The notes beneath the pieces are model-generated. The model was given only the letters and a program-made list of their open reading frames with translations. It made no database searches and was not told where the DNA came from. Positions 1 to 64,000 of a stretch of 64,000 nt of DNA are shown here, piece after piece; the stretch's first letter is position 1, and each line of letters starts with the position of its first letter. The position numbers and the translations under genes were made by a program. Source of the DNA: Streptomyces ambofaciens ATCC 23877 (lineage in GTDB: Bacteria > Actinomycetota > Actinomycetes > Streptomycetales > Streptomycetaceae); NCBI RefSeq assembly GCF_001267885.1, contig NZ_CP012382.1:3831001-3895000 (forward strand), in the 5' to 3' direction.

Positions 1-730
1 TCACCGCGTCCTTCCAGGCCAGCCGTCCGGCGGCCAGCCGGACCCAGGTCAGCGGGTCGGTCTCGACGACGTTGGGCGGGGTGCCGCGGGTGTGCCGGGG
101 TCCCTCCACGCACTGCACCACGGCGTACGGCGGGATCCGCACCTCGGTCGAGCCGCCGGGCGCCTTGGCGGCGAGCGCGTCGGCCAGCAGCCGGGTCGCG
201 GCGGCCAGGGCCTGCCGGTCGTACGGGATGTCCAGGCCGGGCACGGCGGCGGCGAGGTCGTCGGTGTGGACGACCAGCTCGACGGTGCGGGTGACGAGGT
301 AGTCGGCCAGCGGCAGGGCGCCCGCGCTGGTGGCCAGCAGCCGGGTGCCGGGGTGGGCGTCGAGGCGGTCGGTGAAGCGCCGCTCGACCTCGGCGAGGTG
401 GGCGTCGAGGTCGGGGTGGTCGGCCGCGAGGCGCCGGGCCGTGGCGGCGATGGGGTCCGCGTCGGCGGCGACGGCGAACGGCCAGTCGAGCAGGCGGGCG
501 TCCTGGCGCGCGGGTTCGGGCTCGTCGAGCAGCCGGTCCACGGCGGAGAGGGCCCTGCCGATGTGCGCGACCAGTTCCCGCACGGTCCAGTCGCCGAGCC
601 GGGTCGGCAGAGCGAGCTGCTCGGGCGTGAGGCCGCGGACGGCAGTCCGTACGTGGGCGAACTGGGCCAGCACGGCGGTGCGGGTCCGGGCGGGGTCGTA
701 GGCGCGGGCGCGTCTCCTGGCGGGCGGCAT
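1..730 (-). CDS. Maleylpyruvate isomerase N-terminal / sterol carrier family protein (3' end outside window)
   Basis: The protein starts at an ATG at 730 and runs off the left edge after about 243 codons. The N-terminal half resembles the mycothiol-dependent maleylpyruvate isomerase (DinB-like four-helix) fold, with the typical GDWTVRELVAHIGR stretch near residue 50 and a late VELVVHTDDLAAAV stretch. The visible C-terminal part, around VETDPLTWVRLAAGRLAW, matches the bacterial sterol-carrier-like domain that follows in this family. From the family it is a cytosolic protein of unproven substrate, possibly using mycothiol. It is 10 bp from the next minus-strand gene, so the two may be cotranscribed. 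The family call is good; the enzymatic role is not established. Confidence 0.8.
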   Translation of the reverse strand, partial: MPPARRRARAYDPARTRTAVLAQFAHVRTAVRGLTPEQLALPTRLGDWTVRELVAHIGRALSAVDRLLDEPEPARQDARLLDWPFAVAADADPIAATARRLAADHPDLDAHLAEVERRFTDRLDAHPGTRLLATSAGALPLADYLVTRTVELVVHTDDLAAAVPGLDIPYDRQALAAATRLLADALAAKAPGGSTEVRIPPYAVVQCVEGPRHTRGTPPNVVETDPLTWVRLAAGRLAWKDAV

Positions 731-740
731 GGCGGTGAGC

Positions 741-1976
741 CTAGTCGGCCCTGAAGGCGGGCTTCTCGGGGAATACGAGGTCCGTGCAGTGGCGGCGGGC
801 GGTGACGTCCTCGACGTAGGCGCGGAAGACCTGCTCCATGCGGGGGGTCACCAGCCTGTGGTAGCTCAGGGCGAGGCTCATGGTGTGGATCTGCGGTTCC
901 CCGTCGCAGACGGAGGACGCCCACCAGATCGGGTCCTCGCTGCTGCGTCCGGCGCGGCCGGGGGTGGCGGGTTCCGGGTCCTCGCGCAGGTCGGTGCTGG
1001 TGAGCAGGACGTTCTTCGCGTCCTCGCCCGCGTACGTGTGGAGGGAGACGAACCACTGGCCGGGGCTGTCCGGGCGGATCAGGTACTCGTGGTCGTCCGC
1101 CTCGGCGAGGTACAGCGCGCCGGCGCGGCTTTCACCGAGCACGAGCCCGCACCGCTCGTCCCACAGCCGGTCGTCCGTGCGGCTCTCGACGACCTGGTCC
1201 GGCAGCTCCGGCCGGCGGGCGAAGCCGCCCTCGCGGTACCAGGCGCAGGTGCCCTCGGCGCGGGCGGCCGGGACCGGGCCCTCGGGCAGCGCGGGGACGT
1301 CCGCGGGCGGATCGGGCAGCCGGTCGGCGCAGCCCACGCGGCCGGCGAGGTTGTTGGCGGTGAGCACGGCGGTCTCGGCGAGGACGGCGCGGTCGTGCGC
1401 GCCGAGCTGGCCGCCGTCGGTGAACCGCGGCGCGGGGCTCTGCAGCGAGGCCCGGGCCCACAGGGCCTTCACCGGCCGGCCGTTCAGCCGGCCCCCGGCG
1501 CACGGCAGCTGGACGACGACGTCGGACTCCGTGACACGGCCCGCGATACCGCCGCCCAGCGGCTGGTCGGGGTGGGTGGGGCCGCCCCCGCTGTCGACGA
1601 GGTCCTCCAGCGGGCCGTCGGCGACCGTGGGGCGGTCGGCCGGCAGCACCCCCACGGCGCCGGTGAAGAACCAGCGCCCGCCCCGGTCCTCGCCGTTCTT
1701 CTCGCCGGCCTCGGTGCTGAAGATCTCGCAGTCCTGCGCGGTCCCGGCGCCGAGGTCGATCACGCCCTCCTCGGCCTGCCGGTGGGTGATCCTGCCGCCG
1801 GCCGGGGAGAGCGCCAGCACCCGCCCGGCCGGGACGAGGCCCGCGCAGGCCTCGTCGATCTGCCGCCGAGCGTCCCACACCCGCCCGATCTCGCGCCCGC
1901 TCCAGCCGATCGCCACGACGGCGGCCAGACACAGCAGGACGTTCACGGACCTGCGCACGCCGTCCGGCACCCGCAT
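741..1976 (-). CDS. Cys-rich membrane-anchored extracellular protein, unknown function
   Basis: A 411-residue protein starting at ATG 1976, preceded by a strong GGGGGAG ribosome site. Residues about 10-28 form one hydrophobic segment after an Arg-containing N terminus, so it is either secreted or anchored with its bulk outside. The exported part carries at least eight cysteines spread along the chain (DEACAG, QDCEIF, LPCAGG, GCADR, GTCAWY, ERCGLV, SVCDGE, RHCTDL), consistent with several disulfides. Apparent repetition of a Gly-x-Cys-x-Trp-like element suggests two or three copies of one domain. I do not recognise a named family. It resembles hypothetical proteins that sit beside purL in Streptomyces. 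Confidence 0.75.
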   Translation of the reverse strand: MRVPDGVRRSVNVLLCLAAVVAIGWSGREIGRVWDARRQIDEACAGLVPAGRVLALSPAGGRITHRQAEEGVIDLGAGTAQDCEIFSTEAGEKNGEDRGGRWFFTGAVGVLPADRPTVADGPLEDLVDSGGGPTHPDQPLGGGIAGRVTESDVVVQLPCAGGRLNGRPVKALWARASLQSPAPRFTDGGQLGAHDRAVLAETAVLTANNLAGRVGCADRLPDPPADVPALPEGPVPAARAEGTCAWYREGGFARRPELPDQVVESRTDDRLWDERCGLVLGESRAGALYLAEADDHEYLIRPDSPGQWFVSLHTYAGEDAKNVLLTSTDLREDPEPATPGRAGRSSEDPIWWASSVCDGEPQIHTMSLALSYHRLVTPRMEQVFRAYVEDVTARRHCTDLVFPEKPAFRAD

Positions 1977-2048
1977 CGCTCCCCCGTTCCCCGTTCTCCC
2001 CGTCGCCCCGCGGCGCGGCCCCTCCCGCTCCGCGACCGCCCGACGAAG

Positions 2049-2897
2049 CTAACAGCCGCGGTGGGCGGGGTGGTCCGCCGGTTCGGCGACCTCGAAGAAC
2101 TCGCCGCCTCGGGGGACCCCGACGCCGCGCCAGGTGAAGGGGACGCCCCGGGCGGTGTCCGGGTCGGGGCCGTCCATCAGCTGGAAGTGGACGTGCGGTT
2201 CGCTGGAGTTGCCGGAGTTGCCGCACCGGGCGAGCACCTGGCCGGCGCGCACCCGGTCGCCCTCGCGCACGGCGAACGAACCGCGCCGCACGTGGGCGTA
2301 GAGCGCGTACGTGCCGTCGCCGAGGTCCAGCACGACGTGGTTGCCCAGGATCCGGCGGACGCCGGCCATCTCGCGCACCGAGCCCTCGACGAGCATCAGG
2401 TACAGCAGCGCGGGCAGCGAACCGCGGCTGAAGTGGTCGCGCTGGCCGTCGTCGGTCCGTACGACCGTGCCGTCGGCCACCGCGTGCAGCGGCGCGCCGA
2501 ACGCCGGGAAGTCGCGGTTGCGGCGCATCGGCGGCCACAGCGCCCGGAAACCGGGGCGGGCACCGGGCTCCGGCTCGGCGACCAGGTCGATGGCGAAGGT
2601 CTGGCCGTAGGCGTGGACGCCGTGGCTCGGGGTGCGGTCGGCCGGGCTGTTCAGCGCGGACCAGCGGCCGGTCACGGGCGGGTCGACCTCGACCGGCTCA
2701 CGGGCGCAGCGCGGCGCGTCCGGGGCGCCGCCGCCCCAGCGGTTGACCACCGTGATCAGGACGTAGGCCAGGACCAGCGGCAGGAAGTCCCACCACAGCG
2801 GATACCCGAAGCCGAGGACGATGTGCGCGCCCACCAGGGCGATGAAGCCCAGTTGCAGGGCGCGAAAGACGATCATGGCGAGCTTGCGTGCGGACAT
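2049..2897 (-). CDS. M23-like (LytM) metallopeptidase domain protein with two N-terminal membrane helices
   Basis: A 282-residue protein. Residues about 8-30 and 33-52 are hydrophobic and predicted to span the membrane. The rest carries an M23/LytM-type fold: a first motif HAYGQTFAIDL near residue 95, the core GNHVVLDLGDGTYALYAHV, and the final metal-binding HVHF near residue 240. The spacing of the first His and Asp (H-x6-D) is looser than the usual HxxxD, so catalytic competence is uncertain. Family role is cleavage of peptidoglycan cross-links or a structural peptidoglycan-binding function outside the membrane. It lies 27 bp downstream of the HTH regulator gene on the same strand and is probably its target and operon partner. 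Confidence 0.8.
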   Translation of the reverse strand: MSARKLAMIVFRALQLGFIALVGAHIVLGFGYPLWWDFLPLVLAYVLITVVNRWGGGAPDAPRCAREPVEVDPPVTGRWSALNSPADRTPSHGVHAYGQTFAIDLVAEPEPGARPGFRALWPPMRRNRDFPAFGAPLHAVADGTVVRTDDGQRDHFSRGSLPALLYLMLVEGSVREMAGVRRILGNHVVLDLGDGTYALYAHVRRGSFAVREGDRVRAGQVLARCGNSGNSSEPHVHFQLMDGPDPDTARGVPFTWRGVGVPRGGEFFEVAEPADHPAHRGC

Positions 2898-2924
2898 GGT
2901 TCCCCCTTGCTCGTCGGGTCGTGC

Positions 2925-3428
2925 TCAGCCCCGGGCCGCCGACAGCACCACCAGCAGTGGTACGACCCGCCCCGGCGGCACCTCGTGGCGGCCCCGGCCG
3001 GTGGTGTGCAGCCAGCCGGCGCCGGTGAGCTGGCGCAGGTGGTGGTAGATCTGGCCGGTCGTGCCCACCTCGTCCAGCTCGGCCAGTTCGGCGGCGGTGC
3101 GCCGGCCGCCGAGTACCTCGCGCAGCAGTCGCAGCCGGACGGGATGCCCGAGCGCGGCGAACACCTCGGCCGATGCGGCCCAGTCGGCGTCCATCAGGCC
3201 CTCGGTCAGCGCCCCGTGCTGCCACTCGTACCGCTCTCCGGCCGGCAGTCGGACGGCCCCCGTGAACAGGACGCCGCCGTCGGCCGCCCGCATCTGTGCG
3301 AGCTGCTCCTTCAGTCCCTCCAGAGCCCAGAAGTCGCCCTCCCCGGGGCGGGGGGCGGGCCGGTCGGCGGACTCCAGTGCGGCGAGGCGCCGCTCGAGGT
3401 CGGCCACGCGTTGTTCCAGTCGCTCCAC
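2925..3428 (-). CDS. ArsR-like winged-helix transcriptional regulator with N-terminal coiled coil
   Basis: A 167-residue protein read from a GTG at 3428. Residues 1-25 form a short coiled coil (LEQRVADLERRLAALE). Residues about 85-165 form a winged-helix DNA-binding domain with the recognisable FAALGHPVRLRLLREV and TTGQIYHHLRQLTGAGWL helices. I see no metal-binding Cys pair. A perfect 9-bp inverted repeat ends 8 bp upstream of the start codon, so autoregulation is likely. No good Shine-Dalgarno sequence is present, which fits a leaderless message or a slightly different start. It is followed closely by the M23-like gene. Confidence 0.8.
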   Translation of the reverse strand: MERLEQRVADLERRLAALESADRPAPRPGEGDFWALEGLKEQLAQMRAADGGVLFTGAVRLPAGERYEWQHGALTEGLMDADWAASAEVFAALGHPVRLRLLREVLGGRRTAAELAELDEVGTTGQIYHHLRQLTGAGWLHTTGRGRHEVPPGRVVPLLVVLSAARG

Positions 3429-3435
3429 GCTTTGA

Positions 3436-3455
3436 GATTACGTAACTACGTAATC
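3436..3455. promoter_or_regulatory. Candidate operator of the adjacent HTH regulator
   Basis: A perfect inverted repeat: arm GATTACGTA, spacer AC, arm TACGTAATC. It is AT-rich against its surroundings and sits 8 bp upstream of the regulator start codon, where a bound dimer would block transcription of the regulator and M23-like gene. The palindrome is seen directly; its role is inferred. Confidence 0.6.
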
Positions 3456-3545
3456 ACGCGCAAGGGGTGGCCGCACGAGACCGGGTCAGCCGGGGGCATC
3501 GCACTCGGCACGGAGGTCCCCGAGGACCACGTGCGCCGAAACGCC

Positions 3546-3580
3546 CGAGGTCCCGCCCGGACCGACCGGACGGGACCTCG
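3546..3580 (-). terminator. Hairpin downstream of purL
   Basis: Ten-base arms CGAGGTCCCG and CGGGACCTCG separated by 15 nt, lying just after the purL stop codon on the minus strand. There is no U tract, as is common for Streptomyces terminators. Confidence 0.6.
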
Positions 3581-3606
3581 ACCTTGCGTGGACTTCCGCG
3601 AACCTC

Positions 3607-5865
3607 TTACGCGAGCAGCGCCGGGATCGTCCCCTCGTGGACCTCGCGCAGCTCGGTCAGGGTGAGCGAGAACTCGCCCTGGACCTCCACCGCGTCCCCG
3701 TCCACGACACCGACGCGGGTGGCGGGCAGGCCGCGCGCGCCGCACATGTCGGTGAAACGGAGCTCCTCCGAGCGCGGGACGGCGACGACCGCGCGGCCCG
3801 CCGACTCCGAGAACAGGAAGGTGAAGGCGTCCAGTCCGTCGGGTACGACCAGACGGGCGCCCTTCCCCCCGAGCAGCGCCGACTCGACGACCGCCTGGAC
3901 CAGACCGCCGTCGGACAGGTCGTGCGCGGAGTCGATCATGCCGTCGCGGGAGGCGGAGATCAGGATCTCGGCGAGCAGCCGCTCGCGCTCCAGGTCGACC
4001 TTCGGGGGCAGGCCGCCGAGGTGGTCGTGGACCACCTGGGACCAGGCCGAGCCGCCGAACTCCTCGCGCGTGTCGCCGAGGAGGTACAGCAGGTGCCCCT
4101 CCTCCTGGAAGGCGACCGGCGTGCGGCGGGCCACGTCGTCGATGACGCCGAGCACCGCGACCACCGGGGTCGGGTGGATGGCGGCCTCGCCGGTCTGGTT
4201 GTAGAGCGAGACGTTGCCGCCGGTCACCGGGGTGCCGAGCTGGAGGCAGCCGTCGGCCAGGCCGCGCACGGCCTCCGCGAACTGCCACATGACCGCCGGG
4301 TCCTCCGGCGAGCCGAAGTTCAGGCAGTCCGAGACGGCGAGCGGCTTGGCGCCGGTCGTCGCCACGTTGCGGTAGGCCTCCGCGAGGGCCAGCTGGGCGC
4401 CCGTGTACGGGTCGAGCTTGGCGTAGCGGCCGTTGCCGTCCGTGGCGATCGCGACGCCGAGGCCGGTCTCCTCGTCGACGCGGATCATGCCGGAGTCCTC
4501 GGGCTGGGCGAGGACGGTGTTGCCCTGCACGAAGTGGTCGTACTGCTGGGTGATCCACTTCTTGGACGCCTGGTTGGGCGAGCCCACCAGCTTCAGGACC
4601 TGGGCCTTCAGCTCCTCGGACGTCTCCGGCCGGGGCAGCTTGTTCGCGTCGTCGGCCTGGAGGGCGTCCTGCCACTCGGGGCGGGCGTAGGGGCGCTCGT
4701 AGACCGGGCCCTCGTGCGCGACCGTGCGCGGGTCGACGTCGACGATCTTGCCGCCGTGCCAGTAGATCTCCAGGCGGTCGCCGTCGGTCACCTCGCCGAT
4801 GACGGTGGCGATGACGTCCCACTTCTCGCAGATCTCCAGGAAGCGGTCGACCTTGCCGGGCTCCACCACCGCGCACATGCGCTCCTGCGACTCGCTCATG
4901 AGGATCTCCTCGGGCGAGAGCGTGGAGTCGCGCAGGGGTACGTCGTCCAGGGTGACCCGCATGCCGCCGGAGCCGTTGGAGGCCAGCTCGGAGGTGGCGC
5001 AGGACAGGCCGGCCGCGCCCAGGTCCTGGATGCCGACGACCAGCTTCTCCCTGAACGCCTCCAGGGTGCACTCGATGAGGAGCTTCTCCTGGAAGGGGTC
5101 GCCGACCTGGACGGCGGGGCGCTTGGACGGCTTGGCGTCGTCGAAGGTCTCGGAGGCCAGGATCGAGGCGCCGCCGATGCCGTCGCCGCCGGTGCGGGCG
5201 CCGTACAGGATGACCTTGTTGCCGGCTCCGGACGCCTTCGCCAGGTGGATGTCCTCGTGCCGCATGACGCCGATGGCACCGGCGTTGACCAGCGGATTGC
5301 CCTGGTAGCAGGCGTCGAAGACGACCTCGCCGCCGATGTTGGGCAGGCCCAGGCAGTTGCCGTAGCCGCCGATGCCGGCGACGACGCCGGGCAGGACGCG
5401 CTTGGTGTCGGGGTGGTCGGCGGCGCCGAAGCGCAGGGGGTCGACGACGGCGACCGGGCGGGCGCCCATCGCGATGATGTCGCGGACGATGCCGCCGACA
5501 CCCGTGGCCGCGCCCTGGTAGGGCTCCACGTAGGAGGGGTGGTTGTGCGACTCGACCTTGAAGGTGACCGCGTAGCCCTGGCCGACGTCGACGACGCCCG
5601 CGTTCTCACCGATGCCGACCAGCATGGCGTCGGACTGCGGGGCCTTCTCGCCGAACTGGCGCAGGTGGACCTTGCTGCTCTTGTACGAGCAGTGCTCGGA
5701 CCACATGACGGAGTACATGGCCAGCTCCGCCCCGGTGGGACGGCGGCCGAGGATCTCCACGACCCGCTCGTACTCGTCCTTCTTCAGGCCCAGCTCGGCC
5801 CAGGGCAGCTCGACGTCGGGGGTCTCGGCCGCGTGCTCGACCGTGTCCAGAGGCGTCCGGCTCAT
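3607..5865 (-). CDS. purL: Phosphoribosylformylglycinamidine synthase, large subunit PurL
   Basis: A 752-residue protein of the short (Gram-positive/archaeal) PurL class. It converts FGAR, ATP and ammonia to FGAM in purine synthesis and needs separate PurQ (ammonia from glutamine) and PurS. Visible hallmarks are [14 protein letters not shown] near residue 50, the nucleotide-binding [23 protein letters not shown] near 105-127, and the internally repeated half near residue 440 onward ([16 protein letters not shown]). Length and domain order are normal. Its ATG overlaps the purQ stop by four bases (ATGA), so the three subunits are translationally coupled. Confidence 0.97.
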
Positions 5866-6542
5866 GCGTTGACCAGCTTCTTGAGGATCGAGGTGAAGAA
5901 CGGGAGGCCGTCGGTGCGGCCGGTGCCGATCAGCGGCTCGACGGCGTGCTCGGGGTGCGGCATGAGGCCGACGACGTTCCCGGCGGCGTTGGTGATGCCG
6001 GCGATGTCGTTGAGCGAGCCGTTGGGGTTGACGTCCAGGTAGCGGAAGGCGACGCGGCCCTCGGCCTCCAGCTCGTCCAGCGTGCGCCGGTCGGCGACGT
6101 ACCGCCCGTCCATGTTCTTCAGCGGGATGTGGATCTCCTGACCGGCGCTGTAGTCGCTGGTCCAGGACGTGTCCGCGTTCTCCACCCGCAGCTTCTGGTC
6201 GCGGCAGATGAAGTGCAGGTGGTCGTTGCCGAGCATCCCGCCGGGCAGCAGGTGGGCCTCCGTGAGGATCTGGAAGCCGTTGCAGATGCCGAGCACCGGG
6301 AGGCCGGCCCTGGCCTGGTCGATGACGGTGTCCATCACCGGCGAGAAGCGCGCGATGGCGCCGGCCCGCAGATAGTCGCCGTACGAGAAACCGCCGCAGA
6401 GCACCACGGCGTCGACCTGCTTGAGGTCCTTGTCCTTGTGCCAGAGGGCGACGGGTTCGGCACCGGCGACGCGGATCGCGCGCTGCGTGTCCCGGTCGTC
6501 GAGACTGCCGGGGAAAGTGACGACGCCAATACGAGCGGTCAC
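5862..6542 (-). CDS. purQ: Phosphoribosylformylglycinamidine synthase, glutaminase subunit PurQ
   Basis: A 226-residue class I glutamine amidotransferase that supplies ammonia to PurL. The nucleophile elbow GICNGFQ lies near residue 86, and the His-x-Glu of the catalytic triad is seen in [13 protein letters not shown] near residue 195. N-terminal [17 protein letters not shown] and [17 protein letters not shown] are typical. It overlaps purS upstream and purL downstream by ATGA junctions. Confidence 0.97.
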
Positions 6543-6817
6543 TTCACGGCTCCCGCGACTACGTCATCGGACTCGACCTTGACGGTGAAGTCCTCGATCA
6601 CGGTGTTGGCGAGGAAGGATTCCGCAAGATCATGGATGCGGGCGAGGGCGGCGTCATCGACCGGCCCGTCCACTTCCAGTTCGAATCGCTTTCCCTGGCG
6701 TACGTCCGAGATCCCTTCGAAACCCAGCCGCGGCAGTGCGCGCTGCACCGCCTGGCCCTGGGGGTCGAGGATCTCCGGCTTGAGCATGACGTCGACTACG
6801 ACGCGTGCCACTGGCAC
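6539..6817 (-). CDS. purS: Phosphoribosylformylglycinamidine synthase, PurS subunit
   Basis: A 92-residue protein matching PurS. It begins [20 protein letters not shown], followed by the conserved [15 protein letters not shown]. PurS dimers bridge PurL and PurQ and help ammonia transfer. It is the first gene of the minus-strand operon purS-purQ-purL, so operon control must act in the gap upstream (6818-7150). Confidence 0.95.
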
Positions 6818-7150
6818 TCCCGGTGTGTGGTGCTGAGCAGGTTCCTTCAGACTACCCGTACAAAATTTCTACGCGCGTAGCATTGTAGGAAACTACGTGA
6901 GCCCCATCACGATCGGGCATCGGAAGGACGCCGCTTCGAAAAACTTCGGGAAAGATCCCGGATCGGGCTCGGCGGCCTATTGCGCGGCGGACACGCGGGG
7001 AGATTTAGTCGAGCTTCCCATTGCAATGCCGGGCACTGTACAAATGAAATGTCATTAGCCGATACTTTGCCCAATTACAGGCGAACAGTCGGCATCATCG
7101 CGACGTCCTGGCACGTCATCGCGAGGTGCCGCACGAAGGGACCGATATTC
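6818..7150. other. Divergent intergenic region between purS and lsrL
   Basis: 333 bp with no convincing gene. It must hold the purS promoter (minus) and the lsrL promoter (plus). The part next to purS (6860-6900) has two palindromes, listed separately. The part next to lsrL (about 6940-7150) is unusually A/T-rich for this genome, which would suit binding by Lsr2-type proteins, including LsrL itself. I could not fix a promoter with confidence. Confidence 0.5.
6869..6896. promoter_or_regulatory. Paired palindromes upstream of purS
   Basis: Two perfect inverted repeats stand side by side: CTACGCGCGTAG (6869-6880) and GTAG-GAAA-CTAC (6885-6896). They share CTAC/GTAG ends with a spacing of about one and a half helical turns between centres. 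This looks like a double operator in front of purSQL. The bound regulator is not identifiable from the sequence. Confidence 0.45.
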
Positions 7151-7468
7151 GTGGCGCAGCGTGTCGTGGTCACTCTCTTTGACGACATCGACGGCTCGGA
7201 AGCGGCGGAGACGATCGCCTTCGGTGTCGACGGCCGGATGTACGAGATCGACCTGAACGAAGCCAATGCCCGGAAACTGCGCACGGCCCTCGAGCCCTAC
7301 GTGTCGGCCGGCCGCAAGCGGTCGCGCTCCGGCAAGGCGTACCGGCAGACGGAGGTCGCCCCCGACCCGGCGGCGGTCCGGGCCTGGGCGCAGGCGAACA
7401 AGATGGACGTGCCCGCGCGGGGCCGGATCCCGAAGAAGGTGTACGAGGCGTTCACCGCGGCGCAGTGA
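7151..7468 (+). CDS. lsrL: Lsr2-like nucleoid-associated protein
   Basis: A 105-residue Lsr2 family protein that binds A/T-rich DNA and silences xenogeneic genes. The start is a GTG at 7151. The N-terminal dimerisation half is clear (AQRVVVTLFDDIDGSEAAET, then TIAFGVDGRMYEIDL). The C-terminal half carries the DNA-contacting Arg-Gly-Arg in PARGRIPKKVYEAF. The position opposite purS matches the second Lsr2 paralogue (LsrL) of Streptomyces as I remember it, rather than the main lsr2. Longer starts upstream would add A/T-rich sequence that does not look coding. Confidence 0.93.
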   Translation: MAQRVVVTLFDDIDGSEAAETIAFGVDGRMYEIDLNEANARKLRTALEPYVSAGRKRSRSGKAYRQTEVAPDPAAVRAWAQANKMDVPARGRIPKKVYEAFTAAQ

Positions 7469-7643
7469 GCCGGGCGCGGCGAGCCGCTCTCGCCGGGGAG
7501 CGGGTCGCGCCCGCTCCCCGCACGGAGGCCGACGGCCGCTCAGCCGCCCCTCGCGGCAACCGACTTGCGCAGCACCCCGGGTGATCAGCTAAAGTCTGGA
7601 GCACGCCGAGGGGCGAGGCCGAAAGGCCCAGCTCACGGAACAT

Positions 7644-7715
7644 GCGGGTGTAGTTCAGTAGTAGAACATCCCCCTTCCAGGGGGAAGGCGCAGTGTGCAA
7701 TTCCTGTCACCCGCT
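7644..7715 (+). tRNA. tRNA-Gly (anticodon TCC) with atypical D and T loops
   Basis: Acceptor arms GCGGGTG and CACCCGC pair fully with discriminator T7715. The anticodon stem TCCCC/GGGGA encloses CTTCCAG, giving anticodon TCC. CCA is not encoded. The tRNA departs from the norm: the D loop is AGTAGTA, so G18 is replaced by A, and the T loop is TGCAATT inside GTGC, so the usual T54-T55-C56 becomes T-G-C. The T stem pairs only if one U (7694) is bulged. A candidate promoter is TTGCGC at 7565 with TAAAGT at 7590. See findings. Confidence 0.85.
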
Positions 7716-7795
7716 CTGCATCGCCGTACCGATCAGCGTATTCGATCAGGTAGGCTGGTGCTCGCACCGATCGGTGAAGGCCGGTCGGGGGCAAT

Positions 7796-7868
7796 GCGGA
7801 CGTAGCTCAGTTGGTAGAGCGCAACCTTGCCAAGGTTGAGGTCGCGAGTTCGAGCCTCGTCGTCCGCT
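7796..7868 (+). tRNA. tRNA-Gly (anticodon GCC)
   Basis: A standard 73-nt cloverleaf: acceptor GCGGACG/CGTCCGC, D loop with GG, anticodon loop TTGCCAA (anticodon GCC), T loop TTCGAGC, discriminator T. CCA is not encoded. It differs at only three positions from the tRNA-Gly(GCC) at 11770 and is followed at once by a terminator. Confidence 0.95.
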
Positions 7869-7876
7869 CGGGAATC

Positions 7877-7908
7877 AGACCCCGGTCCCTCGTGGACCGG
7901 GGTCTTTT
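7877..7908 (+). terminator. Rho-independent terminator after the tRNA-Gly pair
   Basis: Stem GACCCCGGTCC / GGACCGGGGTC with a CTCGT loop, followed by TTTT. Confidence 0.9.
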
Positions 7909-8019
7909 CGTGTGCCCGCGACCGGGGAGCCGGGCGGTCGCCCCCCCCCTGACATTTGTCATGCCGGGTGATGACGGGCCGCACTGTCCCGCGGCCCGGG
8001 CCACCGGAATGCTTGAGGC

Positions 8020-8991
8020 ATGCGATCAGACGGACACGAACACGTGATTGAGGTCACCGGCCTGCGACGTGTGTACGGGGGCGGGTTCGAGGCCGTGCGC
8101 GGAATCGACTTCTCCGTGCGCCGCGGCGAGGTCTTCGCGCTGCTGGGCACCAACGGCGCGGGCAAGACGTCGACGGTGGAACTGCTGGAGGGCCTCGCCG
8201 CTCCGGCGGGCGGGCGGGTGCGCGTCCTCGGGCACGACCCGTACACCGAGCGGGCCGCCGTACGCCCCCGCACCGGCGTGATGCTCCAGGAGGGCGGCTT
8301 CCCGTCCGAGCTGACCGTCGCCGAGACCGCCCGGATGTGGGCGGGTTGCGTCAGCGGGGCACGGCCGCCGGCGGAGGTGCTGGCGGTGGTGGGCCTGGAG
8401 GCGAAGGCCGGCACCCGGGTGAAGCAGCTCTCCGGAGGCCAGCGGCGCCGCCTGGACCTGGCGCTCGCGCTGCTCGGCGACCCCGAGGTGCTCTTCCTGG
8501 ACGAGCCCAGCACCGGACTGGACGCCGAAGGCCGCCGGGACACCTGGGAGTTGGTGAGCGCGCTGCGCGACGGCGGCACGACGGTGCTGCTGACCACGCA
8601 CTACCTGGAAGAGGCCGAGAACCTCGCCGACCGGCTCGCGATCATGCACGAGGGCCGGATCGCCGCCACCGGCACCCCGGCCGAGGTGACCGCCGCGCAG
8701 CCCTCCCGGATCTCCTTCGAACTGCCCGACGGCTACTTCGTGGGCGATCTGCCGCCGCTCGGCGAGCTGGGTGTGAGCGACCACGAGGTCGACGGCCGGA
8801 TCGTCCGGCTGCGCACCCGTGAGCTGCAGCGCGCGGCCACCGGACTGCTCACGTGGGCCGCACGGGCCGGCGTGGAACTGCGCCGTCTGGACGTCCGGTC
8901 GGCGTCCCTGGAGGAGGCGTTCCTGGGGATCGCGAAGGAGGCGTCCGCGAGGACGGCCGAGGGAACGACGACGAAGGAGTACGCGGCATGA
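8020..8991 (+). CDS. ABC transporter ATP-binding protein (drug/ABC-2 type)
   Basis: A 323-residue ATPase. Walker A is GTNGAGKTS near residue 49, the signature is LSGGQRRRLDLALALL near 140, Walker B is VLFLDEPSTGLD near 160, and the H-loop is TTHYLEEAE near 195. The long C-terminal extension is typical of DrrA/CcmA-like exporter ATPases. The stop overlaps the start of the permease gene (ATGA), so the pair forms one exporter and is cotranscribed with the downstream two-component system. The exported compound cannot be read from sequence. Confidence 0.93.
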   Translation: MRSDGHEHVIEVTGLRRVYGGGFEAVRGIDFSVRRGEVFALLGTNGAGKTSTVELLEGLAAPAGGRVRVLGHDPYTERAAVRPRTGVMLQEGGFPSELTVAETARMWAGCVSGARPPAEVLAVVGLEAKAGTRVKQLSGGQRRRLDLALALLGDPEVLFLDEPSTGLDAEGRRDTWELVSALRDGGTTVLLTTHYLEEAENLADRLAIMHEGRIAATGTPAEVTAAQPSRISFELPDGYFVGDLPPLGELGVSDHEVDGRIVRLRTRELQRAATGLLTWAARAGVELRRLDVRSASLEEAFLGIAKEASARTAEGTTTKEYAA

Positions 8992-9803
8992 ACACCACCG
9001 CCACGGAACACCCCCCGGCACGCGCCGCGCACGCCACGGTCACCACCCCGATGCGGCGCATGAGCGCCCTCGCCCGCGCCGAGATGACCCTGCTCGGACG
9101 GAACAAGGGCACCCTCTTCGCCGCCCTGTTCGTGCCGCTGGTGCTGCCGTTCAGCGTGCAGCAGGCGTCCAAGGAGATGGACCTCGCGGCGGCCGGGCTC
9201 ACCACCGGCACCCTCGTGCTGCCCGCCGCGATCGGCTTCTCCCTGCTGTTCGCCGTCTACTCCGCCCTCGTCGGCGTCTTCGTCGTCCGGCGCGAGGAAC
9301 TCGTCCTCAAGCGGCTGCGCACCGGTGAGCTGCGGGACGTCGAGATCCTGAGCGGGTCCGCGATGCCGGCCGTCCTCAGCGGGCTCGTCCAGAGCGTGCT
9401 GCTGGCGGTGGGCTGCTACGCCCTGCTGGACCTGTCCGCGCCCTCCGCGCCCCACCTCGCCGTCCTCGGACTGCTGCTCGGCCTCGTGATGTGCTCCGCG
9501 CTCGCGGCGGTCACCGCGAGCTTCACCCGCACCGGTGAGAGCGCGCAGGTCACCCCGCTGCCGTTCATGTTCGTCGCGTTGTTCGGCTCCGGCCTGTTCA
9601 TCCCGCTGGAGCTGCTCCCGGACCGGATCGCCTCCGTCTGCGAGCTGCTGCCGCTGACGCCCGTCATCTCGCTGGTGCGCGGCGGCTGGACCGGTGACCT
9701 GTCGGCCTACGAGGCCCTGGGCGCCGTGGCCACGGCGGTGGCCTGGACCGTGGTGTCGGTGTTTGCTGTACGGCGGTGGTTCCGCTGGGAGCCACGGCAC
9801 TGA
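8988..9803 (+). CDS. ABC-2 type transporter permease
   Basis: A 271-residue membrane protein with about six helices (LFAALFVPLVLPF, then VLPAAIGFSLLFAVYSALVG, and so on). It has the conserved ABC-2 C-terminal element LPLTPVISLVRGGWTGD. It is translationally coupled to the ATPase gene upstream and works with it as an exporter. The C terminus (VFAVRRWFRWEPRH) ends about 50 bp before the sensor kinase. Confidence 0.92.
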   Translation: MNTTATEHPPARAAHATVTTPMRRMSALARAEMTLLGRNKGTLFAALFVPLVLPFSVQQASKEMDLAAAGLTTGTLVLPAAIGFSLLFAVYSALVGVFVVRREELVLKRLRTGELRDVEILSGSAMPAVLSGLVQSVLLAVGCYALLDLSAPSAPHLAVLGLLLGLVMCSALAAVTASFTRTGESAQVTPLPFMFVALFGSGLFIPLELLPDRIASVCELLPLTPVISLVRGGWTGDLSAYEALGAVATAVAWTVVSVFAVRRWFRWEPRH

Positions 9804-9859
9804 CGTACGGGAGGACCCGGACCGGGGCCGGGACCAGGGAGAGCGGGGCGATCGGGGAC

Positions 9860-11101
9860 ATGCGCAGGCCGAGGCGCTGGTGGGGCAAGAAGAGCACGCC
9901 GGCGAAGGTGGAGACGTACACGCGGTGGTCGTTCCACTTCTTCGGGGTCATCGAGATCCTCGTGATCGTCCTGACCGGTGTCGAACAGGGCGGAGCACGG
10001 CCGGCGGCCGGGGCGTCCCTGGTGATCGCGGCGCACGCCTCGCTCTGCATGCTGGTCGCCTCCCGGTCCCTCGACTGGACCCTCGGCCGACGCGCGCAGC
10101 CGGTGCGGCTGCTGTGGGGGCTGGCCGGGCTCACCTCGGTGATCGCCGTCGGCGCGATCGGTGTCGCGGAACGCGGACCGGGCGGCGACGCGGTGGACAC
10201 CGTGGCGGGTACGACCTTCAGCGTGGTGCTGTGCTTCGGGGCCGGCATCATGGCGCTCGGGGTGCGCAACCGGCTGCGGGTGGCCGCCGTCGTCGGCGGC
10301 TTCGCCCTCGGCGCCGGGGTCGTGTCCTTCCCGATGGGCGTCCCGGGCCTCGCCGCGCTCGTGATGGCGTGCGCCGTGCTGGTGGGGGCCGCGTTCATGG
10401 CCTTCACCTCGGTGTTCTCGGTCTGGCTGCTCAACGCCGTCTACGCCCTCGACGAGGCGAAGGAGACCCGGACCCGGCTCGCGGTCGCGGAGGAACGGCT
10501 GCGCTTCGGACGGGACCTGCACGACGTGATGGGGCGGAACCTCGCCGTGATCGCCCTCAAGAGCGAGCTGGCCGTCCAGCTGTCGCGGCGCGGCCGGCCC
10601 GAGGCCGTGGAGCAGATGATCGAGGTGCAGCGCATCGCGCAGGAGTCGCAGCGGGAGGTCCGGGACGTCGTGAGGGGTTACCGGGAGGTCGTGCTCGAGG
10701 TCGAGCTGGCCGGCGCCCGGGGCGTGCTCTCGGCGGCCGGCATCGACGCCCGGGTCACCGGTGAGACGGCGGGCCTGCCCGCGCAGGTGCAGTCGGCGCT
10801 CGGCTGGGTGGTGCGGGAGGCGACGACCAACGTGCTGCGGCACGGGAACGCGCAGAAGTGCTCGGTGACGGTGAGGCTGTCGGAAGGACGCGTGGTGCTG
10901 ACGGTGGAGAACGACGGGGTGGCGGAGGCGTCCGGGGCGGGCACCTCCGGCGGCGGGTCCGGGCTCGCGGGGCTGCGGGAGCGGCTGTCCGCCGTGGACG
11001 GCTCCCTGGAGACCGGGTCGCCCGGCAAGGGCGTGTTCCGGCTCACGGCCGAGGTGCCGCTGCCGCCCGCCGCCGCGACCGTGCTGGAGGCCGCGTCGTG
11101 A
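9860..11101 (+). CDS. Sensor histidine kinase (NarL/DesK type)
   Basis: About 413 residues from the ATG at 9860; an earlier GTG/ATG would add a G-rich stretch that looks non-coding. Five or six membrane helices fill residues 25-195. The dimerisation/phosphoacceptor motif FGRDLHDVMGRN places the His at about 221 (HisKA_3). The ATPase domain shows the N box VREATTNVLRHGNAQ and G box GGGSGLAGLRERL. It overlaps the response regulator gene by GTGA. It lies directly after an ABC exporter, so it probably senses membrane stress or the exported compound. Confidence 0.92.
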   Translation: MRRPRRWWGKKSTPAKVETYTRWSFHFFGVIEILVIVLTGVEQGGARPAAGASLVIAAHASLCMLVASRSLDWTLGRRAQPVRLLWGLAGLTSVIAVGAIGVAERGPGGDAVDTVAGTTFSVVLCFGAGIMALGVRNRLRVAAVVGGFALGAGVVSFPMGVPGLAALVMACAVLVGAAFMAFTSVFSVWLLNAVYALDEAKETRTRLAVAEERLRFGRDLHDVMGRNLAVIALKSELAVQLSRRGRPEAVEQMIEVQRIAQESQREVRDVVRGYREVVLEVELAGARGVLSAAGIDARVTGETAGLPAQVQSALGWVVREATTNVLRHGNAQKCSVTVRLSEGRVVLTVENDGVAEASGAGTSGGGSGLAGLRERLSAVDGSLETGSPGKGVFRLTAEVPLPPAAATVLEAAS

Positions 11102-11712
11102 CGACGACCGTGCGGGTACTGCTCGCCGACGACGAGCACCTCATCCGCGGGGCGCTGGCCGCCCTGCTGTCCCTGGAGGAGGACCTCACCGTGGTCGCCG
11201 AGGCGGCCACCGGTCCTGAGGCACTGGCCATGGCACGCGCCCACGTACCGGACGTCGCCGTCCTGGACCTCCAGATGCCCGGCGCCGACGGTGTGAAGGT
11301 CGCCACATCGCTGCGGGCCGAGCTTCCCGGCTGCAAGGTGCTGATCGTGACCAGTCACGGACGGCCCGGCCATCTGAAGCGGGCGCTCGCGGCGGGGGTG
11401 CGGGGGTTCGTCCCCAAGACGGTCAGCGCCCAGCGGCTCGCCGAGCTGATCCGCACGGTGCACGCCGGAAACCGCTATGTCGACCCCGAGTTGGCCGCCG
11501 ACGCGATCTCCGCCGGGGACTCGCCGCTGACCGCGCGCGAGGCCGAGGTACTGGAGCACGCCGCCGACGGGGCGCCCGTCGCGGAGATCGCCGAGCGTGC
11601 CGCGCTGGCCGAGGGGACCGTACGGAACTACCTCTCGTCGGCCGTCGGCAAGCTAGGCGCCGAGAACCGGCACGCGGCGGTGCGGCTCGCCCGGGAGCGG
11701 GGTTGGGTATAG
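11098..11712 (+). CDS. Response regulator, NarL/FixJ family
   Basis: A 204-residue regulator starting at the GTG that overlaps the kinase stop codon. The receiver domain has the acidic pair D11/D12 in LLADDEH, phosphoacceptor D57 in VLDLQMPG, Thr/Ser in IVTSHG and the invariant Lys in GFVPKT. The LuxR-type HTH is at residues about 140-200 (SPLTAREAEVLEHAADGA, EGTVRNYLSSAVGKLG). It is the cognate partner of the kinase just upstream and probably controls the ABC exporter operon. Confidence 0.94.
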   Translation: MTTTVRVLLADDEHLIRGALAALLSLEEDLTVVAEAATGPEALAMARAHVPDVAVLDLQMPGADGVKVATSLRAELPGCKVLIVTSHGRPGHLKRALAAGVRGFVPKTVSAQRLAELIRTVHAGNRYVDPELAADAISAGDSPLTAREAEVLEHAADGAPVAEIAERAALAEGTVRNYLSSAVGKLGAENRHAAVRLARERGWV

Positions 11713-11769
11713 TGGCTCTCGCGCCACGGCGAGGCCCGAGACTCCGGTCGACGACTTCCACGGCGCAGT

Positions 11770-11845
11770 GCGAACGTAGCTCAGTTGGTAGAGCGCAACC
11801 TTGCCAAGGTTGAGGTCGCGAGTTCGAACCTCGTCGTTCGCTCCA
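11770..11845 (+). tRNA. tRNA-Gly (anticodon GCC), CCA encoded
   Basis: Acceptor GCGAACG/CGTTCGC, anticodon loop TTGCCAA, T loop TTCGAAC, discriminator T11842, then a genome-encoded CCA (11843-11845). It is nearly identical to the tRNA at 7796. Confidence 0.95.
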
Positions 11846-11846
11846 C

Positions 11847-11882
11847 CGAAGAAGCCCCCGGTTCCGGCCGGGGGCTTCTTCG
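11847..11882. terminator. Strong hairpin between tRNA-Gly and purC
   Basis: Fifteen-base arms CGAAGAAGCCCCCGG / CCGGGGGCTTCTTCG around a short loop. It lies between the plus-strand tRNA and the end of minus-strand purC, so it can serve both directions. Confidence 0.85.
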
Positions 11883-11897
11883 TGTCCGCGGCCGGTC

Positions 11898-12797
11898 CTA
11901 GGACCAGCCGAGCCCGGTCAGGCGCTCGTAGGCCTCCACGTACTTGGCGCGGGTGGCGTCCACGACCTGCTGGGGCAGCGGCGGCGGGGGCTGCTCGCTC
12001 CCGCGGTCCCAGCCCGACTCCGCCGAGGTCAGCCAGTCCCGCACGAACTGCTTGTCGTACGAGGGCTGCGCGCGGCCCGGCTGCCACTGGTCGGCCGGCC
12101 AGAAGCGGGAGGAGTCCGGGGTGAGGACCTCGTCGGCGAGCACCAGGTCCTCGCCCTCGAAGCCGAACTCGAACTTCGTGTCGGCCAGGACGATGCCGCG
12201 CTCGCGGGCGATGTCCCGGGCCCGGGAGTAGACGGCGAGGGTGGCCTGGCGCAGGGCGGCCGCGGTGTCCGCGCCCACCTGGCGGGCGACCTCCTCGTAC
12301 GAGACGTTCTCGTCGTGCTCGCCGACCTCGGCCTTGGTGGCCGGGGTGAAGATCGGGGCGGGCAGCTCCGAGCCGTCGACGAGGCCCTCGGGCAGGGCGA
12401 GGCCGCAGACGGTACGGGTCTCCTTGTACTCGGCCAGCCCCGAGCCGGTGAGGTAGCCACGGGCCACGCACTCCACGGGGACCATCCGCAGGGACTTGCA
12501 GACCAGGGCGCGGCCCTCCCAGTCGGCGGGGGCGCCGGGGGGCAGCTCGGTGCTCAGGACGTGGTTCGGGGCGAGGTCGGCGAGCTGGTCGAACCACCAC
12601 AGGGAGAGCTGGGTGAGGACCCGGCCCTTGTCGGGGATCTCGGTCGGCAGCACCCAGTCGTAGGCGGAGATGCGGTCGCTGGCGACCATCACGAGGTCGC
12701 CCGCCTCGTTCCGGTACAGCTCGCGCACCTTGCCGGTGTGCAGATGCACCAGACCCGGAACCTGGAGCGGCTCGGGCTTTTCAACGAATCCGGACAC
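11898..12797 (-). CDS. purC: Phosphoribosylaminoimidazole-succinocarboxamide (SAICAR) synthase
   Basis: A 299-residue protein that condenses CAIR with aspartate in purine synthesis. Start is the GTG at 12797, preceded by GGGGAGG at ideal spacing. Motifs: HTGKVRELYR near residue 20, ASDRISAYDWVLPTEIPDKG near 40, VPVECVARGYLTGSG near 110, and IVLADTKFEFGFEG near 205. Length matches the bacterial/yeast-like long PurC. Confidence 0.96.
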   Translation of the reverse strand: MSGFVEKPEPLQVPGLVHLHTGKVRELYRNEAGDLVMVASDRISAYDWVLPTEIPDKGRVLTQLSLWWFDQLADLAPNHVLSTELPPGAPADWEGRALVCKSLRMVPVECVARGYLTGSGLAEYKETRTVCGLALPEGLVDGSELPAPIFTPATKAEVGEHDENVSYEEVARQVGADTAAALRQATLAVYSRARDIARERGIVLADTKFEFGFEGEDLVLADEVLTPDSSRFWPADQWQPGRAQPSYDKQFVRDWLTSAESGWDRGSEQPPPPLPQQVVDATRAKYVEAYERLTGLGWS

Positions 12798-12907
12798 GGT
12801 TCCTCCCCGTGGTTCTGTCCAATGCCTCGATTCTCCCGTACGTCCGGCGGTCCCGGGACCCGGGGTCGGTCCCGTCCCTCGTCGGTCCCGTTCGCCGGTC
12901 CCGTGCG

Positions 12908-14407
12908 TCAGTCCCGTTTGCAGATGCGGTCCAGGAGGTTGGCCGTGGCGCGCTGGACGCGCGGGTCGACGTGGCCCGGGCGGTCCAGGGCCGGGGACCA
13001 GGCGAACGTCCCGGACGCGAAGACCCAGGCACCGGACGGCGCCCGGTACAGCGACGTCTCCTGGTGGCGCCGGGCGCCGTCCACGTCGGTGTACGGGGAG
13101 TGGGCGAGCAGGACCCGCTCGTCGTGCCCGGGGAGCGGGGTGCGCGGGAAGTAGCGGTCGGCCTCGCCCGCGACCAGGTCCTCGATCTCGTCGCCCTCGT
13201 GGGCGCCGGTGGCGTCCCAGAGCCAGTGTCCGGCGTTGCGGACGATCATGGGGTGCGGTTCGGGTACGCGCCCGGCGTACTGGATGCCGAGCAGCTGCTG
13301 TTCGGCGCGGTCGATCTCCCGCCACAGCGCCGGCCGGCCGGGGCCCCGGCGTTTGCGGCAGGTCAGCAGGCGGTCGGGGGCTCCGGACGGGGAGGGGGCC
13401 AGCTCGACCTGCCAGTACATGGTGTTGGCGGAGAGGAAGACCAGCGAGGTGCCGTGCTCGCGGGCGACCTCCGTGGTGCGGCGCATGGCGGCGGACCAGT
13501 ACTCGTCGTGGCCCGGGAAGACCAGGCCCCGGTAGCGGGTCGGGTCGATGCGGCCGGAGTGCAGGTCGCGGGCGTCGGCGTAGGCGAGGTCGTAGCCGTA
13601 GCGCTCGGCGAAGCGGATGAAGTCGTAGGCGTGGCCCACGTGCAGGGGCAGCCCCGCGCCCGCGTAGGGCCGGTCGAAGGAGACGGTCGTCGCGGCGTCC
13701 GCCTCGCCGAGCAGCCGGCCCTCCTCGTCCCAGGCGTGGTAGAGGCTGGCGCCGGTGCGGCCGTCCTCCGGGTAGAGGTTGTACGCCTGCCAGGTGATGT
13801 CGGGCAGCAGGAGCAGCAGGTCGGCGGGGTGGCTGTCGCGGACCGTGAACGGCACGTGGGAGCGGTGGCCGTCGGCCGTGGTGAGCACCGCGACGTACGC
13901 GCCGATGTTCCAGTACGACGGGATCTGCAGCCGCCAGGAGAGCCACCAGTGGTGGCACGAGACCGTGCGCTCGGCGGTCAGCGGCGGGGGCTGGACGATG
14001 CCGGACAGGCGGGGACTGGTGGTGATCTTGGCCGCGCCGTCACCGCCGTAGTGGCCGATCCGGTAGACGTCGACGCTGAACTCCTGCGGCGGGTCGACGG
14101 TGATGTGGAAGTCGATGGCCTCGCCGGGGGCGGCGGCTCCGGTCGCGGTGAAGCCCTTGATCTGACGGCGGACGTCGTCGGCGGCACGCGGGCCGCCGCC
14201 GTCGGCGTATCCGCGGGTCCGCGTGCCGGGCCTGCCGTCCGGGTCCGGTACGGCGTCCTGGTCCGCGTACCAGGGGACGACCTGGCCGGTGTCGCCGAAG
14301 TAGGTCTCGCCGCCGCGCAGCCAGGGGACGGGTCCCTGTCCGAAGGGGTCCGTCACGGCGTGCGCGAGTGCTCCCGACTCCCAGCGGCGGATCTGCTCGG
14401 GCCCCAT
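12908..14407 (-). CDS. N,N-dimethylformamidase beta-subunit-like protein
   Basis: About 499 residues from the ATG at 14407, which has an upstream GGAGGGGG; a start at 14488 would add an unlikely N terminus. The sequence contains the large DMFase beta-subunit-like region: WQAYNLYPEDGRTGASLYH, then LVFPGHDEYWSAAMRRTTE and VFLSANTMYWQVEL. These proteins carry a jelly-roll-like N-terminal part and a flavodoxin/glutaminase-like C-terminal part. Real dimethylformamide hydrolysis is unproven for such Streptomyces homologues. No signal peptide is evident. It is a stand-alone unit between purC and the M48-like gene. Confidence 0.8.
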   Translation of the reverse strand: MGPEQIRRWESGALAHAVTDPFGQGPVPWLRGGETYFGDTGQVVPWYADQDAVPDPDGRPGTRTRGYADGGGPRAADDVRRQIKGFTATGAAAPGEAIDFHITVDPPQEFSVDVYRIGHYGGDGAAKITTSPRLSGIVQPPPLTAERTVSCHHWWLSWRLQIPSYWNIGAYVAVLTTADGHRSHVPFTVRDSHPADLLLLLPDITWQAYNLYPEDGRTGASLYHAWDEEGRLLGEADAATTVSFDRPYAGAGLPLHVGHAYDFIRFAERYGYDLAYADARDLHSGRIDPTRYRGLVFPGHDEYWSAAMRRTTEVAREHGTSLVFLSANTMYWQVELAPSPSGAPDRLLTCRKRRGPGRPALWREIDRAEQQLLGIQYAGRVPEPHPMIVRNAGHWLWDATGAHEGDEIEDLVAGEADRYFPRTPLPGHDERVLLAHSPYTDVDGARRHQETSLYRAPSGAWVFASGTFAWSPALDRPGHVDPRVQRATANLLDRICKRD

Positions 14408-14597
14408 GGGACAGTCCCCCTCCCTCGTGCCCCCGTGGTCGTGCGTATGACGAACGCCTTTGCCATGTGCGCGATCGGTCTCCAGCACATCACATTTCGC
14501 GCGCGTGCTGTCACTGTTCGTTGCGAAGTGGCCGAAAGTGGAATTCGAGTGTCCGCTTCGGCTCCGGGCGGGGACCGCGCGGCGTGCGGAGCCGGGC

Positions 14598-16811
14598 TCA
14601 GACCAGGCGCACCGGCTTCTCCGGGCGGATACCGCGCTCGGTCATCCAGGTGCGCAGGGGGCCCGGGTCGCCGGTCTCGACGAGACTTCTGACGCAGGGG
14701 GCCAGCTCCGCGGCTCGGGCGCCGCCGATCAGGAGGGACGGTCCGTCGAGCCAGTCGAGGCCCGGGGTCGCGCCGGCGGTGTCCATGGCCGCGCAGCACA
14801 CCATCGCCGTGACGTGGGCGGTGAGGATCTCACGGGCGGTGCGCGGGGGCTGCAGGGGCAGGAGGGGGAGCGCGCGGTCGTCCCACAGGGCGGCCACGTC
14901 GGGGCCGGGCGGTGCCGCGGCTGCTCCGGGGGCGGAGGACTCGGGCCCGGTTCCGGCTCCGGCGCCGGCCGGCTGGGCTTCGGCCTCCTCGCGGGCCAGC
15001 TGGGCACTGAGCCCGGCCGCCAGGGCGGCGCCACGCGCGGTGGTGCCGACGAGGTCGTCATCGTCGTCGTCGGGGGTGTGGAGGCCTTGGTGGTCCGGGT
15101 GATCTCGGGGATCGGGGTGGTCCTGGGGGCCCGAGTCGGCCGGGTGGGCCGAGTCGACCGGGTTGGCGGCGCCGACCGGGTGATCCGAGTCAGCCAGGTG
15201 AGCCGATCTGGCCGAGTGGCCCGAGCTGGCCGAGTCGGCGGAGTCGGCCGGGCAGCCGGGGTCGCCCCGGTGATCCGAGTCGACCGGGTGATCCGAGTGA
15301 TCTCGGTGATCCAGGTCGGCCGAGTGGTCCTGCTGTCTCAGGTGGTGCTCCGCGCCTGGGTGCTCCGGGTGGTCCTCCGGGCCGAGGTGGTCGCGGGCGT
15401 CGGCGTCGCGGGGGCCGAGGGGGGCGGAGGGCGTGTCCTGCTCGTCGTACGCCGGGTGCGAGCCGTGTGTACCGTCGCGGGGGCCGGTCCCGGCCCCGGG
15501 AGAGCCGTCGGCCGTGGGGGCCGGTGCGGTCGTGAGGTGGTCCAGTACCCGGGCCAGGGTCGGGCCTTCGGAGCCCGGTGCGGCGTCCTCGGTGGCGCGG
15601 CGGACGCCCAGGGTGTCCAGGACGCGGTGGAGGCGGGCCGCGTCGGTGCGCCAGGTGCGGTCGACGACCTCGTCGGGATACTCGTCCCATCCGACCGGCG
15701 ACCAGTCCGCGCCGGTCTCGGCGGGCCCTCCGTGGAAGAGGCGTGCGGCGAGGAGCGAGACCGCCTCGTCCATCACCCCGGGCTCCTCCAGCAGGTCGCA
15801 GGCGGGACGCTCGCCCAGCCGGGAGGCGAAGCCCTCGGCCAGGCGGTCGCGGCGGGACAGCTCCGTGAGGGCGGCCACGACGCCCACGTCCAGCCGGGAG
15901 GGCCAGCGGCCCATCCGCCAGGCGGGCAGCGCCACCCTGGTCAGCAGCCGGTCCCAGCCCGCGTAGGCGAGGCCGACCTGGTCCTGCGCGACGATCCGCA
16001 GACCGTAGTCGACGGCCTGGGCACGCTCGGCGGCCGCGGCGGCGACTCCCCGCTCCATCTCCGCCGCGTGCACGCGACAGCTGCGCAGCAGGAGCCGGCA
16101 CACCCGGCCGAGCCCCGCGCACACCGCGCGGGAGAACGGGTCGCGCCGGTCCGCCGAGGCCACCGCGACCGCGGCGTCCAGGCCCCGTATGAAGCGGCGG
16201 GCCGCGGCTATGTCGGGGTGCGCGGACGGTCCCGTGCCCGCGACGACCGGGGCGAGGACGGCGCGCAGCTCGCCGACGCGCATCCACCAGAGGAAGGGCG
16301 AGCCGATGACCAGCACGGGTGCGGCGGCGGTCCGGCGGGAGGCGGGCGCGTCCACACCGGCGACGTCGTCGTGCTTCTCGGCGGGGGGCGGGCCGTGGGC
16401 CGGGTGGGTGCGGTCCTCCAGCCAGCTGTCGCAGTCCGGTGTGAGCGCTATCGCCGAGGGGGCCGGCACGTCCAGCCGGTCGGCCAGGTCACGCACCATG
16501 CGGTAGAGGTCCGGAGCCGACTCCTCGGCGATCGTGACCGTGGGGGTCACGGCGGGCCGGGAACGGGCGACCACCAGCGCGACACCGGCGGCGGCCGGCA
16601 GGACGAGCAGCGTGAGCACGATGACGGCCCAGCGGACGACGGCCCAGCCACCGCCCGCGAGATGCCCGGTGGAATCGCCCACGAGCAAGATCACGGCGGC
16701 GGCGGCCGGCAACAGGGCGACGGCCAGCGCACGGCTGCGGACGCGCAGCACCGCGAGGGCCCGGGAGCGCGCGGCCTGCGCGCCCATCTCCACACCACCG
16801 ATGACGGTCAC
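14598..16811 (-). CDS. Two-helix membrane protein, probable inactive M48-like peptidase with Asp/His/Ser-rich insert
   Basis: 737 residues from a GTG at 16811 with GGAGGGGGTGAGG upstream; an ATG eight codons on is an alternative. Hydrophobic helices cover residues about 30-48 and 60-82. Residues 95-330 follow the layout of M48 membrane proteases (PSAIALTPDCDSW, then VLVIGSPFLWWMRVGELRAVLAPVVAG), but the expected zinc motif HExxH at the end of ELRAVLA is replaced by APVVAG, so catalysis looks lost. Residues about 467-586 are a low-complexity run of Asp, His, Ser and Pro with a poly-Asp end. The role is unknown; a scaffold or regulator is possible. Confidence 0.75.
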   Translation of the reverse strand: MTVIGGVEMGAQAARSRALAVLRVRSRALAVALLPAAAAVILLVGDSTGHLAGGGWAVVRWAVIVLTLLVLPAAAGVALVVARSRPAVTPTVTIAEESAPDLYRMVRDLADRLDVPAPSAIALTPDCDSWLEDRTHPAHGPPPAEKHDDVAGVDAPASRRTAAAPVLVIGSPFLWWMRVGELRAVLAPVVAGTGPSAHPDIAAARRFIRGLDAAVAVASADRRDPFSRAVCAGLGRVCRLLLRSCRVHAAEMERGVAAAAAERAQAVDYGLRIVAQDQVGLAYAGWDRLLTRVALPAWRMGRWPSRLDVGVVAALTELSRRDRLAEGFASRLGERPACDLLEEPGVMDEAVSLLAARLFHGGPAETGADWSPVGWDEYPDEVVDRTWRTDAARLHRVLDTLGVRRATEDAAPGSEGPTLARVLDHLTTAPAPTADGSPGAGTGPRDGTHGSHPAYDEQDTPSAPLGPRDADARDHLGPEDHPEHPGAEHHLRQQDHSADLDHRDHSDHPVDSDHRGDPGCPADSADSASSGHSARSAHLADSDHPVGAANPVDSAHPADSGPQDHPDPRDHPDHQGLHTPDDDDDDLVGTTARGAALAAGLSAQLAREEAEAQPAGAGAGTGPESSAPGAAAAPPGPDVAALWDDRALPLLPLQPPRTAREILTAHVTAMVCCAAMDTAGATPGLDWLDGPSLLIGGARAAELAPCVRSLVETGDPGPLRTWMTERGIRPEKPVRLV

Positions 16812-17119
16812 GGCCGGACCTCACCCCCTCCTCGCTGTCCTGTCTGTTCCGGGCTGTCCCGCTGTTCTTCCGCGCTTGCTCACTCCCCCCACTGTGGCAC
16901 CCGCCACTGACATCGCAATGCCGGTGGGCCAAGTGCCGGAACGCTTGCGCGGCACCATAGTTGGGGCCTCCGCGCCCGTCAGCCGTATGGACCATCGGTC
17001 ACTCGATGGAATGGCTTTGGGGAAAGGTGGATGACGGACAGCAAGGATCAGGCCCCGGTTCCTGAGACGGAACCGGGGCCTGTCGGGTTCGGTGCGGAGG
17101 GGCGCCCTCCGGGGTTGAG
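16812..17119. other. Intergenic region between purD and the M48-like gene
   Basis: 308 bp. It contains the purD terminator (17050-17081) and, nearer 16812, the ribosome site and presumed promoter of the M48-like gene. I see no gene or other repeat here. Confidence 0.5.
17050..17081. terminator. Hairpin terminator downstream of purD
   Basis: Arms AGGCCCCGGTTCC / GGAACCGGGGCCT with loop TGAGAC; a perfect 13-bp stem just after the purD stop on the minus strand. Confidence 0.85.
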
Positions 17120-18385
17120 CTAGGCCCCTGCGGCGGCTTCCGCGGCCGCCTTCGCCGCGATGTCCGTACGGTGCTGGGAGCCGTCGAGGCCGATGCGGGC
17201 GACGGCCCGGTAGGCGCGGTCCCGGGCCTCGGTGAGATCCGTGCCGGTGGCCGTGACGGAGAGGACACGGCCGCCCGCGCTGACCACGGCGTCACCCTCG
17301 CTCCGGGTGCCGGCGTGCAGCACGTAGGCGTGCGGGGCGTCCTCGGCGGCCACCTCGTCGAGCCCGGTGATCGGGTCGCCGGTGCGCGGGGTGCCCGGGT
17401 AGTTGTGCGAGGCGACGACCACGGTGACGGCCGCCTCGTCGCTCCAGCGCAGGGGCTCCAGGTCGGCGAGGTTGCCGGTGGCGGCGGCCATCAGCAGCCC
17501 GGCGAGCGGGGTCCGCAGACGGGCCAGCACGACCTGGGTCTCGGGGTCGCCGAAACGGGCGTTGAACTCGATGACGCGGACGCCGCGCGAGGTGATCGCG
17601 AGGCCGGCGTAGAGGAGCCCGGAGAACGGGGTGCCCCGGCGGCGCATCTCGTCGACGGTCGGCTGGAGCACGCTCTCCACGACCTCGTCGACCAGCTTGG
17701 GGTCGGCCCACGGCAGTGGCGAGTACGCCCCCATGCCGCCGGTGTTGGGGCCCTCGTCGCCGTCGAGGGCGCGCTTGAAGTCCTGGGCGGGCACGAGCGG
17801 GCGGACGTTCTCGCCGTCGGTGATGGCGAAGAGGGAGACCTCGGGGCCGTCCAGGTACTCCTCGATGACGACGCGGTCGCAGGCCGCCGCGTGCGCGCGG
17901 GCCGCCTTGAGGTCGTCGGTGACGACGACGCCCTTGCCGGCGGCCAGCCCGTCGTCCTTGACGACGTAGGGGGCGCCGAAGGCGTCGAGGGCGGCGTCGA
18001 CCTCGGCCGGGTTCGTGCAGACGTACGAGCGGGCCGTGGGGACTCCGGCGCCGGCCATGACGTCCTTGGCGAAGGCCTTGGAGCCTTCCAGCCGGGCGGC
18101 CTGACCGGACGGGCCGAAGACCGGGACACCGGCCTCGCGCACGGCGTCGGCGACCCCGGCGACGAGGGGTGCCTCCGGCCCGACCACGACCAGCTCGGCA
18201 CCGAGCCGCGTGGCCAGTGCCGTCACGGCCGCGCCGTCGAGGGCGTCGACCTGGTGCAGTTCGGCGACCTCGGCGATACCGGCGTTGCCGGGGGCGCAGT
18301 GCAGCGCGGTCACGTCGGGGTCGAGGGACAGGGAACGGCACAGGGCGTGTTCGCGGGCGCCGCCGCCGATGACAAGGACCTTCAC
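17120..18385 (-). CDS. purD: Phosphoribosylamine-glycine ligase (GAR synthetase)
   Basis: A 421-residue ATP-grasp enzyme joining phosphoribosylamine and glycine. N terminus [16 protein letters not shown] is diagnostic. It is followed by [15 protein letters not shown], the ATP-grasp P-loop region [15 protein letters not shown] near residue 140, and [17 protein letters not shown] near residue 275. Length is normal. It stands alone, separated by 219 bp from dnaX. Confidence 0.97.
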
Positions 18386-18604
18386 GGGGTCAGCCTAATG
18401 GGAACGGGGCGGGCTGGTTTGTGCGGCCTTCCGAAGGGAGGGGGCGGGAGGGCTTGTGGCTTCCTCCAGCGCCCGTCCGGACCTCCACGGCCGGGTCGGC
18501 CGTCCGCCTTCGACCGGCCGCCCGGGCCTCGGGTCGGACCGGGCTGCCCGGGCCTCGGGACTCGGCCACTGGGCCACCCGGCCACTGAGCCCTTGCGCCC
18601 CTCG

Positions 18605-20943
18605 CTATTCGTGCGCGATCTCCTCGACCACGGTCGCTCCCAGCTCCCGTACCAGCAGTTCCTTGCCGGAGAGGGCCGACTCGTCGAGATCCGGGTCGTC
18701 GTCCTCGGGAATGTCGTCCTCGGGGGAGACCGGACGCCGCTCGGGGGCCGGGGGCCGGGGTGCGGGAGCGGAGGCCGGGCTGGACGCCGGTGCCGGCGCG
18801 GGGGGCGCGGACGACCGCGCGGGCGCCGACGGCTGCTCCATGGGCGCGGGTGCCGACGGACGCTGCGCGGGCGCGCCGCCGCCGCCGCCGTTCCCGAAGC
18901 CGCCGCCGGGTCCGCCGTAGCCACCGGAGGGTCCGGCGGGGGGCGGGGGAGCCGAGCCGCCGGAGGGGTCGACGACCGCCTCGATCTTCCACTGCACGTT
19001 GAACTGCTCGGCCAGGGCCTGCCGCAGCACGTCCTCGCTGCCGCTGCTCAGGAAGTTGTCGCGCGCGCCGGCGTTGACGAAGCCGATCTGGAGGGACGTG
19101 CCGTCGAAGCCCGTCACCTGGGCGTTCTGGCTGAGCAGGATCCAGGTGAACCGGCGGCGGTTCTTGACCGCCTCCAGGATGTTGGGCCAGATCGAGCGCG
19201 GGTCGACTCCGGAACCCGGCGGCGGGGAGCCGACGGGCGCGGGCACGGCGGGCGCCGGGGCGGGTGCCGAGGCCGCGGCGGGGGTGGATGCCGGTGAGGG
19301 GGCGGGAGGGGAGTCGGCCGGTGTCCGGGGCCGGCCGCCGCCGGTGGGCGTCGCCGTGGGCCACCCGCCGGGGCGGCGACCGCCCCCCGCGGGGGCCGCG
19401 GTCGGCCAGGCGCCGGGCGCGGGGGCCTTGCAGGGGCGGCGGCCGGCGCCGCGGCAGGAGCCGGGTGGGGAGCGGCGGCTGCGGGGGCAGGCGTCGGGGC
19501 GGTGGGGGGCTGTCCGCCTCCGGCGGGGGCGCCACCTTCGTAGGGGGTCGGCGCGGCGCCGGAACCGGTGTCGGTGTCGGGTCCCGAGGGCGGCTCGCCC
19601 TGCCCGGGCGCACCGCCGGGTCCGGGGCCCCGGACCGCGGCCCGGGCGGCTGCGGGCCCGCCGCCGGGCGGGACCGGAGCCGCGACGGCCGAGGCGTTCC
19701 CGGCCTGGACGTTCCCCGCCGCGCCATGGGCCTCGGGCCCGGGCACGTACCCCATGGCGGGCGCCCCCGCGCCCGCGGAGAACTGCACACCGCGCTCGAT
19801 CCGGTCCAGGCGGGCCATCACCGAACGCTCGTCGCCGTACGCGGCGGGCAGCAGCACGCGCGCGCAGATCAGCTCCAGCTGGAGGCGGGGCGAGTGGGCG
19901 CCGCGCATCTCGGTGAGCCCCTCGTTCACGATGTCGGCGGCACGGCTCAGCTCGGCGGCGCCGAAGGACCGCGCCTGGGCCTGCATCCGCTCGACGACGT
20001 CGGCCGGGGCGTCGATCAGCCCCTTCTCCCCCGCGTCGGGCACGGCGGCGAGGATCACCAGGTCGCGGAGGCGCTCCAGCAGGTCGGTGACGAAGCGCCG
20101 CGGATCGTTGCCGCCCTCGATCACCCGGTCCACGACCTCGAAGGCCGCCGAGCCGTCCCCGGAGACGAACGACTCGACGACGGAGTCGAGCAGCGAGCCG
20201 TCCGTGTAGCCGAGCAGGGAGGTCGTCATGTCGTACGTCACACCGTCGGCGCCGGCGCCCGCGAGGAGCTGGTCCATGACGGACATGGAGTCACGGACGG
20301 ATCCCGCGCCCGCCCGCACCACCAGCGGCAGGACGCCGTCCTCGACCGGAATCCCCTCCTTGCCGCACACCTCGCCGAGGTAGTCGCGCAGGGTGCCGGG
20401 CGGCACGAGCCGGAAGGGGTAGTGGTGGGTCCGCGACCTGATGGTCCCGATGACCTTCTCGGGCTCGGTGGTGGCGAAGATGAACTTCAGATGCTCCGGG
20501 GGCTCCTCGACGACCTTCAGCAGGGCGTTGAAGCCCTGCGGGGAGACCATGTGGGCCTCGTCGATGATGTAGATCTTGTACCGGCTGGAGGCGGGCCCGA
20601 AGAAGGCCTTCTCGCGCAGGTCACGGGCGTCGTCCACGCCTCCGTGCGAGGCGGCGTCGATCTCGATGACGTCGATGGAACCGGGTCCGTTGCGCGCGAG
20701 GTCGCGGCAGGACTGGCACTCACCGCACGGCGTCGGGGTGGGGCCCTGCTCGCAGTTCAGACAGCGCGCCAGGATCCGGGCGCTGGTCGTCTTGCCGCAA
20801 CCGCGCGGACCACTGAACAGGTACGCGTGATTGACCCGGTTGTTCCGCAGCGCCTGCTGCAGCGGGTCAGTGACATGCCCCTGACCGATGACCTCGGCGA
20901 AGGACTCCGGGCGGTAACGGCGGTAGAGCGCGAGAGACGACAC
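18605..20943 (-). CDS. dnaX: DNA polymerase III subunits gamma/tau (DnaX), reading frame broken near 19425
   Basis: Clamp-loader ATPase. From the GTG at 20943 the first frame encodes the AAA+ core: Walker A GPRGCGKTTSAR at residues 45-56, a zinc module with four Cys (CLNCEQGPTPTPCGECQSC), and IIDEAHMVS. After about residue 500 it enters a Pro/Ala-rich linker, where this frame turns into Arg/Pro nonsense and stops at 19114. The genuine tau C-terminal domain (DPRSIWPNILEAVKNRRRF) continues in the minus-one frame to 18605. The natural switch point is the C-run near 19425 (GGCCCCCGCG on the coding strand). One missing base, a real mutation or programmed frameshifting could explain it; see findings. 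The restored length would be about 779 residues. Confidence 0.88.
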
Positions 20944-21009
20944 GCATACGAGGTTATAGGCGCCCACTGACAACCGGAGCGCCCTGTGAGCCCGGCCACC
21001 CCGTGAACG

Positions 21010-21105
21010 CAGGCGCCCCCCACGCACCCGCCAGAGCCGACCTACCCTTGCTGCCTTCCGGCCCTGGGGGAGTTCAGTCAGATAGCGCCGCGTGAGGGGC
21101 TGAGC
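21010..21105 (-). ncRNA. ffs: Signal recognition particle RNA (small 4.5S type)
   Basis: The minus strand carries the SRP54-binding hairpin core GGGCCGGAAGGCAGCAAGGG (around 21045-21068), flanked by long complementary arms (CCCCTCACGC near 21098 against GCGTGGGG near 21018). This is the bacterial SRP RNA, which with Ffh targets membrane proteins. Its position just upstream of dnaX on the same strand is the usual actinobacterial arrangement. Exact ends are estimated from the stem. Confidence 0.88.
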
Positions 21106-21177
21106 CACACGTTACCCGATGCAGGGGCCCCAGAACGAGTTCGCAAGCACTCTCCGACGTCATGTAATGTTTGCCGC

Positions 21178-21265
21178 GGAGGATTCGCCTAGAGGCCTAG
21201 GGCGCACGCTTGGAAAGCGTGTTGGGGGCAACCCCTCACGAGTTCGAATCTCGTATCCTCCGCCA
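21178..21265 (+). tRNA. tRNA-Ser (anticodon GGA), AICE integration target
   Basis: A class II tRNA: acceptor GGAGGAT/ATCCTCC, anticodon stem CACGC/GCGTG with loop TTGGAAA (anticodon GGA at 21212-21214), a long variable arm (TTGGGGGCAACCCCTC), T loop TTCGAAT, discriminator G21262, then encoded CCA (21263-21265). Its 3' half from the anticodon loop is repeated at 38817, showing that an element integrated here and left this copy complete. A TAATGT at 21165 is a plausible -10. Confidence 0.96.
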
Positions 21266-21283
21266 GTGCCTCACCGGGCACGA
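21210..21283 (+). repeat. attL: direct repeat overlapping the 3' half of tRNA-Ser(GGA)
   Basis: Starts in the anticodon loop (TTGGAAAGCGTG) and runs through the T arm, CCA and flank. It is identical to 38817-38890. Similarity continues another 40 bp through the terminator with two mismatches (T21284/A38891 and T21319/A38926). Confidence 0.93.
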
Positions 21284-21286
21284 TGT

Positions 21287-21318
21287 CGAAGGGCCCCCTG
21301 GAAACAGGGGGCCCTTCG
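21287..21318 (+). terminator. Terminator after tRNA-Ser(GGA)
   Basis: Perfect stem CGAAGGGCCCCCTG / CAGGGGGCCCTTCG with loop GAAA. It also faces the 3' end of the convergent integrase gene. Confidence 0.88.
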
Positions 21319-21327
21319 TCGTTGTCC

Positions 21328-22608
21328 TTACGCCTCGTTGTCCTGGTCTTTGTCCACAGCGGGGTTTTCCGGTGGTCCCCAGATGGCGTGCGAGATCTTC
21401 CGCGCCGCTTCCTTGAGCATGGGATCGGTCACGTGTAGGTACCGCGCTCGCATCCGGGCGGCGCCGCCCGGCTCCCAGCCCATGATCTGGTCGATGACCC
21501 GGTCCGGGACCCCGAGCAGCATCAGCACGGTCCCCGCGGTGTGCCGTGCGTCGTGCAGACGTCCGTCCCGGACGCCGGCGTCTTCCAGTAGCCGCTTCCA
21601 GTCGTGGTAGTCCGTGTTCGGGCTGAGCGGCCCGCCCAACGGCTTGGTGAACACGTACTCGGACTCGGTCCACAGGTTCGCGGCCGCCGCCCGCTCCTTG
21701 GCCTGCGCCTCTCGGTGGGAGCGGAGCATCACGACCAGCGGGCCCGGGAGGGGCACGGCGCGGCGGCCGGCGCGTGACTTCGTGTTCTTGGTCTCGCGTC
21801 GCACCTGCACCCGAGCCGGGCAGTAACCGGCCTTCCGGCCGCACGGGGCCGCCTCGCCACACCCGTGCTCGTACTTCGGCCGCAACCGGTTCCGGCGAAG
21901 CTTCAGGTACTCGTTGTCCAGGTCCACGTCGGACCACCGCAAGCCAAGGGTCTCCCCCTGCCGCAACCCCAGCGCCAGGGCCAGCATCCAGCGGGCACTG
22001 TTCCGGCGCTTGTTCACTTCGAGCAGGAGACTTTGCACCTCGTCGACCGAGTAGGGCTCCACCTCGTTCTCGTCCTCTTCCATCCGGGGAGGCTTCGCGA
22101 GCGCGGCAGCGTTCTTCGCGGCGTGGCCGCGTCGCACGGCTTCCCCCAGGGCCGTACGGGCGGTCCGGTGCGCCTGGTGAGCGGTGCCCGCCTTGCTGCC
22201 GGCGCTGTGCATCCGGCGGTACAGGCTCTCCAGGTGTTCGGGCTCCAGGCGGTCGATGCGGTGCCGACCGATGCCGGGCACGAGGTGCACCCGGACAGCC
22301 ACCTCGTATCCGGCGTAGGTGTTCTCGCTCACGACCGGCTTGGCGATGTTCTCGACCCAGTGCTCAAGCCACTTCGCGACCGTCCACGGCTTGCCGGGCT
22401 GACGCGCGGACCCTTCGTCGCGCTGCTTCTCCAGGCGTCGGACCTCGTCGACCAATTCCTTGCGCGTGGGGCGCGTCAGGTGTCGGCGGTACGGCGTTCC
22501 GTCGTCCTTGTAACCCATGGGCACACGGGCGTGCCAGCGTTCGTCTTTGCCCAGGTAGATGGCCGATTCGCCGTTGGCTCGGCGGGTGCGCTTCTTCTCC
22601 TCTGCCAC
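21328..22608 (-). CDS. int: Tyrosine site-specific integrase of the AICE
   Basis: A 426-residue tyrosine recombinase starting at a GTG. The N-terminal arm-binding and SAM-like core-binding domains span residues 1-170 (WTVAKWLEHWVENIA, TYAGYEVAVRVHLVPGIG). The catalytic domain shows the first Arg in LALGLRQGETLGLRW, HDARH at about 352-356, and the nucleophile Tyr390 in RARYLHVTD. An insert with several Cys (HGCGEAAPCGRKAGYC) lies within the catalytic domain, a feature shared by some AICE integrases. It lies 10 bp from the tRNA terminator, next to attL, and integrates and, with Xis, excises the element. Confidence 0.95.
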   Translation of the reverse strand: MAEEKKRTRRANGESAIYLGKDERWHARVPMGYKDDGTPYRRHLTRPTRKELVDEVRRLEKQRDEGSARQPGKPWTVAKWLEHWVENIAKPVVSENTYAGYEVAVRVHLVPGIGRHRIDRLEPEHLESLYRRMHSAGSKAGTAHQAHRTARTALGEAVRRGHAAKNAAALAKPPRMEEDENEVEPYSVDEVQSLLLEVNKRRNSARWMLALALGLRQGETLGLRWSDVDLDNEYLKLRRNRLRPKYEHGCGEAAPCGRKAGYCPARVQVRRETKNTKSRAGRRAVPLPGPLVVMLRSHREAQAKERAAAANLWTESEYVFTKPLGGPLSPNTDYHDWKRLLEDAGVRDGRLHDARHTAGTVLMLLGVPDRVIDQIMGWEPGGAARMRARYLHVTDPMLKEAARKISHAIWGPPENPAVDKDQDNEA

Positions 22609-22687
22609 TGGCAGTTCCTCCGGTCGGTACGAGGCAGACAGACCGGAGCGCCGCCCGCATGTCGGCGGCGCTCCGGAAGGGGCGAGA

Positions 22688-22921
22688 TCAGGCGGCGCGC
22701 TGTTCGGCGCGGCGCCGGGCGAGGTAGGCGGCCGGGGCGTCGGCGGGGACGCGTCGGAGTCCGCCGATGGTCAGTGACTCCAGCTCTCCGGCGCGGATCA
22801 GGGCGTAGCACGTGGTGCGCCCGACACGGAGGCAACGGGCGGCCTCCTCGACGGTCAGCAGCACGGGTGCCGGTTCGCCAGCGTCAGCGAGAGGTGCGAT
22901 GTCCACGGTGGCGAGGCTCAT
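22688..22921 (-). CDS. xis: Excisionase / MerR-like helix-turn-helix protein
   Basis: A 77-residue basic protein with a single winged HTH: LLTVEEAARCLRVGRTTCYALIRAG followed by LTIGGLRRVPADAPAAYL. This is the standard small AICE excisionase. It is 79 bp upstream of int on the same strand and is probably cotranscribed with it. From context it bends att DNA to favour excision. Confidence 0.88.
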   Translation of the reverse strand: MSLATVDIAPLADAGEPAPVLLTVEEAARCLRVGRTTCYALIRAGELESLTIGGLRRVPADAPAAYLARRRAEQRAA

Positions 22922-22983
22922 GGAACGGTCTCCTCTGGGCGGAGTCTCGGGAGTTCGCTTCTGTCCGAGGTGCGGATTTCTGC

Positions 22984-23185
22984 GTCACTGCGTCAAACGC
23001 GTCATGCGGGTCTGTGACCTGCTTCTTTGTGTGACTCGGCGGTGTCGGGTGTCTGTCACGGCCGGGTGCGTGTGTCACTCGGCTGTGACGCGGGTGACGT
23101 GGTGTGACGCGGGTTTCGGGCGTCTGTGTCACGCCCGTTCAAGCAGGTCAGGGTCCGTCATGGGAGTGACGGATGACGCGGTGAC
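22984..23185. repeat. Iteron-like array of GTGAC/GTCAC (candidate replication origin)
   Basis: Eleven copies of the pentamer in either orientation, at 22984, 23014, 23031, 23055, 23074, 23085, 23094, 23104, 23128, 23166 and 23181. Several are extended to GTGACGCGGG. Fewer than one would be expected by chance in 200 bp. The placement between rep and xis fits an origin or Xis/Rep-binding region. Confidence 0.55.
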
Positions 23186-23299
23186 GCAGGGGCTCTCTCT
23201 TAGGACAAAAGAGAGGGGGTGGTTTCTGTTTGTGGTGCAGCTGCGGTGTTGAAGAAGGAGCCGCTTCGCGGCACGTCCTTGGAGCGGCTGTCGCCGAAC

Positions 23300-23339
23300 A
23301 GCAAGAGGAGCACCAGGGGCGGCGGGTGCTCCTCTTGCT
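23300..23339. terminator. Perfect stem-loop downstream of the replication ATPase
   Basis: Arms AGCAAGAGGAGCACC / GGTGCTCCTCTTGCT, 15 bp without mismatch, loop of 10 nt. It lies 25 bp past the stop of the minus-strand ATPase gene and probably terminates the transfer/replication operon. Confidence 0.75.
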
Positions 23340-23364
23340 TGTCATGCGGCCGAGAGCGCCCGTG

Positions 23365-24846
23365 TCAGTGCAGGGAGCCCTGTTGGTGCAGGGGCTCGGG
23401 TACGGGGCGGGTCATGGCGATGTAGCGGGCGGCGCTGGTGCGTCCCCAGTCGATGACCACGCCACGGGCGGCGAACGTGGGCTGAAGCCGCTTGAGCCGG
23501 TCGGAGAGGACTTTGCCGGTGGTGGGCCATCCCTTGGGCAGGGGGCGGCAGTCCTCGCCGCTGTGGAGGCGGCTGAGGCAGTCCAGCCATTCCGAGGAGG
23601 TCATGCGCTGCTCTGCGCCCGGTTCGAGTCCGGCGGCGTGGTGCAGGACCGTCTGTGCGAGCAGGTCGCCTTCGATCACGTCGTCGTTGAGGTCGTCGAG
23701 GCTGGCCCGGTAGGCGGGCAGTGAGGCGAGGCCGGTGGCCGTGTCGAACTGCGCGCACAGGTGGGCGAAGTCGGCCATGCGCAGGTCGGTGGGTGTGGGG
23801 GCGGTGGCGGCCCGGACCTTGACGGTGAGGTCGAGGAGCGAGCCGAGGATCACGGGCAGGGCGGCGGTGAAGTCGGCCCACAGTTCCGCTTCGGTGCGCC
23901 GCACCTTCGGCCGTTCCAGTCGAAGCGGCAGGAGGCGTTCGGCGAGGTCGGGCCGGATGACGCCCACGTCGATGCCGGTCAGCAGGAGGGGGCGGCGGTA
24001 GCGGGAGCGGTACACGTCGCCGTCGCTGAACAGGGCGCGCTTAATGGACTCGGCTCCGGTGACGATGCAGCACATGAGGTCGGACAGGTCGGGGGCCAGG
24101 TGGGAGAGGTTGTCCAGGGCGGTGATCCAGCCTGCCGCCACGGCGGTGATCAGGCTCTCTTCGTCCTTGGGGGCGCGGCGCAGGTCGCCGCTCATGCCCT
24201 CGATGATGCGCACCAGCATGCGCCCGGCGGTGGACTTGCCGGCGCCCTGGGGGCCGGTGAGGAACGGTGCGGGGACGGGGACGCCCGGTTCCAGGCAGCC
24301 GACGAGCCAGGCCAGCGCCAGGCATTCGGTGTCCGGGGTGGCGAAGTTGGTGAGCCTCAGCAGGGCGTCGATGCCCTGCCCGGCGGTGTCCTTGGCGGGC
24401 AGGGGGAGTTCGCCGGTGAGCTGGGTGCGGCGCCAGCAGACCTCTGCGGGGTCGGGGGTGGCGATGGTCCAGCCGGTGGGGTGGATGCGCACGGATTGGC
24501 CGTCGTCGCGGCCGAGGTCGAGCCAGGTGGCCCCGTCCGCGCCGGGGGCGACGCGGATGTGGGTGGCCTGCACGTCCTGGGAGAGGGCGAGTGCTTCGAT
24601 CAAGTCCAGTGCCTCCTTCAAGGCAGTGCCGTTGAAAACGCCGACCCCGTCCCTGAACAGGCCCACCATGAGTTCCTGCCGGTGGCTTCCGGTGGTGCCC
24701 TGGGAGCGGATGGGGCGGGCCACGGGGTGGCCGTTGCGCTGGGCGTAGACGGTGCCGTCGACGGTGCGGAAGTAGCGGAAATGGGCCTGCGCGTACTCGG
24801 TGATGACCTCGCGGCCCGGCGTCTTCTCGTCCTCGGACACGGTCAC
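23365..24846 (-). CDS. AICE replication-associated ATPase (primase-helicase partner)
   Basis: A 493-residue P-loop protein. Start is the GTG at 24846 that overlaps the prim-pol stop (GTGA). Walker A is GPQGAGKSTAGR at about 198-209. A Walker B-like segment is seen in AAGWITALDNLSHL, and an arginine-rich sensor region follows (YRSRYRRPLLLTGIDVG). The layout resembles the DUF927/helicase-like ATP-binding proteins that follow a prim-pol in Streptomyces AICEs. It probably unwinds or remodels the element's origin. It is translationally coupled to prim-pol. Confidence 0.8.
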   Translation of the reverse strand: MTVSEDEKTPGREVITEYAQAHFRYFRTVDGTVYAQRNGHPVARPIRSQGTTGSHRQELMVGLFRDGVGVFNGTALKEALDLIEALALSQDVQATHIRVAPGADGATWLDLGRDDGQSVRIHPTGWTIATPDPAEVCWRRTQLTGELPLPAKDTAGQGIDALLRLTNFATPDTECLALAWLVGCLEPGVPVPAPFLTGPQGAGKSTAGRMLVRIIEGMSGDLRRAPKDEESLITAVAAGWITALDNLSHLAPDLSDLMCCIVTGAESIKRALFSDGDVYRSRYRRPLLLTGIDVGVIRPDLAERLLPLRLERPKVRRTEAELWADFTAALPVILGSLLDLTVKVRAATAPTPTDLRMADFAHLCAQFDTATGLASLPAYRASLDDLNDDVIEGDLLAQTVLHHAAGLEPGAEQRMTSSEWLDCLSRLHSGEDCRPLPKGWPTTGKVLSDRLKRLQPTFAARGVVIDWGRTSAARYIAMTRPVPEPLHQQGSLH

Positions 24847-25694
24847 ATCCCCAAAGCGGTCAGGGCATTGGTCCACGCGTCCGTGCAGTGCCGGGCCGTC
24901 TCGCCCTTGGCCTGCGCGGCGGTGAACAGCCGGGCGACGTGGGCGTCGGTGAGGCAGCCGCACCGGCCGTGCCTCGACAGCACCGCGAGGAACGTCCGGT
25001 ACACGGTCGCGTGCACCGCGCTGGACGCCTCCGCGATGCGCTGCTCCGCCATGGCGACGCCCCGTTCCAGGAAGACCGGCGTGCGGTGCGGGCACTCCCC
25101 CTGACCGCCCCTCACGGGCCCTGAGAGCGTCTGTGGCGCCCTGGGGGCGGGAGACGGCTCCTTTACCGCCAGGGCGTGCACCGCGTCCGGGAGAACGGCC
25201 ATGGTGCCGGTGCCGGGACCGAGCCAACGGGCGTAAGCCATGGACGACTTGATGTCCACGCCCGGCCGGACCGCGTTCACGGAGCGCATGGCGCCCTGGT
25301 AGATCCAGTGTTCGCCGCGCGTCGTGGGCACGGTCCGCGTGGTGGGCAGAGCAGCACGGGCCAACGTGATGGCGTCGGCGTCATCCAGGTCGACCACGGT
25401 CAGCCCGGCGCCGCCGGGGTGGTAGGCGACGCACACCGCCTGCCGCCACGCCGCCGCCCACGTCGGGGAGACGATGACGGCCGGGTCGGTGGTGGCGGCG
25501 GCCCACCCGTGACACGGGGCCGCGCACCGGCACGGACCGGGCACCTTCATGTTCGGCCGGCCGCCGCACGCGTTGTCCGCACACGCCGTGCAGTTACCGA
25601 AGGGGACCTTGCCCCGGCGCAGGGGCAGCACGGGGACGCCGGACGCGGCGAGGCTCAGCGCCGTCTGCTGCGGGTTGGGCGTGGGTTGCGTCAT
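24843..25694 (-). CDS. Bifunctional DNA primase/polymerase (prim-pol) of the AICE
   Basis: A 283-residue protein with an archaeo-eukaryotic-type prim-pol domain: N-terminal LAASGVPVLPLRRGK, a Cys-rich insert (CTACADNACGG, then CRCAAPCHGW) that could bind zinc, and the metal-binding acidic pair in GLTVVDLDDADA near residue 103. A GEHWIYQ element follows near residue 147. It is coupled to the downstream ATPase and together they form the replication module seen in AICEs. Confidence 0.85.
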   Translation of the reverse strand: MTQPTPNPQQTALSLAASGVPVLPLRRGKVPFGNCTACADNACGGRPNMKVPGPCRCAAPCHGWAAATTDPAVIVSPTWAAAWRQAVCVAYHPGGAGLTVVDLDDADAITLARAALPTTRTVPTTRGEHWIYQGAMRSVNAVRPGVDIKSSMAYARWLGPGTGTMAVLPDAVHALAVKEPSPAPRAPQTLSGPVRGGQGECPHRTPVFLERGVAMAEQRIAEASSAVHATVYRTFLAVLSRHGRCGCLTDAHVARLFTAAQAKGETARHCTDAWTNALTALGM

Positions 25695-25781
25695 GCTGGG
25701 GTATCTCCAGTTCCTTGATGGGTTCTGGCGAGCAAGGGCGGCCCCGCGTTCTTGGCGGAAGGGGGGCCGCCCTTGGCGTAG

Positions 25782-26249
25782 CTAGCTGCGGAAGTGGTTG
25801 CGCTTGATCACGGCCTTGCGGATGTTCACGGTGGTGCCGCCGCCCTGGTGGCCGCGCGTGCCGAGGATCTGCACGGCGATCCATCCGCCGAAGATCACGG
25901 CGGCCAGGGTGATCAGTTGGGTGATGAACGCGGTGAGTGCGGCGATGAACGAGGTGAGCAGGACCAGCCCGCCGCACACCGCGAGGAACCCGGCGCCGCC
26001 GACGGCGACGTTCACGGCCGTGCGGGACACGGCCGGTTTGGCGGCGACCGGTTCGGGCTGTGCGGGGTTGATGGCGTAGCCGGTGACGATGCGGCCGTCC
26101 GGCAGGACGATGCTCGCCACCGCCGGAACGGCGTTCGGCTGCACCGGCGCGACCGGCGCCGACACCGGCACGACGGGCGGGTACGGGGTGGGCTGGTGGA
26201 CCTCTACGGCCCGCTGTGCGGGCACGTGCGGGGTGTGCTCGGGGTACAT
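25782..26249 (-). CDS. Spd-like spread membrane protein
   Basis: A 155-residue protein: a Pro/Val-rich soluble N terminus (residues 1-75) and two adjacent membrane helices (AGFLAVCGGLVLLTSFIAAL and LITLAAVIFGGWIAVQIL), then a basic tail RKAVIKRNHF. This size and shape match the Spd proteins that help intramycelial spread of Streptomyces conjugative elements. It is encoded between the putative clt cluster and prim-pol. Confidence 0.7.
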   Translation of the reverse strand: MYPEHTPHVPAQRAVEVHQPTPYPPVVPVSAPVAPVQPNAVPAVASIVLPDGRIVTGYAINPAQPEPVAAKPAVSRTAVNVAVGGAGFLAVCGGLVLLTSFIAALTAFITQLITLAAVIFGGWIAVQILGTRGHQGGGTTVNIRKAVIKRNHFRS

Positions 26250-26273
26250 GCGGAATCCCTTCCGGCCGAGGGC

Positions 26274-26453
26274 CAGGGAGGCAGAGACACCCCCTTCGCG
26301 GTGCCTTGCGGAGGGGGTGTTCGTGGGTGTGACCTGCGGGCCTCCCTGACTCCCTGAGCGATCATTCGCGCAGGTCAGAGCCAGGGAGGAGGGGCAGGGA
26401 GGCGGTCAGGGAGTTCTCCCTGACTCCCTGCCCCGCAGGCGGTTGGCTCCCTG
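26274..26453. repeat. CAGGGAG/CTCCCTG repeat cluster, candidate clt (TraB-binding locus)
   Basis: Nine copies of CAGGGAG or its complement: forward at 26274, 26382, 26395 and 26407; reverse at 26342, 26350, 26416, 26424 and 26447. Two pairs form head-to-tail 8-bp repeats CTCCCTGA-CTCCCTG. The cluster ends 3 bp after the tra stop codon. In Streptomyces plasmids the cis-acting transfer locus lies by traB and consists of 8-bp direct repeats bound by TraB, so I propose that role here. Confidence 0.6.
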
Positions 26454-26456
26454 CCG

Positions 26457-28577
26457 TCAGTCGGCGGAAGCGGAACCGTCTCCGTCGCGGTTGGCGAGGG
26501 CGCGGGCGACGCGGTCGCGGGCCACGCACATGACGCCGTCGGACTTGTACGGCCCGGCGTCGGCGTCGTCGAGGACGCGCTTGAGGTCTAGGAACGACCA
26601 GCCGCCGTAGGCGTCCATGTTCCGCGCGGCGAGCCGCGCGAGCACGTCCTTGGTCCGCACCCGCGGGGCGTCGCCGATGACGGCGGCGATGTCGGCGAGG
26701 GGGTCGTGCTCCGGGCTGTGGTCGATGGCGTGCAGGGTGGTGACGCCGTCGCGCAGGGCCTTGGCCCGGTCGGTGATCGCCGTGGCGGCGTCGTCGTCGA
26801 TGTAGTGCGTGCGGACCGTGATGGACGACTGTCCCGCCGGGATGCTGATGCCGTCGGAGGCGACGACCAGGGTTCCCCGGTCCAGCCCCGGACGCAGCAG
26901 GTTCGGGGCGGCGCCGCCGTCGACGGCTTTGTCCCCCAGGGCCATGCGGGCCTGGGACTCGGTGCCGAGGGCGAGGGAGGCGCGGGTGTGGGCGCCCTCG
27001 CGCACGAGCTTGGGCAGGTTCTCGTTGGTCGGGTCCTGCGTGCCCTGCCACATCAGGACGTTGACCGCGCGGCCCTGGTTGTGAATCTTGCGGACGGCCA
27101 TGAAGTACCGGGAGTCGGCCTTGGCGCCGCCGTAGGGCCGCTTGTCCTTGCCCGTGCCCTTGGCCGGGCACATGAACGCGACCTGCGCTTCGTCAACCAG
27201 CACGATCAGCGGCGGGAACACCGTGCCGGGCGGCGCCTGGAGACGCCGGTTCATCTCGTCCACGGCGCCCTCGACCATCTCGGTCACCTGGATGACGTGC
27301 TCATCCGTCGGCCCCTGGATCAGCGTCGTGGCCAGGCCGTCGAACATGGCCCAGTCGCCCGCGCCCTTGAGGTCGCCCATGAGGAACTGCACGGACTTGT
27401 CCAGGGACAGCCACAGCGCGAGGGAGCGCAGGGCCACGGTCTTGCCCTGGTTCGACAGGCCCGTGATGAGGAGGTGGCGCTGGTAGAGGGAGAGGGCGGC
27501 GGCGTCGCCGCGCAGGTCCTGGCCCCAGGGGGCCTTGCCCTTGGTGTAGTCGGCGGTCATCGTGTCGTCGGTGACCAGCGGGGACGGGCCGATCGGCTCG
27601 TCCAGGGCGCCGGAGTCGGCGACCCACAGGCGCACCGTGCGGGCGGCCTGGGGGATGGTGATGAACACCTCGTGTTCGTGCCGGGTCAGGTTCTCGGCGA
27701 GCTTGCGCCGCTTGGCCTGCACCTCGTTCGTGGCCACCCCAGAGGGCAGGGTCACGTCGACCTCGACACCGCATCCGGCGATGCGGATCGGGCCGAGCAT
27801 CGAGGCGCCGGCGTCGCCCATCTCCTTGATGGCACGCGCCAGGGCCGGGACTCCGAGGTCGCGCAGGGCCTTGACCACGATGGACGGAGTGATCGGCTCC
27901 CCCTCGCTGTTGCGGACGTTGGCGGGAAGCGCCCACGCGGGCGCGGCGTGCTGCTTGCGGCCGACCGACCACAGGGCGAGCAGGGCGAGGAACGGGCCGA
28001 TCGACAGGGCCGGACCCCACACCACCTGGACGATGCGGATCATCAGGGCGATGAAGTCGACCGTTGCCGACAGTGGGGTGATCACGTCGCGGACGTGGCC
28101 GGTGCTGATGGCCATGACGACGCCGAGGGCGACCAGGACACCGATGCTCATCCCCGCGCCGACGGCCACGCCCTTGGCGGCGTCGACCGGGGAGTGCAGG
28201 AGGTCCATGCGGCGGTGGTGGCGGGCGGCGCGGAAGCGCTGCAACCGTTCCTCCCACTCCTCGGCCGCCTCCAGGTTCCCGGCGGCTTCCGCCGCCCGGA
28301 TCATCCGCTCGTACCGCGAGCCGGTACGGCCGTCCCACGCCCGGCGGGCCACGATCCTGCCGCCGTTGAAGGTGTAGAGGCCGTGCCGGGCCGCCGCCCG
28401 GACCGTGGCCCTGGTCGACTCGTGCGTGGCGGCCGACTTTACCGCGCGGCCGGAGCGCACCCACAACGGCACCGGACGCGCGGGCGGCGTGTCGGGCACG
28501 ACGGTGAGCACGGTCGGGGCGGTGGTGTCGGTCGGTGGGTCGGTGGCCTTGTGGAGGTGAACGACGTTCTCAGACAT
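26457..28577 (-). CDS. TraB/FtsK-SpoIIIE-like conjugal DNA translocase
   Basis: A 706-residue protein. Two membrane helices lie at about 140-160 and 187-205. The motor domain has Walker A GLSNQGKT at 373-380 and Walker B LIVLVDEAQV near 450. A winged-helix-like tail spans about 640-700 (RTKDVLARLAARNMDAYGGW), which in TraB proteins reads the clt repeats. It pumps double-stranded element DNA between mycelia as a membrane hexamer. It is the central gene of the minus-strand transfer operon. Confidence 0.9.
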   Translation of the reverse strand: MSENVVHLHKATDPPTDTTAPTVLTVVPDTPPARPVPLWVRSGRAVKSAATHESTRATVRAAARHGLYTFNGGRIVARRAWDGRTGSRYERMIRAAEAAGNLEAAEEWEERLQRFRAARHHRRMDLLHSPVDAAKGVAVGAGMSIGVLVALGVVMAISTGHVRDVITPLSATVDFIALMIRIVQVVWGPALSIGPFLALLALWSVGRKQHAAPAWALPANVRNSEGEPITPSIVVKALRDLGVPALARAIKEMGDAGASMLGPIRIAGCGVEVDVTLPSGVATNEVQAKRRKLAENLTRHEHEVFITIPQAARTVRLWVADSGALDEPIGPSPLVTDDTMTADYTKGKAPWGQDLRGDAAALSLYQRHLLITGLSNQGKTVALRSLALWLSLDKSVQFLMGDLKGAGDWAMFDGLATTLIQGPTDEHVIQVTEMVEGAVDEMNRRLQAPPGTVFPPLIVLVDEAQVAFMCPAKGTGKDKRPYGGAKADSRYFMAVRKIHNQGRAVNVLMWQGTQDPTNENLPKLVREGAHTRASLALGTESQARMALGDKAVDGGAAPNLLRPGLDRGTLVVASDGISIPAGQSSITVRTHYIDDDAATAITDRAKALRDGVTTLHAIDHSPEHDPLADIAAVIGDAPRVRTKDVLARLAARNMDAYGGWSFLDLKRVLDDADAGPYKSDGVMCVARDRVARALANRDGDGSASAD

Positions 28578-28685
28578 GCTGGAACTGCTCCTGACTGCCC
28601 CCAGCGGGGGCGGGAGTAAGGGAGAGCGCCGGGGTGGCCGTGTCCGTGGAAAGTCCCGGTCACCCCGGCGCGGGAAACGGGCTGG

Positions 28686-29003
28686 TCAGAACCAGCCGGA
28701 CGACTTCTTGGCGGCCTTGTCGCGGGCGGCCTCGGTGAGGAGGCGCTGACGCTCGCCGTGCAGGGCGGTCAGTTCCGCGTTCAGCCGGATCTCGGCGCTG
28801 TTGCCGGTGGCGTCCATGCGCTGTTCCTCGCGGCCCGCGCTGCGGCCCCGGGCGACCTTGTAGCCGCCGGCGGCCAGCGAGCGGGCCATGGCCCGGCGCT
28901 CACTGCCGTTCAGCGGCCACCACTCGCCCCGGCGGACCGCTTCGAGCTTCTTCTGTGTCACCTGGATCGCGCGGTCCAGGCGGCGGATGTCGGCGTTGCG
29001 CAT
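28686..29003 (-). CDS. Small charged AICE protein of unknown function
   Basis: 105 residues, largely helical and basic, with a coiled-coil-like N terminus (ADIRRLDRAIQVTQKKLEAV) and a second helical region (AELTALHGERQRLL). No membrane segment. It sits between the methyltransferase and tra on the same strand, 108 bp upstream of tra. Proteins of this kind are common at this place in Streptomyces integrative elements; no function is recognisable. Confidence 0.7.
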   Translation of the reverse strand: MRNADIRRLDRAIQVTQKKLEAVRRGEWWPLNGSERRAMARSLAAGGYKVARGRSAGREEQRMDATGNSAEIRLNAELTALHGERQRLLTEAARDKAAKKSSGWF

Positions 29004-29033
29004 CGGTTGGCTACTCCTCTGGGTTCGGGACGG

Positions 29034-30179
29034 TCAGGCGGCCGTGCGGGAGGGGAGGGCGGCGGGGACCAGGAAGCGCAGCGCGGCCGTGGCCTGTTGC
29101 GGGACCACGCCGTTGCCCAGCGCCTTGAGCTGCGCGGAACGGGACAGGCCAGGGACGGCGGTGACATGCCCGGCGGGCAGACCCATGAGCCACTCGACGA
29201 AGGCAGGACTCAGCCGTCCCACAGCGTCAACTGGCCCGGGGGCGGAGCGCTGGAGGACCGCCTCCCACCGCGCGACCGCTTCGCCGTACTCACCCCACCC
29301 GACGGCACCGTCGGGAACGCGCTCACCGCCACCTCCGGCAGATTCGCCGTTCCGGACTGCACCCGCCGGTCCGTCGCATCCGTGCGCGAGACCGCCCCCT
29401 TCGCGCCGTCCGTGGCCCGCGGGGTCGGCAATAGCGAGCCCATCTCGGCGGCCAGGCTCTTGCCATGCGTGCCCGCTTCCTGCGAGGGGCTGCGCCGGGT
29501 CTGCCGGTTCTCGCTCGCCGACGCGCGCGGGGTCGGCAGCAGCGAGACGACGTGACGCAGGTTCATCCCGCCCTGCGCCGCGTGCCCGGCTCCGGTGTTC
29601 TCCGAGGTCGACGGGGTCGGCAAGAGCGAGCCGACGGCGGTCGGAAGCTGCCCGCGCTGGCCGCCGCCCCTCCAGTCCCGTGCTGCCGGAGTCGGCAGGC
29701 CAGGCGAGGACGAAGAGTCGTTTGCGCTGGTGAGCCGCTCCCACGTCAGATGCGCGAAGAGTGCACCACCGCGCATCGAACCCGAGGGCGGCAAGGTCAC
29801 AGAGGACGGAGTCGAATCCGAGAGAAAGGTGCCCTGCGACGTTCTCAAACACCGCGAGTCGGGGTCGTAGAACCCCAAGGGCACGGGCGATGTCGGGCCA
29901 GATGTGCCGCTCATCAGCGACTCCCTTCCTCTTGCCGGCGGAACTGAACGGCTGGCACGGGTAGCCGCCCGTCACGATGTCGACCGGCTCCACCTCGGCC
30001 CAGCAGGCGGCGGTGATGTCGCCGAGGTTCGGCACGTGCGGGTGGTGGTGGGCGAGGATGCGGCAGGCTCCGGCGTCGTTGTCCGCGACCCACGCCAGCG
30101 AGCCGCCGAAGACAGCCTGGACGGCCATGTCCAGGCCGCCGTACCCCGAGCAGAGCGAACCGATCCGCAGCCCGCTCAC
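29034..30179 (-). CDS. Phage-type DNA (cytosine-5) methyltransferase in the transfer operon
   Basis: A 381-residue enzyme, start GTG overlapping the upstream stop (GTGA). Motif I RIGSLCSGYGGLD, motif IV GGYPCQPFS with catalytic Cys75, motif VI VFENVAGHLS, motif VIII QRKRLFVLA and motif X LKALGNGVVPQQ are all present. The target-recognition region is Ala/Asp/Arg-rich with repeated ADPA elements. It likely methylates element DNA and shields it from host restriction during transfer. No restriction enzyme is adjacent. A second long frame is open inside this gene; see the nested entry. Confidence 0.88.
   Translation of the reverse strand: MSGLRIGSLCSGYGGLDMAVQAVFGGSLAWVADNDAGACRILAHHHPHVPNLGDITAACWAEVEPVDIVTGGYPCQPFSSAGKRKGVADERHIWPDIARALGVLRPRLAVFENVAGHLSLGFDSVLCDLAALGFDARWCTLRASDVGAAHQRKRLFVLAWPADSGSTGLEGRRPARAASDRRRLALADPVDLGEHRSRARGAGRDEPASRRLAAADPARVGEREPADPAQPLAGSGHAWQEPGRRDGLAIADPAGHGRREGGGLAHGCDGPAGAVRNGESAGGGGERVPDGAVGWGEYGEAVARWEAVLQRSAPGPVDAVGRLSPAFVEWLMGLPAGHVTAVPGLSRSAQLKALGNGVVPQQATAALRFLVPAALPSRTAA
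29210..29914 (-). CDS. ORF nested in the methyltransferase gene, LLPTP-repeat protein
   Basis: A 234-codon frame lies entirely inside the cytosine methyltransferase gene, same strand, different frame. It starts MSGTSGPTSPVPLGFYDP and has a recurring (S)LLPTPxA motif (three clear copies plus GLPTPAA). I recall annotated actinophage proteins that start and repeat in the same way, which argues it is not a random shadow. The methyltransferase frame is certain because all catalytic motifs are in it. Whether this frame is translated is unproven. Confidence 0.4.
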   Translation of the reverse strand: MSGTSGPTSPVPLGFYDPDSRCLRTSQGTFLSDSTPSSVTLPPSGSMRGGALFAHLTWERLTSANDSSSSPGLPTPAARDWRGGGQRGQLPTAVGSLLPTPSTSENTGAGHAAQGGMNLRHVVSLLPTPRASASENRQTRRSPSQEAGTHGKSLAAEMGSLLPTPRATDGAKGAVSRTDATDRRVQSGTANLPEVAVSAFPTVPSGGVSTAKRSRGGRRSSSAPPPGQLTLWDG

Positions 30180-31066
30180 GCCGCCGCCCCGGCGCGCTCC
30201 GCCCGCAGGGTGTCCCGCAGCGCCCGCGCGTTGACCGGCGACGTGCGCACGGCCCGCCGGATGCCCTCCGCGGTCACCTTGGCGTCCGGCCAGTCGGCCG
30301 TCGCCTCGCGTGCTTCGGCGAGCAACTGTTCCGGTGTGCGCTTCGGGCGACTCGACTTCGCCACCGCCGGGACACGGCCCGTGGCACGACGCGGGCGGGT
30401 CGACTCAGCGGCCACCGCACGCCGCTCGATCGAGGCGACCGGGGCGGGGTCGGCCTGCGGGAGTGGCTTGGCCGGGAGGGTCGACTTGAGGAAGCCGACG
30501 GCCACCGGACGGGGCAGTACGGTCGTGTTCAGGGTGATCGGCGCGGGGGTCGATACGGGCAGGTCAGCCGTAGACCGTTTCATGTCGGTCTCGGTAGATT
30601 CCTCCGCATTCGTGCTCTCGGACGGAATCGGGGCGGGCCGGTGATGCAGAACCTTGGCGACAAGGTCGGAACCGAAGTAGATCGACCCGACCGGCAGCGA
30701 CGTAGCAAGCAGGACCAGGGCCCAGTTCGCCGGGTCCCAGTCCGCGAGCCGTCCCCAGTCGACCGTGCGGCCGTGCAGCTCGGGCACGAGGCCGTGCACG
30801 TAGTTGAGGACCAGTGACGCGACCGTGTACGCCCCCAGCACCCGCAGCGCGAATGTCCGGTCGCGGTCGACGAGTACCAGGGTAGCGATCAGGGCGAGCG
30901 CCATGAGGCCGTCGACCACGAACGGGTACAGCATCGCCGCCGTGTCGTCCGCGCCGACCGCGCCGGCGATGTCCCGCAGCGCGTTCCACGACACCCGAAA
31001 CGCCATACCGACCACGGCGACCAGGGCGAGCACGAGGGCGGTGCGGCCCTTGCGATGAAGCTTCAT
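30176..31066 (-). CDS. DUF2637 domain membrane protein (SpdB2-like)
   Basis: A 296-residue protein with four N-terminal membrane helices: ALVLALVAVVGMAFRVSWNAL, MLYPFVVDGLMALALIATLVL, LGAYTVASLVLNYV, and WALVLLATSLPVGSIYFGSDL. This is the DUF2637 pattern. A Pro/Thr-rich linker and a C-terminal HTH-like basic region follow (DAKVTAEGIRRAVRTSPVNARALRDTLR). DUF2637 proteins are regular parts of Streptomyces conjugative elements, probably for plasmid spread. Both ends overlap neighbours by four bases (ATGA upstream, GTGA downstream). Confidence 0.85.
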   Translation of the reverse strand: MKLHRKGRTALVLALVAVVGMAFRVSWNALRDIAGAVGADDTAAMLYPFVVDGLMALALIATLVLVDRDRTFALRVLGAYTVASLVLNYVHGLVPELHGRTVDWGRLADWDPANWALVLLATSLPVGSIYFGSDLVAKVLHHRPAPIPSESTNAEESTETDMKRSTADLPVSTPAPITLNTTVLPRPVAVGFLKSTLPAKPLPQADPAPVASIERRAVAAESTRPRRATGRVPAVAKSSRPKRTPEQLLAEAREATADWPDAKVTAEGIRRAVRTSPVNARALRDTLRAERAGAAA

Positions 31067-31332
31067 GCCGCACCGCCGGGCAGGCGCGTGCTCGCCGTGC
31101 GGTTGACCAGGGCGGCGCGGGCGGCGAGCGCGCGACGGCGGGCCCGGCGGGTCCGCCGCTCGTCCAGCTCGGTCGGCGTGCGGTCGAGGGTGACGATGTA
31201 AGCGTCCAGCAGGTCGATGTCCGCGAGGATGATGGGCATCTCCTGCTCGATCGCGTCCAGCTCCGCGTCCGTCGGCTCCATGAAGTCGGCGAACGCGGTA
31301 ACAGCGTCCTGAACAGTGACGATGTGGTTCAT
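31063..31332 (-). CDS. DUF6284-like small acidic protein
   Basis: 89 residues: an acidic N-terminal half (FMEPTDAELDAIEQEMPIIL, ADIDLLDAYI) and an Arg/Ala-rich tail (ERRTRRARRRALAARAAL). It matches the small DUF6284-type protein found upstream of DUF2637 genes in AICEs. It is the first recognised gene of the leftward transfer operon and overlaps DUF2637 by ATGA. Confidence 0.75.
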   Translation of the reverse strand: MNHIVTVQDAVTAFADFMEPTDAELDAIEQEMPIILADIDLLDAYIVTLDRTPTELDERRTRRARRRALAARAALVNRTASTRLPGGAA

Positions 31333-31904
31333 GGGTCGTGGTTCCTTTCAGGGAGGAACGGCCCGAACGCGGCTCCCGGGTGGCACCCCGGGGGCCGCTC
31401 GCCGTTGAAGTCGATTCCGACTCCCCACGCCCTCGCCCGTACGTTCAGCACGCGGTGCTCGGAACGGACGGGCGAGAGAGGCAGTCGACGCAGCAACCGT
31501 GCTGCGAGCTGTGATGGACCGAGCTGTTCAGGCGCCGCCGACCGGGTCCTTAACGGGAGGCGTTGAGGGTCTTCGTCGTCGCACTGGGAGTCCTTTCGGC
31601 GAGGGCAACAGAGGGTTGAAGCACTGCAAGGGGGACCACGTCCCCACTCTCCGGCCGTTGCTCGCGGTCGCCGGGCCACCTCGCCAGTACGGGCCGAAAC
31701 CCTGTTTCACCTGGCCTTTAGCGGGATTGCAGCGTCCCCGCCCTGCACATCAGCGCAGGCGATAGCAACTCAAGGGAATTGCTCCGCTTGCTCAGCTTGT
31801 TGGTACAAGCTGATGCAGTGATGCTGCACCCACGGACAGTGAGTCGTCAAGGGATTGGAGCCCACATGTACCAACAAGTTGAGCGAGTGAGTCATGATGG
31901 GGGC
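31333..31904. other. AICE control region between the transfer operon and the GntR gene
   Basis: About 570 bp of divergent control DNA. Near 31790-31880 lie inverted copies of a GntR-type operator (listed separately). A minus-strand frame of about 60 codons (31528-31710) has a plausible AAAGG-GTG start but poor third-position G+C and no recognisable product. The rest has nothing I can support. Confidence 0.5.
31793..31878. promoter_or_regulatory. Candidate operators of the AICE GntR repressor
   Basis: 31793-31812 is a perfect palindrome, CAGCTTGT-TGGT-ACAAGCTG. The 12-mer CTTGTTGGTACA inside it recurs in inverted orientation at 31867-31878 (TGTACCAACAAG), just upstream of the GntR start. GntR/HutC repressors bind such short palindromes. 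Dual copies in a divergent region suggest control of both the transfer operon and the repressor itself. Confidence 0.6.
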
Positions 31905-32678
31905 ATGAGCAAGCAGCCGAAGTACCGGCAGGTGGCCGATGCCCTGCGCCGAGAGATCGACAGCGGCAAGTACGCGTCGGACCCTCGGCTGCCGTCGGAG
32001 AGCGAACTGATGAAGCGCTTTGACGCTTCGAGGAACACCGTGCGGAACGGGCTAAGTCTCCTGGTCAGCCAGGGTCTAGTGTCCTCCAGCCAGGGGCTGG
32101 GCTACGAGGTTCGATCGCACGAGGTGTTCAAGCTCAACGCATCTCGGTTCGAGAACCTGGACTTCCCACAGAACGGCGACGCGTACCGCACTGACGTGAC
32201 CAACGCCGGCCGCCGACCGCATCAGACGTTCCGAGTCGAGATGACTCCGGCGTCGGCGGATATCGCGGAACGGTTGAAGGTCGATGTGGGGTCCACCACG
32301 GTTCTGCGGTTCTGCCACCGGTACGTCGATGATGTGCCGTGGTCGACTCAAGCCACCTGGTACCCGGGCTGGCTCACAGAGCGGTCACCACGGCTCGCAG
32401 AGCCAGGCGACATCGAAGAGGGGACCACGCGGTATCTCGCGTCGCACGGCATCGAGCAGGTGGGCTACTTCGACGAGATCGCGGCCCGCATGCCGACCCC
32501 CGAAGAGGCGCGCCTCTTGGAGATCGGCGCCGGGGTACCCGTGCTGCTCTGGACGCGCACCGGCTACTCGAAGGATCGGCCGATCCGCTGCACGGTCACC
32601 ACGTTCCGGGGCGACCTCAACCAGATGAACTACGAGATCGGCACTCTGTCCGGCCGGGAAGAGAACGAGCCTCAGTGA
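31905..32678 (+). CDS. GntR-family (HutC subfamily) repressor of the AICE, KorSA-like
   Basis: About 257 residues from the ATG at 31905; an in-frame ATG at 31866 is possible but lies on the operator. The winged HTH covers residues 5-70 (KYRQVADALRREIDSGKY, LPSESELMKRFDASRNTVRNGL). A UTRA-like ligand-binding domain spans about 90-245 (TVLRFCHRYVDDVPWSTQATWYP). In pSAM2-type elements the GntR regulator KorSA represses the activator of replication and transfer; the same job is inferred here. The stop overlaps the next gene (GTGA). Confidence 0.87.
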   Translation: MSKQPKYRQVADALRREIDSGKYASDPRLPSESELMKRFDASRNTVRNGLSLLVSQGLVSSSQGLGYEVRSHEVFKLNASRFENLDFPQNGDAYRTDVTNAGRRPHQTFRVEMTPASADIAERLKVDVGSTTVLRFCHRYVDDVPWSTQATWYPGWLTERSPRLAEPGDIEEGTTRYLASHGIEQVGYFDEIAARMPTPEEARLLEIGAGVPVLLWTRTGYSKDRPIRCTVTTFRGDLNQMNYEIGTLSGREENEPQ

Positions 32679-33235
32679 GAATCTGCTCAGCGCAACCGCA
32701 CGACCTGGCCAAGCTGCTCGCCTTCCGGCAGGAGGCAGCAGCTTGGCTGTCTCGTCTCGGCACTGATCAATGGCAGCGTCCGTACCCGGCCGACAAGCTA
32801 CTCGCCACCATTGAGGCAGGGGACGTGTTCATGGTGCGCGACGGTGATGTCACGGCGGCCACGATCACGTTGACCCCGGAAGCGGAAGAGGGGCTGTGGA
32901 CCGCAGAGGAGCTAGAGGAACCCTGCCTGTTCATCAATAAGCTGACCGTGGCGCGGACACATAGTGGCCAGGACCTTGGCGGCCGGCTGCTGGATTGGGC
33001 CGGGGACCGCGGCCATCGCGCGGGCGCCAAGTGGCTTCGCCTTGACGCATGGACGACGAACGCAGGCTTGCAGGCGTACTACCTGAACCATGGCTTCCAG
33101 CACGTTCGGACCGTTCGTCAGGGTCTAGCCGTGAATGGTGGCCCTCGGGTGTCCGGGTGGCTTGCGCAACGGGCAACCGGTCCGGCCACTCACGGGTTCA
33201 TAGATGAAACTGCATCGCCGAACCGTGTGAGCTGA
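32675..33235 (+). CDS. GNAT acetyltransferase coupled to the GntR repressor
   Basis: 186 residues from the GTG overlapping the GntR stop. Acetyl-CoA-binding motif A is visible as INKLTVARTHSGQDLGGRLLDWA near residue 90, and motif B as LRLDAWTTNAGLQAYYLNHGFQHVR near 125. The substrate is unknown. Four-base coupling to the repressor implies a joint role, perhaps modification of a small molecule or protein linked to transfer control, or a self/immunity function. Confidence 0.82.
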   Translation: MRICSAQPHDLAKLLAFRQEAAAWLSRLGTDQWQRPYPADKLLATIEAGDVFMVRDGDVTAATITLTPEAEEGLWTAEELEEPCLFINKLTVARTHSGQDLGGRLLDWAGDRGHRAGAKWLRLDAWTTNAGLQAYYLNHGFQHVRTVRQGLAVNGGPRVSGWLAQRATGPATHGFIDETASPNRVS

Positions 33236-33400
33236 CGCCTCGCGGCGGCTAACAGGCAGGTCACGGGCAGACCTAACCGCCAAGGCGACTGGCCTGGCGT
33301 GGCCTCATGCAAGTTTCTTCAATCATCATGGGTACGTCATGGGAGTGAGGACTACCAAGACGCTACTCTGAGGCTCCCCAGACAGGGAGGAGGCAGGCAA

Positions 33401-35164
33401 GTGACGGAAGCTGACTTGCAAGACTTGCTTGCGAAGCTGCGCCGGTTCGGCGGGGATCACTTCACGTGTGAGGTAAAGCGTTCACAGGGTGGTCTGCCGG
33501 CAAGCATGTGGGAGACAATTAGCGCCTTCGCGAACGCTCAAGGTGGACTTATCATTCTCGGCGTCAACGAGAAGACCGACTTCTCCGTTGTTGGGGTACA
33601 TGAACCTGCAAAAATCGAAGCAAATCTCGCAGTGGTGTGCAGCGAGATGGAACCACCGGTGCGCGCTGAGATGCAGGCTTTCGAGGTAGATGGAAAACAT
33701 GTGCTCACGTGCTACATTCCACCCACGCCAAAGGACCAAAGGCCATGCCACAAGAAGAGCCTAGGGCCCTGGGCTGGATCAAGGGTGCGAGTAAGCGATG
33801 GCGACCGAAAGCTCACCGACTACGAAGTCTCACTTCTTCTGGCAAACAGGAATGAGCAGAAGCAGGATCTGAAGCCGATCCTCGAAGCTTCCCTAGAAGA
33901 CCTCGATAGCGAACTGATCCGCGCGTTCCTCCGTCGCGTCCGCGAAACCAAATCGCCGATCTTTAGCAGAATCAGTGATGCTGAAGCGCTGCGAATGCTC
34001 AATGTCCTCGTAAACCATGACGAGAGATTGGTCCCCTCACTTGCTGGCTTGCTCGTGTTCGGGGTCTATCCGCAGCAGTTCGAACCGCAACTGGACATCA
34101 CGTTCGTTGGATACCCCACGCCTGAGGCTGGTGTACTAGGACCTTCAGGTGAGCGTTTCACCGAGAACAGATCCATTGACGGGTCAATTCCCGAGATGGT
34201 GAGCGAATGCATCCGCATTCTCAAGCGCAATATGCGGCGCCGCAGCATTGTGACAGGCCTCTTCAGGACAGACGAGTGGGAGTATCCCGAAGAAGTACTG
34301 CGCGAGGCGCTAGTGAATGCGCTGGTGCATCGAGACTACTCTGAGCTCGCCAGAGGTATGCAGGTCCAGGTGGAGATGTACCCAGACCGACTGGTCATCC
34401 GTAATCCGGGAGGGCTGTACGGTCCGGTAGAGGTGGGTTCACTTGGCACTGAAACCATCTCCTCCTCACGAAATAAGGCGCTCCTGAAAATCCTTGAAGA
34501 CACTCCTTATAGCGATAATCGCATGGTTTGCGAGAATCGCGGCAGCGGGATTGCACGGATGCGCATTGCCCTCGTCGATGCAGGCATGGAGCCTCCACGA
34601 TTCACCGACGACATCTCGTCCTTTACTGCCGAGTTCCCCAATCACACACTGATCGATGAGGATGCCCTAAATTGGCTTAGCAGCCTTTCTTCGGATCCGC
34701 TTTCGAGGCCACAAATGACAGCGCTAGTCATGATGCGGAATGGTGAGGTCATGACCAATAGTTCCTATCGCGCTGCTACAGGGGTGCAAGACAGCCGAGC
34801 TGCCAGCAGGGATCTGAAGGACCTAGTCGATCGAGGAATTGTTGAGCAAGTAGGGACCCGCGGGTCAACCGTTTACACGCTTGCGGGGCAGGTAGACGAG
34901 CATGCCGAGGAAGCCTTGGAGGAGTTCGTCGAGGAAGCCTTCCCGCTGTTGGGCACATCAGACGGACCCGAACCCGTTAGTGATCTGCAGAATAAGGTGC
35001 TGTCTGCTCTAGGGTCTGAATCCCTCCTCAGGCATGAAATCGAGGAGCGGACGGGGCTGGATTCCGGTCAGGTGAGAGGGGCTTTGAAAGCCCTGCGTGA
35101 AAAAGGCCGCGTTGAGCTCGTTGGAAAGGCTCGCTCGAAGAACGCTCGGTGGCGAGCTACCTGA
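33401..35164 (+). CDS. AlbA_2 (Schlafen-like) domain protein with HATPase_c_4-type region
   Basis: 587 residues from a GTG at 33401 with GGGAGGAGG upstream. Residues about 10-130 form the AlbA_2/Schlafen-like domain (CEVKRSQGGLPASMWETISA, FANAQGGLIILGVNEKTDFS). The middle has the conserved ALVNALVHRDYSELARG and YPDRLVIRNPGGLYGPVEVG seen in HATPase_c_4 proteins. The C terminus has winged-helix repeats (SYRAATGVQDSRAASRDLKDLVDRG). Such proteins occur as transcription factors and in anti-phage islands. Codon use is richer in A/T than in the neighbours, which suggests recent acquisition. Confidence 0.83.
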   Translation: MTEADLQDLLAKLRRFGGDHFTCEVKRSQGGLPASMWETISAFANAQGGLIILGVNEKTDFSVVGVHEPAKIEANLAVVCSEMEPPVRAEMQAFEVDGKHVLTCYIPPTPKDQRPCHKKSLGPWAGSRVRVSDGDRKLTDYEVSLLLANRNEQKQDLKPILEASLEDLDSELIRAFLRRVRETKSPIFSRISDAEALRMLNVLVNHDERLVPSLAGLLVFGVYPQQFEPQLDITFVGYPTPEAGVLGPSGERFTENRSIDGSIPEMVSECIRILKRNMRRRSIVTGLFRTDEWEYPEEVLREALVNALVHRDYSELARGMQVQVEMYPDRLVIRNPGGLYGPVEVGSLGTETISSSRNKALLKILEDTPYSDNRMVCENRGSGIARMRIALVDAGMEPPRFTDDISSFTAEFPNHTLIDEDALNWLSSLSSDPLSRPQMTALVMMRNGEVMTNSSYRAATGVQDSRAASRDLKDLVDRGIVEQVGTRGSTVYTLAGQVDEHAEEALEEFVEEAFPLLGTSDGPEPVSDLQNKVLSALGSESLLRHEIEERTGLDSGQVRGALKALREKGRVELVGKARSKNARWRAT

Positions 35165-35430
35165 GCCGTCATGCACCCCCGAGGGCAGGCGCCCACCCGA
35201 GTTGCTTCGGGACGAAGAGGTCGTAGCCCCAGCTGATCGGATGCTGGCGGGGTTGGCCACGTTGTCTCATTGCGGCGCGGCCAACCTCTGGCCAACTTGG
35301 ATTAGGCCGCACTCGCTGATGGGGAGCTCGCGCAGGTCAAGCCGCATTCGGTCGATCGGATCCAGGTGGGCTTGAGGCTCCGCTCCATAACCCCGCCTCC
35401 CTCCCTGCTCGGCACCGCTACAGTCACCCC

Positions 35431-36351
35431 ATGCCGTCGCACCCTGTGAACCACCACTTCGTCCCACAGTTCCTGCTTAAGTACTTCGCGGAACAAGGTG
35501 GGCAACTTTACGTGCACCAATGGGTCAGCGGACGTGCCTTTCATAGGAATGTAAAAGAGATAGGCCAGCGCAAGTACGGGCATTCGATCTACCGGCCTGG
35601 ACAAGAACCGGACCACTCATCGATGGAAGCCGCCATGGGTGACATCGAAGGGCAGGCCGCCACAGTGGTCAAGGAGCTCGTGCAACGCCGTGAACGGGCA
35701 GTGCCTGAGCATGCCCGGGAGGCTTTGGCGTGGCTACTCGCTCTGCAATGGCAGCGCAGCCGCTTCCTACGACACGTAGTCAGTCAGTCCGTAGGCGCCA
35801 ACAACCACGGACTGACTGAGAAAGAAGTTCAGTCCAGCATGATGAGGCTCATTGCTCGGTCAGTGATCTGGCCGTGGAAGGCGCGCAACGACGAGGACGC
35901 CCACTACAAGGACCAGTGGAACCCTCTCGTGTCGGTTCTGCTGTCCAGAGACATGCACTGGGCCTGCTACCGGCCGCGTGGGGGCGGCCTGATCGTCAGC
36001 GACAACCCTCTGTGCATGTCAGGAGTCGTGGGCACCCCACCGACGGGCGTACCTGCTGGCTTCTTCGATCACGGCGTCGGCATCGGCTTCACTAATTTCC
36101 GGCGAATCACTGTGCCGCTCGGCCGCAGCCTCGCCCTCGTCATTTCCCGTGAGGCGAATGAGGTATCCCGCATGGATGTGGCCGCCATCAACCGCTTCAC
36201 CGTGTTCAACAGCCGGGAGTTTGTAGCGCACTCCCGGCAGTGGAAGCAAAGCCACCCTAAGCTCGCACGAGAGCTCCCTTACCTGCTGAAGCGGCAACAA
36301 CTGGTAGCGCCAGCGTTCCTTCATGGGTACAAGCCCGGAATCACCGCATAA
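35431..36351 (+). CDS. DUF4238 domain protein
   Basis: 306 residues beginning with the DUF4238 hallmark NHHFVPQFLLKYFAEQGGQL. Later parts resemble the same family (ALQWQRSRFLRHV, GGLIVSDNPLCMSG, RRITVPLGRSLALVIS). The function of the family is not established; members are often carried by mobile elements and defence islands. The gene is less G+C-rich than chromosomal neighbours and converges on the putative restriction gene. Confidence 0.82.
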   Translation: MPSHPVNHHFVPQFLLKYFAEQGGQLYVHQWVSGRAFHRNVKEIGQRKYGHSIYRPGQEPDHSSMEAAMGDIEGQAATVVKELVQRRERAVPEHAREALAWLLALQWQRSRFLRHVVSQSVGANNHGLTEKEVQSSMMRLIARSVIWPWKARNDEDAHYKDQWNPLVSVLLSRDMHWACYRPRGGGLIVSDNPLCMSGVVGTPPTGVPAGFFDHGVGIGFTNFRRITVPLGRSLALVISREANEVSRMDVAAINRFTVFNSREFVAHSRQWKQSHPKLARELPYLLKRQQLVAPAFLHGYKPGITA

Positions 36352-36370
36352 GCCTAGTCAGCCCCGCCCA

Positions 36371-36428
36371 TGTGCGCGGCCTGGCGCACATCAGGCGAGG
36401 CCGTGTCGTCGGCTTGCCGACGACACGG
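36371..36428. terminator. Two hairpins between convergent cargo genes
   Basis: TGTGCGC-ggcctg-GCGCACA (36371-36390) and a 13-bp perfect stem CCGTGTCGTCGGC/GCCGACGACACGG (36401-36428). They probably stop transcription from both the DUF4238 and the restriction-side genes. Confidence 0.75.
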
Positions 36429-36442
36429 TGCGGCTCGATGCG

Positions 36443-37366
36443 TCAGATCATGGAGAAGCGGGTGTCGTACTCGTGGGCCATGCGCTGCACCATCGAGTCG
36501 TAATGCAGGACATCGTCCTCCGCAGGAGCCGGAGGGGCCGTAACCAGCGTGCATGGACTAACGCCGTCGTTGACCATGTCCACCACCACGATCCCCAACC
36601 CGTCAAAGCCCTGGGAGCTGTGATGGCTACGGCGAGGGAGATCAGTGACCTGTGCGACTGCTCTCCTCAGCGCGTGGGGCTGCCTGTGCTTGTTTGGTCC
36701 CGGTTTCGCAGTGTTCGTCGGGCTATGGAACTCTTCGGCCGCATTGACCATGAAGAAGCCGATCGAGAGGGCCTGACTTGAGTGGCCATGCACGATCTGA
36801 TGGCTTGAGTTCAGCTCGTCGTAGAGTCGCGGGAGCGCCTTGATGTGCTCGGTCATGCACGCCTTCGCCTCAAGCGCCACAAGGACGCTGCCGACCGGCC
36901 CCTCTGTGATCACAGGCAAGTCCTGCAGCAGCCCCCACTGTCTGGGAGTGAGCTCGATGCCGTGCTTGTCCACGAGCGTGTGGAGGGTTTGGGGCCTCCT
37001 CGGGACAGGGGCGCCGGCCTTCGGACGGCACAGCACCAAGTCGAGGCGCTTCTTCTTCTCCGGTGAGAAGCTCCTCAGCGTGTGATTGATGCCGAAGACC
37101 ACCTTGCCTGACTCCACGTGCCAGCGCAGCAAGTCACTCGTCAGCATCAGGTCGAAGAGGATTCCCCAGCAGATGAGCTGGCCGTGCCGGTCGCTGCGAC
37201 CGTGGTACTGGAGCATCTGGCCATTGATGGGAACGGCCTTACTGAGGCTCCTTGTGAGAATGTCGACGGCTTCCAAGACCCACCCCTTTCGGGGGCACCC
37301 TATCGCTCCGCCGGCCTGCCACTGACGCCTCATCAGGGGACACACGGCTCGTCCTCCAGTGCTCAT
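36443..37366 (-). CDS. Putative type II restriction endonuclease (PD-(D/E)XK-like)
   Basis: 307 residues from an ATG at 37366; a downstream TTG with a strong AAAGGGGTGGG site is an alternative start. No close family name comes to mind. The active-site pattern D-(x)n-E-x-K is visible: D109 in KKKRLDLVLCRP and E166-A-K168 in VLVALEAKACMTEH, as in PD-(D/E)XK nucleases. It lies 59 bp after the cytosine methyltransferase gene on the same strand, the usual layout of a type II restriction-modification pair. Function is inferred from motif plus context. Confidence 0.6.
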   Translation of the reverse strand: MSTGGRAVCPLMRRQWQAGGAIGCPRKGWVLEAVDILTRSLSKAVPINGQMLQYHGRSDRHGQLICWGILFDLMLTSDLLRWHVESGKVVFGINHTLRSFSPEKKKRLDLVLCRPKAGAPVPRRPQTLHTLVDKHGIELTPRQWGLLQDLPVITEGPVGSVLVALEAKACMTEHIKALPRLYDELNSSHQIVHGHSSQALSIGFFMVNAAEEFHSPTNTAKPGPNKHRQPHALRRAVAQVTDLPRRSHHSSQGFDGLGIVVVDMVNDGVSPCTLVTAPPAPAEDDVLHYDSMVQRMAHEYDTRFSMI

Positions 37367-37425
37367 CCCACCGCTCAGACGAAGAACGGCGGGATGAGCC
37401 CTGAGCCCTCGTTTGGGCTGCTCTG

Positions 37426-38607
37426 CTAGGCAGGCACAGGGCTGGACATCTGCTCTGCATGCAGCTTGAGCGCATCCGAGAAGGCTTGTGGGTAGCGGAG
37501 TCGACTCCTGAGGAGTCGGCCGTGAAAGCCTGTTGTGGCACGAAGGCTCAGTGGAGCAGCCTCGTCCACGTCGATCACGTCCAAGAGGTGCTGATACCTG
37601 TGGGTCTCAGGCCACAAGCTCATGGGGACGGACCATCGCTGGCTCGCGCTGCCCCAGGCAGCCGTGGGCCAGCGCATCCCCTTCACCAGCAGTTCCTGGC
37701 TTGAGTCGTCGTACGTGCCGGGGTCGACTAGGCGGCGCCCCAGCCACTCGGAGACGCCGACGGTGACGGCGTTACCTACCAGCTTCCACCTGACGCCTGG
37801 CTTCGCTTTGCTAAGCGCAGGCTCAGTCCAGCCTCGAGGAAAGCCTTGCAACGCTTCAGCGTCCTCAATTCTCGGCGTCAGGATGGCCCGCCCCGGTTCG
37901 GCCTCGCGTACCCACATGGCCGGCGCCGACGGGATGCCGAGGCCCGACCCCCCCTTGAGGGTGGGGAGCGCGTCCTGCGCCCAACCCAGGCCGGTGTTGC
38001 CTTCGGTCCAGTAGAACCCGAAAGCGTCCTCGCGGTAGTCGCTCTCAGCGCGTTCGCCTGCGTCATCCGCGAAGAGCACCGAGCAGGGATTTTCCGTACG
38101 GGAAGCGACGAAGATCACACGCTGACGTCGCTGCGGTACGCCTGTGAAGCGGGAGTCAACGAGTCGGTACGCCCATGTGTAGCCGAGCCGCTCGAACTCG
38201 CCAACCAGGTACTCCATGGCTGTGCCGCGGTCCAGCGCCAGCATGTTTCGTACGTTCTCGATGACCACCCACTGCGGTGAGGCGTCGCCTAGGAGCTTGA
38301 TGAGGTGTTTGACCATCCCAGACGCTTCCCCATGGATGCCAGCCGTCCGTCCGGCCTGTGACAGGTCCGTGCAAGGGAAACCGGCCGTCACCACATCCAC
38401 ATCGGGAAGCGCTGGCAGGGTCTGGATGTCGTCGTGCAGTGGGATGCCCGGAAACTGCCGCTGCAAGACGGCCTGGGCGGGCTCCCACCACTCGCAGAGC
38501 AGCTTGGTCTGCATGCCTGCCGCCTTGAGCCCGAGCTCGACTCCGCCAATGCCGGCGAAGAGCCCAGCAACGGTCAGTGTTCGAGTGGCGACATCCGGGT
38601 TTGGCAT
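37426..38607 (-). CDS. DNA (cytosine-5) methyltransferase of the cargo restriction-modification system
   Basis: 393 residues from the ATG at 38607. Motif I LTVAGLFAGIGGVELGLKAA, motif IV TAGFPCTDLSQAG with catalytic Cys79, motif VI VVIENVRNMLAL, motif VIII VPQRRQRVIFVAS, and motif X KLVGNAVTVGVSEWLG are all present. It has an unusual C-terminal extension of about 90 residues after motif X (WSVPMSLWPETHRYQHLLDV). It would protect host and element DNA from the adjacent putative endonuclease. Confidence 0.9.
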   Translation of the reverse strand: MPNPDVATRTLTVAGLFAGIGGVELGLKAAGMQTKLLCEWWEPAQAVLQRQFPGIPLHDDIQTLPALPDVDVVTAGFPCTDLSQAGRTAGIHGEASGMVKHLIKLLGDASPQWVVIENVRNMLALDRGTAMEYLVGEFERLGYTWAYRLVDSRFTGVPQRRQRVIFVASRTENPCSVLFADDAGERAESDYREDAFGFYWTEGNTGLGWAQDALPTLKGGSGLGIPSAPAMWVREAEPGRAILTPRIEDAEALQGFPRGWTEPALSKAKPGVRWKLVGNAVTVGVSEWLGRRLVDPGTYDDSSQELLVKGMRWPTAAWGSASQRWSVPMSLWPETHRYQHLLDVIDVDEAAPLSLRATTGFHGRLLRSRLRYPQAFSDALKLHAEQMSSPVPA

Positions 38608-38816
38608 GGTGACGATGATCCCACGTCCCTTCTTGTGCGAGCACAGTTTCCCCTGTGCACCAAGTGCCGAGCCGTGGAGGTGGGTGCACGACACCGGTTC
38701 TTGTCCTCGTCTTTGTCCAGTGCGCTTACGGCCGCCCCAGTTCACCGCCGTCCGAGCACCTGCTCTGACCTGCCGCGCGGACCCCGGCGAACACCGCCGG
38801 ACGGCCATGCGGACAG

Positions 38817-38890
38817 TTGGAAAGCGTGTTGGGGGCAACCCCTCACGAGTTCGAATCTCGTATCCTCCGCCAGTGCCTCACCGGGCACGA
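38817..38890 (+). repeat. attR: 3' half of tRNA-Ser(GGA) at the right end of the AICE
   Basis: Identical to 21210-21283; it lacks the 5' half of a tRNA, so it is not a gene. The terminator stem that follows (38894-38925) is also duplicated. Chromosomal sequence resumes with copCD. Confidence 0.93.
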
Positions 38891-38893
38891 AGT

Positions 38894-38925
38894 CGAAGGG
38901 CCCCCTGGAAACAGGGGGCCCTTCG
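38894..38925 (+). terminator. Copy of the tRNA-Ser terminator in attR
   Basis: Stem CGAAGGGCCCCCTG / CAGGGGGCCCTTCG, loop GAAA; the same as at 21287-21318. It now lies at the 3' end of minus-strand copCD. Confidence 0.85.
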
Positions 38926-38959
38926 ACGTTGCCGGTACGGGGACGCGGAATGCGTACCG

Positions 38960-40894
38960 CTACCGCTCGATCCGTATCCGCCTCGACTCGGTCACCTGGT
39001 CGATCTCCGACACCCGGACCGTCGTCCTCATCGTCCAGGTGCCGGGCAGGGGCACGGTGAGGGAGTTGGCGCTCCAGTAGCCGCCCCGGTCGACGAGTTC
39101 CGCGTGGATCGGACCGACCCCGCGGTCGGGCAGCGTGAAGGACAGACGCAGTTCGGGTACGGCGGCCAGGCTGCCGTCGGGGCCGAAGACGACGGCCTGC
39201 ACGGCGTTGTCGCCGCTGCGGCCGGGGTCCAGGGTGATCTGGACGGTGCCCCGGCCGGAGGGGCCCACGTCGAAGGGGATCGTGGTGACGGACGCGGGCA
39301 GCACGCCTCCCGCCGGTACGGACCGCGCGGCCTCGTCCGCCGCCCGGCCCGGCAGGGTGGCGGTGAGCACGGTCGTGACCATCAGGACGACGCCCGCGAC
39401 GACGGCCTCGGCCAACACCGACCGGCGCAGCCCCCGGGCATGGGCGGCATCCCGGGCGGGCAGCGGATCGGCCTCCGACGGCATCGACTCCCGCGGCATC
39501 GGTTTGGACGGCATCGGCTCCGAGGGCATCGGCTCCGGCGGCCCCGGCAGCCGCGACGGCGGCCCGCCCACCGGCACCGGCACCGGTTCCGGCGCCACGG
39601 TCCGTGCGGGCAGGGGCTCGCGCTCCCGTCCGCGTGCGTCCGCCTCCGCGTCTGCCACCGTCCCCCCTGTGACCAGGGCGGAGGTCCACCGCCGGGAGAC
39701 CGCCGCCGCGGCCAGCAGCACGGCCACCAGGGTCAGCTTGGCGAGCAGCAGCCTGCCGTACGGCGTCCCGGTCAGCGCCGTCCAGGAACCGAGGCCGCGC
39801 CAGGACTGGTAGACGCCGGTGACGACCAGGACGGTCACGGAAGTGAGGGCGACCCGGGAGAAACGGGCGACCGTGGCGCCGTCCGGGTGGCCGCGCAGGG
39901 TCGCGAGCAGGGCCACCAGGCCGCCGAGCCACACCGCGGTCGCCAGCAGGTGCAGCACGGACGACGTCATCGCCAGCGGCACCTGGATGCCGGCGGACGC
40001 GTGCTCCGCGCCGGCCCAGGTCAGGGCGAGGCCGACGGCCGTCACGCCGCCCAGGGCGGCGGACAGCGGGGCGCGTTCCGAGCGCTCCTGCGCCCGGCCC
40101 GCGCGCAGGAGGAGCAGCGCGACCGGCACGAGCAGCACCAGCCTGACCAGGAGCAGCGCTCCGGGCCGCGACGTGAGGGTGTCGCCGAGGGCACCGGCGT
40201 CGAGGGCCGCCGAGGGCCCCAGCCCCGCCTCGTACGGCGCCCGCAGCACCAGCAGGGCGAGGGTGGCCCCCAGCAGCGTCCACCAGCCCGCCAGCAGCGG
40301 CCGGCGCAGCGGGGCGCGGTCCGGCGGGCGGCACAGGGCGACGAAGGCGGCCGTGCCGATGAGCAGGGTGGCGGCCAGGTAGGAGAGGAAGCGGGCGATC
40401 TTGTGGAGGGTGGCGGTCAGCGGGTCCTCGGTGGGTCCGGTGTCCACCGGCGCCGTCGTCGCGGAGGGCTTGCCGACCGAGAAGGTGAAGGCGCCGGAGA
40501 CGGGGTGGCTGTCCGCCGACACCACACGCCAGGCCACGGTGTACGTGCCGTCGCCGAGCTCGCCGGAGAGCGTGACGCGGGCCGTGTCGGCACGGCCGTC
40601 CGCGCGTCCGGCCTCCGCCGTGCGCACCCGGTGGCCGCCGGGGTCGAGGACGCGGAAGGAGTCGTCGCGCAGGCCGACGGACTCGGTGAAGGTCAGGGTG
40701 ACGTGGCGCGGCGCCCGCGGGAGGACGGTGCCGTCCTCGGGGTCGGTGGAGCGCAGGGCGGCGTGCGCGGACGCCGGTCCCGCGCCGCCGAGGACGAGCA
40801 GGACCAGTACGGTGCCCAGCAGCAGGGACGCCCGGATCCGTCGCCGGCCCGGTCGTTCCCGGGCTCCGGTGCGCACTCCGCCACCACGCCTCAC
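38960..40894 (-). CDS. CopC/CopD fusion, copper transport/resistance protein
   Basis: About 644 residues from the GTG at 40894 (GGAG upstream). Order: signal peptide ending in GPASA; CopC domain starting HAALRSTDPEDG, with the N-terminal His that binds Cu(II) and a DSHPVSG element near residue 120; about eight CopD membrane helices (residues 170-440); a Pro/Met-rich cytosolic or external linker; another helix; and a C-terminal YtkA-like domain ending in SRRIRIER. It handles copper at the membrane. The linker encodes a short MPSE/MPSK tandem repeat. Confidence 0.88.
   Translation of the reverse strand: MRRGGGVRTGARERPGRRRIRASLLLGTVLVLLVLGGAGPASAHAALRSTDPEDGTVLPRAPRHVTLTFTESVGLRDDSFRVLDPGGHRVRTAEAGRADGRADTARVTLSGELGDGTYTVAWRVVSADSHPVSGAFTFSVGKPSATTAPVDTGPTEDPLTATLHKIARFLSYLAATLLIGTAAFVALCRPPDRAPLRRPLLAGWWTLLGATLALLVLRAPYEAGLGPSAALDAGALGDTLTSRPGALLLVRLVLLVPVALLLLRAGRAQERSERAPLSAALGGVTAVGLALTWAGAEHASAGIQVPLAMTSSVLHLLATAVWLGGLVALLATLRGHPDGATVARFSRVALTSVTVLVVTGVYQSWRGLGSWTALTGTPYGRLLLAKLTLVAVLLAAAAVSRRWTSALVTGGTVADAEADARGREREPLPARTVAPEPVPVPVGGPPSRLPGPPEPMPSEPMPSKPMPRESMPSEADPLPARDAAHARGLRRSVLAEAVVAGVVLMVTTVLTATLPGRAADEAARSVPAGGVLPASVTTIPFDVGPSGRGTVQITLDPGRSGDNAVQAVVFGPDGSLAAVPELRLSFTLPDRGVGPIHAELVDRGGYWSANSLTVPLPGTWTMRTTVRVSEIDQVTESRRIRIER
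39478..39545 (-). repeat. Degenerate 15-bp tandem repeat inside copCD
   Basis: Copies of a GGCATCGRYTCC-like unit encode four Pro-Met-Pro-(Ser/Arg) blocks in the linker (PMPSEPMPSKPMPRESMPSE). Likely length-variable between strains. Confidence 0.6.
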
Positions 40895-40981
40895 GTCGCA
40901 TCTCCGTCGTCGGGGACCCACTGCCTCGGCGATACGTACGGACGCGGCGGGCACCGCGCTCACCGGACGCGGCGCGGTTTC

Positions 40982-41746
40982 TCACCAGGACGGGCGGGCC
41001 GTCACCCCGCCGTCCACCACGAGGTCGTGTCCGGTGATCCAGGAGGCCAGCCGCGACGCGAGGAACACGCACGCGTCACCGACGTCCTCCGGGCGCCCCA
41101 GCCGCCGCGCGGGCGCCGCCTCCCGCCACCGCCGTACGCCCTCCGGCCAGCTCTCGGCGAGCCCCTCCCGGTCGACGAGGCCCGGCGAGACCGTGTTGAC
41201 GCGGACACCCCACGGCCCGTACTCCAGGGCCGCCGAACGGGCGTGCATCACCACCGCGGCCTTGGAGGCGCCGTAGTGCGCGTGGGCGGGAGCGGGAGCG
41301 CGCGCCTCGATGGAGGCGATGTGGGTGACCGAGCCGCCGCCGTCCTGGGCGCGCATGATGCCGGCGGCGGCCTGGGTGCAGGCGAAGACGCTGGTGAGGT
41401 TGGTGTCCACCACCGTGCGCCACTCGTCCGCCGTCAGGGCGGCCAGATCCCGCGAGGGCTGCACGCCCGCGTTGTTGACCAGCGCCGTCAACCGTCCGCC
41501 GCCCCAGTCGGCGGCCTCCTCCAGCAGGCGCCGGCAGGCGACCTCGTCGGTGAGGTCGGCCCGCAGCACCACCGCACGGCCGCCGCGCTCCCGGATCAGC
41601 CCGGCCACCTCCCGGGCCGCCGCCACGGCCGTACGGCAGTGCACCGCGACCGCCGCGCCCTCCTCGGCGAACCGCAGCGCGATGCCCCGGCCGATGCCGC
41701 CCCCCGCGCCCGTGACGAGCGCCGTCTGACCGTCGAGCAGGTTCAT
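40982..41746 (-). CDS. Short-chain dehydrogenase/reductase (SDR)
   Basis: 254 residues from the ATG that overlaps the cupin stop codon (ATGA). NAD(P)-binding TGAGGGIGRG near residue 14, NNAG near 90, catalytic Ser in HIASIEARAP, YGASK with catalytic Tyr and Lys, and the SPGLV tail are all present, so a classical SDR. The substrate is unknown. It is the last gene of an operon read from the iron box at 45027. Confidence 0.9.
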   Translation of the reverse strand: MNLLDGQTALVTGAGGGIGRGIALRFAEEGAAVAVHCRTAVAAAREVAGLIRERGGRAVVLRADLTDEVACRRLLEEAADWGGGRLTALVNNAGVQPSRDLAALTADEWRTVVDTNLTSVFACTQAAAGIMRAQDGGGSVTHIASIEARAPAPAHAHYGASKAAVVMHARSAALEYGPWGVRVNTVSPGLVDREGLAESWPEGVRRWREAAPARRLGRPEDVGDACVFLASRLASWITGHDLVVDGGVTARPSW

Positions 41747-42237
41747 GGGCGGCACAGTTCCACGATCCGCGCGGCCTCGGCGGGGTAGCGCGCCGTGAGG
41801 GCGGCCGCGTCACCGTGCACGTAGTCCCCGTAGGTGAAGCCGGGCGCCATCGTGCAGCCGAAGAGCGACCACGCGCCGCCCGCCGCCACCCGGCCGCCCA
41901 TCCAGGTCCCGGCCGGGACGGTGAACTGCACGTGCTGCCCGCCGAGGACGTCCGCTCCGAGCACGGCCGTACGCGCGCCGCCGCCCGGGTCGAGGAGCAG
42001 CAGCTCCAGCGGATCGCCGAGGTAGAAGTGCCAGACCTCGTCGGCGGGCAGGCGGTGCAGGGCGGAGAAGTCGTCCGGGCGGGCGGTCAGCAGGGCGACG
42101 ATGGCCGAGCCCTCGGGGCGTCCGTCCGGGCGTTCGGGCCCGGCCCAGGTGCGTCGGAACAGGCCGCCCTCGCGGGGGATGGGCTCCAGCCCGAAGTGCG
42201 CGATCAGGTCCTCGGCGGTCGGCGGGGGCGGCGTCAC
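41743..42237 (-). CDS. Cupin_5 (DUF985) family protein
   Basis: 164 residues from the GTG overlapping the upstream stop (GTGA). DUF985 hallmarks: LIAHFGLEPIPREGGLFRRTW at the N terminus, WHFYLGDPLELLLLDP, and the cupin element VPAGTWMGGRVAAGGAWSLFGCTMAPGF. Probably a sugar- or lactone-binding cupin of unknown reaction. Coupled on both sides in the iron-box operon. Confidence 0.87.
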   Translation of the reverse strand: MTPPPPTAEDLIAHFGLEPIPREGGLFRRTWAGPERPDGRPEGSAIVALLTARPDDFSALHRLPADEVWHFYLGDPLELLLLDPGGGARTAVLGADVLGGQHVQFTVPAGTWMGGRVAAGGAWSLFGCTMAPGFTYGDYVHGDAAALTARYPAEAARIVELCRP

Positions 42238-42842
42238 GCCGGGAAGGCTACCTCCCGGCGGAGGAAGGCGAGTTGCGCCTTCTTCTCCGGCAGGTACACG
42301 TCCGGCAGGTCGATCTCGGGCAGGACGACCGCCGGTCCCGCGGTGAAGCCCTGCTTGAGGAAGCGGGCGATCGCCTTGTCGTTGGCCACGTCCGGGTCGA
42401 CCACGATCCGTCGCCGGTCCAGGCCCAGCAGGACGTACGCCATGAGGGCCGCCGCCAGCGCGGCCGTCCAGCCGGGCCGGGCGCCCTTGGTCCCGGCGGG
42501 GGCGAGCAGCAGGTGGACGCCGATGTCGCCGGGCTCGACGTCGTAGCACTCGCTCACCCGGTCGGCCTCGGGGTCGTAGGTCTGGAGCAGCGCGGCCGGT
42601 TCGCCGTCCTTCACCACCAGGAAGGCGTGGTGCGTGTCGAGCGTGTCCATGTGGGCGTAGACGTCGGCGACCTGGCTGCGCGTCAGGCCGTTCATGCCCC
42701 AGAACGCGGCGCGCTCCTCGCTCACCCAGCGGTGGATCACGGCGGCGTCCGCGGCGGCGTCGAGGGGGAGGAGGCGGACGGTACCGAAGCCGTCCAGGTC
42801 CTGCTCGTGGACGGCGGTGCGGGAGGCGTACGGATCAGACAT
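42234..42842 (-). CDS. Siderophore-type GNAT acyltransferase (Acetyltransf_8, DesC/IucB-like)
   Basis: 202 residues. It follows the pattern of siderophore N-acyltransferases: HRWVSEERAAFWGMNGLTRS, then DVEPGDIGVHLLLAPAG, and IVVDPDVANDKAIARFLKQGF. DesC of the desferrioxamine pathway has the same three blocks. It probably acylates an N-hydroxy-amine or related group of a siderophore precursor. The start overlaps the acylase stop by eight bases, and the operon is controlled by an iron box, which supports the role. Confidence 0.83.
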   Translation of the reverse strand: MSDPYASRTAVHEQDLDGFGTVRLLPLDAAADAAVIHRWVSEERAAFWGMNGLTRSQVADVYAHMDTLDTHHAFLVVKDGEPAALLQTYDPEADRVSECYDVEPGDIGVHLLLAPAGTKGARPGWTAALAAALMAYVLLGLDRRRIVVDPDVANDKAIARFLKQGFTAGPAVVLPEIDLPDVYLPEKKAQLAFLRREVAFPA

Positions 42843-45006
42843 CGGTTTCCTTCGTGAGCCGGTCGAAGTCGGTGATCACCGGGGCGAGTCCGCCTTCGAG
42901 CCACAGGGGCTGCTGGTCGCGGTGGTGGGGCGAGCCGGGGACGCCGCAGGCACCGTGCGGCACCACCCAGCTGCTGTCCTGCCGGTCGGCCAGGTCCCAG
43001 ACGTACCGGGCGGCGGGGCCGCGTGCGGCGCGGTCGGTGAGGCCGGGCACGGCGGAGGTGCACAGCACGCAGTCGTGGTCCCCGGACAGGCCCGGCTCCT
43101 CGGCCGGGCCGGCGTCTTGGGACGGGACGGCGTCTTGGGACGGGACGGCCTCTTCGGCCGGGCCCGGTTCTCCGGACGGGCCGGACGGGCCCGGTTCCCC
43201 CGTCCGGGGGGTGGCCGGCAGCGCGCGCCAGGGGGCGAGGCGGTGGGTGTCGCCCCAGGTGCCGGCGGGCGGCCGTGCGGCCACCTCCTCCAGCGCGTCG
43301 CGGACCGCCGCGGCGCGGTCGATGCCGTACAGGTCCTCGGCGCGCAGCAGGTGTTCGAGGGCGTGTCCCACGCGCGGCAGCAGCGCGAGCCACGGCTGGA
43401 GCACCTCGGGATAGGCGGGCGGCACGGCGGCGGGGGCGAGGGACGGGTGGGCCGCCAGCCGCCGTACGACCGCTCCGCGTACGGCGGCGTAGACCGCGGC
43501 GTCGGTGCTGTCGGCGTCCATGCGCCGGTCCCAGGCGAGGAGGCGCCCGCGGAGGGCGGCGGCCTCGGGGGACAGGTCCTCCAGGGCGGCCAGGTGGTGC
43601 AGGAGGGGGCCGGCCGAGCCGAGGTGGGTGTCGGTGTGGATGGCGGACATGTCGGCGGCCGACCAGTGCTCCTTCCCGGCGAGCAGGGCGGCGATGCGGT
43701 CGGCGCGGTGCGGCGGGGCGAACTCGACGCCGAGCGGGGCGGCCGGCCCGCGCTGGTTGGCCATCACGGCGACGCCGTCGGCGAGTCCGGCGCGGGGCGG
43801 GGTGTGCCAGCCGTCCCACGCGTGGCCGGGCTCCCACGCGGGCACCGGGCGCAGGCGGTTGGACTCGGCCCGTACCGGCACGCGCCCCGCGACCCGGTGC
43901 AGCAGCCCGCCCTCGGTGTCGGCGGCCTGCACGACGTTGACCGGTTCCGCCCACGCGTCCAGGGCGCGGTCCACGTCGGCGACCCGGCGGGCCCGCAACA
44001 GCGGCAGCAGAGCGCCGAAACCGAGGTCGCCGGTGACGCGGGGCGGGTAACGCAGGCTGAGGGCGGCCGGGGTGCCGTCGTCGAGACCCTCGGGGCCGCC
44101 GGCGATCACCGGGCCGCGGTCGGTCTCGATGACCTCGACCTCGGCGGTCCCCTCCCCGGCGACGTCGATCGTCTCGGTGTGCCGGGCGGCGCGGTGCCAG
44201 GCTCCGTCGGGGCCGAGTGCCTCGACACCGGCGCCGGTGCGGCGCAGTCGCTCGCGGTAGAGGTCCTGGTAGTCGGCCATGGCGTTGGTGATGGCCCAGG
44301 CGACCGTGCCGGTGTGGCCGAAGTGGGCGATGCCGGGGACGCCGGGCACGGCGAGGCCGACGACGTCGAACTCCGGGCAGGACAGGTGGATCTGCTGGTA
44401 GACGCCGGGGTCCTCGATCCAGCGGTGCGGGTCGCCGGCGATGACCGCGTGCCCGGTGACGGTCCGCTCGCCGCTCACCAGCCACCCGTTGCTGCCGGCG
44501 GTGCCGGGGCCGTCGGTGGCGAAGAGCGCGACGGCCTCCGGACCGAGGTGCGCGGTGATGTGCTCGCGCCAGAGCTTGGCGGGGAAGCCGGCGAAGAGGA
44601 CGTGCGTGGCGAGCCAGACGCCGAGCGGCGTCCAGGGCTCCCAGCGGCCGGGGGCGAGGCCGGTGCGCGCGAACTCGGGGGAGGGTTCCTTTTCGGCCAG
44701 CCCCTCGTTGACACCGTCCACGTACGACCGCACCCAGGCGGCCGTCTCCGGGTCGTTCTCCGCCAGGGCGGTGAAGCAGCGGCGGGCGGTGTCGGCGAGC
44801 CGGGCCCGCCGGGCGAACCGGTCCCACGACAGGGCCTCGGGTCCGAGGAAGGACGCGGAGGTGCCCTGGGCGCGGTGCCGCTCGACCTCCAGCTGCCAGG
44901 CCCGGTCGCGGGCGGTCACCCGGCCCTGGGCGCGGGCGAGTTCGCCCACGCTGCCCGCGCGCAGGTGCGGGATTCCCCAGGCGTCGCGGTAGGTCTCGGC
45001 GCTCAC
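42835..45006 (-). CDS. Penicillin acylase family Ntn hydrolase
   Basis: About 723 residues from the GTG at 45006. The precursor has an alpha region (YRDAWGIPHLRAGSVGELA), a spacer, and the beta chain starting at the autoprocessing site TAGSNGWLVSGERT, where Ser172 becomes the N-terminal nucleophile. Later conserved elements include VIAGDPHRWI and FGHTGTVAWAITN. No signal peptide is visible, unlike most secreted acylases. Amide substrate unknown; in context it may remove or swap a fatty acyl or formyl group on a siderophore. The promoter contains a perfect iron box. Confidence 0.87.
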   Translation of the reverse strand: MSAETYRDAWGIPHLRAGSVGELARAQGRVTARDRAWQLEVERHRAQGTSASFLGPEALSWDRFARRARLADTARRCFTALAENDPETAAWVRSYVDGVNEGLAEKEPSPEFARTGLAPGRWEPWTPLGVWLATHVLFAGFPAKLWREHITAHLGPEAVALFATDGPGTAGSNGWLVSGERTVTGHAVIAGDPHRWIEDPGVYQQIHLSCPEFDVVGLAVPGVPGIAHFGHTGTVAWAITNAMADYQDLYRERLRRTGAGVEALGPDGAWHRAARHTETIDVAGEGTAEVEVIETDRGPVIAGGPEGLDDGTPAALSLRYPPRVTGDLGFGALLPLLRARRVADVDRALDAWAEPVNVVQAADTEGGLLHRVAGRVPVRAESNRLRPVPAWEPGHAWDGWHTPPRAGLADGVAVMANQRGPAAPLGVEFAPPHRADRIAALLAGKEHWSAADMSAIHTDTHLGSAGPLLHHLAALEDLSPEAAALRGRLLAWDRRMDADSTDAAVYAAVRGAVVRRLAAHPSLAPAAVPPAYPEVLQPWLALLPRVGHALEHLLRAEDLYGIDRAAAVRDALEEVAARPPAGTWGDTHRLAPWRALPATPRTGEPGPSGPSGEPGPAEEAVPSQDAVPSQDAGPAEEPGLSGDHDCVLCTSAVPGLTDRAARGPAARYVWDLADRQDSSWVVPHGACGVPGSPHHRDQQPLWLEGGLAPVITDFDRLTKETDV

Positions 45007-45026
45007 CCCTGTGCCTCTACTTTCCT

Positions 45027-45045
45027 TTAGGTTAGGCTCACCTAA
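45027..45045. promoter_or_regulatory. Iron box (DmdR/IdeR operator)
   Basis: TTAGGTTAGGCTCACCTAA is exactly the Streptomyces iron-box consensus bound by the Fe(II)-dependent repressor DmdR1. It sits between the divergent acylase operon (start 45006) and the siderophore-interacting protein gene (start 45089), so iron should repress both. Confidence 0.92.
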
Positions 45046-45088
45046 GTCTTGAGTCGTGGCCGAATAGTACGTGAAGGGTGAAGAAAAG

Positions 45089-45817
45089 ATGAGGCAGGGG
45101 CGGGGTTGGGAGGGCGCGGTCCTCAAGCTGATGCGGGGCAAGGACTTCGAGTTCACGGTGACGGACGTGGAGGACGTGACTCCGGACTTCCGGCGGCTGC
45201 GTCTGGCCGACGGCGGCATGCTGGCGGCGACCGGCGTCCACCCCACGATGTGGGTGCGGCTGTGGTTCGACGACGCGGGCAAGCCGCACCAGCGGGCCTA
45301 CACGCTGGTCGACCCCGACCCGGCGACCGGCACCTTCGGCATGGAGTTCGCGCTGCACGAGGGGTGCGCCAGCGACTGGGCCCGGGCGGCGAAGCCGGGA
45401 GACACCGTCGAGGCGACGGTCCAGGGCACCGGCTTCGAGGTGCCGCAGCCGCTGCCCTCACGCCTCTTCGCGGTCGCGGACCCGGCGTCCCTGCCCGCCC
45501 TCAACTCGCTCCTGGACGCGCTGGGACCCGTCCCCGCGACGATCTGGTTCGAGGGCGGCGGCGCGGACGACGGCCTGCCCTTCCGCACCGACCCCGCCCG
45601 GCACGAGGTCCGCACGGTCCCGCGCCGCGACGCGGGTGCCCATCTGGTCGCCCAGGTGAAGGAGGCCCTGCCGGAGCTGCTGCGGGCCACCCCCGAGCCG
45701 TACGTCTGGATCGCCTGCGACACGGCGACGACACGGGCGCTGGCGGCGTTCGCCCGCAAGGAGCTGGGCGTGCCCAAGCAGCGGGTGAACGCGCTGGGGT
45801 ACTGGCGCGCGACCTGA
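45089..45817 (+). CDS. Siderophore-interacting protein (FAD-binding ferric-siderophore reductase)
   Basis: About 242 residues from the ATG at 45089; a GTG at 45071 is an alternative. FAD-binding RAYTLVDPDPATG with the R-x-Y-T-L motif near residue 75, and SIP-type C-terminal IACDTATTRALAAFARKELG and RVNALGYWR. These enzymes reduce Fe(III)-siderophores in the cytoplasm to release iron. Divergent from the acylase operon with a shared iron box. Confidence 0.92.
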   Translation: MRQGRGWEGAVLKLMRGKDFEFTVTDVEDVTPDFRRLRLADGGMLAATGVHPTMWVRLWFDDAGKPHQRAYTLVDPDPATGTFGMEFALHEGCASDWARAAKPGDTVEATVQGTGFEVPQPLPSRLFAVADPASLPALNSLLDALGPVPATIWFEGGGADDGLPFRTDPARHEVRTVPRRDAGAHLVAQVKEALPELLRATPEPYVWIACDTATTRALAAFARKELGVPKQRVNALGYWRAT

Positions 45818-45857
45818 GCCCGCACGCGCCCTCACCCGGGGACCGGTGCGGGTCGCG

Positions 45858-45933
45858 CGTTCTCCCCGGGGACCCGCGCGTGACGCACGTTCACCCCGGG
45901 GCCCACGCGTGACGCACGTTCTCCCCGGGGACC
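45858..45933. repeat. Three tandem 29-30 bp repeats
   Basis: Core CGTTCTCCCCGGGGACC at 45858, 45888 (two changes) and 45917, each flanked by CGCGTGACGCA-like sequence. Each core holds the palindrome CCCCGGGG. The array lies between the SIP gene and the HhH-GPD gene. Confidence 0.75.
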
Positions 45934-45971
45934 GGCGAGCGCCCCGGTTCCGCACGCGCGATCATCGGGGC

Positions 45972-46574
45972 ATGGACGTCACACTTCACCTCGCCCAGGA
46001 CCCGGAGGCCGACGAGCTCCTCGGCCGCAGTCCGCTCGCCGCGCTGGTCGGCATGCTGCTCGACCAGCAAGTTCCCATGGAGTGGGCGTTCAAGGGCCCG
46101 TCGACCATCGCCCGGCGCATGGGGGCGGAGGACCTGGACGCGCACGACATCGCGGCCCACGACCCGGAGGCCTTCGCCGCCCTGCTCTCCGAGAAGCCGG
46201 CCGTGCACCGCTACCCGGGGTCCATGGCGGGCCGCGTCCAGCAGCTGTGCCGGTACCTCGTCGACACCTACGACGGTGACGCCGAGGCGGTCTGGCGGGG
46301 CGTGGACAGCGGCAAGGAGCTGCTGAAGCGGCTCCAGGAACTGCCGGGCTTCGGCAGGCAGAAGGCCCAGATCTTCCTCGCCCTGCTCGGCAAGCAGCTC
46401 GGCGTCCGCCCCGAGGGCTGGCGCGAGGCGGCGGGCGACTACGGTGACTCCGGCTCCTTCCGGTCCGTCGCCGACATCACCGGGCCGGAGTCCCTGACCA
46501 AGGTGCGCGCCCACAAGCAGGAGATGAAGGCGGCGGCCAAGGCGGCGAAGGCCGCGAAGGCCGCCGACAAGTAG
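45972..46574 (+). CDS. HhH-GPD-type base-excision DNA repair protein
   Basis: 200 residues from ATG 45972. Contains the helix-hairpin-helix with the Lys-type glycosylase pattern LQELPGFGRQKAQIFLALLGKQ near residue 120, and a long helix MLLDQQVPMEWAFKGPSTIARR near residue 35, as in HhH-GPD superfamily proteins. The tail is Lys/Ala-rich. The exact lesion is unknown; it lacks the iron-sulfur Cys loop. Confidence 0.87.
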   Translation: MDVTLHLAQDPEADELLGRSPLAALVGMLLDQQVPMEWAFKGPSTIARRMGAEDLDAHDIAAHDPEAFAALLSEKPAVHRYPGSMAGRVQQLCRYLVDTYDGDAEAVWRGVDSGKELLKRLQELPGFGRQKAQIFLALLGKQLGVRPEGWREAAGDYGDSGSFRSVADITGPESLTKVRAHKQEMKAAAKAAKAAKAADK

Positions 46575-46816
46575 CCGGACCGCCCACGACGCCCCGAACG
46601 GACCCGGCGGCAGCGGCCGACGGCACGGGCCCGCGTTCCCGCCCCGCCGCCTGGCGCGGGGGCGGGCCGCCGTCGCCGGTCCGAGGCGGTACCGGGGGGG
46701 GGGCGGCACGCTCCGCCGCAGGTGGCACCCCGCGGCGGAGGGGGCGGCACGGGCCGCATCAGTCCGGTGGACCGTCTCAGGTGGCAGGGCCCGTGGGGGC
46801 GCTCCCAGCATGGAGC

Positions 46817-47494
46817 ATGACCGAGCCACCGAGCGGGTCCCCCGGGGGACAGCCGTACGACGATCGCGGGGTGCACGCCCGGCACGGCACGCGCACGCCG
46901 ACCGCCGGGCCGCACGAGCCCGAACCGGCCCTCGAAGGGCCCCTGCACCTGCTGTCCCGCACCGCCTGGCGGACCGTGCTGCTCACCGGGGCCGCCTCGC
47001 TCGTCCTGGGCGTGCTGGTCCTGGTCTGGCCGGGTGCCTCGCTGCGCGCCGCCGGGGTGCTCTTCGGCCTCTACCTCGTGGTCAGCGGCGTCCTCCAACT
47101 GGCCGCCGCCTTCGGCACGCACCGGACGACCTCCCTGCGGGTCCTCGCCTTCATCAGCGGCGCCGTGTCGATCCTGCTCGGCCTGTTCTGCTTCCGCGGC
47201 CCGCTGCAGTCGGTGCTGCTCCTCGCCCTGTGGATCGGCATCGGCTGGCTCTTCCGGGGCGTGACCCAGATCGTGGCCGCGGTCCACGATCCCGCGATGC
47301 CCGCGCGTGGCTGGCACGTGTTCCTCGGCGTGGTCACCGTGGCCGCCGGCATCGTCCTGATCGACTCGCCGGTCGAATCGGCCGCCGTCCTCATGCTGAT
47401 CGGCGGCTGGTGGCTCGTCGCCGTCGGCGTGGTCGAGATCGTCACGTCGGTGCGCCTGCGCGGGCGCGCCGACCGGGTTCCGCGCACGCTGTGA
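46817..47494 (+). CDS. HdeD-like DUF308 membrane protein
   Basis: 225 residues from ATG 46817. After a Pro-rich 50-residue N terminus, six regularly spaced helices make three DUF308-type pairs (LTGAASLVLGVLVLVWPGAS, ISGAVSILLGLFCFRGPLQS, LGVVTVAAGIVLIDSPVES). HdeD proteins are linked to acid resistance in enterics; here the role is unknown. Confidence 0.87.
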   Translation: MTEPPSGSPGGQPYDDRGVHARHGTRTPTAGPHEPEPALEGPLHLLSRTAWRTVLLTGAASLVLGVLVLVWPGASLRAAGVLFGLYLVVSGVLQLAAAFGTHRTTSLRVLAFISGAVSILLGLFCFRGPLQSVLLLALWIGIGWLFRGVTQIVAAVHDPAMPARGWHVFLGVVTVAAGIVLIDSPVESAAVLMLIGGWWLVAVGVVEIVTSVRLRGRADRVPRTL

Positions 47495-47585
47495 ACGCCG
47501 CCCGCGCCGACCGGCCCCGCGCCGCGCGAGGGGTTCTCGTGCCGGCTCGACGGCCGGTGCGCGCCCGGAGGGGACACGACCTGCC

Positions 47586-48050
47586 GTGAGTCCCGCACCG
47601 CACGCCACCGTCCGCGCCGCCACCGCCACCACCGTCCGCGCCGCACGCGCCGGACGGACGGCGCGCGCGGGTCGGACGGCGCGCACCGCTCGGACGGCGC
47701 GCGCGGGAAGGCCCGTACGCTCCTCGCGCCGCCGCACGGCCTGTCTGCGGGTCCTGGTCCTGCTGCTCGCCCTGGTCGTGCCGTGCACGCACGCGACGGC
47801 CCAGGCCCCGCCGGTCGCCGCGGCGGCCGGCGTGAGCGGGGGAACCACGGGCGGCGGCGCGGCCGGCGAGTACGACCACCTCGACACCGCCCTGCGCACA
47901 CCTGCCCGCGGCGGCCGCCGCGCCGTCGTCACCCGGTCGGCCCCGTCGGCCGGCCTCCGCGTCCCCGGCCCCCACACGCTCCCGCCCTCCGTCGTGGCCG
48001 GACCGCCGCCCGCCTCGCGCGGCCCGCGCTCCGTGGTCCTGCGCTGCTGA
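47586..48050 (+). CDS. Arg/Ala-rich small membrane or secreted protein
   Basis: 154 residues from a GTG. The first 55 residues are repetitive Arg/Ala/Thr (RAARAGRTARAG). One hydrophobic helix follows (LRVLVLLLALVVPCTHATAQ), resembling a signal peptide with an Ala-x-Ala-like end, then a Gly/Pro-rich tail. No known family. The frame has good third-position bias, but low complexity makes the call moderate. Confidence 0.5.
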   Translation: MSPAPHATVRAATATTVRAARAGRTARAGRTARTARTARAGRPVRSSRRRTACLRVLVLLLALVVPCTHATAQAPPVAAAAGVSGGTTGGGAAGEYDHLDTALRTPARGGRRAVVTRSAPSAGLRVPGPHTLPPSVVAGPPPASRGPRSVVLRC

Positions 48051-48148
48051 CGGGGCCGGACCGGCCCGCCGCGCCGGTCCACCGGCCCTCCGCCCGCACG
48101 CGGAGCGCCCCGCCACGGAACACGGAACACGGAACGAGGAGCCCACCC

Positions 48149-48286
48149 ATGCTCGACGACCCCTACGCCGTCCTGCGCGCCCTCCTGCGCGCCGAGGCCG
48201 CCCGCCGCACCCCCGAGTCCCGCACCGGCGGCCCGCAGGCCCCGAGCGAACCCCGGCCGCCCGCGCGAGAAGGGGGACGTGACTGA
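48149..48286 (+). CDS. Small protein (45 aa), unknown
   Basis: ATG 48149 with an excellent ACGAGGAG ribosome site seven bases upstream. Encodes LDDPYAVLRALLRAEAARRT, a helical start, then a Pro-rich tail. Conserved-looking start and ribosome site support it; no function is known. Confidence 0.45.
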   Translation: MLDDPYAVLRALLRAEAARRTPESRTGGPQAPSEPRPPAREGGRD

Positions 48287-48539
48287 CGCGGCGGCCCCGC
48301 GGCGGGGCGGGTCCGGTACCGGCTCCGCCGCCGACAGCACGCCCGGCGGCACGCCGACAGCACGCCAGCAGCACGCCAGCAGCGCGCCGACGGAACGCCC
48401 GCCGGCGCGCACGAGTACGCCGACGAGGTGGTCCCTCGCCGGCCGCCCTCCCCGTTTGCCCCGTTTACGGCGTCATTTCCGGCGCCGCACTGCGGCGCCA
48501 TGGCTGCGCCCGCCGCGTCTCGGCCGGTAGGCTTTCCGT

Positions 48540-48836
48540 GTGATCTTCAAGCGCATCGGAAACGGCCGGCCGTACCCCGACCACGGCCGGGAGAGCACCC
48601 GGCAGTGGGCGGACGTCGCGCCGCGCCCGGTCCGCCTCGATCAGCTCGTGACGACCAAGGGCCAGCTCGACCTGGAGACACTCCTCGCCGAGGACTCCAC
48701 CTTCTACGGCGACCTCTTCGCGCACGTCGTGAAGTGGCAGGGCGACCTGTACCTGGAGGACGGCCTGCACCGCGCGGTGCGCGCGGCGCTCCAGCAGCGT
48801 CAGGTGCTGCACGCGCGGGTCCTCGAACTCGACTGA
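48540..48836 (+). CDS. VapB-like orphan antitoxin family protein
   Basis: 98 residues from a GTG. MIFKRIGNGRPYPDHGREST, then RPVRLDQLVTTKGQLDLETLL, VKWQGDLYLEDGLHRAVRAAL. Such Streptomyces proteins are commonly labelled VapB-family antitoxins. No PIN-domain toxin is encoded next to it, so a toxin-antitoxin role is doubtful. Confidence 0.8.
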   Translation: MIFKRIGNGRPYPDHGRESTRQWADVAPRPVRLDQLVTTKGQLDLETLLAEDSTFYGDLFAHVVKWQGDLYLEDGLHRAVRAALQQRQVLHARVLELD

Positions 48837-48959
48837 CCGGCGCCCTCGAAGGCCCCGTGCCCTTCCCGCTTGACCCTTTCGGGTTGCATTGCGGTGAACC
48901 TCGGAACGCCTGCTGATCATCTAATAGGCATCGCCGCCCGGGCGCACTACGCTGCGCTC

Positions 48960-49604
48960 ATGAGCATGCTCACTCCCCCTGGCATGGGCGGCCAGTACAA
49001 GATCACGGGGGACAAGTACCCGCGGATGCGACCGGCCCGACGGCGCGGCAGGTTCGCGGTGGCCGCCGTCGCCTGCGTCACCGTGCTGGGGCTGCTCGGC
49101 TGGGGCACGCTGCAGCTCATCGACGTCTTCACCGGCGGTGACAAGGCCTCCGCGATCGGGGCCGGAGCGGACTGCCGGACGACCGTCGCGAAGGCGAGTC
49201 CCTCGCCCGCCGCCGTGGCCGTGCCGAAGCCGGCCCAGGTCACCGTCAACGTGCTCAACGCCACGACCCGCGGCGGCCTGGCCCAGAAGACGGCCGACGA
49301 GCTGAAGAAGCGCGGCTTCCGCGTCGGCGACGTGGGCAACGCGCCCAAGGAGTACGACAAGAAGGTCAAGGGCGCCGGCGTCCTGCTCGGCCCGGCCGCG
49401 TCCCTGAAGAGCGCGCTGCCCGTGCTCGGCACCCAGCTTCCCGGGGCCGAACGCCGTGGCGAGGCGGCCCGCAAGGGCACCGCCGTCGACCTGATCATCG
49501 GCGACGGCTTCAGGGAACTGGCGCGGCGGGCGGACGCCGACGCGGCGCTGGCGAGGCTGAGCGCGCCGCGCACGACGACCGCCGCGGAGAAGAAGAGCTG
49601 CTGA
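48960..49604 (+). CDS. LytR C-terminal domain membrane protein
   Basis: 214 residues from ATG 48960. One helix (FAVAAVACVTVLGLLGWGTLQLI) near residues 32-54, then an extracellular LytR_C domain: VTVNVLNATTRGGLAQKTAD, KKRGFRVGDVGNAP, and VDLIIGDGF. LytR_C domains accompany cell-wall polymer ligases. No Shine-Dalgarno is present and a TACGCT -10 ends six bases before the ATG, so the message is probably leaderless. Confidence 0.88.
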   Translation: MSMLTPPGMGGQYKITGDKYPRMRPARRRGRFAVAAVACVTVLGLLGWGTLQLIDVFTGGDKASAIGAGADCRTTVAKASPSPAAVAVPKPAQVTVNVLNATTRGGLAQKTADELKKRGFRVGDVGNAPKEYDKKVKGAGVLLGPAASLKSALPVLGTQLPGAERRGEAARKGTAVDLIIGDGFRELARRADADAALARLSAPRTTTAAEKKSC

Positions 49605-49631
49605 GGCAGCCGGAGGAGCGGGAGCGGCCTA

Positions 49632-50267
49632 CTACTCGGCCGACCCGTACATCCGGTCCCCCGCGTCGCCGAGGCCCGGCACGATGTAGCCGTGCTCGTT
49701 GAGCCGCTCGTCGACCGAGGCCGTCACGACCGTCACCGGGGTGCCGGCCAGCTCGCGCTCCATGAGTTCGACGCCCTCGGGAGCGGCGAGCAGCACCACC
49801 GCCGTCACGTCGTCGGCGCCGCGCTTGATGAGCTCCTGGATCGAGGCGACCAGGGTGCCGCCCGTGGCCAGCATCGGGTCCAGGACGTACACCTGGCGTC
49901 CGGAGAGATCCTCCGGCATACGGGTGGCGTACGTGGAGGCCTGCAGCGTCTCCTCGTTGCGGATCATCCCGAGGAAGCCCACCTCGGCGGTCGGCAGCAG
50001 CCGGACCATGCCGTCGAGCATGCCGAGACCGGCGCGCAGGATCGGCACCACCAGGGGGCGCGGGTGGGAGAGCTTGACGCCGGTGGTCTGCGAGACCGGC
50101 GTGTGGATGTCGACCTGTTCGGTGCGCACGTCGCGCGTGGCCTCGTAGGCGAGCAGGGTGACCAGCTCGTCGGCGAGACGGCGGAAGGTCGCGGAGTCGG
50201 TGCGCTGGTCGCGCAGCGTGGTGAGCTTGTGGGCGACCAGAGGGTGGTCGACGACGTGGAGACGCAT
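49632..50267 (-). CDS. upp: Uracil phosphoribosyltransferase
   Basis: 211 residues from ATG 50267. Makes UMP from uracil and PRPP (pyrimidine salvage). [39 protein letters not shown]-binding [14 protein letters not shown] and the C-terminal uracil-binding [19 protein letters not shown] are all present. Converges on the LytR_C gene. Confidence 0.97.
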
Positions 50268-50407
50268 GTCCACCACAGTAACCGGGCCCCATGGGGCCGG
50301 CGTCCCCGCGCCCGCGGACGGGCCCCGCACACGGCCGCGCTCGTCCGCGGGCGTCAAACCCCCCGGCCCGGGGAAGGGGGAAGGGACGGACGCTGGGTGG
50401 TGAGACT

Positions 50408-50638
50408 GTGCCTGACCGGGACTTCCACAACACGCCGTCCCCCGGCGACGAGCCGGGGACGACGCGCGGGACGGAGCGGAGTACGGAGCCGGAACGGGAG
50501 GCCGAACGCCGTCGGCGACGGGCCCAGTTCCTGCGCGACCTCGCGGAGGCCCGGGAACTGCGGGACCGCGTGCAGCCGCGCCGCGCCAAGACCGCCCGGC
50601 TGCGCCACGCCATGCGCATGCGCACCTTCCGCTGGTAA
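50408..50638 (+). CDS. Small Arg/Glu-rich protein (76 aa)
   Basis: From a GTG at 50408: [20 protein letters not shown], then a highly charged helix ([20 protein letters not shown]) and [10 protein letters not shown]. No known domain. Its sequence character and position between upp and the tadA locus match a conserved Streptomyces small protein as I remember it. Confidence 0.6.
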
Positions 50639-50945
50639 CCCCCGGCCCGGCCGGGGGCGGATCCCACGCCGCGCCGACGTCACGGCGGCGGCGTACGCGG
50701 GCGCGGCGGGAATCCGCGTACGATCCGCACGTGGCGGCGACGAGAGCGCTGATGGACGGCCACCCGGGTAGGTACTCCCGGGAGGTGGATCGAAACTGCC
50801 GGACACAGGGCGCCGAAGACATCCCCTGAGGGCCTTGTTTCTGCCACGATTCCGAGTGGGTGGGCTCGGAGCACCGCTCCCCCACCCGCAGCCTCCGCCG
50901 GGGGGACCCCCAACCGGCACGCCTATGACCAGTGGGAGAGTCACG
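50639..50945. other. Structured leader region upstream of the TadA-associated gene
   Basis: 307 bp without a gene. It contains a terminator stem CCCCCGG/CCGGGGG (50639-50657) for the upstream gene. Three inverted repeats follow: CACCCGGG...CCCGGGAGGTG (50761-50787), GGGTGGG-ctc-GGAGC-acc-GCTCC-CCCACCC (50858-50887), and GCCGG...CCGGC around GGGGGGACCCCC (50897-50918). The latter three could form a folded 5' leader of the next gene. No known riboswitch is recognised. Confidence 0.5.
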
Positions 50946-51494
50946 GTGTACTTCGCCGCACTGCTCGCGCGCACCGAAGACGGATGGGTAGCGAGCGACA
51001 CTGAGCTCGACGATGTGGAGACCCTGTCGGATCTGGCCGACCTGGCCCGGGAAGCCTCTCCCGACGAGGACACGGTGCTCGTGCTGATCGAGCAGGAGGA
51101 CGCGTGGTTCGGAGTCGTCCGGGTGGACGGCGAGGAGGACCCCCGTATCTACGTTTCGGACGCTGCCGCGGCCGCCCGCAGCAGCTACGGCGAGATCCTG
51201 CTCACCGACGAGCTGCTCGGCCGGGACCCCGGTGACGACGGCGCCGACCTCGACGCCCTCGACCTCGACGGTACGGAGGACGGTGAGTCCGACGACGAGG
51301 ACGAGGACGGTGCCGACGGCGGTGACGCCGCCGCCGGCACCGCGGAGGCCGTGCCGCACGGGCCGGTCGGTGACGCCGAGGTCCTCGACGACCTCGGGCT
51401 GAGCGAGAAGGAACTGCGCTCGATGTCCGGGGACGCGGTCGGTGAGATCGCCGAGGCCCTGGGTGCCTCCGAGGTCCTGGAGACCGTCCGCTGA
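50946..51494 (+). CDS. tRNA adenosine deaminase-associated protein
   Basis: 182 residues from a GTG with GGGAG upstream. [40 protein letters not shown], then a very acidic Asp/Glu-rich stretch (residues 100-130) and a Leu-rich C-terminal helix. This family is named for its constant position beside tadA in actinobacteria; its biochemical role is unknown. Confidence 0.87.
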
Positions 51495-51607
51495 CCGCGC
51501 CGGCCGAGGAGGGCCCGGGCAGCCCGGCACCGGGGACGACACCGGAGAGGGCACGGCCCGACCACTCCGTACCGCCCGATCCCGTACGTGACCGGTGGCG
51601 GGCCGCG

Positions 51608-52039
51608 ATGCGGCTCGCCCTGGCCGAGGCCGGACGGGCGGCGCGGGACGGGGACGTCCCCGTGGGCGCCGTGGTGCTGGCGCCGGACGGCCGGACCGTG
51701 CTGGCGGCCGGGCACAACGAACGCGAGGCCACCGGCGACCCCACCGCCCACGCCGAGGTCCTCGCCGTCCGGCGGGCCGCCGCGGCGGCGGGCGAGTGGC
51801 GGCTGTCCGGCTGCACGCTCGTCGTCACCCTGGAGCCGTGCACGATGTGCGCGGGCGCACTGGTGCAGTCCCGCGTGGACCGCGTCGTCTACGGCGCCCG
51901 CGACGACAAGGCGGGCGCGGCCGGATCCCTGTGGGACGTCGTGCGCGACCGGCGGCTCAACCACCGCCCCGAAGTGATCGAGGGCGTCCTGGCCGACGAG
52001 TGCGCCCGGCTGCTCACGGACTTCTTCCGCGACCGCTGA
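51608..52039 (+). CDS. tadA: tRNA adenosine-34 deaminase TadA
   Basis: 143 residues from ATG 51608; the frame is open back to 51495 but offers no ATG or GTG. Zinc and catalytic motifs are [12 protein letters not shown] (His-Ala-Glu) and [14 protein letters not shown] (PCxxC). Converts the wobble adenosine of tRNA-Arg(ACG) to inosine. Follows the associated gene with a 113-bp gap. Confidence 0.95.
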
Positions 52040-52094
52040 CGCCCGCCGGATTCCGATTTCGGAGCACGCCGCACCGTGCTGTAAGGTCTCTCTC

Positions 52095-52179
52095 GGTAGC
52101 GTGTCCGAGCGGCCGAAGGAGCTCGCCTCGAAAGCGAGTGTGGCGCAAGTCACCGAGGGTTCAAATCCCTCCGCTACCG
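52095..52179 (+). tRNA. tRNA-Ser (anticodon CGA)
   Basis: Class II tRNA: acceptor GGTAGCG/CGCTACC, anticodon loop CTCGAAA (anticodon CGA at 52129-52131), long variable arm, T loop TTCAAAT, discriminator G. CCA is not encoded. TAAGGT at 52082 is a plausible -10. Confidence 0.95.
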
Positions 52180-52184
52180 CTCTT

Positions 52185-52214
52185 GAAGGGCCCCGTCGAA
52201 AGACGGGGCCCTTC
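52185..52214 (+). terminator. Terminator after tRNA-Ser(CGA)
   Basis: Perfect 13-bp stem GAAGGGCCCCGTC / GACGGGGCCCTTC with loop GAAA. Confidence 0.88.
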
Positions 52215-52266
52215 GTGCGATCATGAGCGATCGAAAGGCGTGCATCAAGGGACAGGGGAGGCCGCG

Positions 52267-52443
52267 GTGGCGGTGAACGCGAAGAAGATCGCCGTCTACG
52301 CACTCGTGGTCTTCGTGCTGTATGTGATCATCACGGACCCGGCGAAGGCCGCCGACTACGTCCAGATAGGTTTCCAGGGCATCTCCGACGCCGCGGGCGC
52401 CGTCGGCGACTTCATGACCTGGGCTGCCAACGGAGGAAAGTGA
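52267..52443 (+). CDS. Small single-helix membrane protein (58 aa)
   Basis: GTG 52267 with GGGGAGG upstream. AVNAKKIAVYALVVFVLYVI gives one membrane helix near the N terminus, then an amphipathic tail (YVQIGFQGISDAAGAVGDFM). A conserved-looking Streptomyces small protein; no function is known. Its stop overlaps the ribosome site/start of the Dabb gene. Confidence 0.7.
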   Translation: MAVNAKKIAVYALVVFVLYVIITDPAKAADYVQIGFQGISDAAGAVGDFMTWAANGGK

Positions 52444-52736
52444 TGATCCGCCACCTGGTGCTGTTCAAGCTCAACGACGGCGTGGAGCGCGACGACCCGC
52501 GCGTCGTGGAGGGCGTCGAGGCCTTCCGGTCGCTCGGCGGCCGGATCGAGGAGCTGCGCTTCTGGGAATGCGCCTGGAACATCAGCGACCGGCCCATCGC
52601 CTACGACTTCGCCATCAACTCCGCCGTGGACGACGCCGACGCCCTCAAGCGCTACCTCGACCATCCCGCGCACCAGGCGGGCGTCGCGCTGTGGCGGGAG
52701 TTCGCCACCTGGGTGATCGCCGACTACGAGTTCTAG
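52443..52736 (+). CDS. Dabb (stress-responsive A/B barrel) family protein
   Basis: 97 residues from ATG 52443 (GGAGG six bases upstream). MIRHLVLFKLNDGVERDDP, FWECAWNISDRPIAYDFAI, and YLDHPAHQAGVALWREF are typical of the dimeric alpha-beta barrel. The ligand or reaction is unknown. Confidence 0.88.
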   Translation: MIRHLVLFKLNDGVERDDPRVVEGVEAFRSLGGRIEELRFWECAWNISDRPIAYDFAINSAVDDADALKRYLDHPAHQAGVALWREFATWVIADYEF

Positions 52737-52760
52737 GGACCTCCGGTACCGCCGTACGGA

Positions 52761-52791
52761 GCGGCCCCGCACCCGACAGGTGCGGGGCCGC
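52761..52791 (+). terminator. Terminator after the Dabb gene
   Basis: Perfect 13-bp stem GCGGCCCCGCACC / GGTGCGGGGCCGC, loop CGACA. Confidence 0.85.
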
Positions 52792-52949
52792 TTCGCGTTC
52801 ACGGCCGTCCGCCTCTTCCGCGCCCCTCTGCGTTCACTCAACACGACGTTATGAGGTGCTTGCACACAGTGCACATGTCTTGTGATGCTATGACCGCTTT
52901 TGACGGATGAGTGACGGAAGAGTTGACAGATCACGAGGTGGAGTTGACC

Positions 52950-53900
52950 GTGCCGGCCAGTACTGCGCCTCAAGCACCGCCCGCACCGCCCGCCCAGGCC
53001 CCGGAGCCCGCCGCACCGCCCGCCCGGGCCCAGGAGTTGCCCGCACCACCCGCCCAGACCTCGGAGCCTCCCACGCCCGCCCAGGCCCCCGAGCCGCCCT
53101 CGCCGGAGCCCCCGCAGGAGCCCTCGCCGCAGCGCAGCCGGGGCGCCGACACCCGGGCGCTGACCCAGGTGCTCTTCGGTCAGCTGAAGGGCCTGACGCC
53201 GGGCACTCCGGAGCACGACCGGGTACGGGCGGCGCTCATCGAGGCCAACCTCCCGCTGGTGCGCTACGCCGCCGCCCGCTTCCGCTCCCGCAACGAGCCG
53301 ATGGAGGACGTCGTCCAGGTCGGCACCATCGGGCTCATCAACGCCATCGACCGCTTCGACCCGGAACGGGGCGTGCAGTTCCCCACGTTCGCGATGCCGA
53401 CCGTCGTCGGCGAGATCAAGCGGTACTTCCGCGACAACGTCCGCACGGTGCACGTACCGCGCCGGCTGCACGAGCTGTGGGTGCAGGTCAACAGCGCCAC
53501 CGAGGACCTCACCACCGCCTTCGGGCGCTCCCCGACGACCGCCGAGATCGCCGAGCGGCTGCGCATCAGCGAGGAGGAGGTGCTGTCCTGCATCGAGGCG
53601 GGACGGTCCTACCACGCCACCTCGCTGGAGGCCGCCCAGGAGGGCGACGGGCTGCCCGGACTGCTCGACCGGCTCGGCTACGAGGACCCCGCCCTCGACG
53701 GCGTCGAACACCGCGACCTGGTCCGGCACCTGCTCGTCCAGCTCCCCGAACGCGAACAGCGCATCCTGCTGCTGCGCTACTACAGCAACCTCACCCAGTC
53801 GCAGATCAGCGCGGAACTCGGCGTCTCCCAGATGCACGTCTCCCGGCTGCTGGCGCGCAGTTTCCAGCGGTTGAGGTCGGCGAACCGGATCGAGGCGTAG
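52950..53900 (+). CDS. sigF: RNA polymerase sigma factor SigF (SigB/F/G family)
   Basis: About 316 residues from the GTG at 52950, which has AGGTGGAG at good spacing; a GTG at 52911 would give 329. Residues 1-60 are a Pro/Ala-rich extension. Region 2: [59 protein letters not shown]. Region 4: [20 protein letters not shown]. In Streptomyces SigF is needed for late spore maturation. It is followed 292 bp later by its paralogue sigN. Confidence 0.9.
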
Positions 53901-54009
53901 TCTCGAAAGCGCCTCGACGCACAATCGAAGGCGCGAGCGACGGGTCACCGTGACGAGCGAATCGCTCACCAGGGACGTTGTGGGCGGAATCGAGCCGAAA
54001 GGCCGTCAG

Positions 54010-54032
54010 ACCCCCTGTTTCCAGGGGGTTTT
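54010..54032 (+). terminator. Terminator after sigF
   Basis: ACCCCCTG-TTTC-CAGGGGGT followed by TTT. Confidence 0.75.
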
Positions 54033-54192
54033 CGCGTCTTGGATGTCGACATGTCACTACAGCGCGTTGCCGACATGTGACATTCTGCCGGAGACGCGTT
54101 TGCCGGAGCTCCGGCTCCGGTATTCAGGTGAAGGCTGCGTTCCCGGCGTGGGAGCGTGTGCCGCGACCGTCCCGCGACCCAAAGGGGGTGGC

Positions 54193-55131
54193 ATGTCCGC
54201 AGACCAGGGCAGCTCGAAGGTGCTCGCGCTCGCGGAGAGCGAGACCGCGCCCGACACGATCGAGGCACTCGGCCCCGTCGGCCCCATCGACTCCGTCGAT
54301 GACGTGCAGGCCGTCGAAGCCGTACCGACCCTCGACGCCGTGCCGGCCCAGGCCCTTCCGGCCCCGGGGGCCATCGACACCCGCACCCTGTCCCGCTCCC
54401 TGTTCCTGCGGCTCGCCGCCCTCGACGAGAACAGCCCCGAACGTGCCTACGTCCGGGACACCCTGATCGAGCTCAACCTCCCGCTGGTGCGTTACGCCGC
54501 CGCGCGCTTCCGCTCCCGCAACGAGCCGATGGAGGACATCGTCCAGGTCGGCACCATCGGCCTGATCAAGGCGATCGACCGCTTCGACTGCGAACGGGGT
54601 GTGGAGTTCCCGACGTTCGCGATGCCGACGGTGGTCGGCGAGATCAAGCGGTTCTTCCGCGACACCTCGTGGTCGGTGCGCGTGCCGCGCCGCCTCCAGG
54701 AGCTGCGCCTGGCCCTGACGAAGGCCAGCGACGACCTCTCCCAGAAGCTGGACCGCTCCCCGACCGTCGGCGAGCTGGCCACCGTGCTGGGCGTGTCCGA
54801 GGAGGACGTCGTCGACGGCCTCGCGGTGGGCAACGCCTACACCGCCTCCTCATTGGACTCACCGGCCCCGGAGGACGACGGCGGCGAGGGCTCGCTGGCG
54901 GACCGCCTCGGCTACGAGGACACGGCCCTGGAGGGCGTGGAGTACCGCGAGTCCCTCAAGCCGCTGCTGGCCAAGCTGCCGCCCCGGGAGCGGCGGATCA
55001 TCATGCTGCGCTTCTTCGCCAACATGACCCAGTCGCAGATCGGCGAGGAGGTCGGCATCTCGCAGATGCACGTCTCCCGGCTGCTGACCCGCACCCTGGC
55101 GCAGCTGCGCGAGGGCCTGATCTCGGACTGA
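54193..55131 (+). CDS. sigN: RNA polymerase sigma factor SigN (SigB/F/G family)
   Basis: About 312 residues from ATG 54193; in-frame starts upstream read through the terminator region and are unlikely. Same family and layout as sig[62 protein letters not shown] 60-residue N-terminal extension rich in Ala/Val/Asp differs from sigF. SigN of S. coelicolor acts in the subapical aerial cells as I recall. Upstream at 54045-54075 are two GACATGTCAC/GACATGTGAC repeats that may bind a regulator. Confidence 0.88.
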
Positions 55132-55150
55132 GTCCGGCTCGGACAGGACG

Positions 55151-55189
55151 GCGACCGCCGCGGCACCTCGGGGGTGCCGCGGCGGTCGC
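55151..55189. terminator. Hairpin between sigN and the small minus-strand gene
   Basis: Long perfect stem GCGACCGCCGCGGCACC / GGTGCCGCGGCGGTCGC with loop TCGGG; serves both converging genes. Confidence 0.85.
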
Positions 55190-55220
55190 CGTCGTCCGTG
55201 GGTACCTCTCCGCGCCGGCC

Positions 55221-55418
55221 CTACGACAGCGCCAGCCAGGCCACGGCCGCGACGATCACCACGGCGGCCACGATGCCGGCGATCAGGCCGATGCGGGGTC
55301 CGGAGGAGGCTGCCGGGGCCGCCTGCCGGGTCTGGGGGGCGTCGTCGACGAACGCGCGGAACATCTGGGTGCTGCCTGCGGGGTCGTAATTGCCCTGGGG
55401 GCCCTGGTTGTTAGCCAT
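55221..55418 (-). CDS. Small C-tail-anchored protein (65 aa)
   Basis: From ATG 55418: ANNQGPQGNYDPAGSTQMFR, FVDDAPQTRQAAPAASS, then a C-terminal helix IGLIAGIVAAVVIVAAVAWL. A soluble N terminus with a tail anchor. A TAGTGT -10 lies eight bases before the ATG with no ribosome site, suggesting a leaderless message. Function unknown. Confidence 0.7.
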   Translation of the reverse strand: MANNQGPQGNYDPAGSTQMFRAFVDDAPQTRQAAPAASSGPRIGLIAGIVAAVVIVAAVAWLALS

Positions 55419-55564
55419 GGGCCGAGACACTAGCGAATCCGCGGATGCGGCCCAAGTGCGGGGCTCCCGCGCCACCTCCCCGCCGTTCACCGTTCGCCAC
55501 CTGCACGTTTACGTTCGCAATACTTGCCTTTGCCAACTTTTTATGCCGAGGCGCCCGTTTTTAT

Positions 55565-55606
55565 TTGCCTGTAGCAACCAACCGCTCCTATGGTTGCCCT
55601 AAGCAA
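55565..55606. promoter_or_regulatory. Two MarR-type operators upstream of marR
   Basis: TTGC-cctgt-like palindromes: TTGC-CTGTA-GCAA (55565-55577) and TTGC-CCTAA-GCAA (55594-55606), 29 bp apart centre to centre. A weaker TTGCctttgCCAA lies near 55524. MarR regulators bind such TTGCnnnnnGCAA sites; likely autoregulation and induction of the downstream exporter. Confidence 0.6.
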
Positions 55607-55623
55607 CAAAGCGGGAGGTGCGC

Positions 55624-56124
55624 ATGGCCGAGAGGGCGCAGTACGAGGAGCTGATCCGCCAGTTCAGCGCCTTCGGCGCCGTGAAACGGGAGATGAGCCG
55701 GATCCTGCCGGCCGAGTGCCCCGGCGGTTCCGCCGCCGTGCTGACACTGCTCGGCCGCCATGGCGACATGCGCATGAGCAAGCTCGCGGAGCTGCTCGCC
55801 GTGGACATGTCGGTGACCAGCCGCCACGTCGCGCACATCGCCGACCGGGGCTGGATCGAACGCTCCCCCGACCCGGCGGACAAACGCTCGCGCATCCTGC
55901 GCCTGACGCCCGAGGGCCAGGCCCAGCTGGACGAGCTGTCCGAGCGGACGACGCAGCTGCTGGCCCACCGCCTCAGCGACTGGACCGACGAGGAGGTCGG
56001 CCAGCTCACCCGGCTCATGACCAGGCTGAGGGCGAGCTTCGACGACTGCCGGTCGCCCCAGACACGGGCAGCCGCACCGACCGAGGTCGAGAAGACCACC
56101 CGTACACCCGCGATCACCACGTAA
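55624..56124 (+). CDS. MarR-family transcriptional regulator
   Basis: 166 residues from ATG 55624 (GGGAGG seven bases upstream). MarR winged helix: SAAVLTLLGRHGDMRMSKLA, LLAVDMSVTSRHVAHIADRG, and the wing ERSPDPADKRSRILRLTPEG. It lies 13 bp upstream of the MFS exporter and probably represses it until a drug binds. Confidence 0.93.
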   Translation: MAERAQYEELIRQFSAFGAVKREMSRILPAECPGGSAAVLTLLGRHGDMRMSKLAELLAVDMSVTSRHVAHIADRGWIERSPDPADKRSRILRLTPEGQAQLDELSERTTQLLAHRLSDWTDEEVGQLTRLMTRLRASFDDCRSPQTRAAAPTEVEKTTRTPAITT

Positions 56125-56137
56125 GCAAAGGAAGTCC

Positions 56138-58684
56138 ATGGCAACGACCACACCAGCCGGTGTGCGGGCTCATGCCAAGCACGGGGGAGGCTCCACCGGA
56201 GACGCTCCGATGACGCACCGGCAGATCATGGAAGCGCTGTCCGGGCTGCTGCTCGGCATGTTCTGCGCCATCCTGTCCTCGACCATCGTCACCAACGCAC
56301 TGCCCGAGATCATCGGTGACCTCGGTGGCGGCCAGAGCGCCTACACCTGGGTCGTCACCGCCTCGCTGCTGACGATGACCGCCTCCACCCCGCTGTGGGG
56401 CAAGCTCGCGGACCTGGTCAGCAAGAAGGCCCTGGTCCAGATAGCCCTGATCGTCTACGTCATCGGCTCCGTCGTGGCCGGTCTGTCGCAGAACCCCGCG
56501 ATGCTGATCACCGCGCGGGCCATCCAGGGCCTGGGCGCCGGCGGTCTGTCCGCCCTGGCGCAGATCATCATGGCCGCGATGATCTCCCCGCGCGAGCGCG
56601 GGCGCTACTCCGGCTACCTGGGCGCCACCTTCGCGGTCGCGACCGTCGGCGGTCCGCTGCTCGGCGGCGTCATCACCGACACCAGCTGGCTCGGCTGGCG
56701 CTGGTGCCTCTACGTCGGCGTGCCCTTCGCGATCCTCGCGCTGATCGTCCTGCAGAAGACGCTGCACCTGCCCGTGGTCAAGCGGAAGGTCAAGGTCGAC
56801 TGGGCCGGCGCCTTCTTCGTCACCGCGGCCGTCTGCCTGCTGCTCGTCTGGGTGACCTTCGCGGACGACAAGTACGACTGGATGTCCTGGCAGACCGGCG
56901 CCATGGTCGGCGGCGCGATCGTCCTGACGCTGCTCTTCCTGCTCGTCGAGTCGAAGGCCAGCGAGCCGATCATCCCGCTGCGCCTGTTCCGCAACCGCAC
57001 CATCACGCTGGCCTCGCTGGCCTCGCTGTTCGTCGGTATCGCGATGTTCGCGGGCACCGTCTACTTCAGCCAGTACTTCCAGCTGGCCCGGGACAAGTCC
57101 CCGACCATGTCGGGCGTCATGACCATCCCGATGATCGGCGGCCTGTTCGTCTCGTCCACGGTCTCCGGTCAGATCATCACCAAGACCGGCAAGTGGAAGG
57201 GCTGGCTGCTGGCCGGCGGTGTGCTGCTGACGGCGGGCCTCGGCCTGCTCGGCACCATGCGCTACGACACCCCCTACTGGCACATCGGGATCTACATGGC
57301 GCTGATGGGCCTCGGCGTCGGCATGATGATGCAGAACCTGGTCCTGTGCACGCAGAACCAGGTGGCCCCGAGCGACCTGGGTGCGGCCTCCTCGGTCGTG
57401 ACCTTCTTCCGGTCCCTCGGCGGCGCGGTGGGCGTCTCGGTGCTCGGCTCCGTGATGTCGACCCGGATCAGCCACTACGCCTCGGACACCATCGGCTCGC
57501 TCAGCCCGCAGGAGCAGGCGGCGGCCGCCAAGGCCTCCGGCGGCGGCTCGATCCCCGACATGGACCTGCTGCCCCACGGCATCCGCGAGTGGCTGGAGAG
57601 CGCCTACGGCCACGGCATCGCCGACATCTTCCTGATCGTCGCCCCGATCGCCCTGCTGGCGTTCCTCGTCACCCTCTTCATCAAGGAGGTCCCGTTGCGC
57701 ACCTCCGGCGCGCTCGCCCAGGCCGCCGAGGCCACCACCGGCACCGCCTCCCCGGCGGCTCCCGCCCCGGCCGAGGCCACCCGGGTCGCCGACGAGCCGG
57801 TTCCGGCCGGTGTGACGGCCGCCGTGTCGTCCACCGACCCGGGCACCCGGCCCGAGGCCACGCAGCGACTCGCCGCCGTCGCCACGGCGACCGGCTCCGG
57901 TGAGCCGCAGGCGCCCGTCTCCGGCGGCATCGCGGTCCGCGGCTTCGTCCGCGGCGCCGAGTCCGCCCCGGTCCCGCAGGCCGCCGTCACGCTGATCTCG
58001 CTGGCGGGCCGGCAGCTGGGGCGCTCGGTCGCCCAGGCCGACGGCTCCTACGGGATCGACGCGCCGAGCGCGGGTTCGTACGTCCTGATCGCCTCCGCCG
58101 ACGGCTTCCAGCCGCAGGCCTCGACGATCGTCGTGAACGACGAGCCGGTCGCCTACGACATCCTGCTCAGCGGCACCAGCGGCCTGAACGGCCTGGTCCG
58201 GGCCGTGGAGAACGGGCTGCCGGTCAAGGACGCCATGGTGATCGTGACCGACGTGCGCGGGGACCTGCTGGCCACCGCCGCCACCGGTGAGCAGGGCGAG
58301 TTCTCCTTCGCCGAGCTGGTGCCCGGCACGGTGACCGTCGCGGTCAACGCCGCCGGCTACCGGCCGCGCGCGCTGCCCGTCGAGGTGGGCGGCACCGGCG
58401 TCACCCGGGTCGAGGTCGACCTCCAGGCCGGGGCGCAGGTCCAGGGTGTCGTGCGGGCGCCGCACGGTCCGCTGGCCGACGCCCGCGTCACCCTGGTCGA
58501 CGCCGCGGGCAACGTGGTCGGCACGGCCACCACCGGTGCGGACGGGGCGTACGCCTTCACCGACCTGGACGCCGGTGAGTACACCGTCATCGCGACCGGC
58601 TACCCGCCGGTGGCGACGGCCCTGACGGTCGCCGGCCCGGGTGCCGACGGCCACGACATCGAGCTCGCCCACCCCGGCGAGTAG
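56138..58684 (+). CDS. EmrB/QacA-type MFS exporter fused to carboxypeptidase-regulatory-like domains
   Basis: 848 residues. Residues 30-535 form a 14-helix DHA2 drug:proton antiporter, with LTARAIQGLGAGG-like motif C region (ITARAIQGLGAGGLSALAQI) and GRYSGYLGATFAVATVGGPL. Residues 540-600 are an Ala/Pro/Thr linker. Residues 605-845 are three beta-sandwich repeats of the carboxypeptidase regulatory-like type (AVTLISLAGRQLGRSVAQAD, AMVIVTDVRGDLLATAATGE, ARVTLVDAAGNVVGTATTGA). The fused C-terminal part is unusual for an MFS protein and probably projects on one face of the membrane. MarR-controlled; substrate unknown. Confidence 0.9.
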   Translation: MATTTPAGVRAHAKHGGGSTGDAPMTHRQIMEALSGLLLGMFCAILSSTIVTNALPEIIGDLGGGQSAYTWVVTASLLTMTASTPLWGKLADLVSKKALVQIALIVYVIGSVVAGLSQNPAMLITARAIQGLGAGGLSALAQIIMAAMISPRERGRYSGYLGATFAVATVGGPLLGGVITDTSWLGWRWCLYVGVPFAILALIVLQKTLHLPVVKRKVKVDWAGAFFVTAAVCLLLVWVTFADDKYDWMSWQTGAMVGGAIVLTLLFLLVESKASEPIIPLRLFRNRTITLASLASLFVGIAMFAGTVYFSQYFQLARDKSPTMSGVMTIPMIGGLFVSSTVSGQIITKTGKWKGWLLAGGVLLTAGLGLLGTMRYDTPYWHIGIYMALMGLGVGMMMQNLVLCTQNQVAPSDLGAASSVVTFFRSLGGAVGVSVLGSVMSTRISHYASDTIGSLSPQEQAAAAKASGGGSIPDMDLLPHGIREWLESAYGHGIADIFLIVAPIALLAFLVTLFIKEVPLRTSGALAQAAEATTGTASPAAPAPAEATRVADEPVPAGVTAAVSSTDPGTRPEATQRLAAVATATGSGEPQAPVSGGIAVRGFVRGAESAPVPQAAVTLISLAGRQLGRSVAQADGSYGIDAPSAGSYVLIASADGFQPQASTIVVNDEPVAYDILLSGTSGLNGLVRAVENGLPVKDAMVIVTDVRGDLLATAATGEQGEFSFAELVPGTVTVAVNAAGYRPRALPVEVGGTGVTRVEVDLQAGAQVQGVVRAPHGPLADARVTLVDAAGNVVGTATTGADGAYAFTDLDAGEYTVIATGYPPVATALTVAGPGADGHDIELAHPGE

Positions 58685-58693
58685 CGAGTCCCC

Positions 58694-58752
58694 GGCCCGT
58701 GGTGGCGTGCGCGCTCTGAGCGGAGGTGCGCCCGCCCACCACGGGCCGGTTT
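58694..58752 (+). terminator. Terminator between the MFS exporter and the YceI gene
   Basis: GGCCCGTGGTGG (58694-58705) pairs with CCACCACGGGCC (58736-58747), then GGTTTC. Confidence 0.75.
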
Positions 58753-58793
58753 CTTCACGACCACTTTCTGAGCTTTTGCAGGGAGAAAACGGG

Positions 58794-59615
58794 ATGGGAC
58801 TGACCGCGAGGATCCGAACGCGGGACGGATGGGCCGTGTCGCACGCGGTCGTCACGGTGACCGACATGACCGGCGCACAGGTGCTGCGCGCCGAGGCGGA
58901 CACCGAGGGCGCCGTGCGGGACACCACCCCGCTGACGCCGGGGGCGTACACCGTCATCGTCACGGCCGTCGGCTACGCGCCCGCCGCGTCCAGCGCGATC
59001 GTCACCGCGAGCGGCCGGGCCGAGGTCGGCACCGTGACGCTGGCCCGCCAGGGCGGCACCGAACTGCCGCCGCCCGGGCCGTGGACCGTCGACCCGGCGC
59101 ACTCCAGCGTGGCCGCGGTCGCCCAGCACCTGGGCATCTCCAGCGTGCACGGCCGGTTCACGGACTTCTCGGGCGTGGTCGAGATCGCGCCGGACGACGT
59201 CACCAAGTCCCGGGTGGAGGCGGTGATCCGGGCGGCCTCCATCGACACCGGCAACGGCATGCGCGACACCCACCTGCGCTCCGGCGACTTCCTGGACGTG
59301 GAGCGGTTCCCGGACATCACCTACCGCTCCACGGGAGTGACGCAGGCCGGCCAGGACCGCTGGACCGTCCACGGCGAGCTGGGCCTGCACGGCGTGGTCC
59401 GCCCGGTCGACCTGGACCTGTCGTACCTCGGCACCGGCGCCGACCCGTGGGGCGGCACCCGGGCGGCGTTCCGCGCGACCACGGAACTGCGGCGCGAGGA
59501 CTTCGCCATGAACTACAACCAGGTCCTCCAGGCCGGCATCGCCGCCATCGGCACGACCCTCAGGGTCGAGCTGGACATCCAGGCGGTCCAGGGGGAGTCA
59601 CTGCCGACGGCGTGA
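58794..59615 (+). CDS. YceI-family protein with N-terminal carboxypeptidase-regulatory-like domain
   Basis: 273 residues from ATG 58794 with GGGAG upstream. Residues 1-90: ARIRTRDGWAVSHAVVTVTD, TPLTPGAYTVIVTAVGYAP, the same domain type as in the MFS tail. Residues 98-268: YceI lipid-binding beta barrel (WTVDPAHSSVAAVAQHLGIS, GRFTDFSGVVEI, FPDITYRSTG). No signal peptide. It may bind an isoprenoid or other lipid; the shared domain suggests cooperation with the exporter. Its 3' end overlaps the converging GAF-ANTAR gene by 18 bp. Confidence 0.9.
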   Translation: MGLTARIRTRDGWAVSHAVVTVTDMTGAQVLRAEADTEGAVRDTTPLTPGAYTVIVTAVGYAPAASSAIVTASGRAEVGTVTLARQGGTELPPPGPWTVDPAHSSVAAVAQHLGISSVHGRFTDFSGVVEIAPDDVTKSRVEAVIRAASIDTGNGMRDTHLRSGDFLDVERFPDITYRSTGVTQAGQDRWTVHGELGLHGVVRPVDLDLSYLGTGADPWGGTRAAFRATTELRREDFAMNYNQVLQAGIAAIGTTLRVELDIQAVQGESLPTA

Positions 59616-60299
59616 GGCGCCGCCGGACGCCCGGGCGACCAGTTCGTCGCACAGGTCCCGGAGCTTGACGTTGGTGTGCTGCGAGGCCCGCCGCAGTCGC
59701 TCCATGGCGTCGTGCGCGTCGATCCGCTCCCGGGCCATGAGGATGCCGACCGCCTGGTCGATGACGCTGCGGGAGAGCAGGGCGGTGCGCACGTCGGCCG
59801 CCGACGCCTGCTGCCGCTCCAGGCGCAGGGCCTCGTTCACCGCGTCCGCGGCCCGCACCGCGAAGGTGCGGGCCGCTTCGCGTCCCTCGGCCAGCGAACC
59901 CGGCTCCAGGCCGTAGAGGTTGAGCGCGGCTCCCGTCTCGCCCCGGACGGGCAGCGGCAGCGCCAGTACGCAGCGCACGCCGGTGGCCAGCGCGTACTCC
60001 GTGTACGTGGGCCAGCGGGTCTCCGTGGCCAGGTCGGGGGCGTACTGCGGGCACCCCGTCTCGGCGGCGTCCACGCAGGGGCCCGAGCCGTTCTCGTACT
60101 GCCGTAGATCCAGCCCGGCGGGCAGGCCCGAGCTGCCCGCCAGGGTCATCAGCCGGTCGGCGCGGCGCACCGTCACCGAGCACGCGTCCGCGCCGGGTAC
60201 GTGCGCGACCGCGCGGTCGGTCAGGTCACGCAGCAGGGGGTCGAGACCCTGGCTGCGCGCTATGGCCTGGTCCAGCGTGTCGGGGATCTCCGAGGTCAT
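59598..60299 (-). CDS. GAF-ANTAR protein (RNA-binding antiterminator type) 1
   Basis: 233 residues. GAF domain about residues 20-165 (DACSVTVRRADRLMTLAGSS, GVRCVLALPLPVRGETGAAL). ANTAR domain about 172-225 (LLSRSVIDQAVGILMARERI, AMERLRRASQHTNVKLRDLC). ANTAR domains bind paired RNA hairpins and prevent termination; the GAF domain would sense a small ligand. Transcribed just after the second GAF-ANTAR gene (18 bp gap). Confidence 0.9.
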   Translation of the reverse strand: MTSEIPDTLDQAIARSQGLDPLLRDLTDRAVAHVPGADACSVTVRRADRLMTLAGSSGLPAGLDLRQYENGSGPCVDAAETGCPQYAPDLATETRWPTYTEYALATGVRCVLALPLPVRGETGAALNLYGLEPGSLAEGREAARTFAVRAADAVNEALRLERQQASAADVRTALLSRSVIDQAVGILMARERIDAHDAMERLRRASQHTNVKLRDLCDELVARASGGASRRRQ

Positions 60300-60317
60300 G
60301 ACCGTACGGATATCCCC

Positions 60318-61049
60318 TCATCGCTCGTTGACGCCTCGCCCACCCGAACCCGTGTTCGCGTCGACGATGCGCCGGGCGAGGTCGCGCAGCTTCACGTTCT
60401 CCCGCTGCGAGGCCTTGACCAGGGAGTCGAAGGCGCCGGCCGCGTCGATGCCCAGGCGCTCCATGAGGATGCCGGTGGCCTGGCCGATCAGGTCCCGGGT
60501 GCGCATGGCCTCGGTGAGCTGCTCGCGCACGGTCGCCGCGTCCAGGGCGAGACTGACGTGCGCGGTGAACAGGCGGCCGACGCGGGTGGCGTCCTCGTCG
60601 AAGGCGTGGGGCTTGCGGGCGTACGCCGTCAGCACGGTCAGGCGGCGCCGGTCGGCGCGCAGCCGCAGCGAGAGCGCCGAGCGCAGGCCCGCACGGGAGA
60701 GGGCGGTGCCGCCGCCGTCCGCCTCGCTGTCGTCCGTGCGCACCACCGGCGTGGTCCACAGGCGGTCCCAGTCCGGGTGCGGCTCGCGGGGGCCGTGCCG
60801 GGACTCGGCGGCGAACCGTACGACCTCGTCGGTCCAGGCCAGGGTGCGGAAGCGGCCGCCACGCTGGATCTCCGAGATGCCCGCGTGCTCCGCGCCGGGC
60901 AGCAGGCGCACCGTCAGCTCGACCGCGGTGCTCAGGGTGTTGTCGGGGGTGCCCGTCGCGTGCAGTTGCCGAGCCGCCGCCGTCAACGCTTCGGCCAGCT
61001 CGAAGCCCACCGGAAAACGCGGCAAATCAGTAAATTCGGACGCAGCCAC
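60318..61049 (-). CDS. GAF-ANTAR protein 2
   Basis: About 243 residues from the GTG at 61049 (AGAGG six bases upstream). GAF region: AAARQLHATGTPDNTLSTAV, EHAGISEIQRGGRFRTLAWT, RSALSLRLRADRRRLTVLTA. ANTAR: TRDLIGQATGILMERLGIDA, SLVKASQRENVKLRDLARRI. Tandem with GAF-ANTAR 1 and divergent from the STAS gene. Confidence 0.9.
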   Translation of the reverse strand: MAASEFTDLPRFPVGFELAEALTAAARQLHATGTPDNTLSTAVELTVRLLPGAEHAGISEIQRGGRFRTLAWTDEVVRFAAESRHGPREPHPDWDRLWTTPVVRTDDSEADGGGTALSRAGLRSALSLRLRADRRRLTVLTAYARKPHAFDEDATRVGRLFTAHVSLALDAATVREQLTEAMRTRDLIGQATGILMERLGIDAAGAFDSLVKASQRENVKLRDLARRIVDANTGSGGRGVNER

Positions 61050-61267
61050 CACGAACCTCTTCGGCGTGCACGGCCTGGCGGCCGTGCGCAGGAGAGCTCC
61101 GCAGCACATTCCTGACTGCGAGCACAGGACGGACAGCACTCTAGCTGCTTGGTTGCGCTCAGGTGACGCCCGGTCGACGGCGCCTTACGCGTCCCGTCGG
61201 CGGCGTGGTGGAATGGGGGGACGGGTCAGGAAGAGGCCTAGCCGGAAGCAAGACGGACGTCTGCCAG

Positions 61268-61684
61268 GTGAGTGCCTTGCCCTTCCTCCCCCGTCCCTGC
61301 GAGCCGTGCGATCCGCCCGGTTACGCCGTACTGGCCCTGCCCCCGGAGATCGACTTCTGCAACGCCATGGGGCTGCTGCCCATGATCATGACCGCGGTGG
61401 ACCACCACTGCGGCCCACTGCGCACCCTCGTACTGGACCTGTCCGCGACCCGCTTCATGGACTCCCAGGGCATCCGCCTCCTCTCCGAGGTGCGTCACCG
61501 CCTGCCCGGCCGCACCGAACTGCGGGTGGTGGCCGCCCCGCAGGGCGTGCCGAGCCGCGTCCTGGAGCTGTCCGGCCTGCGCCGGGACGTGCCGGTGCAC
61601 GACAGCCTCGCGGAGGCACTGCGTCCGCCCAGCGGTACGGCGAGGGGGTCCGGCGGCCGGGCGGGCGGCGGGGCAGCGCCCTAG
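61268..61684 (+). CDS. STAS-domain (anti-sigma factor antagonist-like) protein
   Basis: About 138 residues from the GTG at 61268; upstream GTGs at 61205/61208 are possible. STAS core: YAVLALPPEIDFCNAMGLLP, TLVLDLSATRFMDSQGIRLL with the phosphorylatable Ser in Asp-Ser, and VVAAPQGVPSRVLELSGL. A typical partner of an anti-sigma kinase, but none is encoded nearby. The C-terminal Gly/Ala tail is disordered. Confidence 0.85.
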   Translation: MSALPFLPRPCEPCDPPGYAVLALPPEIDFCNAMGLLPMIMTAVDHHCGPLRTLVLDLSATRFMDSQGIRLLSEVRHRLPGRTELRVVAAPQGVPSRVLELSGLRRDVPVHDSLAEALRPPSGTARGSGGRAGGGAAP

Positions 61685-61693
61685 GCTGACCGC

Positions 61694-62164
61694 ATGGCAC
61701 CGAACATCGCGACGAACACCCGTGTGTCCCTGGACGAGTTGCTGGACTTCGTGCGCCCCCGGCACCGGGCCGTCCTGCTGACCCGGCGGGCCGACGGCGG
61801 CCCTCAGGGATCCCCGCTGACCTGCGGGGTCGACGACTTGGGCCGGATCGTGGTCTCGACGTACCCGGAGCGAGCCAAGACGCGCAACGCGCAGCGGGAC
61901 CCCCGGGTCAGCCTCATCGTGCTCAGCGACGAGTGGAACGGCCCCTGGGTCCAGATCGACGGCACGGCCGAGGTCATCGACGCCCCGGACTCCGTGGAGC
62001 CGCTCGTGGAGTACTACCGCACCATCGCCGGCGAGCATCCCGACTGGGACGAGTACCGGCGGGCCATGGTGGAGCAGGGCAAGTCGATCATCCGGGTGAC
62101 ACCGGAGAAGTGGGGCCCGGTGGCGACGGGCGGCTTCCCGGCGCGGCTGTCGTCCGACGGCTGA
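61694..62164 (+). CDS. PPOX class F420/flavin-dependent protein
   Basis: 156 residues from ATG 61694. Split-barrel flavin fold: LDELLDFVRPRHRAVLLTRR, GSPLTCGVDDLGRIVVSTYP, YPERAKTRNAQRDPRVSLIV, and GPWVQIDGTAEVI. Family members use F420 or FMN. A TAGGCT -10 ends six bases before the ATG with no ribosome site, so it is probably leaderless. Confidence 0.88.
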   Translation: MAPNIATNTRVSLDELLDFVRPRHRAVLLTRRADGGPQGSPLTCGVDDLGRIVVSTYPERAKTRNAQRDPRVSLIVLSDEWNGPWVQIDGTAEVIDAPDSVEPLVEYYRTIAGEHPDWDEYRRAMVEQGKSIIRVTPEKWGPVATGGFPARLSSDG

Positions 62165-62206
62165 CGCCCCGGCCGGCGACGGGGCGCCCCACGGGCCGGG
62201 CGCCGG

Positions 62207-62965
62207 TCACCCGCGTTCGACCATCGCCTCGATGCCCGCCACGAGCAGGTCCAGCGCGAACTCGAAGTCCCGGTCCAGCATCTCCTCGACGGTGTCGCCG
62301 CCGCGGGCCGACATGATGGCCCGGGACTCCTCGATGACGTCCGCCCTGTGCGGCAGGTCGGCCGCCGCCTCCATGGAGACCCGGAAGTAGTCGTCCGGGC
62401 TCCTCCCCGTGGCCGCCGCGCGGGCGAGGAGGTGGCCCTCGATCGTGCCGTAGCCGTAGACGAACTGGAAGACGGCGGAGATCGCGCCGGTCAGACGGTG
62501 CGGGGGGAGGCCGCTCAGGCGCATCACCTCCTGCACCGCTTGGGAGAAGGCCATCGAGTGCGGCCCGATGTTCAGGTAGGTGCCGGTCAGCTGGGACAGC
62601 CAGGGGTGGCGCACCAGCAGCCGGCGGTTCTCCCGGGCCAGCGCGCGCAGCCGGGCGCGCCAGTCCGCGCCGGTCTCCGGGTCGGGGTCGCGCAGCTCGC
62701 CGAAGACGGCGTCCAGGGCGAGTTCGAGCAGCTCGTCCTTGGTGTCGACGTACCAGTAGACGGACATCGCGGTGACGTTCAGCTCGGCGGCCAGGCGGCG
62801 CATGGAGAACTTGGCCAGGCCCTCGGCGTCCAGCAGCCGGACCGTGACCGCGGTGATCCGCTCCCGGTCCAGTCCGGACGGCTGCCCACCGCGCCGCCCG
62901 TCCCGGCGGTCCTCGCCCGCCAGCCAGACACTGGCCCGCGGTCCCTGCCGCCCTGCCTTCGCCAT
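62207..62965 (-). CDS. TetR-family transcriptional regulator
   Basis: 252 residues from ATG 62965 with GAGGAGAAG upstream. TetR_N HTH at residues 40-85 (ITAVTVRLLDAEGLAKFSMR, LAAELNVTAMSVYWYVDTKD), with a TetR_C-like ligand domain after. It is 124 bp downstream of the MFS gene on the same strand and likely controls it. Confidence 0.92.
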   Translation of the reverse strand: MAKAGRQGPRASVWLAGEDRRDGRRGGQPSGLDRERITAVTVRLLDAEGLAKFSMRRLAAELNVTAMSVYWYVDTKDELLELALDAVFGELRDPDPETGADWRARLRALARENRRLLVRHPWLSQLTGTYLNIGPHSMAFSQAVQEVMRLSGLPPHRLTGAISAVFQFVYGYGTIEGHLLARAAATGRSPDDYFRVSMEAAADLPHRADVIEESRAIMSARGGDTVEEMLDRDFEFALDLLVAGIEAMVERG

Positions 62966-63089
62966 CTGTGCTCTTCTCCTCGACTCCATCGCCCGCCGGA
63001 CACGCCAGGTGCCCCGTCAGGGGCGCGGGGAACGGCGCGACCAGCCACGACGAGCCCGCCGCCGCACCACTACCCCGCCACCCTGGCTC

Positions 63090-64000
63090 TTAGGCACCGT
63101 CCTTCGCCGCCCGCCGCAACAGCACGGACGCCACCACCCCGCCGAGCAGCACGGCCACCGCGCCCACCAGCTGGCTGCTCTCCAGACCGGAGGAGAACGC
63201 GTCGATCACCCGCTCCCGCTCCGCCTCCCCCTCCGCCGAGGCCAGCGCCGCGGGCAACGACGCCGCCGTCACCGGCACCAGCGCCGCGAACCGCGAGTTC
63301 AGCACCGCTCCCAGCACGGCCACGCCCAGCCCGTTGCCGAACTCGGCCAACGTACCGTTGACGCCCGCGCCGACCCCCGCCTTGGCCGGCGGGATCGCGC
63401 TCATGATGGCGTGGGCCATGGCCGGGTTGCCGAGCGCGCACCCCACGCCGATCAGCAGCAGGCCCAGCAGCGTGCCGGCGTACCCCTCGCCGGTGAGCGT
63501 GGCGATGGCCACCAGGCCCGCCGACATCAGCACCATGCTCAGCAGGACCGCCGTCGGCGTGCCCAGCCTGGCCAGCCACTTCGCCGCCACCCCGGAGAAG
63601 TTCAGCAGCACCACCGTCAGGGCCAGCGGGGCGGTCCGCAGCCCCGCCTCCAGCGGGCCGTACCCGAGCACGAACTGCAGGTGCTGGGTGAGCAGGAACA
63701 GCGCACCGCCCATGCCGAAGGTGATCAGCACCAGTCCGGCCACCGCGCCCGTGAACTGCCGGTTGCGGAAGAAGGCCAGGTCGAGCATCGGATACGGGAT
63801 GCGGCTCTCCCAGTACGCGAAGAGCGCCAGCACTCCCACCGCGACGGCCGCCGTGGCCAGGACCCGGCCGGACGTCCAGCCGTGCTCGGGGCCCGAGATG
63901 ATCGCGTAGACCAGCGCGGCCATGCCGATCGTGGAGAGGACGGCGCCCAGGAGGTCGGGGCGGTCGCCCTGCCGGTTCCGCGACTCGGGGACCAGGGTCA
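63090..64000 (-). CDS. MFS transporter (EmrB/QacA type), 5' part beyond the window
   Basis: The C-terminal 300 residues are present; the frame is open to the right edge (VPESRNRQGDRPDLLGAVLS). At least seven helices are seen (LATAAVAVGVLALFAYWESR, AVAGLVLITFGMGGALFLLT, LLGLLLIGVGCALGNPAMAH). Matches the second half of a 14-TM drug exporter. Followed by the TetR gene. Confidence 0.9.
   Translation of the reverse strand, partial: TLVPESRNRQGDRPDLLGAVLSTIGMAALVYAIISGPEHGWTSGRVLATAAVAVGVLALFAYWESRIPYPMLDLAFFRNRQFTGAVAGLVLITFGMGGALFLLTQHLQFVLGYGPLEAGLRTAPLALTVVLLNFSGVAAKWLARLGTPTAVLLSMVLMSAGLVAIATLTGEGYAGTLLGLLLIGVGCALGNPAMAHAIMSAIPPAKAGVGAGVNGTLAEFGNGLGVAVLGAVLNSRFAALVPVTAASLPAALASAEGEAERERVIDAFSSGLESSQLVGAVAVLLGGVVASVLLRRAAKDGA

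Follow-up and report, generated by a model that had tools for sequence, protein, structure and literature searches.

The analysed window, a stretch of 64,000 nucleotides (G000:C1:3831001-3895000) of an 8.39 Mb genome, carries at 7644..7715 on the plus strand a gene for a tRNA-Gly with a UCC anticodon, here called the spare tRNA, which was characterised using Rfam cmscan, alignment of its copies, pair counts and the feature table. Across the genus, alignment of 61 upstream regions revealed two conserved, promoter-like blocks (7565..7595, plus strand), TTGC at 7565-7568 and TAAAGT at 7590-7595, the latter in the general form TA[AG]AGT; they were not flagged by a generic sigma-70 scan. The presumed transcribed leader (7596..7643, plus strand) contains a conserved ACGCCgagGGGc.aGgCCG block, as seen in the alignment, and a hairpin predicted by folding. 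Downstream on the same strand, an ordinary tRNA-Gly(GCC) at 7796..7868 (cmscan, ARAGORN, genus loci) is followed by an intrinsic-terminator-like hairpin at 7877..7905, detected in a sequence scan. The GCC gene lies downstream of the spare tRNA in 60 of 61 genus loci, the remaining contig ending before it, and is likewise the neighbour in G244, a genome from another genus of the same family, and in Mangrovactinospora.

As further context, two plus-strand open frames were assigned by reading of the frames: that at 6980..7468 has a C-terminal part which we take to resemble the nucleoid protein Lsr2, and that at 8020..8991 is presumably an ABC-transporter ATPase. Cell-wall genes were not recognised among the frames adjoining the spare tRNA, and the closest FemAB gene lies about 150 kb away. 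Elsewhere in the window, a small bacterial SRP RNA (21009-21103, minus strand, 65.2 bits) adjoins a tRNA-Ser.

In the cmscan analysis (Rfam RF00005), the spare tRNA reached 53.5 bits against a curated threshold of 29 bits, conforming with membership in the tRNA family, and the model itself placed an extra unpaired U within the T stem. The value is below the 70.2 bits of the tRNA-Gly(GCC) next door; only 8 of the 72 tRNA matches of the genome score lower than the spare tRNA, and these are mostly matches of at least 77 bases or a truncated one. ARAGORN called no tRNA at 7644-7715, a miss that affects tRNA annotation. A first-pass annotation of the DNA had described an A at position 18, a G at position 55 and a bulged U in the T stem, all of which were confirmed, with A18 at 7660, G55 at 7697 and the bulged U at 7694, between positions 52 and 53 (tRNA numbering). 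The 51-63 pair is A-U (7692/7705). G19, C56 and G49-U65 are retained, U73 is present, the anticodon loop is intact, and a 3' CCA is absent from the gene sequence. Identity of tRNA-Gly is determined by G1-C72, C2-G71, G3-C70, U73, C35 and C36. Each of these is found in the spare tRNA and is invariant in 25 distinct forms from the genus, which were chosen by a pattern fixing most of the identity positions, a looser search giving the same set.

The DNA at 7600-7760 was matched in all 60 same-genus genomes of a first sample and in all 181 of a larger one, which overlaps the first and includes the genome under study (weakest best E-value 3.8e-18); together with the covariance score, this bears out the tRNA gene of the first-pass annotation. 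The tRNA sequence was read in 86 genus genomes, comprising the own genome, 60 others (71 copies in these 61 genomes) and 25 more. A18, G55, A51-U63 and the bulged base are kept in all of them, as are the D loop AGTAG[TC]A and the GTGC motif, the bulged base being T except for C in one genome. All 94 genus copies parsed for features, with overlapping loci counted repeatedly, carry the bulged base and A51-U63.

Among the 25 distinct forms, 56 of 72 columns are invariant, a count to be read with the selecting pattern in mind, which fixes many columns (the looser search found the same set). Both strands of the T stem, the acceptor stem, the anticodon and U73 are kept, and variation is found mainly in the anticodon and D stems, via compensating pairs. 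Pairing is retained in 99.6% of cells, and two-sided pair changes amount to 24 cells compared with 6.9 in shuffles, whereas the number of pairs with a two-sided change (4) is not above that in shuffles, 69 of 500 reaching it. Mean pairwise identity over 61 genomes is 0.93 for the tRNA versus 0.44 over the 70 nt upstream, 0.39 over the 60 nt that follow it and 0.35 over positions -130 to -71, the flank values being low estimates as the comparison was ungapped. Two or three copies of the spare tRNA lie in tandem in at least 6 of the 61 genomes. In G244, the only genome sampled from another genus of the family, the spare tRNA occupies the same place; A18, G55 and the bulge are unchanged, whereas both partners differ in two stem pairs, which are A3-U70 and A49-U65. 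Mangrovactinospora gilvigrisea (Streptomycetaceae; L252:6105) has a spare tRNA with a bulged G, A49-U65 and A51-U63. Pair 49-65 is G-U in the genus and A-U in these two relatives; at 51-63, A-U is found in every parsed copy from the genus.

A survey of the tRNA-Gly genes, as proposed in the first-pass annotation, revealed an ordinary UCC isoacceptor in the same genome (C1:2804913), besides a CCC and several GCC tRNA-Gly genes. The ordinary UCC pattern was found in 101 of 101 sampled genus genomes, once in each. This excludes the spare tRNA as sole UCC decoder and makes it unlikely that it is a barely functional decoder of GGA codons, as had been offered initially. The two UCC tRNAs share the anticodon, the acceptor identity positions and U73. 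The ordinary one has G18-G19, U55, G51-C63, C32-A38 and no bulge, whereas the spare tRNA has A18, G55, A51-U63, the bulge and either C32-G38 or U32-A38. GUUC is present in 50 of the 51 distinct tRNAs called by ARAGORN in the fetched loci of the own genome, the spare gene itself not being called. As a stand-alone mark, A51-U63 is weak, being shared by 11 of these 51 tRNAs, albeit that the five ordinary Gly tRNAs have G51-C63. A Watson-Crick pair at 32-38 was dropped as a mark of cell-wall tRNAs, as ordinary GCC and CCC tRNAs also carry U32-A38.

The one exception to GUUC is a second odd, tRNA-Gly(UCC)-like gene (L079:95-165, corresponding to G000:C1:3038394-3038463), which combines G55 with G18-G19, A51-U63 and a CTTCCCG loop and scores 41.3 bits. 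Genes of this type are dispersed, with a match in 51 of 101 genus genomes and up to 6 per genome, a few of the matches being weak; further copies are L127-L137. Twelve copies have a promoter-like part upstream and a terminator-like hairpin directly downstream, and their neighbours differ, except for genes common to L131, L135 and L137. None of these 12 loci was matched in Rfam's fast scan. The gene looks like a free-standing, tRNA-like cassette. In G061, a genome of the same order, a second UCC tRNA-Gly (L119:192-263) has the CTTCCCG loop and an odd T arm, but GG and GUUC as in ordinary tRNAs, and may be an intermediate form.

The exchange at positions 18 and 55 was found to be more widespread than the spare tRNA. 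Among 106 distinct tRNAs from Patescibacteria-like loci (six genomes plus L250 and L267), all 18 with G55 have A18, and all 88 others have GG. The 18 are Gly-UCC (8), Tyr (3), Gly-GCC (2), His (2), Phe (1), Met (1) and Arg (1), the last assigned by eye after the script had left it undecided. The loci concerned are L250, L267, L298, L300, L302, L303, L316, L318, L319 and L323, with other Patescibacteria. FemAB matches in the six genomes are weak to moderate. Positions 18 and 55 thus change together, on tRNAs that are expected to translate. The preferred view of A18-G55 is that of an alternative pair at the elbow. The initial view that the elbow contact is lost was correct in that G18 and U55 are gone; it did not stand as simple loss, because G19 and C56 are kept and 18/55 resembles a swapped pair. 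Nor was it supported that A18 and G55 alone remove a tRNA from translation; a rule to that effect was rejected, given that in Patescibacteria the pair is carried by tRNAs for Tyr, His, Phe, Met, Arg and Gly. The converse rule, that G55 always comes with A18, fails outside Patescibacteria. G55 occurs with G18-G19 in L272 (Omnitrophota, UCC), in L296 (Prevotella, CCC) and in the dispersed L079 gene; G55 tRNAs of Staphylococcus and Ruminococcus have other letters at 18-19, and L271 (Bacillota) has neither.

These data bear on the possibility that the spare tRNA is an ordinary, though unusual, translation tRNA with a harmless A18-G55 elbow pair, which helps to decode GGA, perhaps under particular conditions. 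Besides the pairing in Patescibacteria, the intact anticodon loop is in its favour, as is the finding that in six Patescibacteria-like genomes the G55 UCC tRNA is the only UCC among model and pattern matches. However, the eight Patescibacteria-like tRNA-Gly(UCC) have G51-C63 without a bulge, in contrast to the bulge and A51-U63 of the parsed genus copies, and the genus has its ordinary UCC tRNA throughout. We therefore regard a role in translation as rather unlikely. The resemblance to the Patescibacteria tRNAs lies in the A18 with G55 exchange; there, it is found on several amino acids, and a second UCC tRNA was not found. The mark of the spare tRNA is its disturbed T stem, where EF-Tu binds.

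Occurrence beyond the genus was surveyed in a class sample of 296 genomes with a pattern accepting any base but T at position 55 and requiring GCGG and CGCT ends, which misses variants such as the G244 copy. All 28 genus genomes contain real tRNAs of this pattern; among the 268 other class genomes, 4 matched solely in non-tRNA sequence, as judged by eye. A named scan excluding T before G53 gave at least 117 loci, of which at least 25 passed a cloverleaf filter, and L252 (Mangrovactinospora) was added to the filtered loci by hand. Among the matches listed, the filter was passed by nine from Staphylococcus/Mammaliicoccus, two from Ruminococcus, one from Propionibacteriaceae (UBA4569) and one from Intrasporangium, and also by eight Patescibacteria-like ones (including L170) and one each from Myxococcales, Agromyces, Bacillota and Omnitrophota. 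In phages, the spare tRNA was not matched.

In UBA4569, two Ruminococcus genomes and S. coagulans, a spare G55 UCC tRNA stands beside an ordinary one, with FemAB matches at 9.9e-30 or better. The spare tRNAs there have a weakened 51-63 pair (A-U, or a U.C mismatch in UBA4569), compared with G51-C63 in their ordinary UCC tRNAs. The co-occurrence in the Ruminococcus MAGs (L183, L245) suggests that this genus also has a wall fed by Gly-tRNA. Myxococcales L212 and Agromyces L221 carry a G55 UCC tRNA beside an ordinary one as well, with strong 51-63 pairs (G-C and C-G) and weak FemAB matches (1.1e-4 and 7.1e-8), which implies that a G55 spare need not mean a cell-wall function.

The A3gamma type of peptidoglycan has a Gly bridge and is that of Streptomyces. 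For Intrasporangium, the accessible part of PMC6113628 gives LL-A2pm and A3gamma peptidoglycan. Intrasporangium oryzae was found to carry an A18/G55 tRNA-Gly(UCC) (L257:5025-5098, minus strand), so that a tRNA of this kind is present in a second lineage of actinobacteria with LL-A2pm. It is like the genus form in its D loop AGTAGCA, which UBA4569 has too, its anticodon loop CTTCCAG and GTGC; it differs in having no bulge, its weak pairs at 50-64 and 51-63 being G-U wobbles.

Contacts between EF-Tu and tRNA involve the T stem, and because the affinity of EF-Tu for glycine is low, Gly tRNAs rely on this stem being strong. FemAB genes are present in 28 of 28 tested genus genomes; the own genome has two, and for the FemX-like one of 373 aa the best solved relative is 6snr, the FemX of S. 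aureus, at 3.3e-31. In S. coelicolor, addition of the single Gly branch is the work of FemX and, on D-Lac precursors, of VanK, according to the available portions of PMC4790382 and PMC6001138. Judged from sequence, it is fairly probable that the spare tRNA is a functional, dedicated tRNA-Gly(UCC) serving as Gly donor for FemX/VanK. With its acceptor end, U73 and C35-C36 intact, it would be charged by glycyl-tRNA synthetase; the bulged T stem and the weak 51-63 pair would render it a poor EF-Tu ligand, and the Gly-tRNA would stay free for FemX/VanK to attach a single glycine to the peptidoglycan stem peptide. GGA would be decoded by the ordinary UCC tRNA, present in every genus genome sampled, and A18 with G55 would probably maintain the elbow as an alternative pair instead of breaking it. 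The Mangrovactinospora and Intrasporangium loci raised our confidence in this donor role. Counting against it is G49-U65, a strong pair that is kept in the genus. The adjoining frames without a recognised cell-wall gene, the FemAB gene lying no closer than about 150 kb, the A18-G55 pair on Patescibacteria tRNAs that apparently translate, and the alternative hairpin predicted for the T arm also weigh against it. FemX does not need such a tRNA, since 106 of the 268 class genomes outside the genus carry FemAB genes but no tRNA of the class pattern, which requires the GCGG and CGCT ends. The part in cell-wall synthesis suggested by the first-pass annotation is consistent with the redundant UCC anticodon, the conserved odd features, GUGC, A51-U63 and the two FemAB genes, while the use by FemX is what we infer.

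Antibiotic pathways are patchy in distribution, whereas the spare tRNA occurs in every genus genome examined. This makes it improbable that the tRNA is a dedicated Gly donor for another Gly-tRNA-dependent enzyme, for example a FemX-like transferase in an antibiotic pathway, as does the presence of at least one FemAB gene in each of the 28 genus genomes, which does not imply the same gene throughout. Such an enzyme might be sought in the second FemAB gene of the own genome, and DhpK and Orf11 are described as using Gly-tRNA in the accessible text of PMC12945691.

Still less probable is a regulatory or decoy RNA that resembles a tRNA and acts, for example, via an alternative T-arm hairpin or fragments. 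In ViennaRNA predictions, such a hairpin was favoured by a mean of 1.7 kcal/mol (from -1.0 to 2.9); for 30 of the 31 distinct forms its pairing over columns 45-48/52-55 is possible, and conserved blocks also lie in the 5' leader. However, the acceptor stem, anticodon and U73 are conserved along with the two strands of the T stem, and the G105 form, inspected by eye, breaks the hairpin and leaves the T stem unchanged. Finally, a decaying pseudogene or sequencing artefact, with which the reduced covariance score and the ARAGORN miss would agree, is ruled out by the genus-wide presence, the compensating changes and the identity far above that of the flanks.

With the spare tRNA, the division of Gly-tRNA between translation and FemX/VanK in antibiotic-producing actinomycetes becomes testable. 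A Gly donor for FemX/VanK would, if true, explain how these bacteria split glycine between cell wall and protein. The spare tRNA is also relevant to the vancomycin response that depends on VanK in the model S. coelicolor and to the question of which nucleotides decide EF-Tu use. In a literature search, which covered full texts mostly without subscription papers, no title or abstract start dealt with a Streptomyces cell-wall tRNA-Gly. Reviews (including PMC4052509), in their accessible parts, name a dedicated cell-wall tRNA for Staphylococcus only, and text queries of the available portions of PMC4810234, PMC7912444 and PMC7609411 did not return A18 or G55.

In Staphylococcus, a non-proteinogenic tRNA-Gly(UCC) feeds the pentaglycine bridge (Giannouli 2009, as cited in the accessible parts of PMC4052509, PMC8007984 and PMC4810233). 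The cell-wall tRNAs of S. aureus have A49-U65, A51-U63 and UU or CU at 18-19, features linked to weak EF-Tu binding (PMC4052509, available portion). The likeness to these tRNAs noted in the first-pass annotation held for the UCC anticodon, A51-U63 and the T loop, where GUGC replaces GUUC in all copies read, and it extends to tandem copies, which were seen in several Staphylococcus loci. A spare tRNA beside an ordinary UCC isoacceptor, as with the staphylococcal type, was also found, and S. coagulans, the one staphylococcal genome tested, shows the same arrangement, with FemABX genes. The likeness did not hold for an alteration of both G18 and G19: the spare tRNA has A18-G19, position 18 alone being changed, whereas the staphylococcal tRNAs have pyrimidines at both positions. 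It further differs by G49-U65, kept in the genus, and by the bulged T-stem base, which staphylococcal tRNAs lack. We infer an origin separate from that of the staphylococcal tRNAs. Tentatively, and as a conjecture we hold less firmly than the donor role itself, bacteria whose wall bridges contain glycine may have invented dedicated cell-wall tRNA-Gly(UCC) several separate times, the Streptomyces-type route being a new one that combines a permanently bulged T stem in the EF-Tu footprint with an A18-G55 elbow, a second coherent elbow that replaces G18-U55 as a unit in several tRNA families of Patescibacteria.
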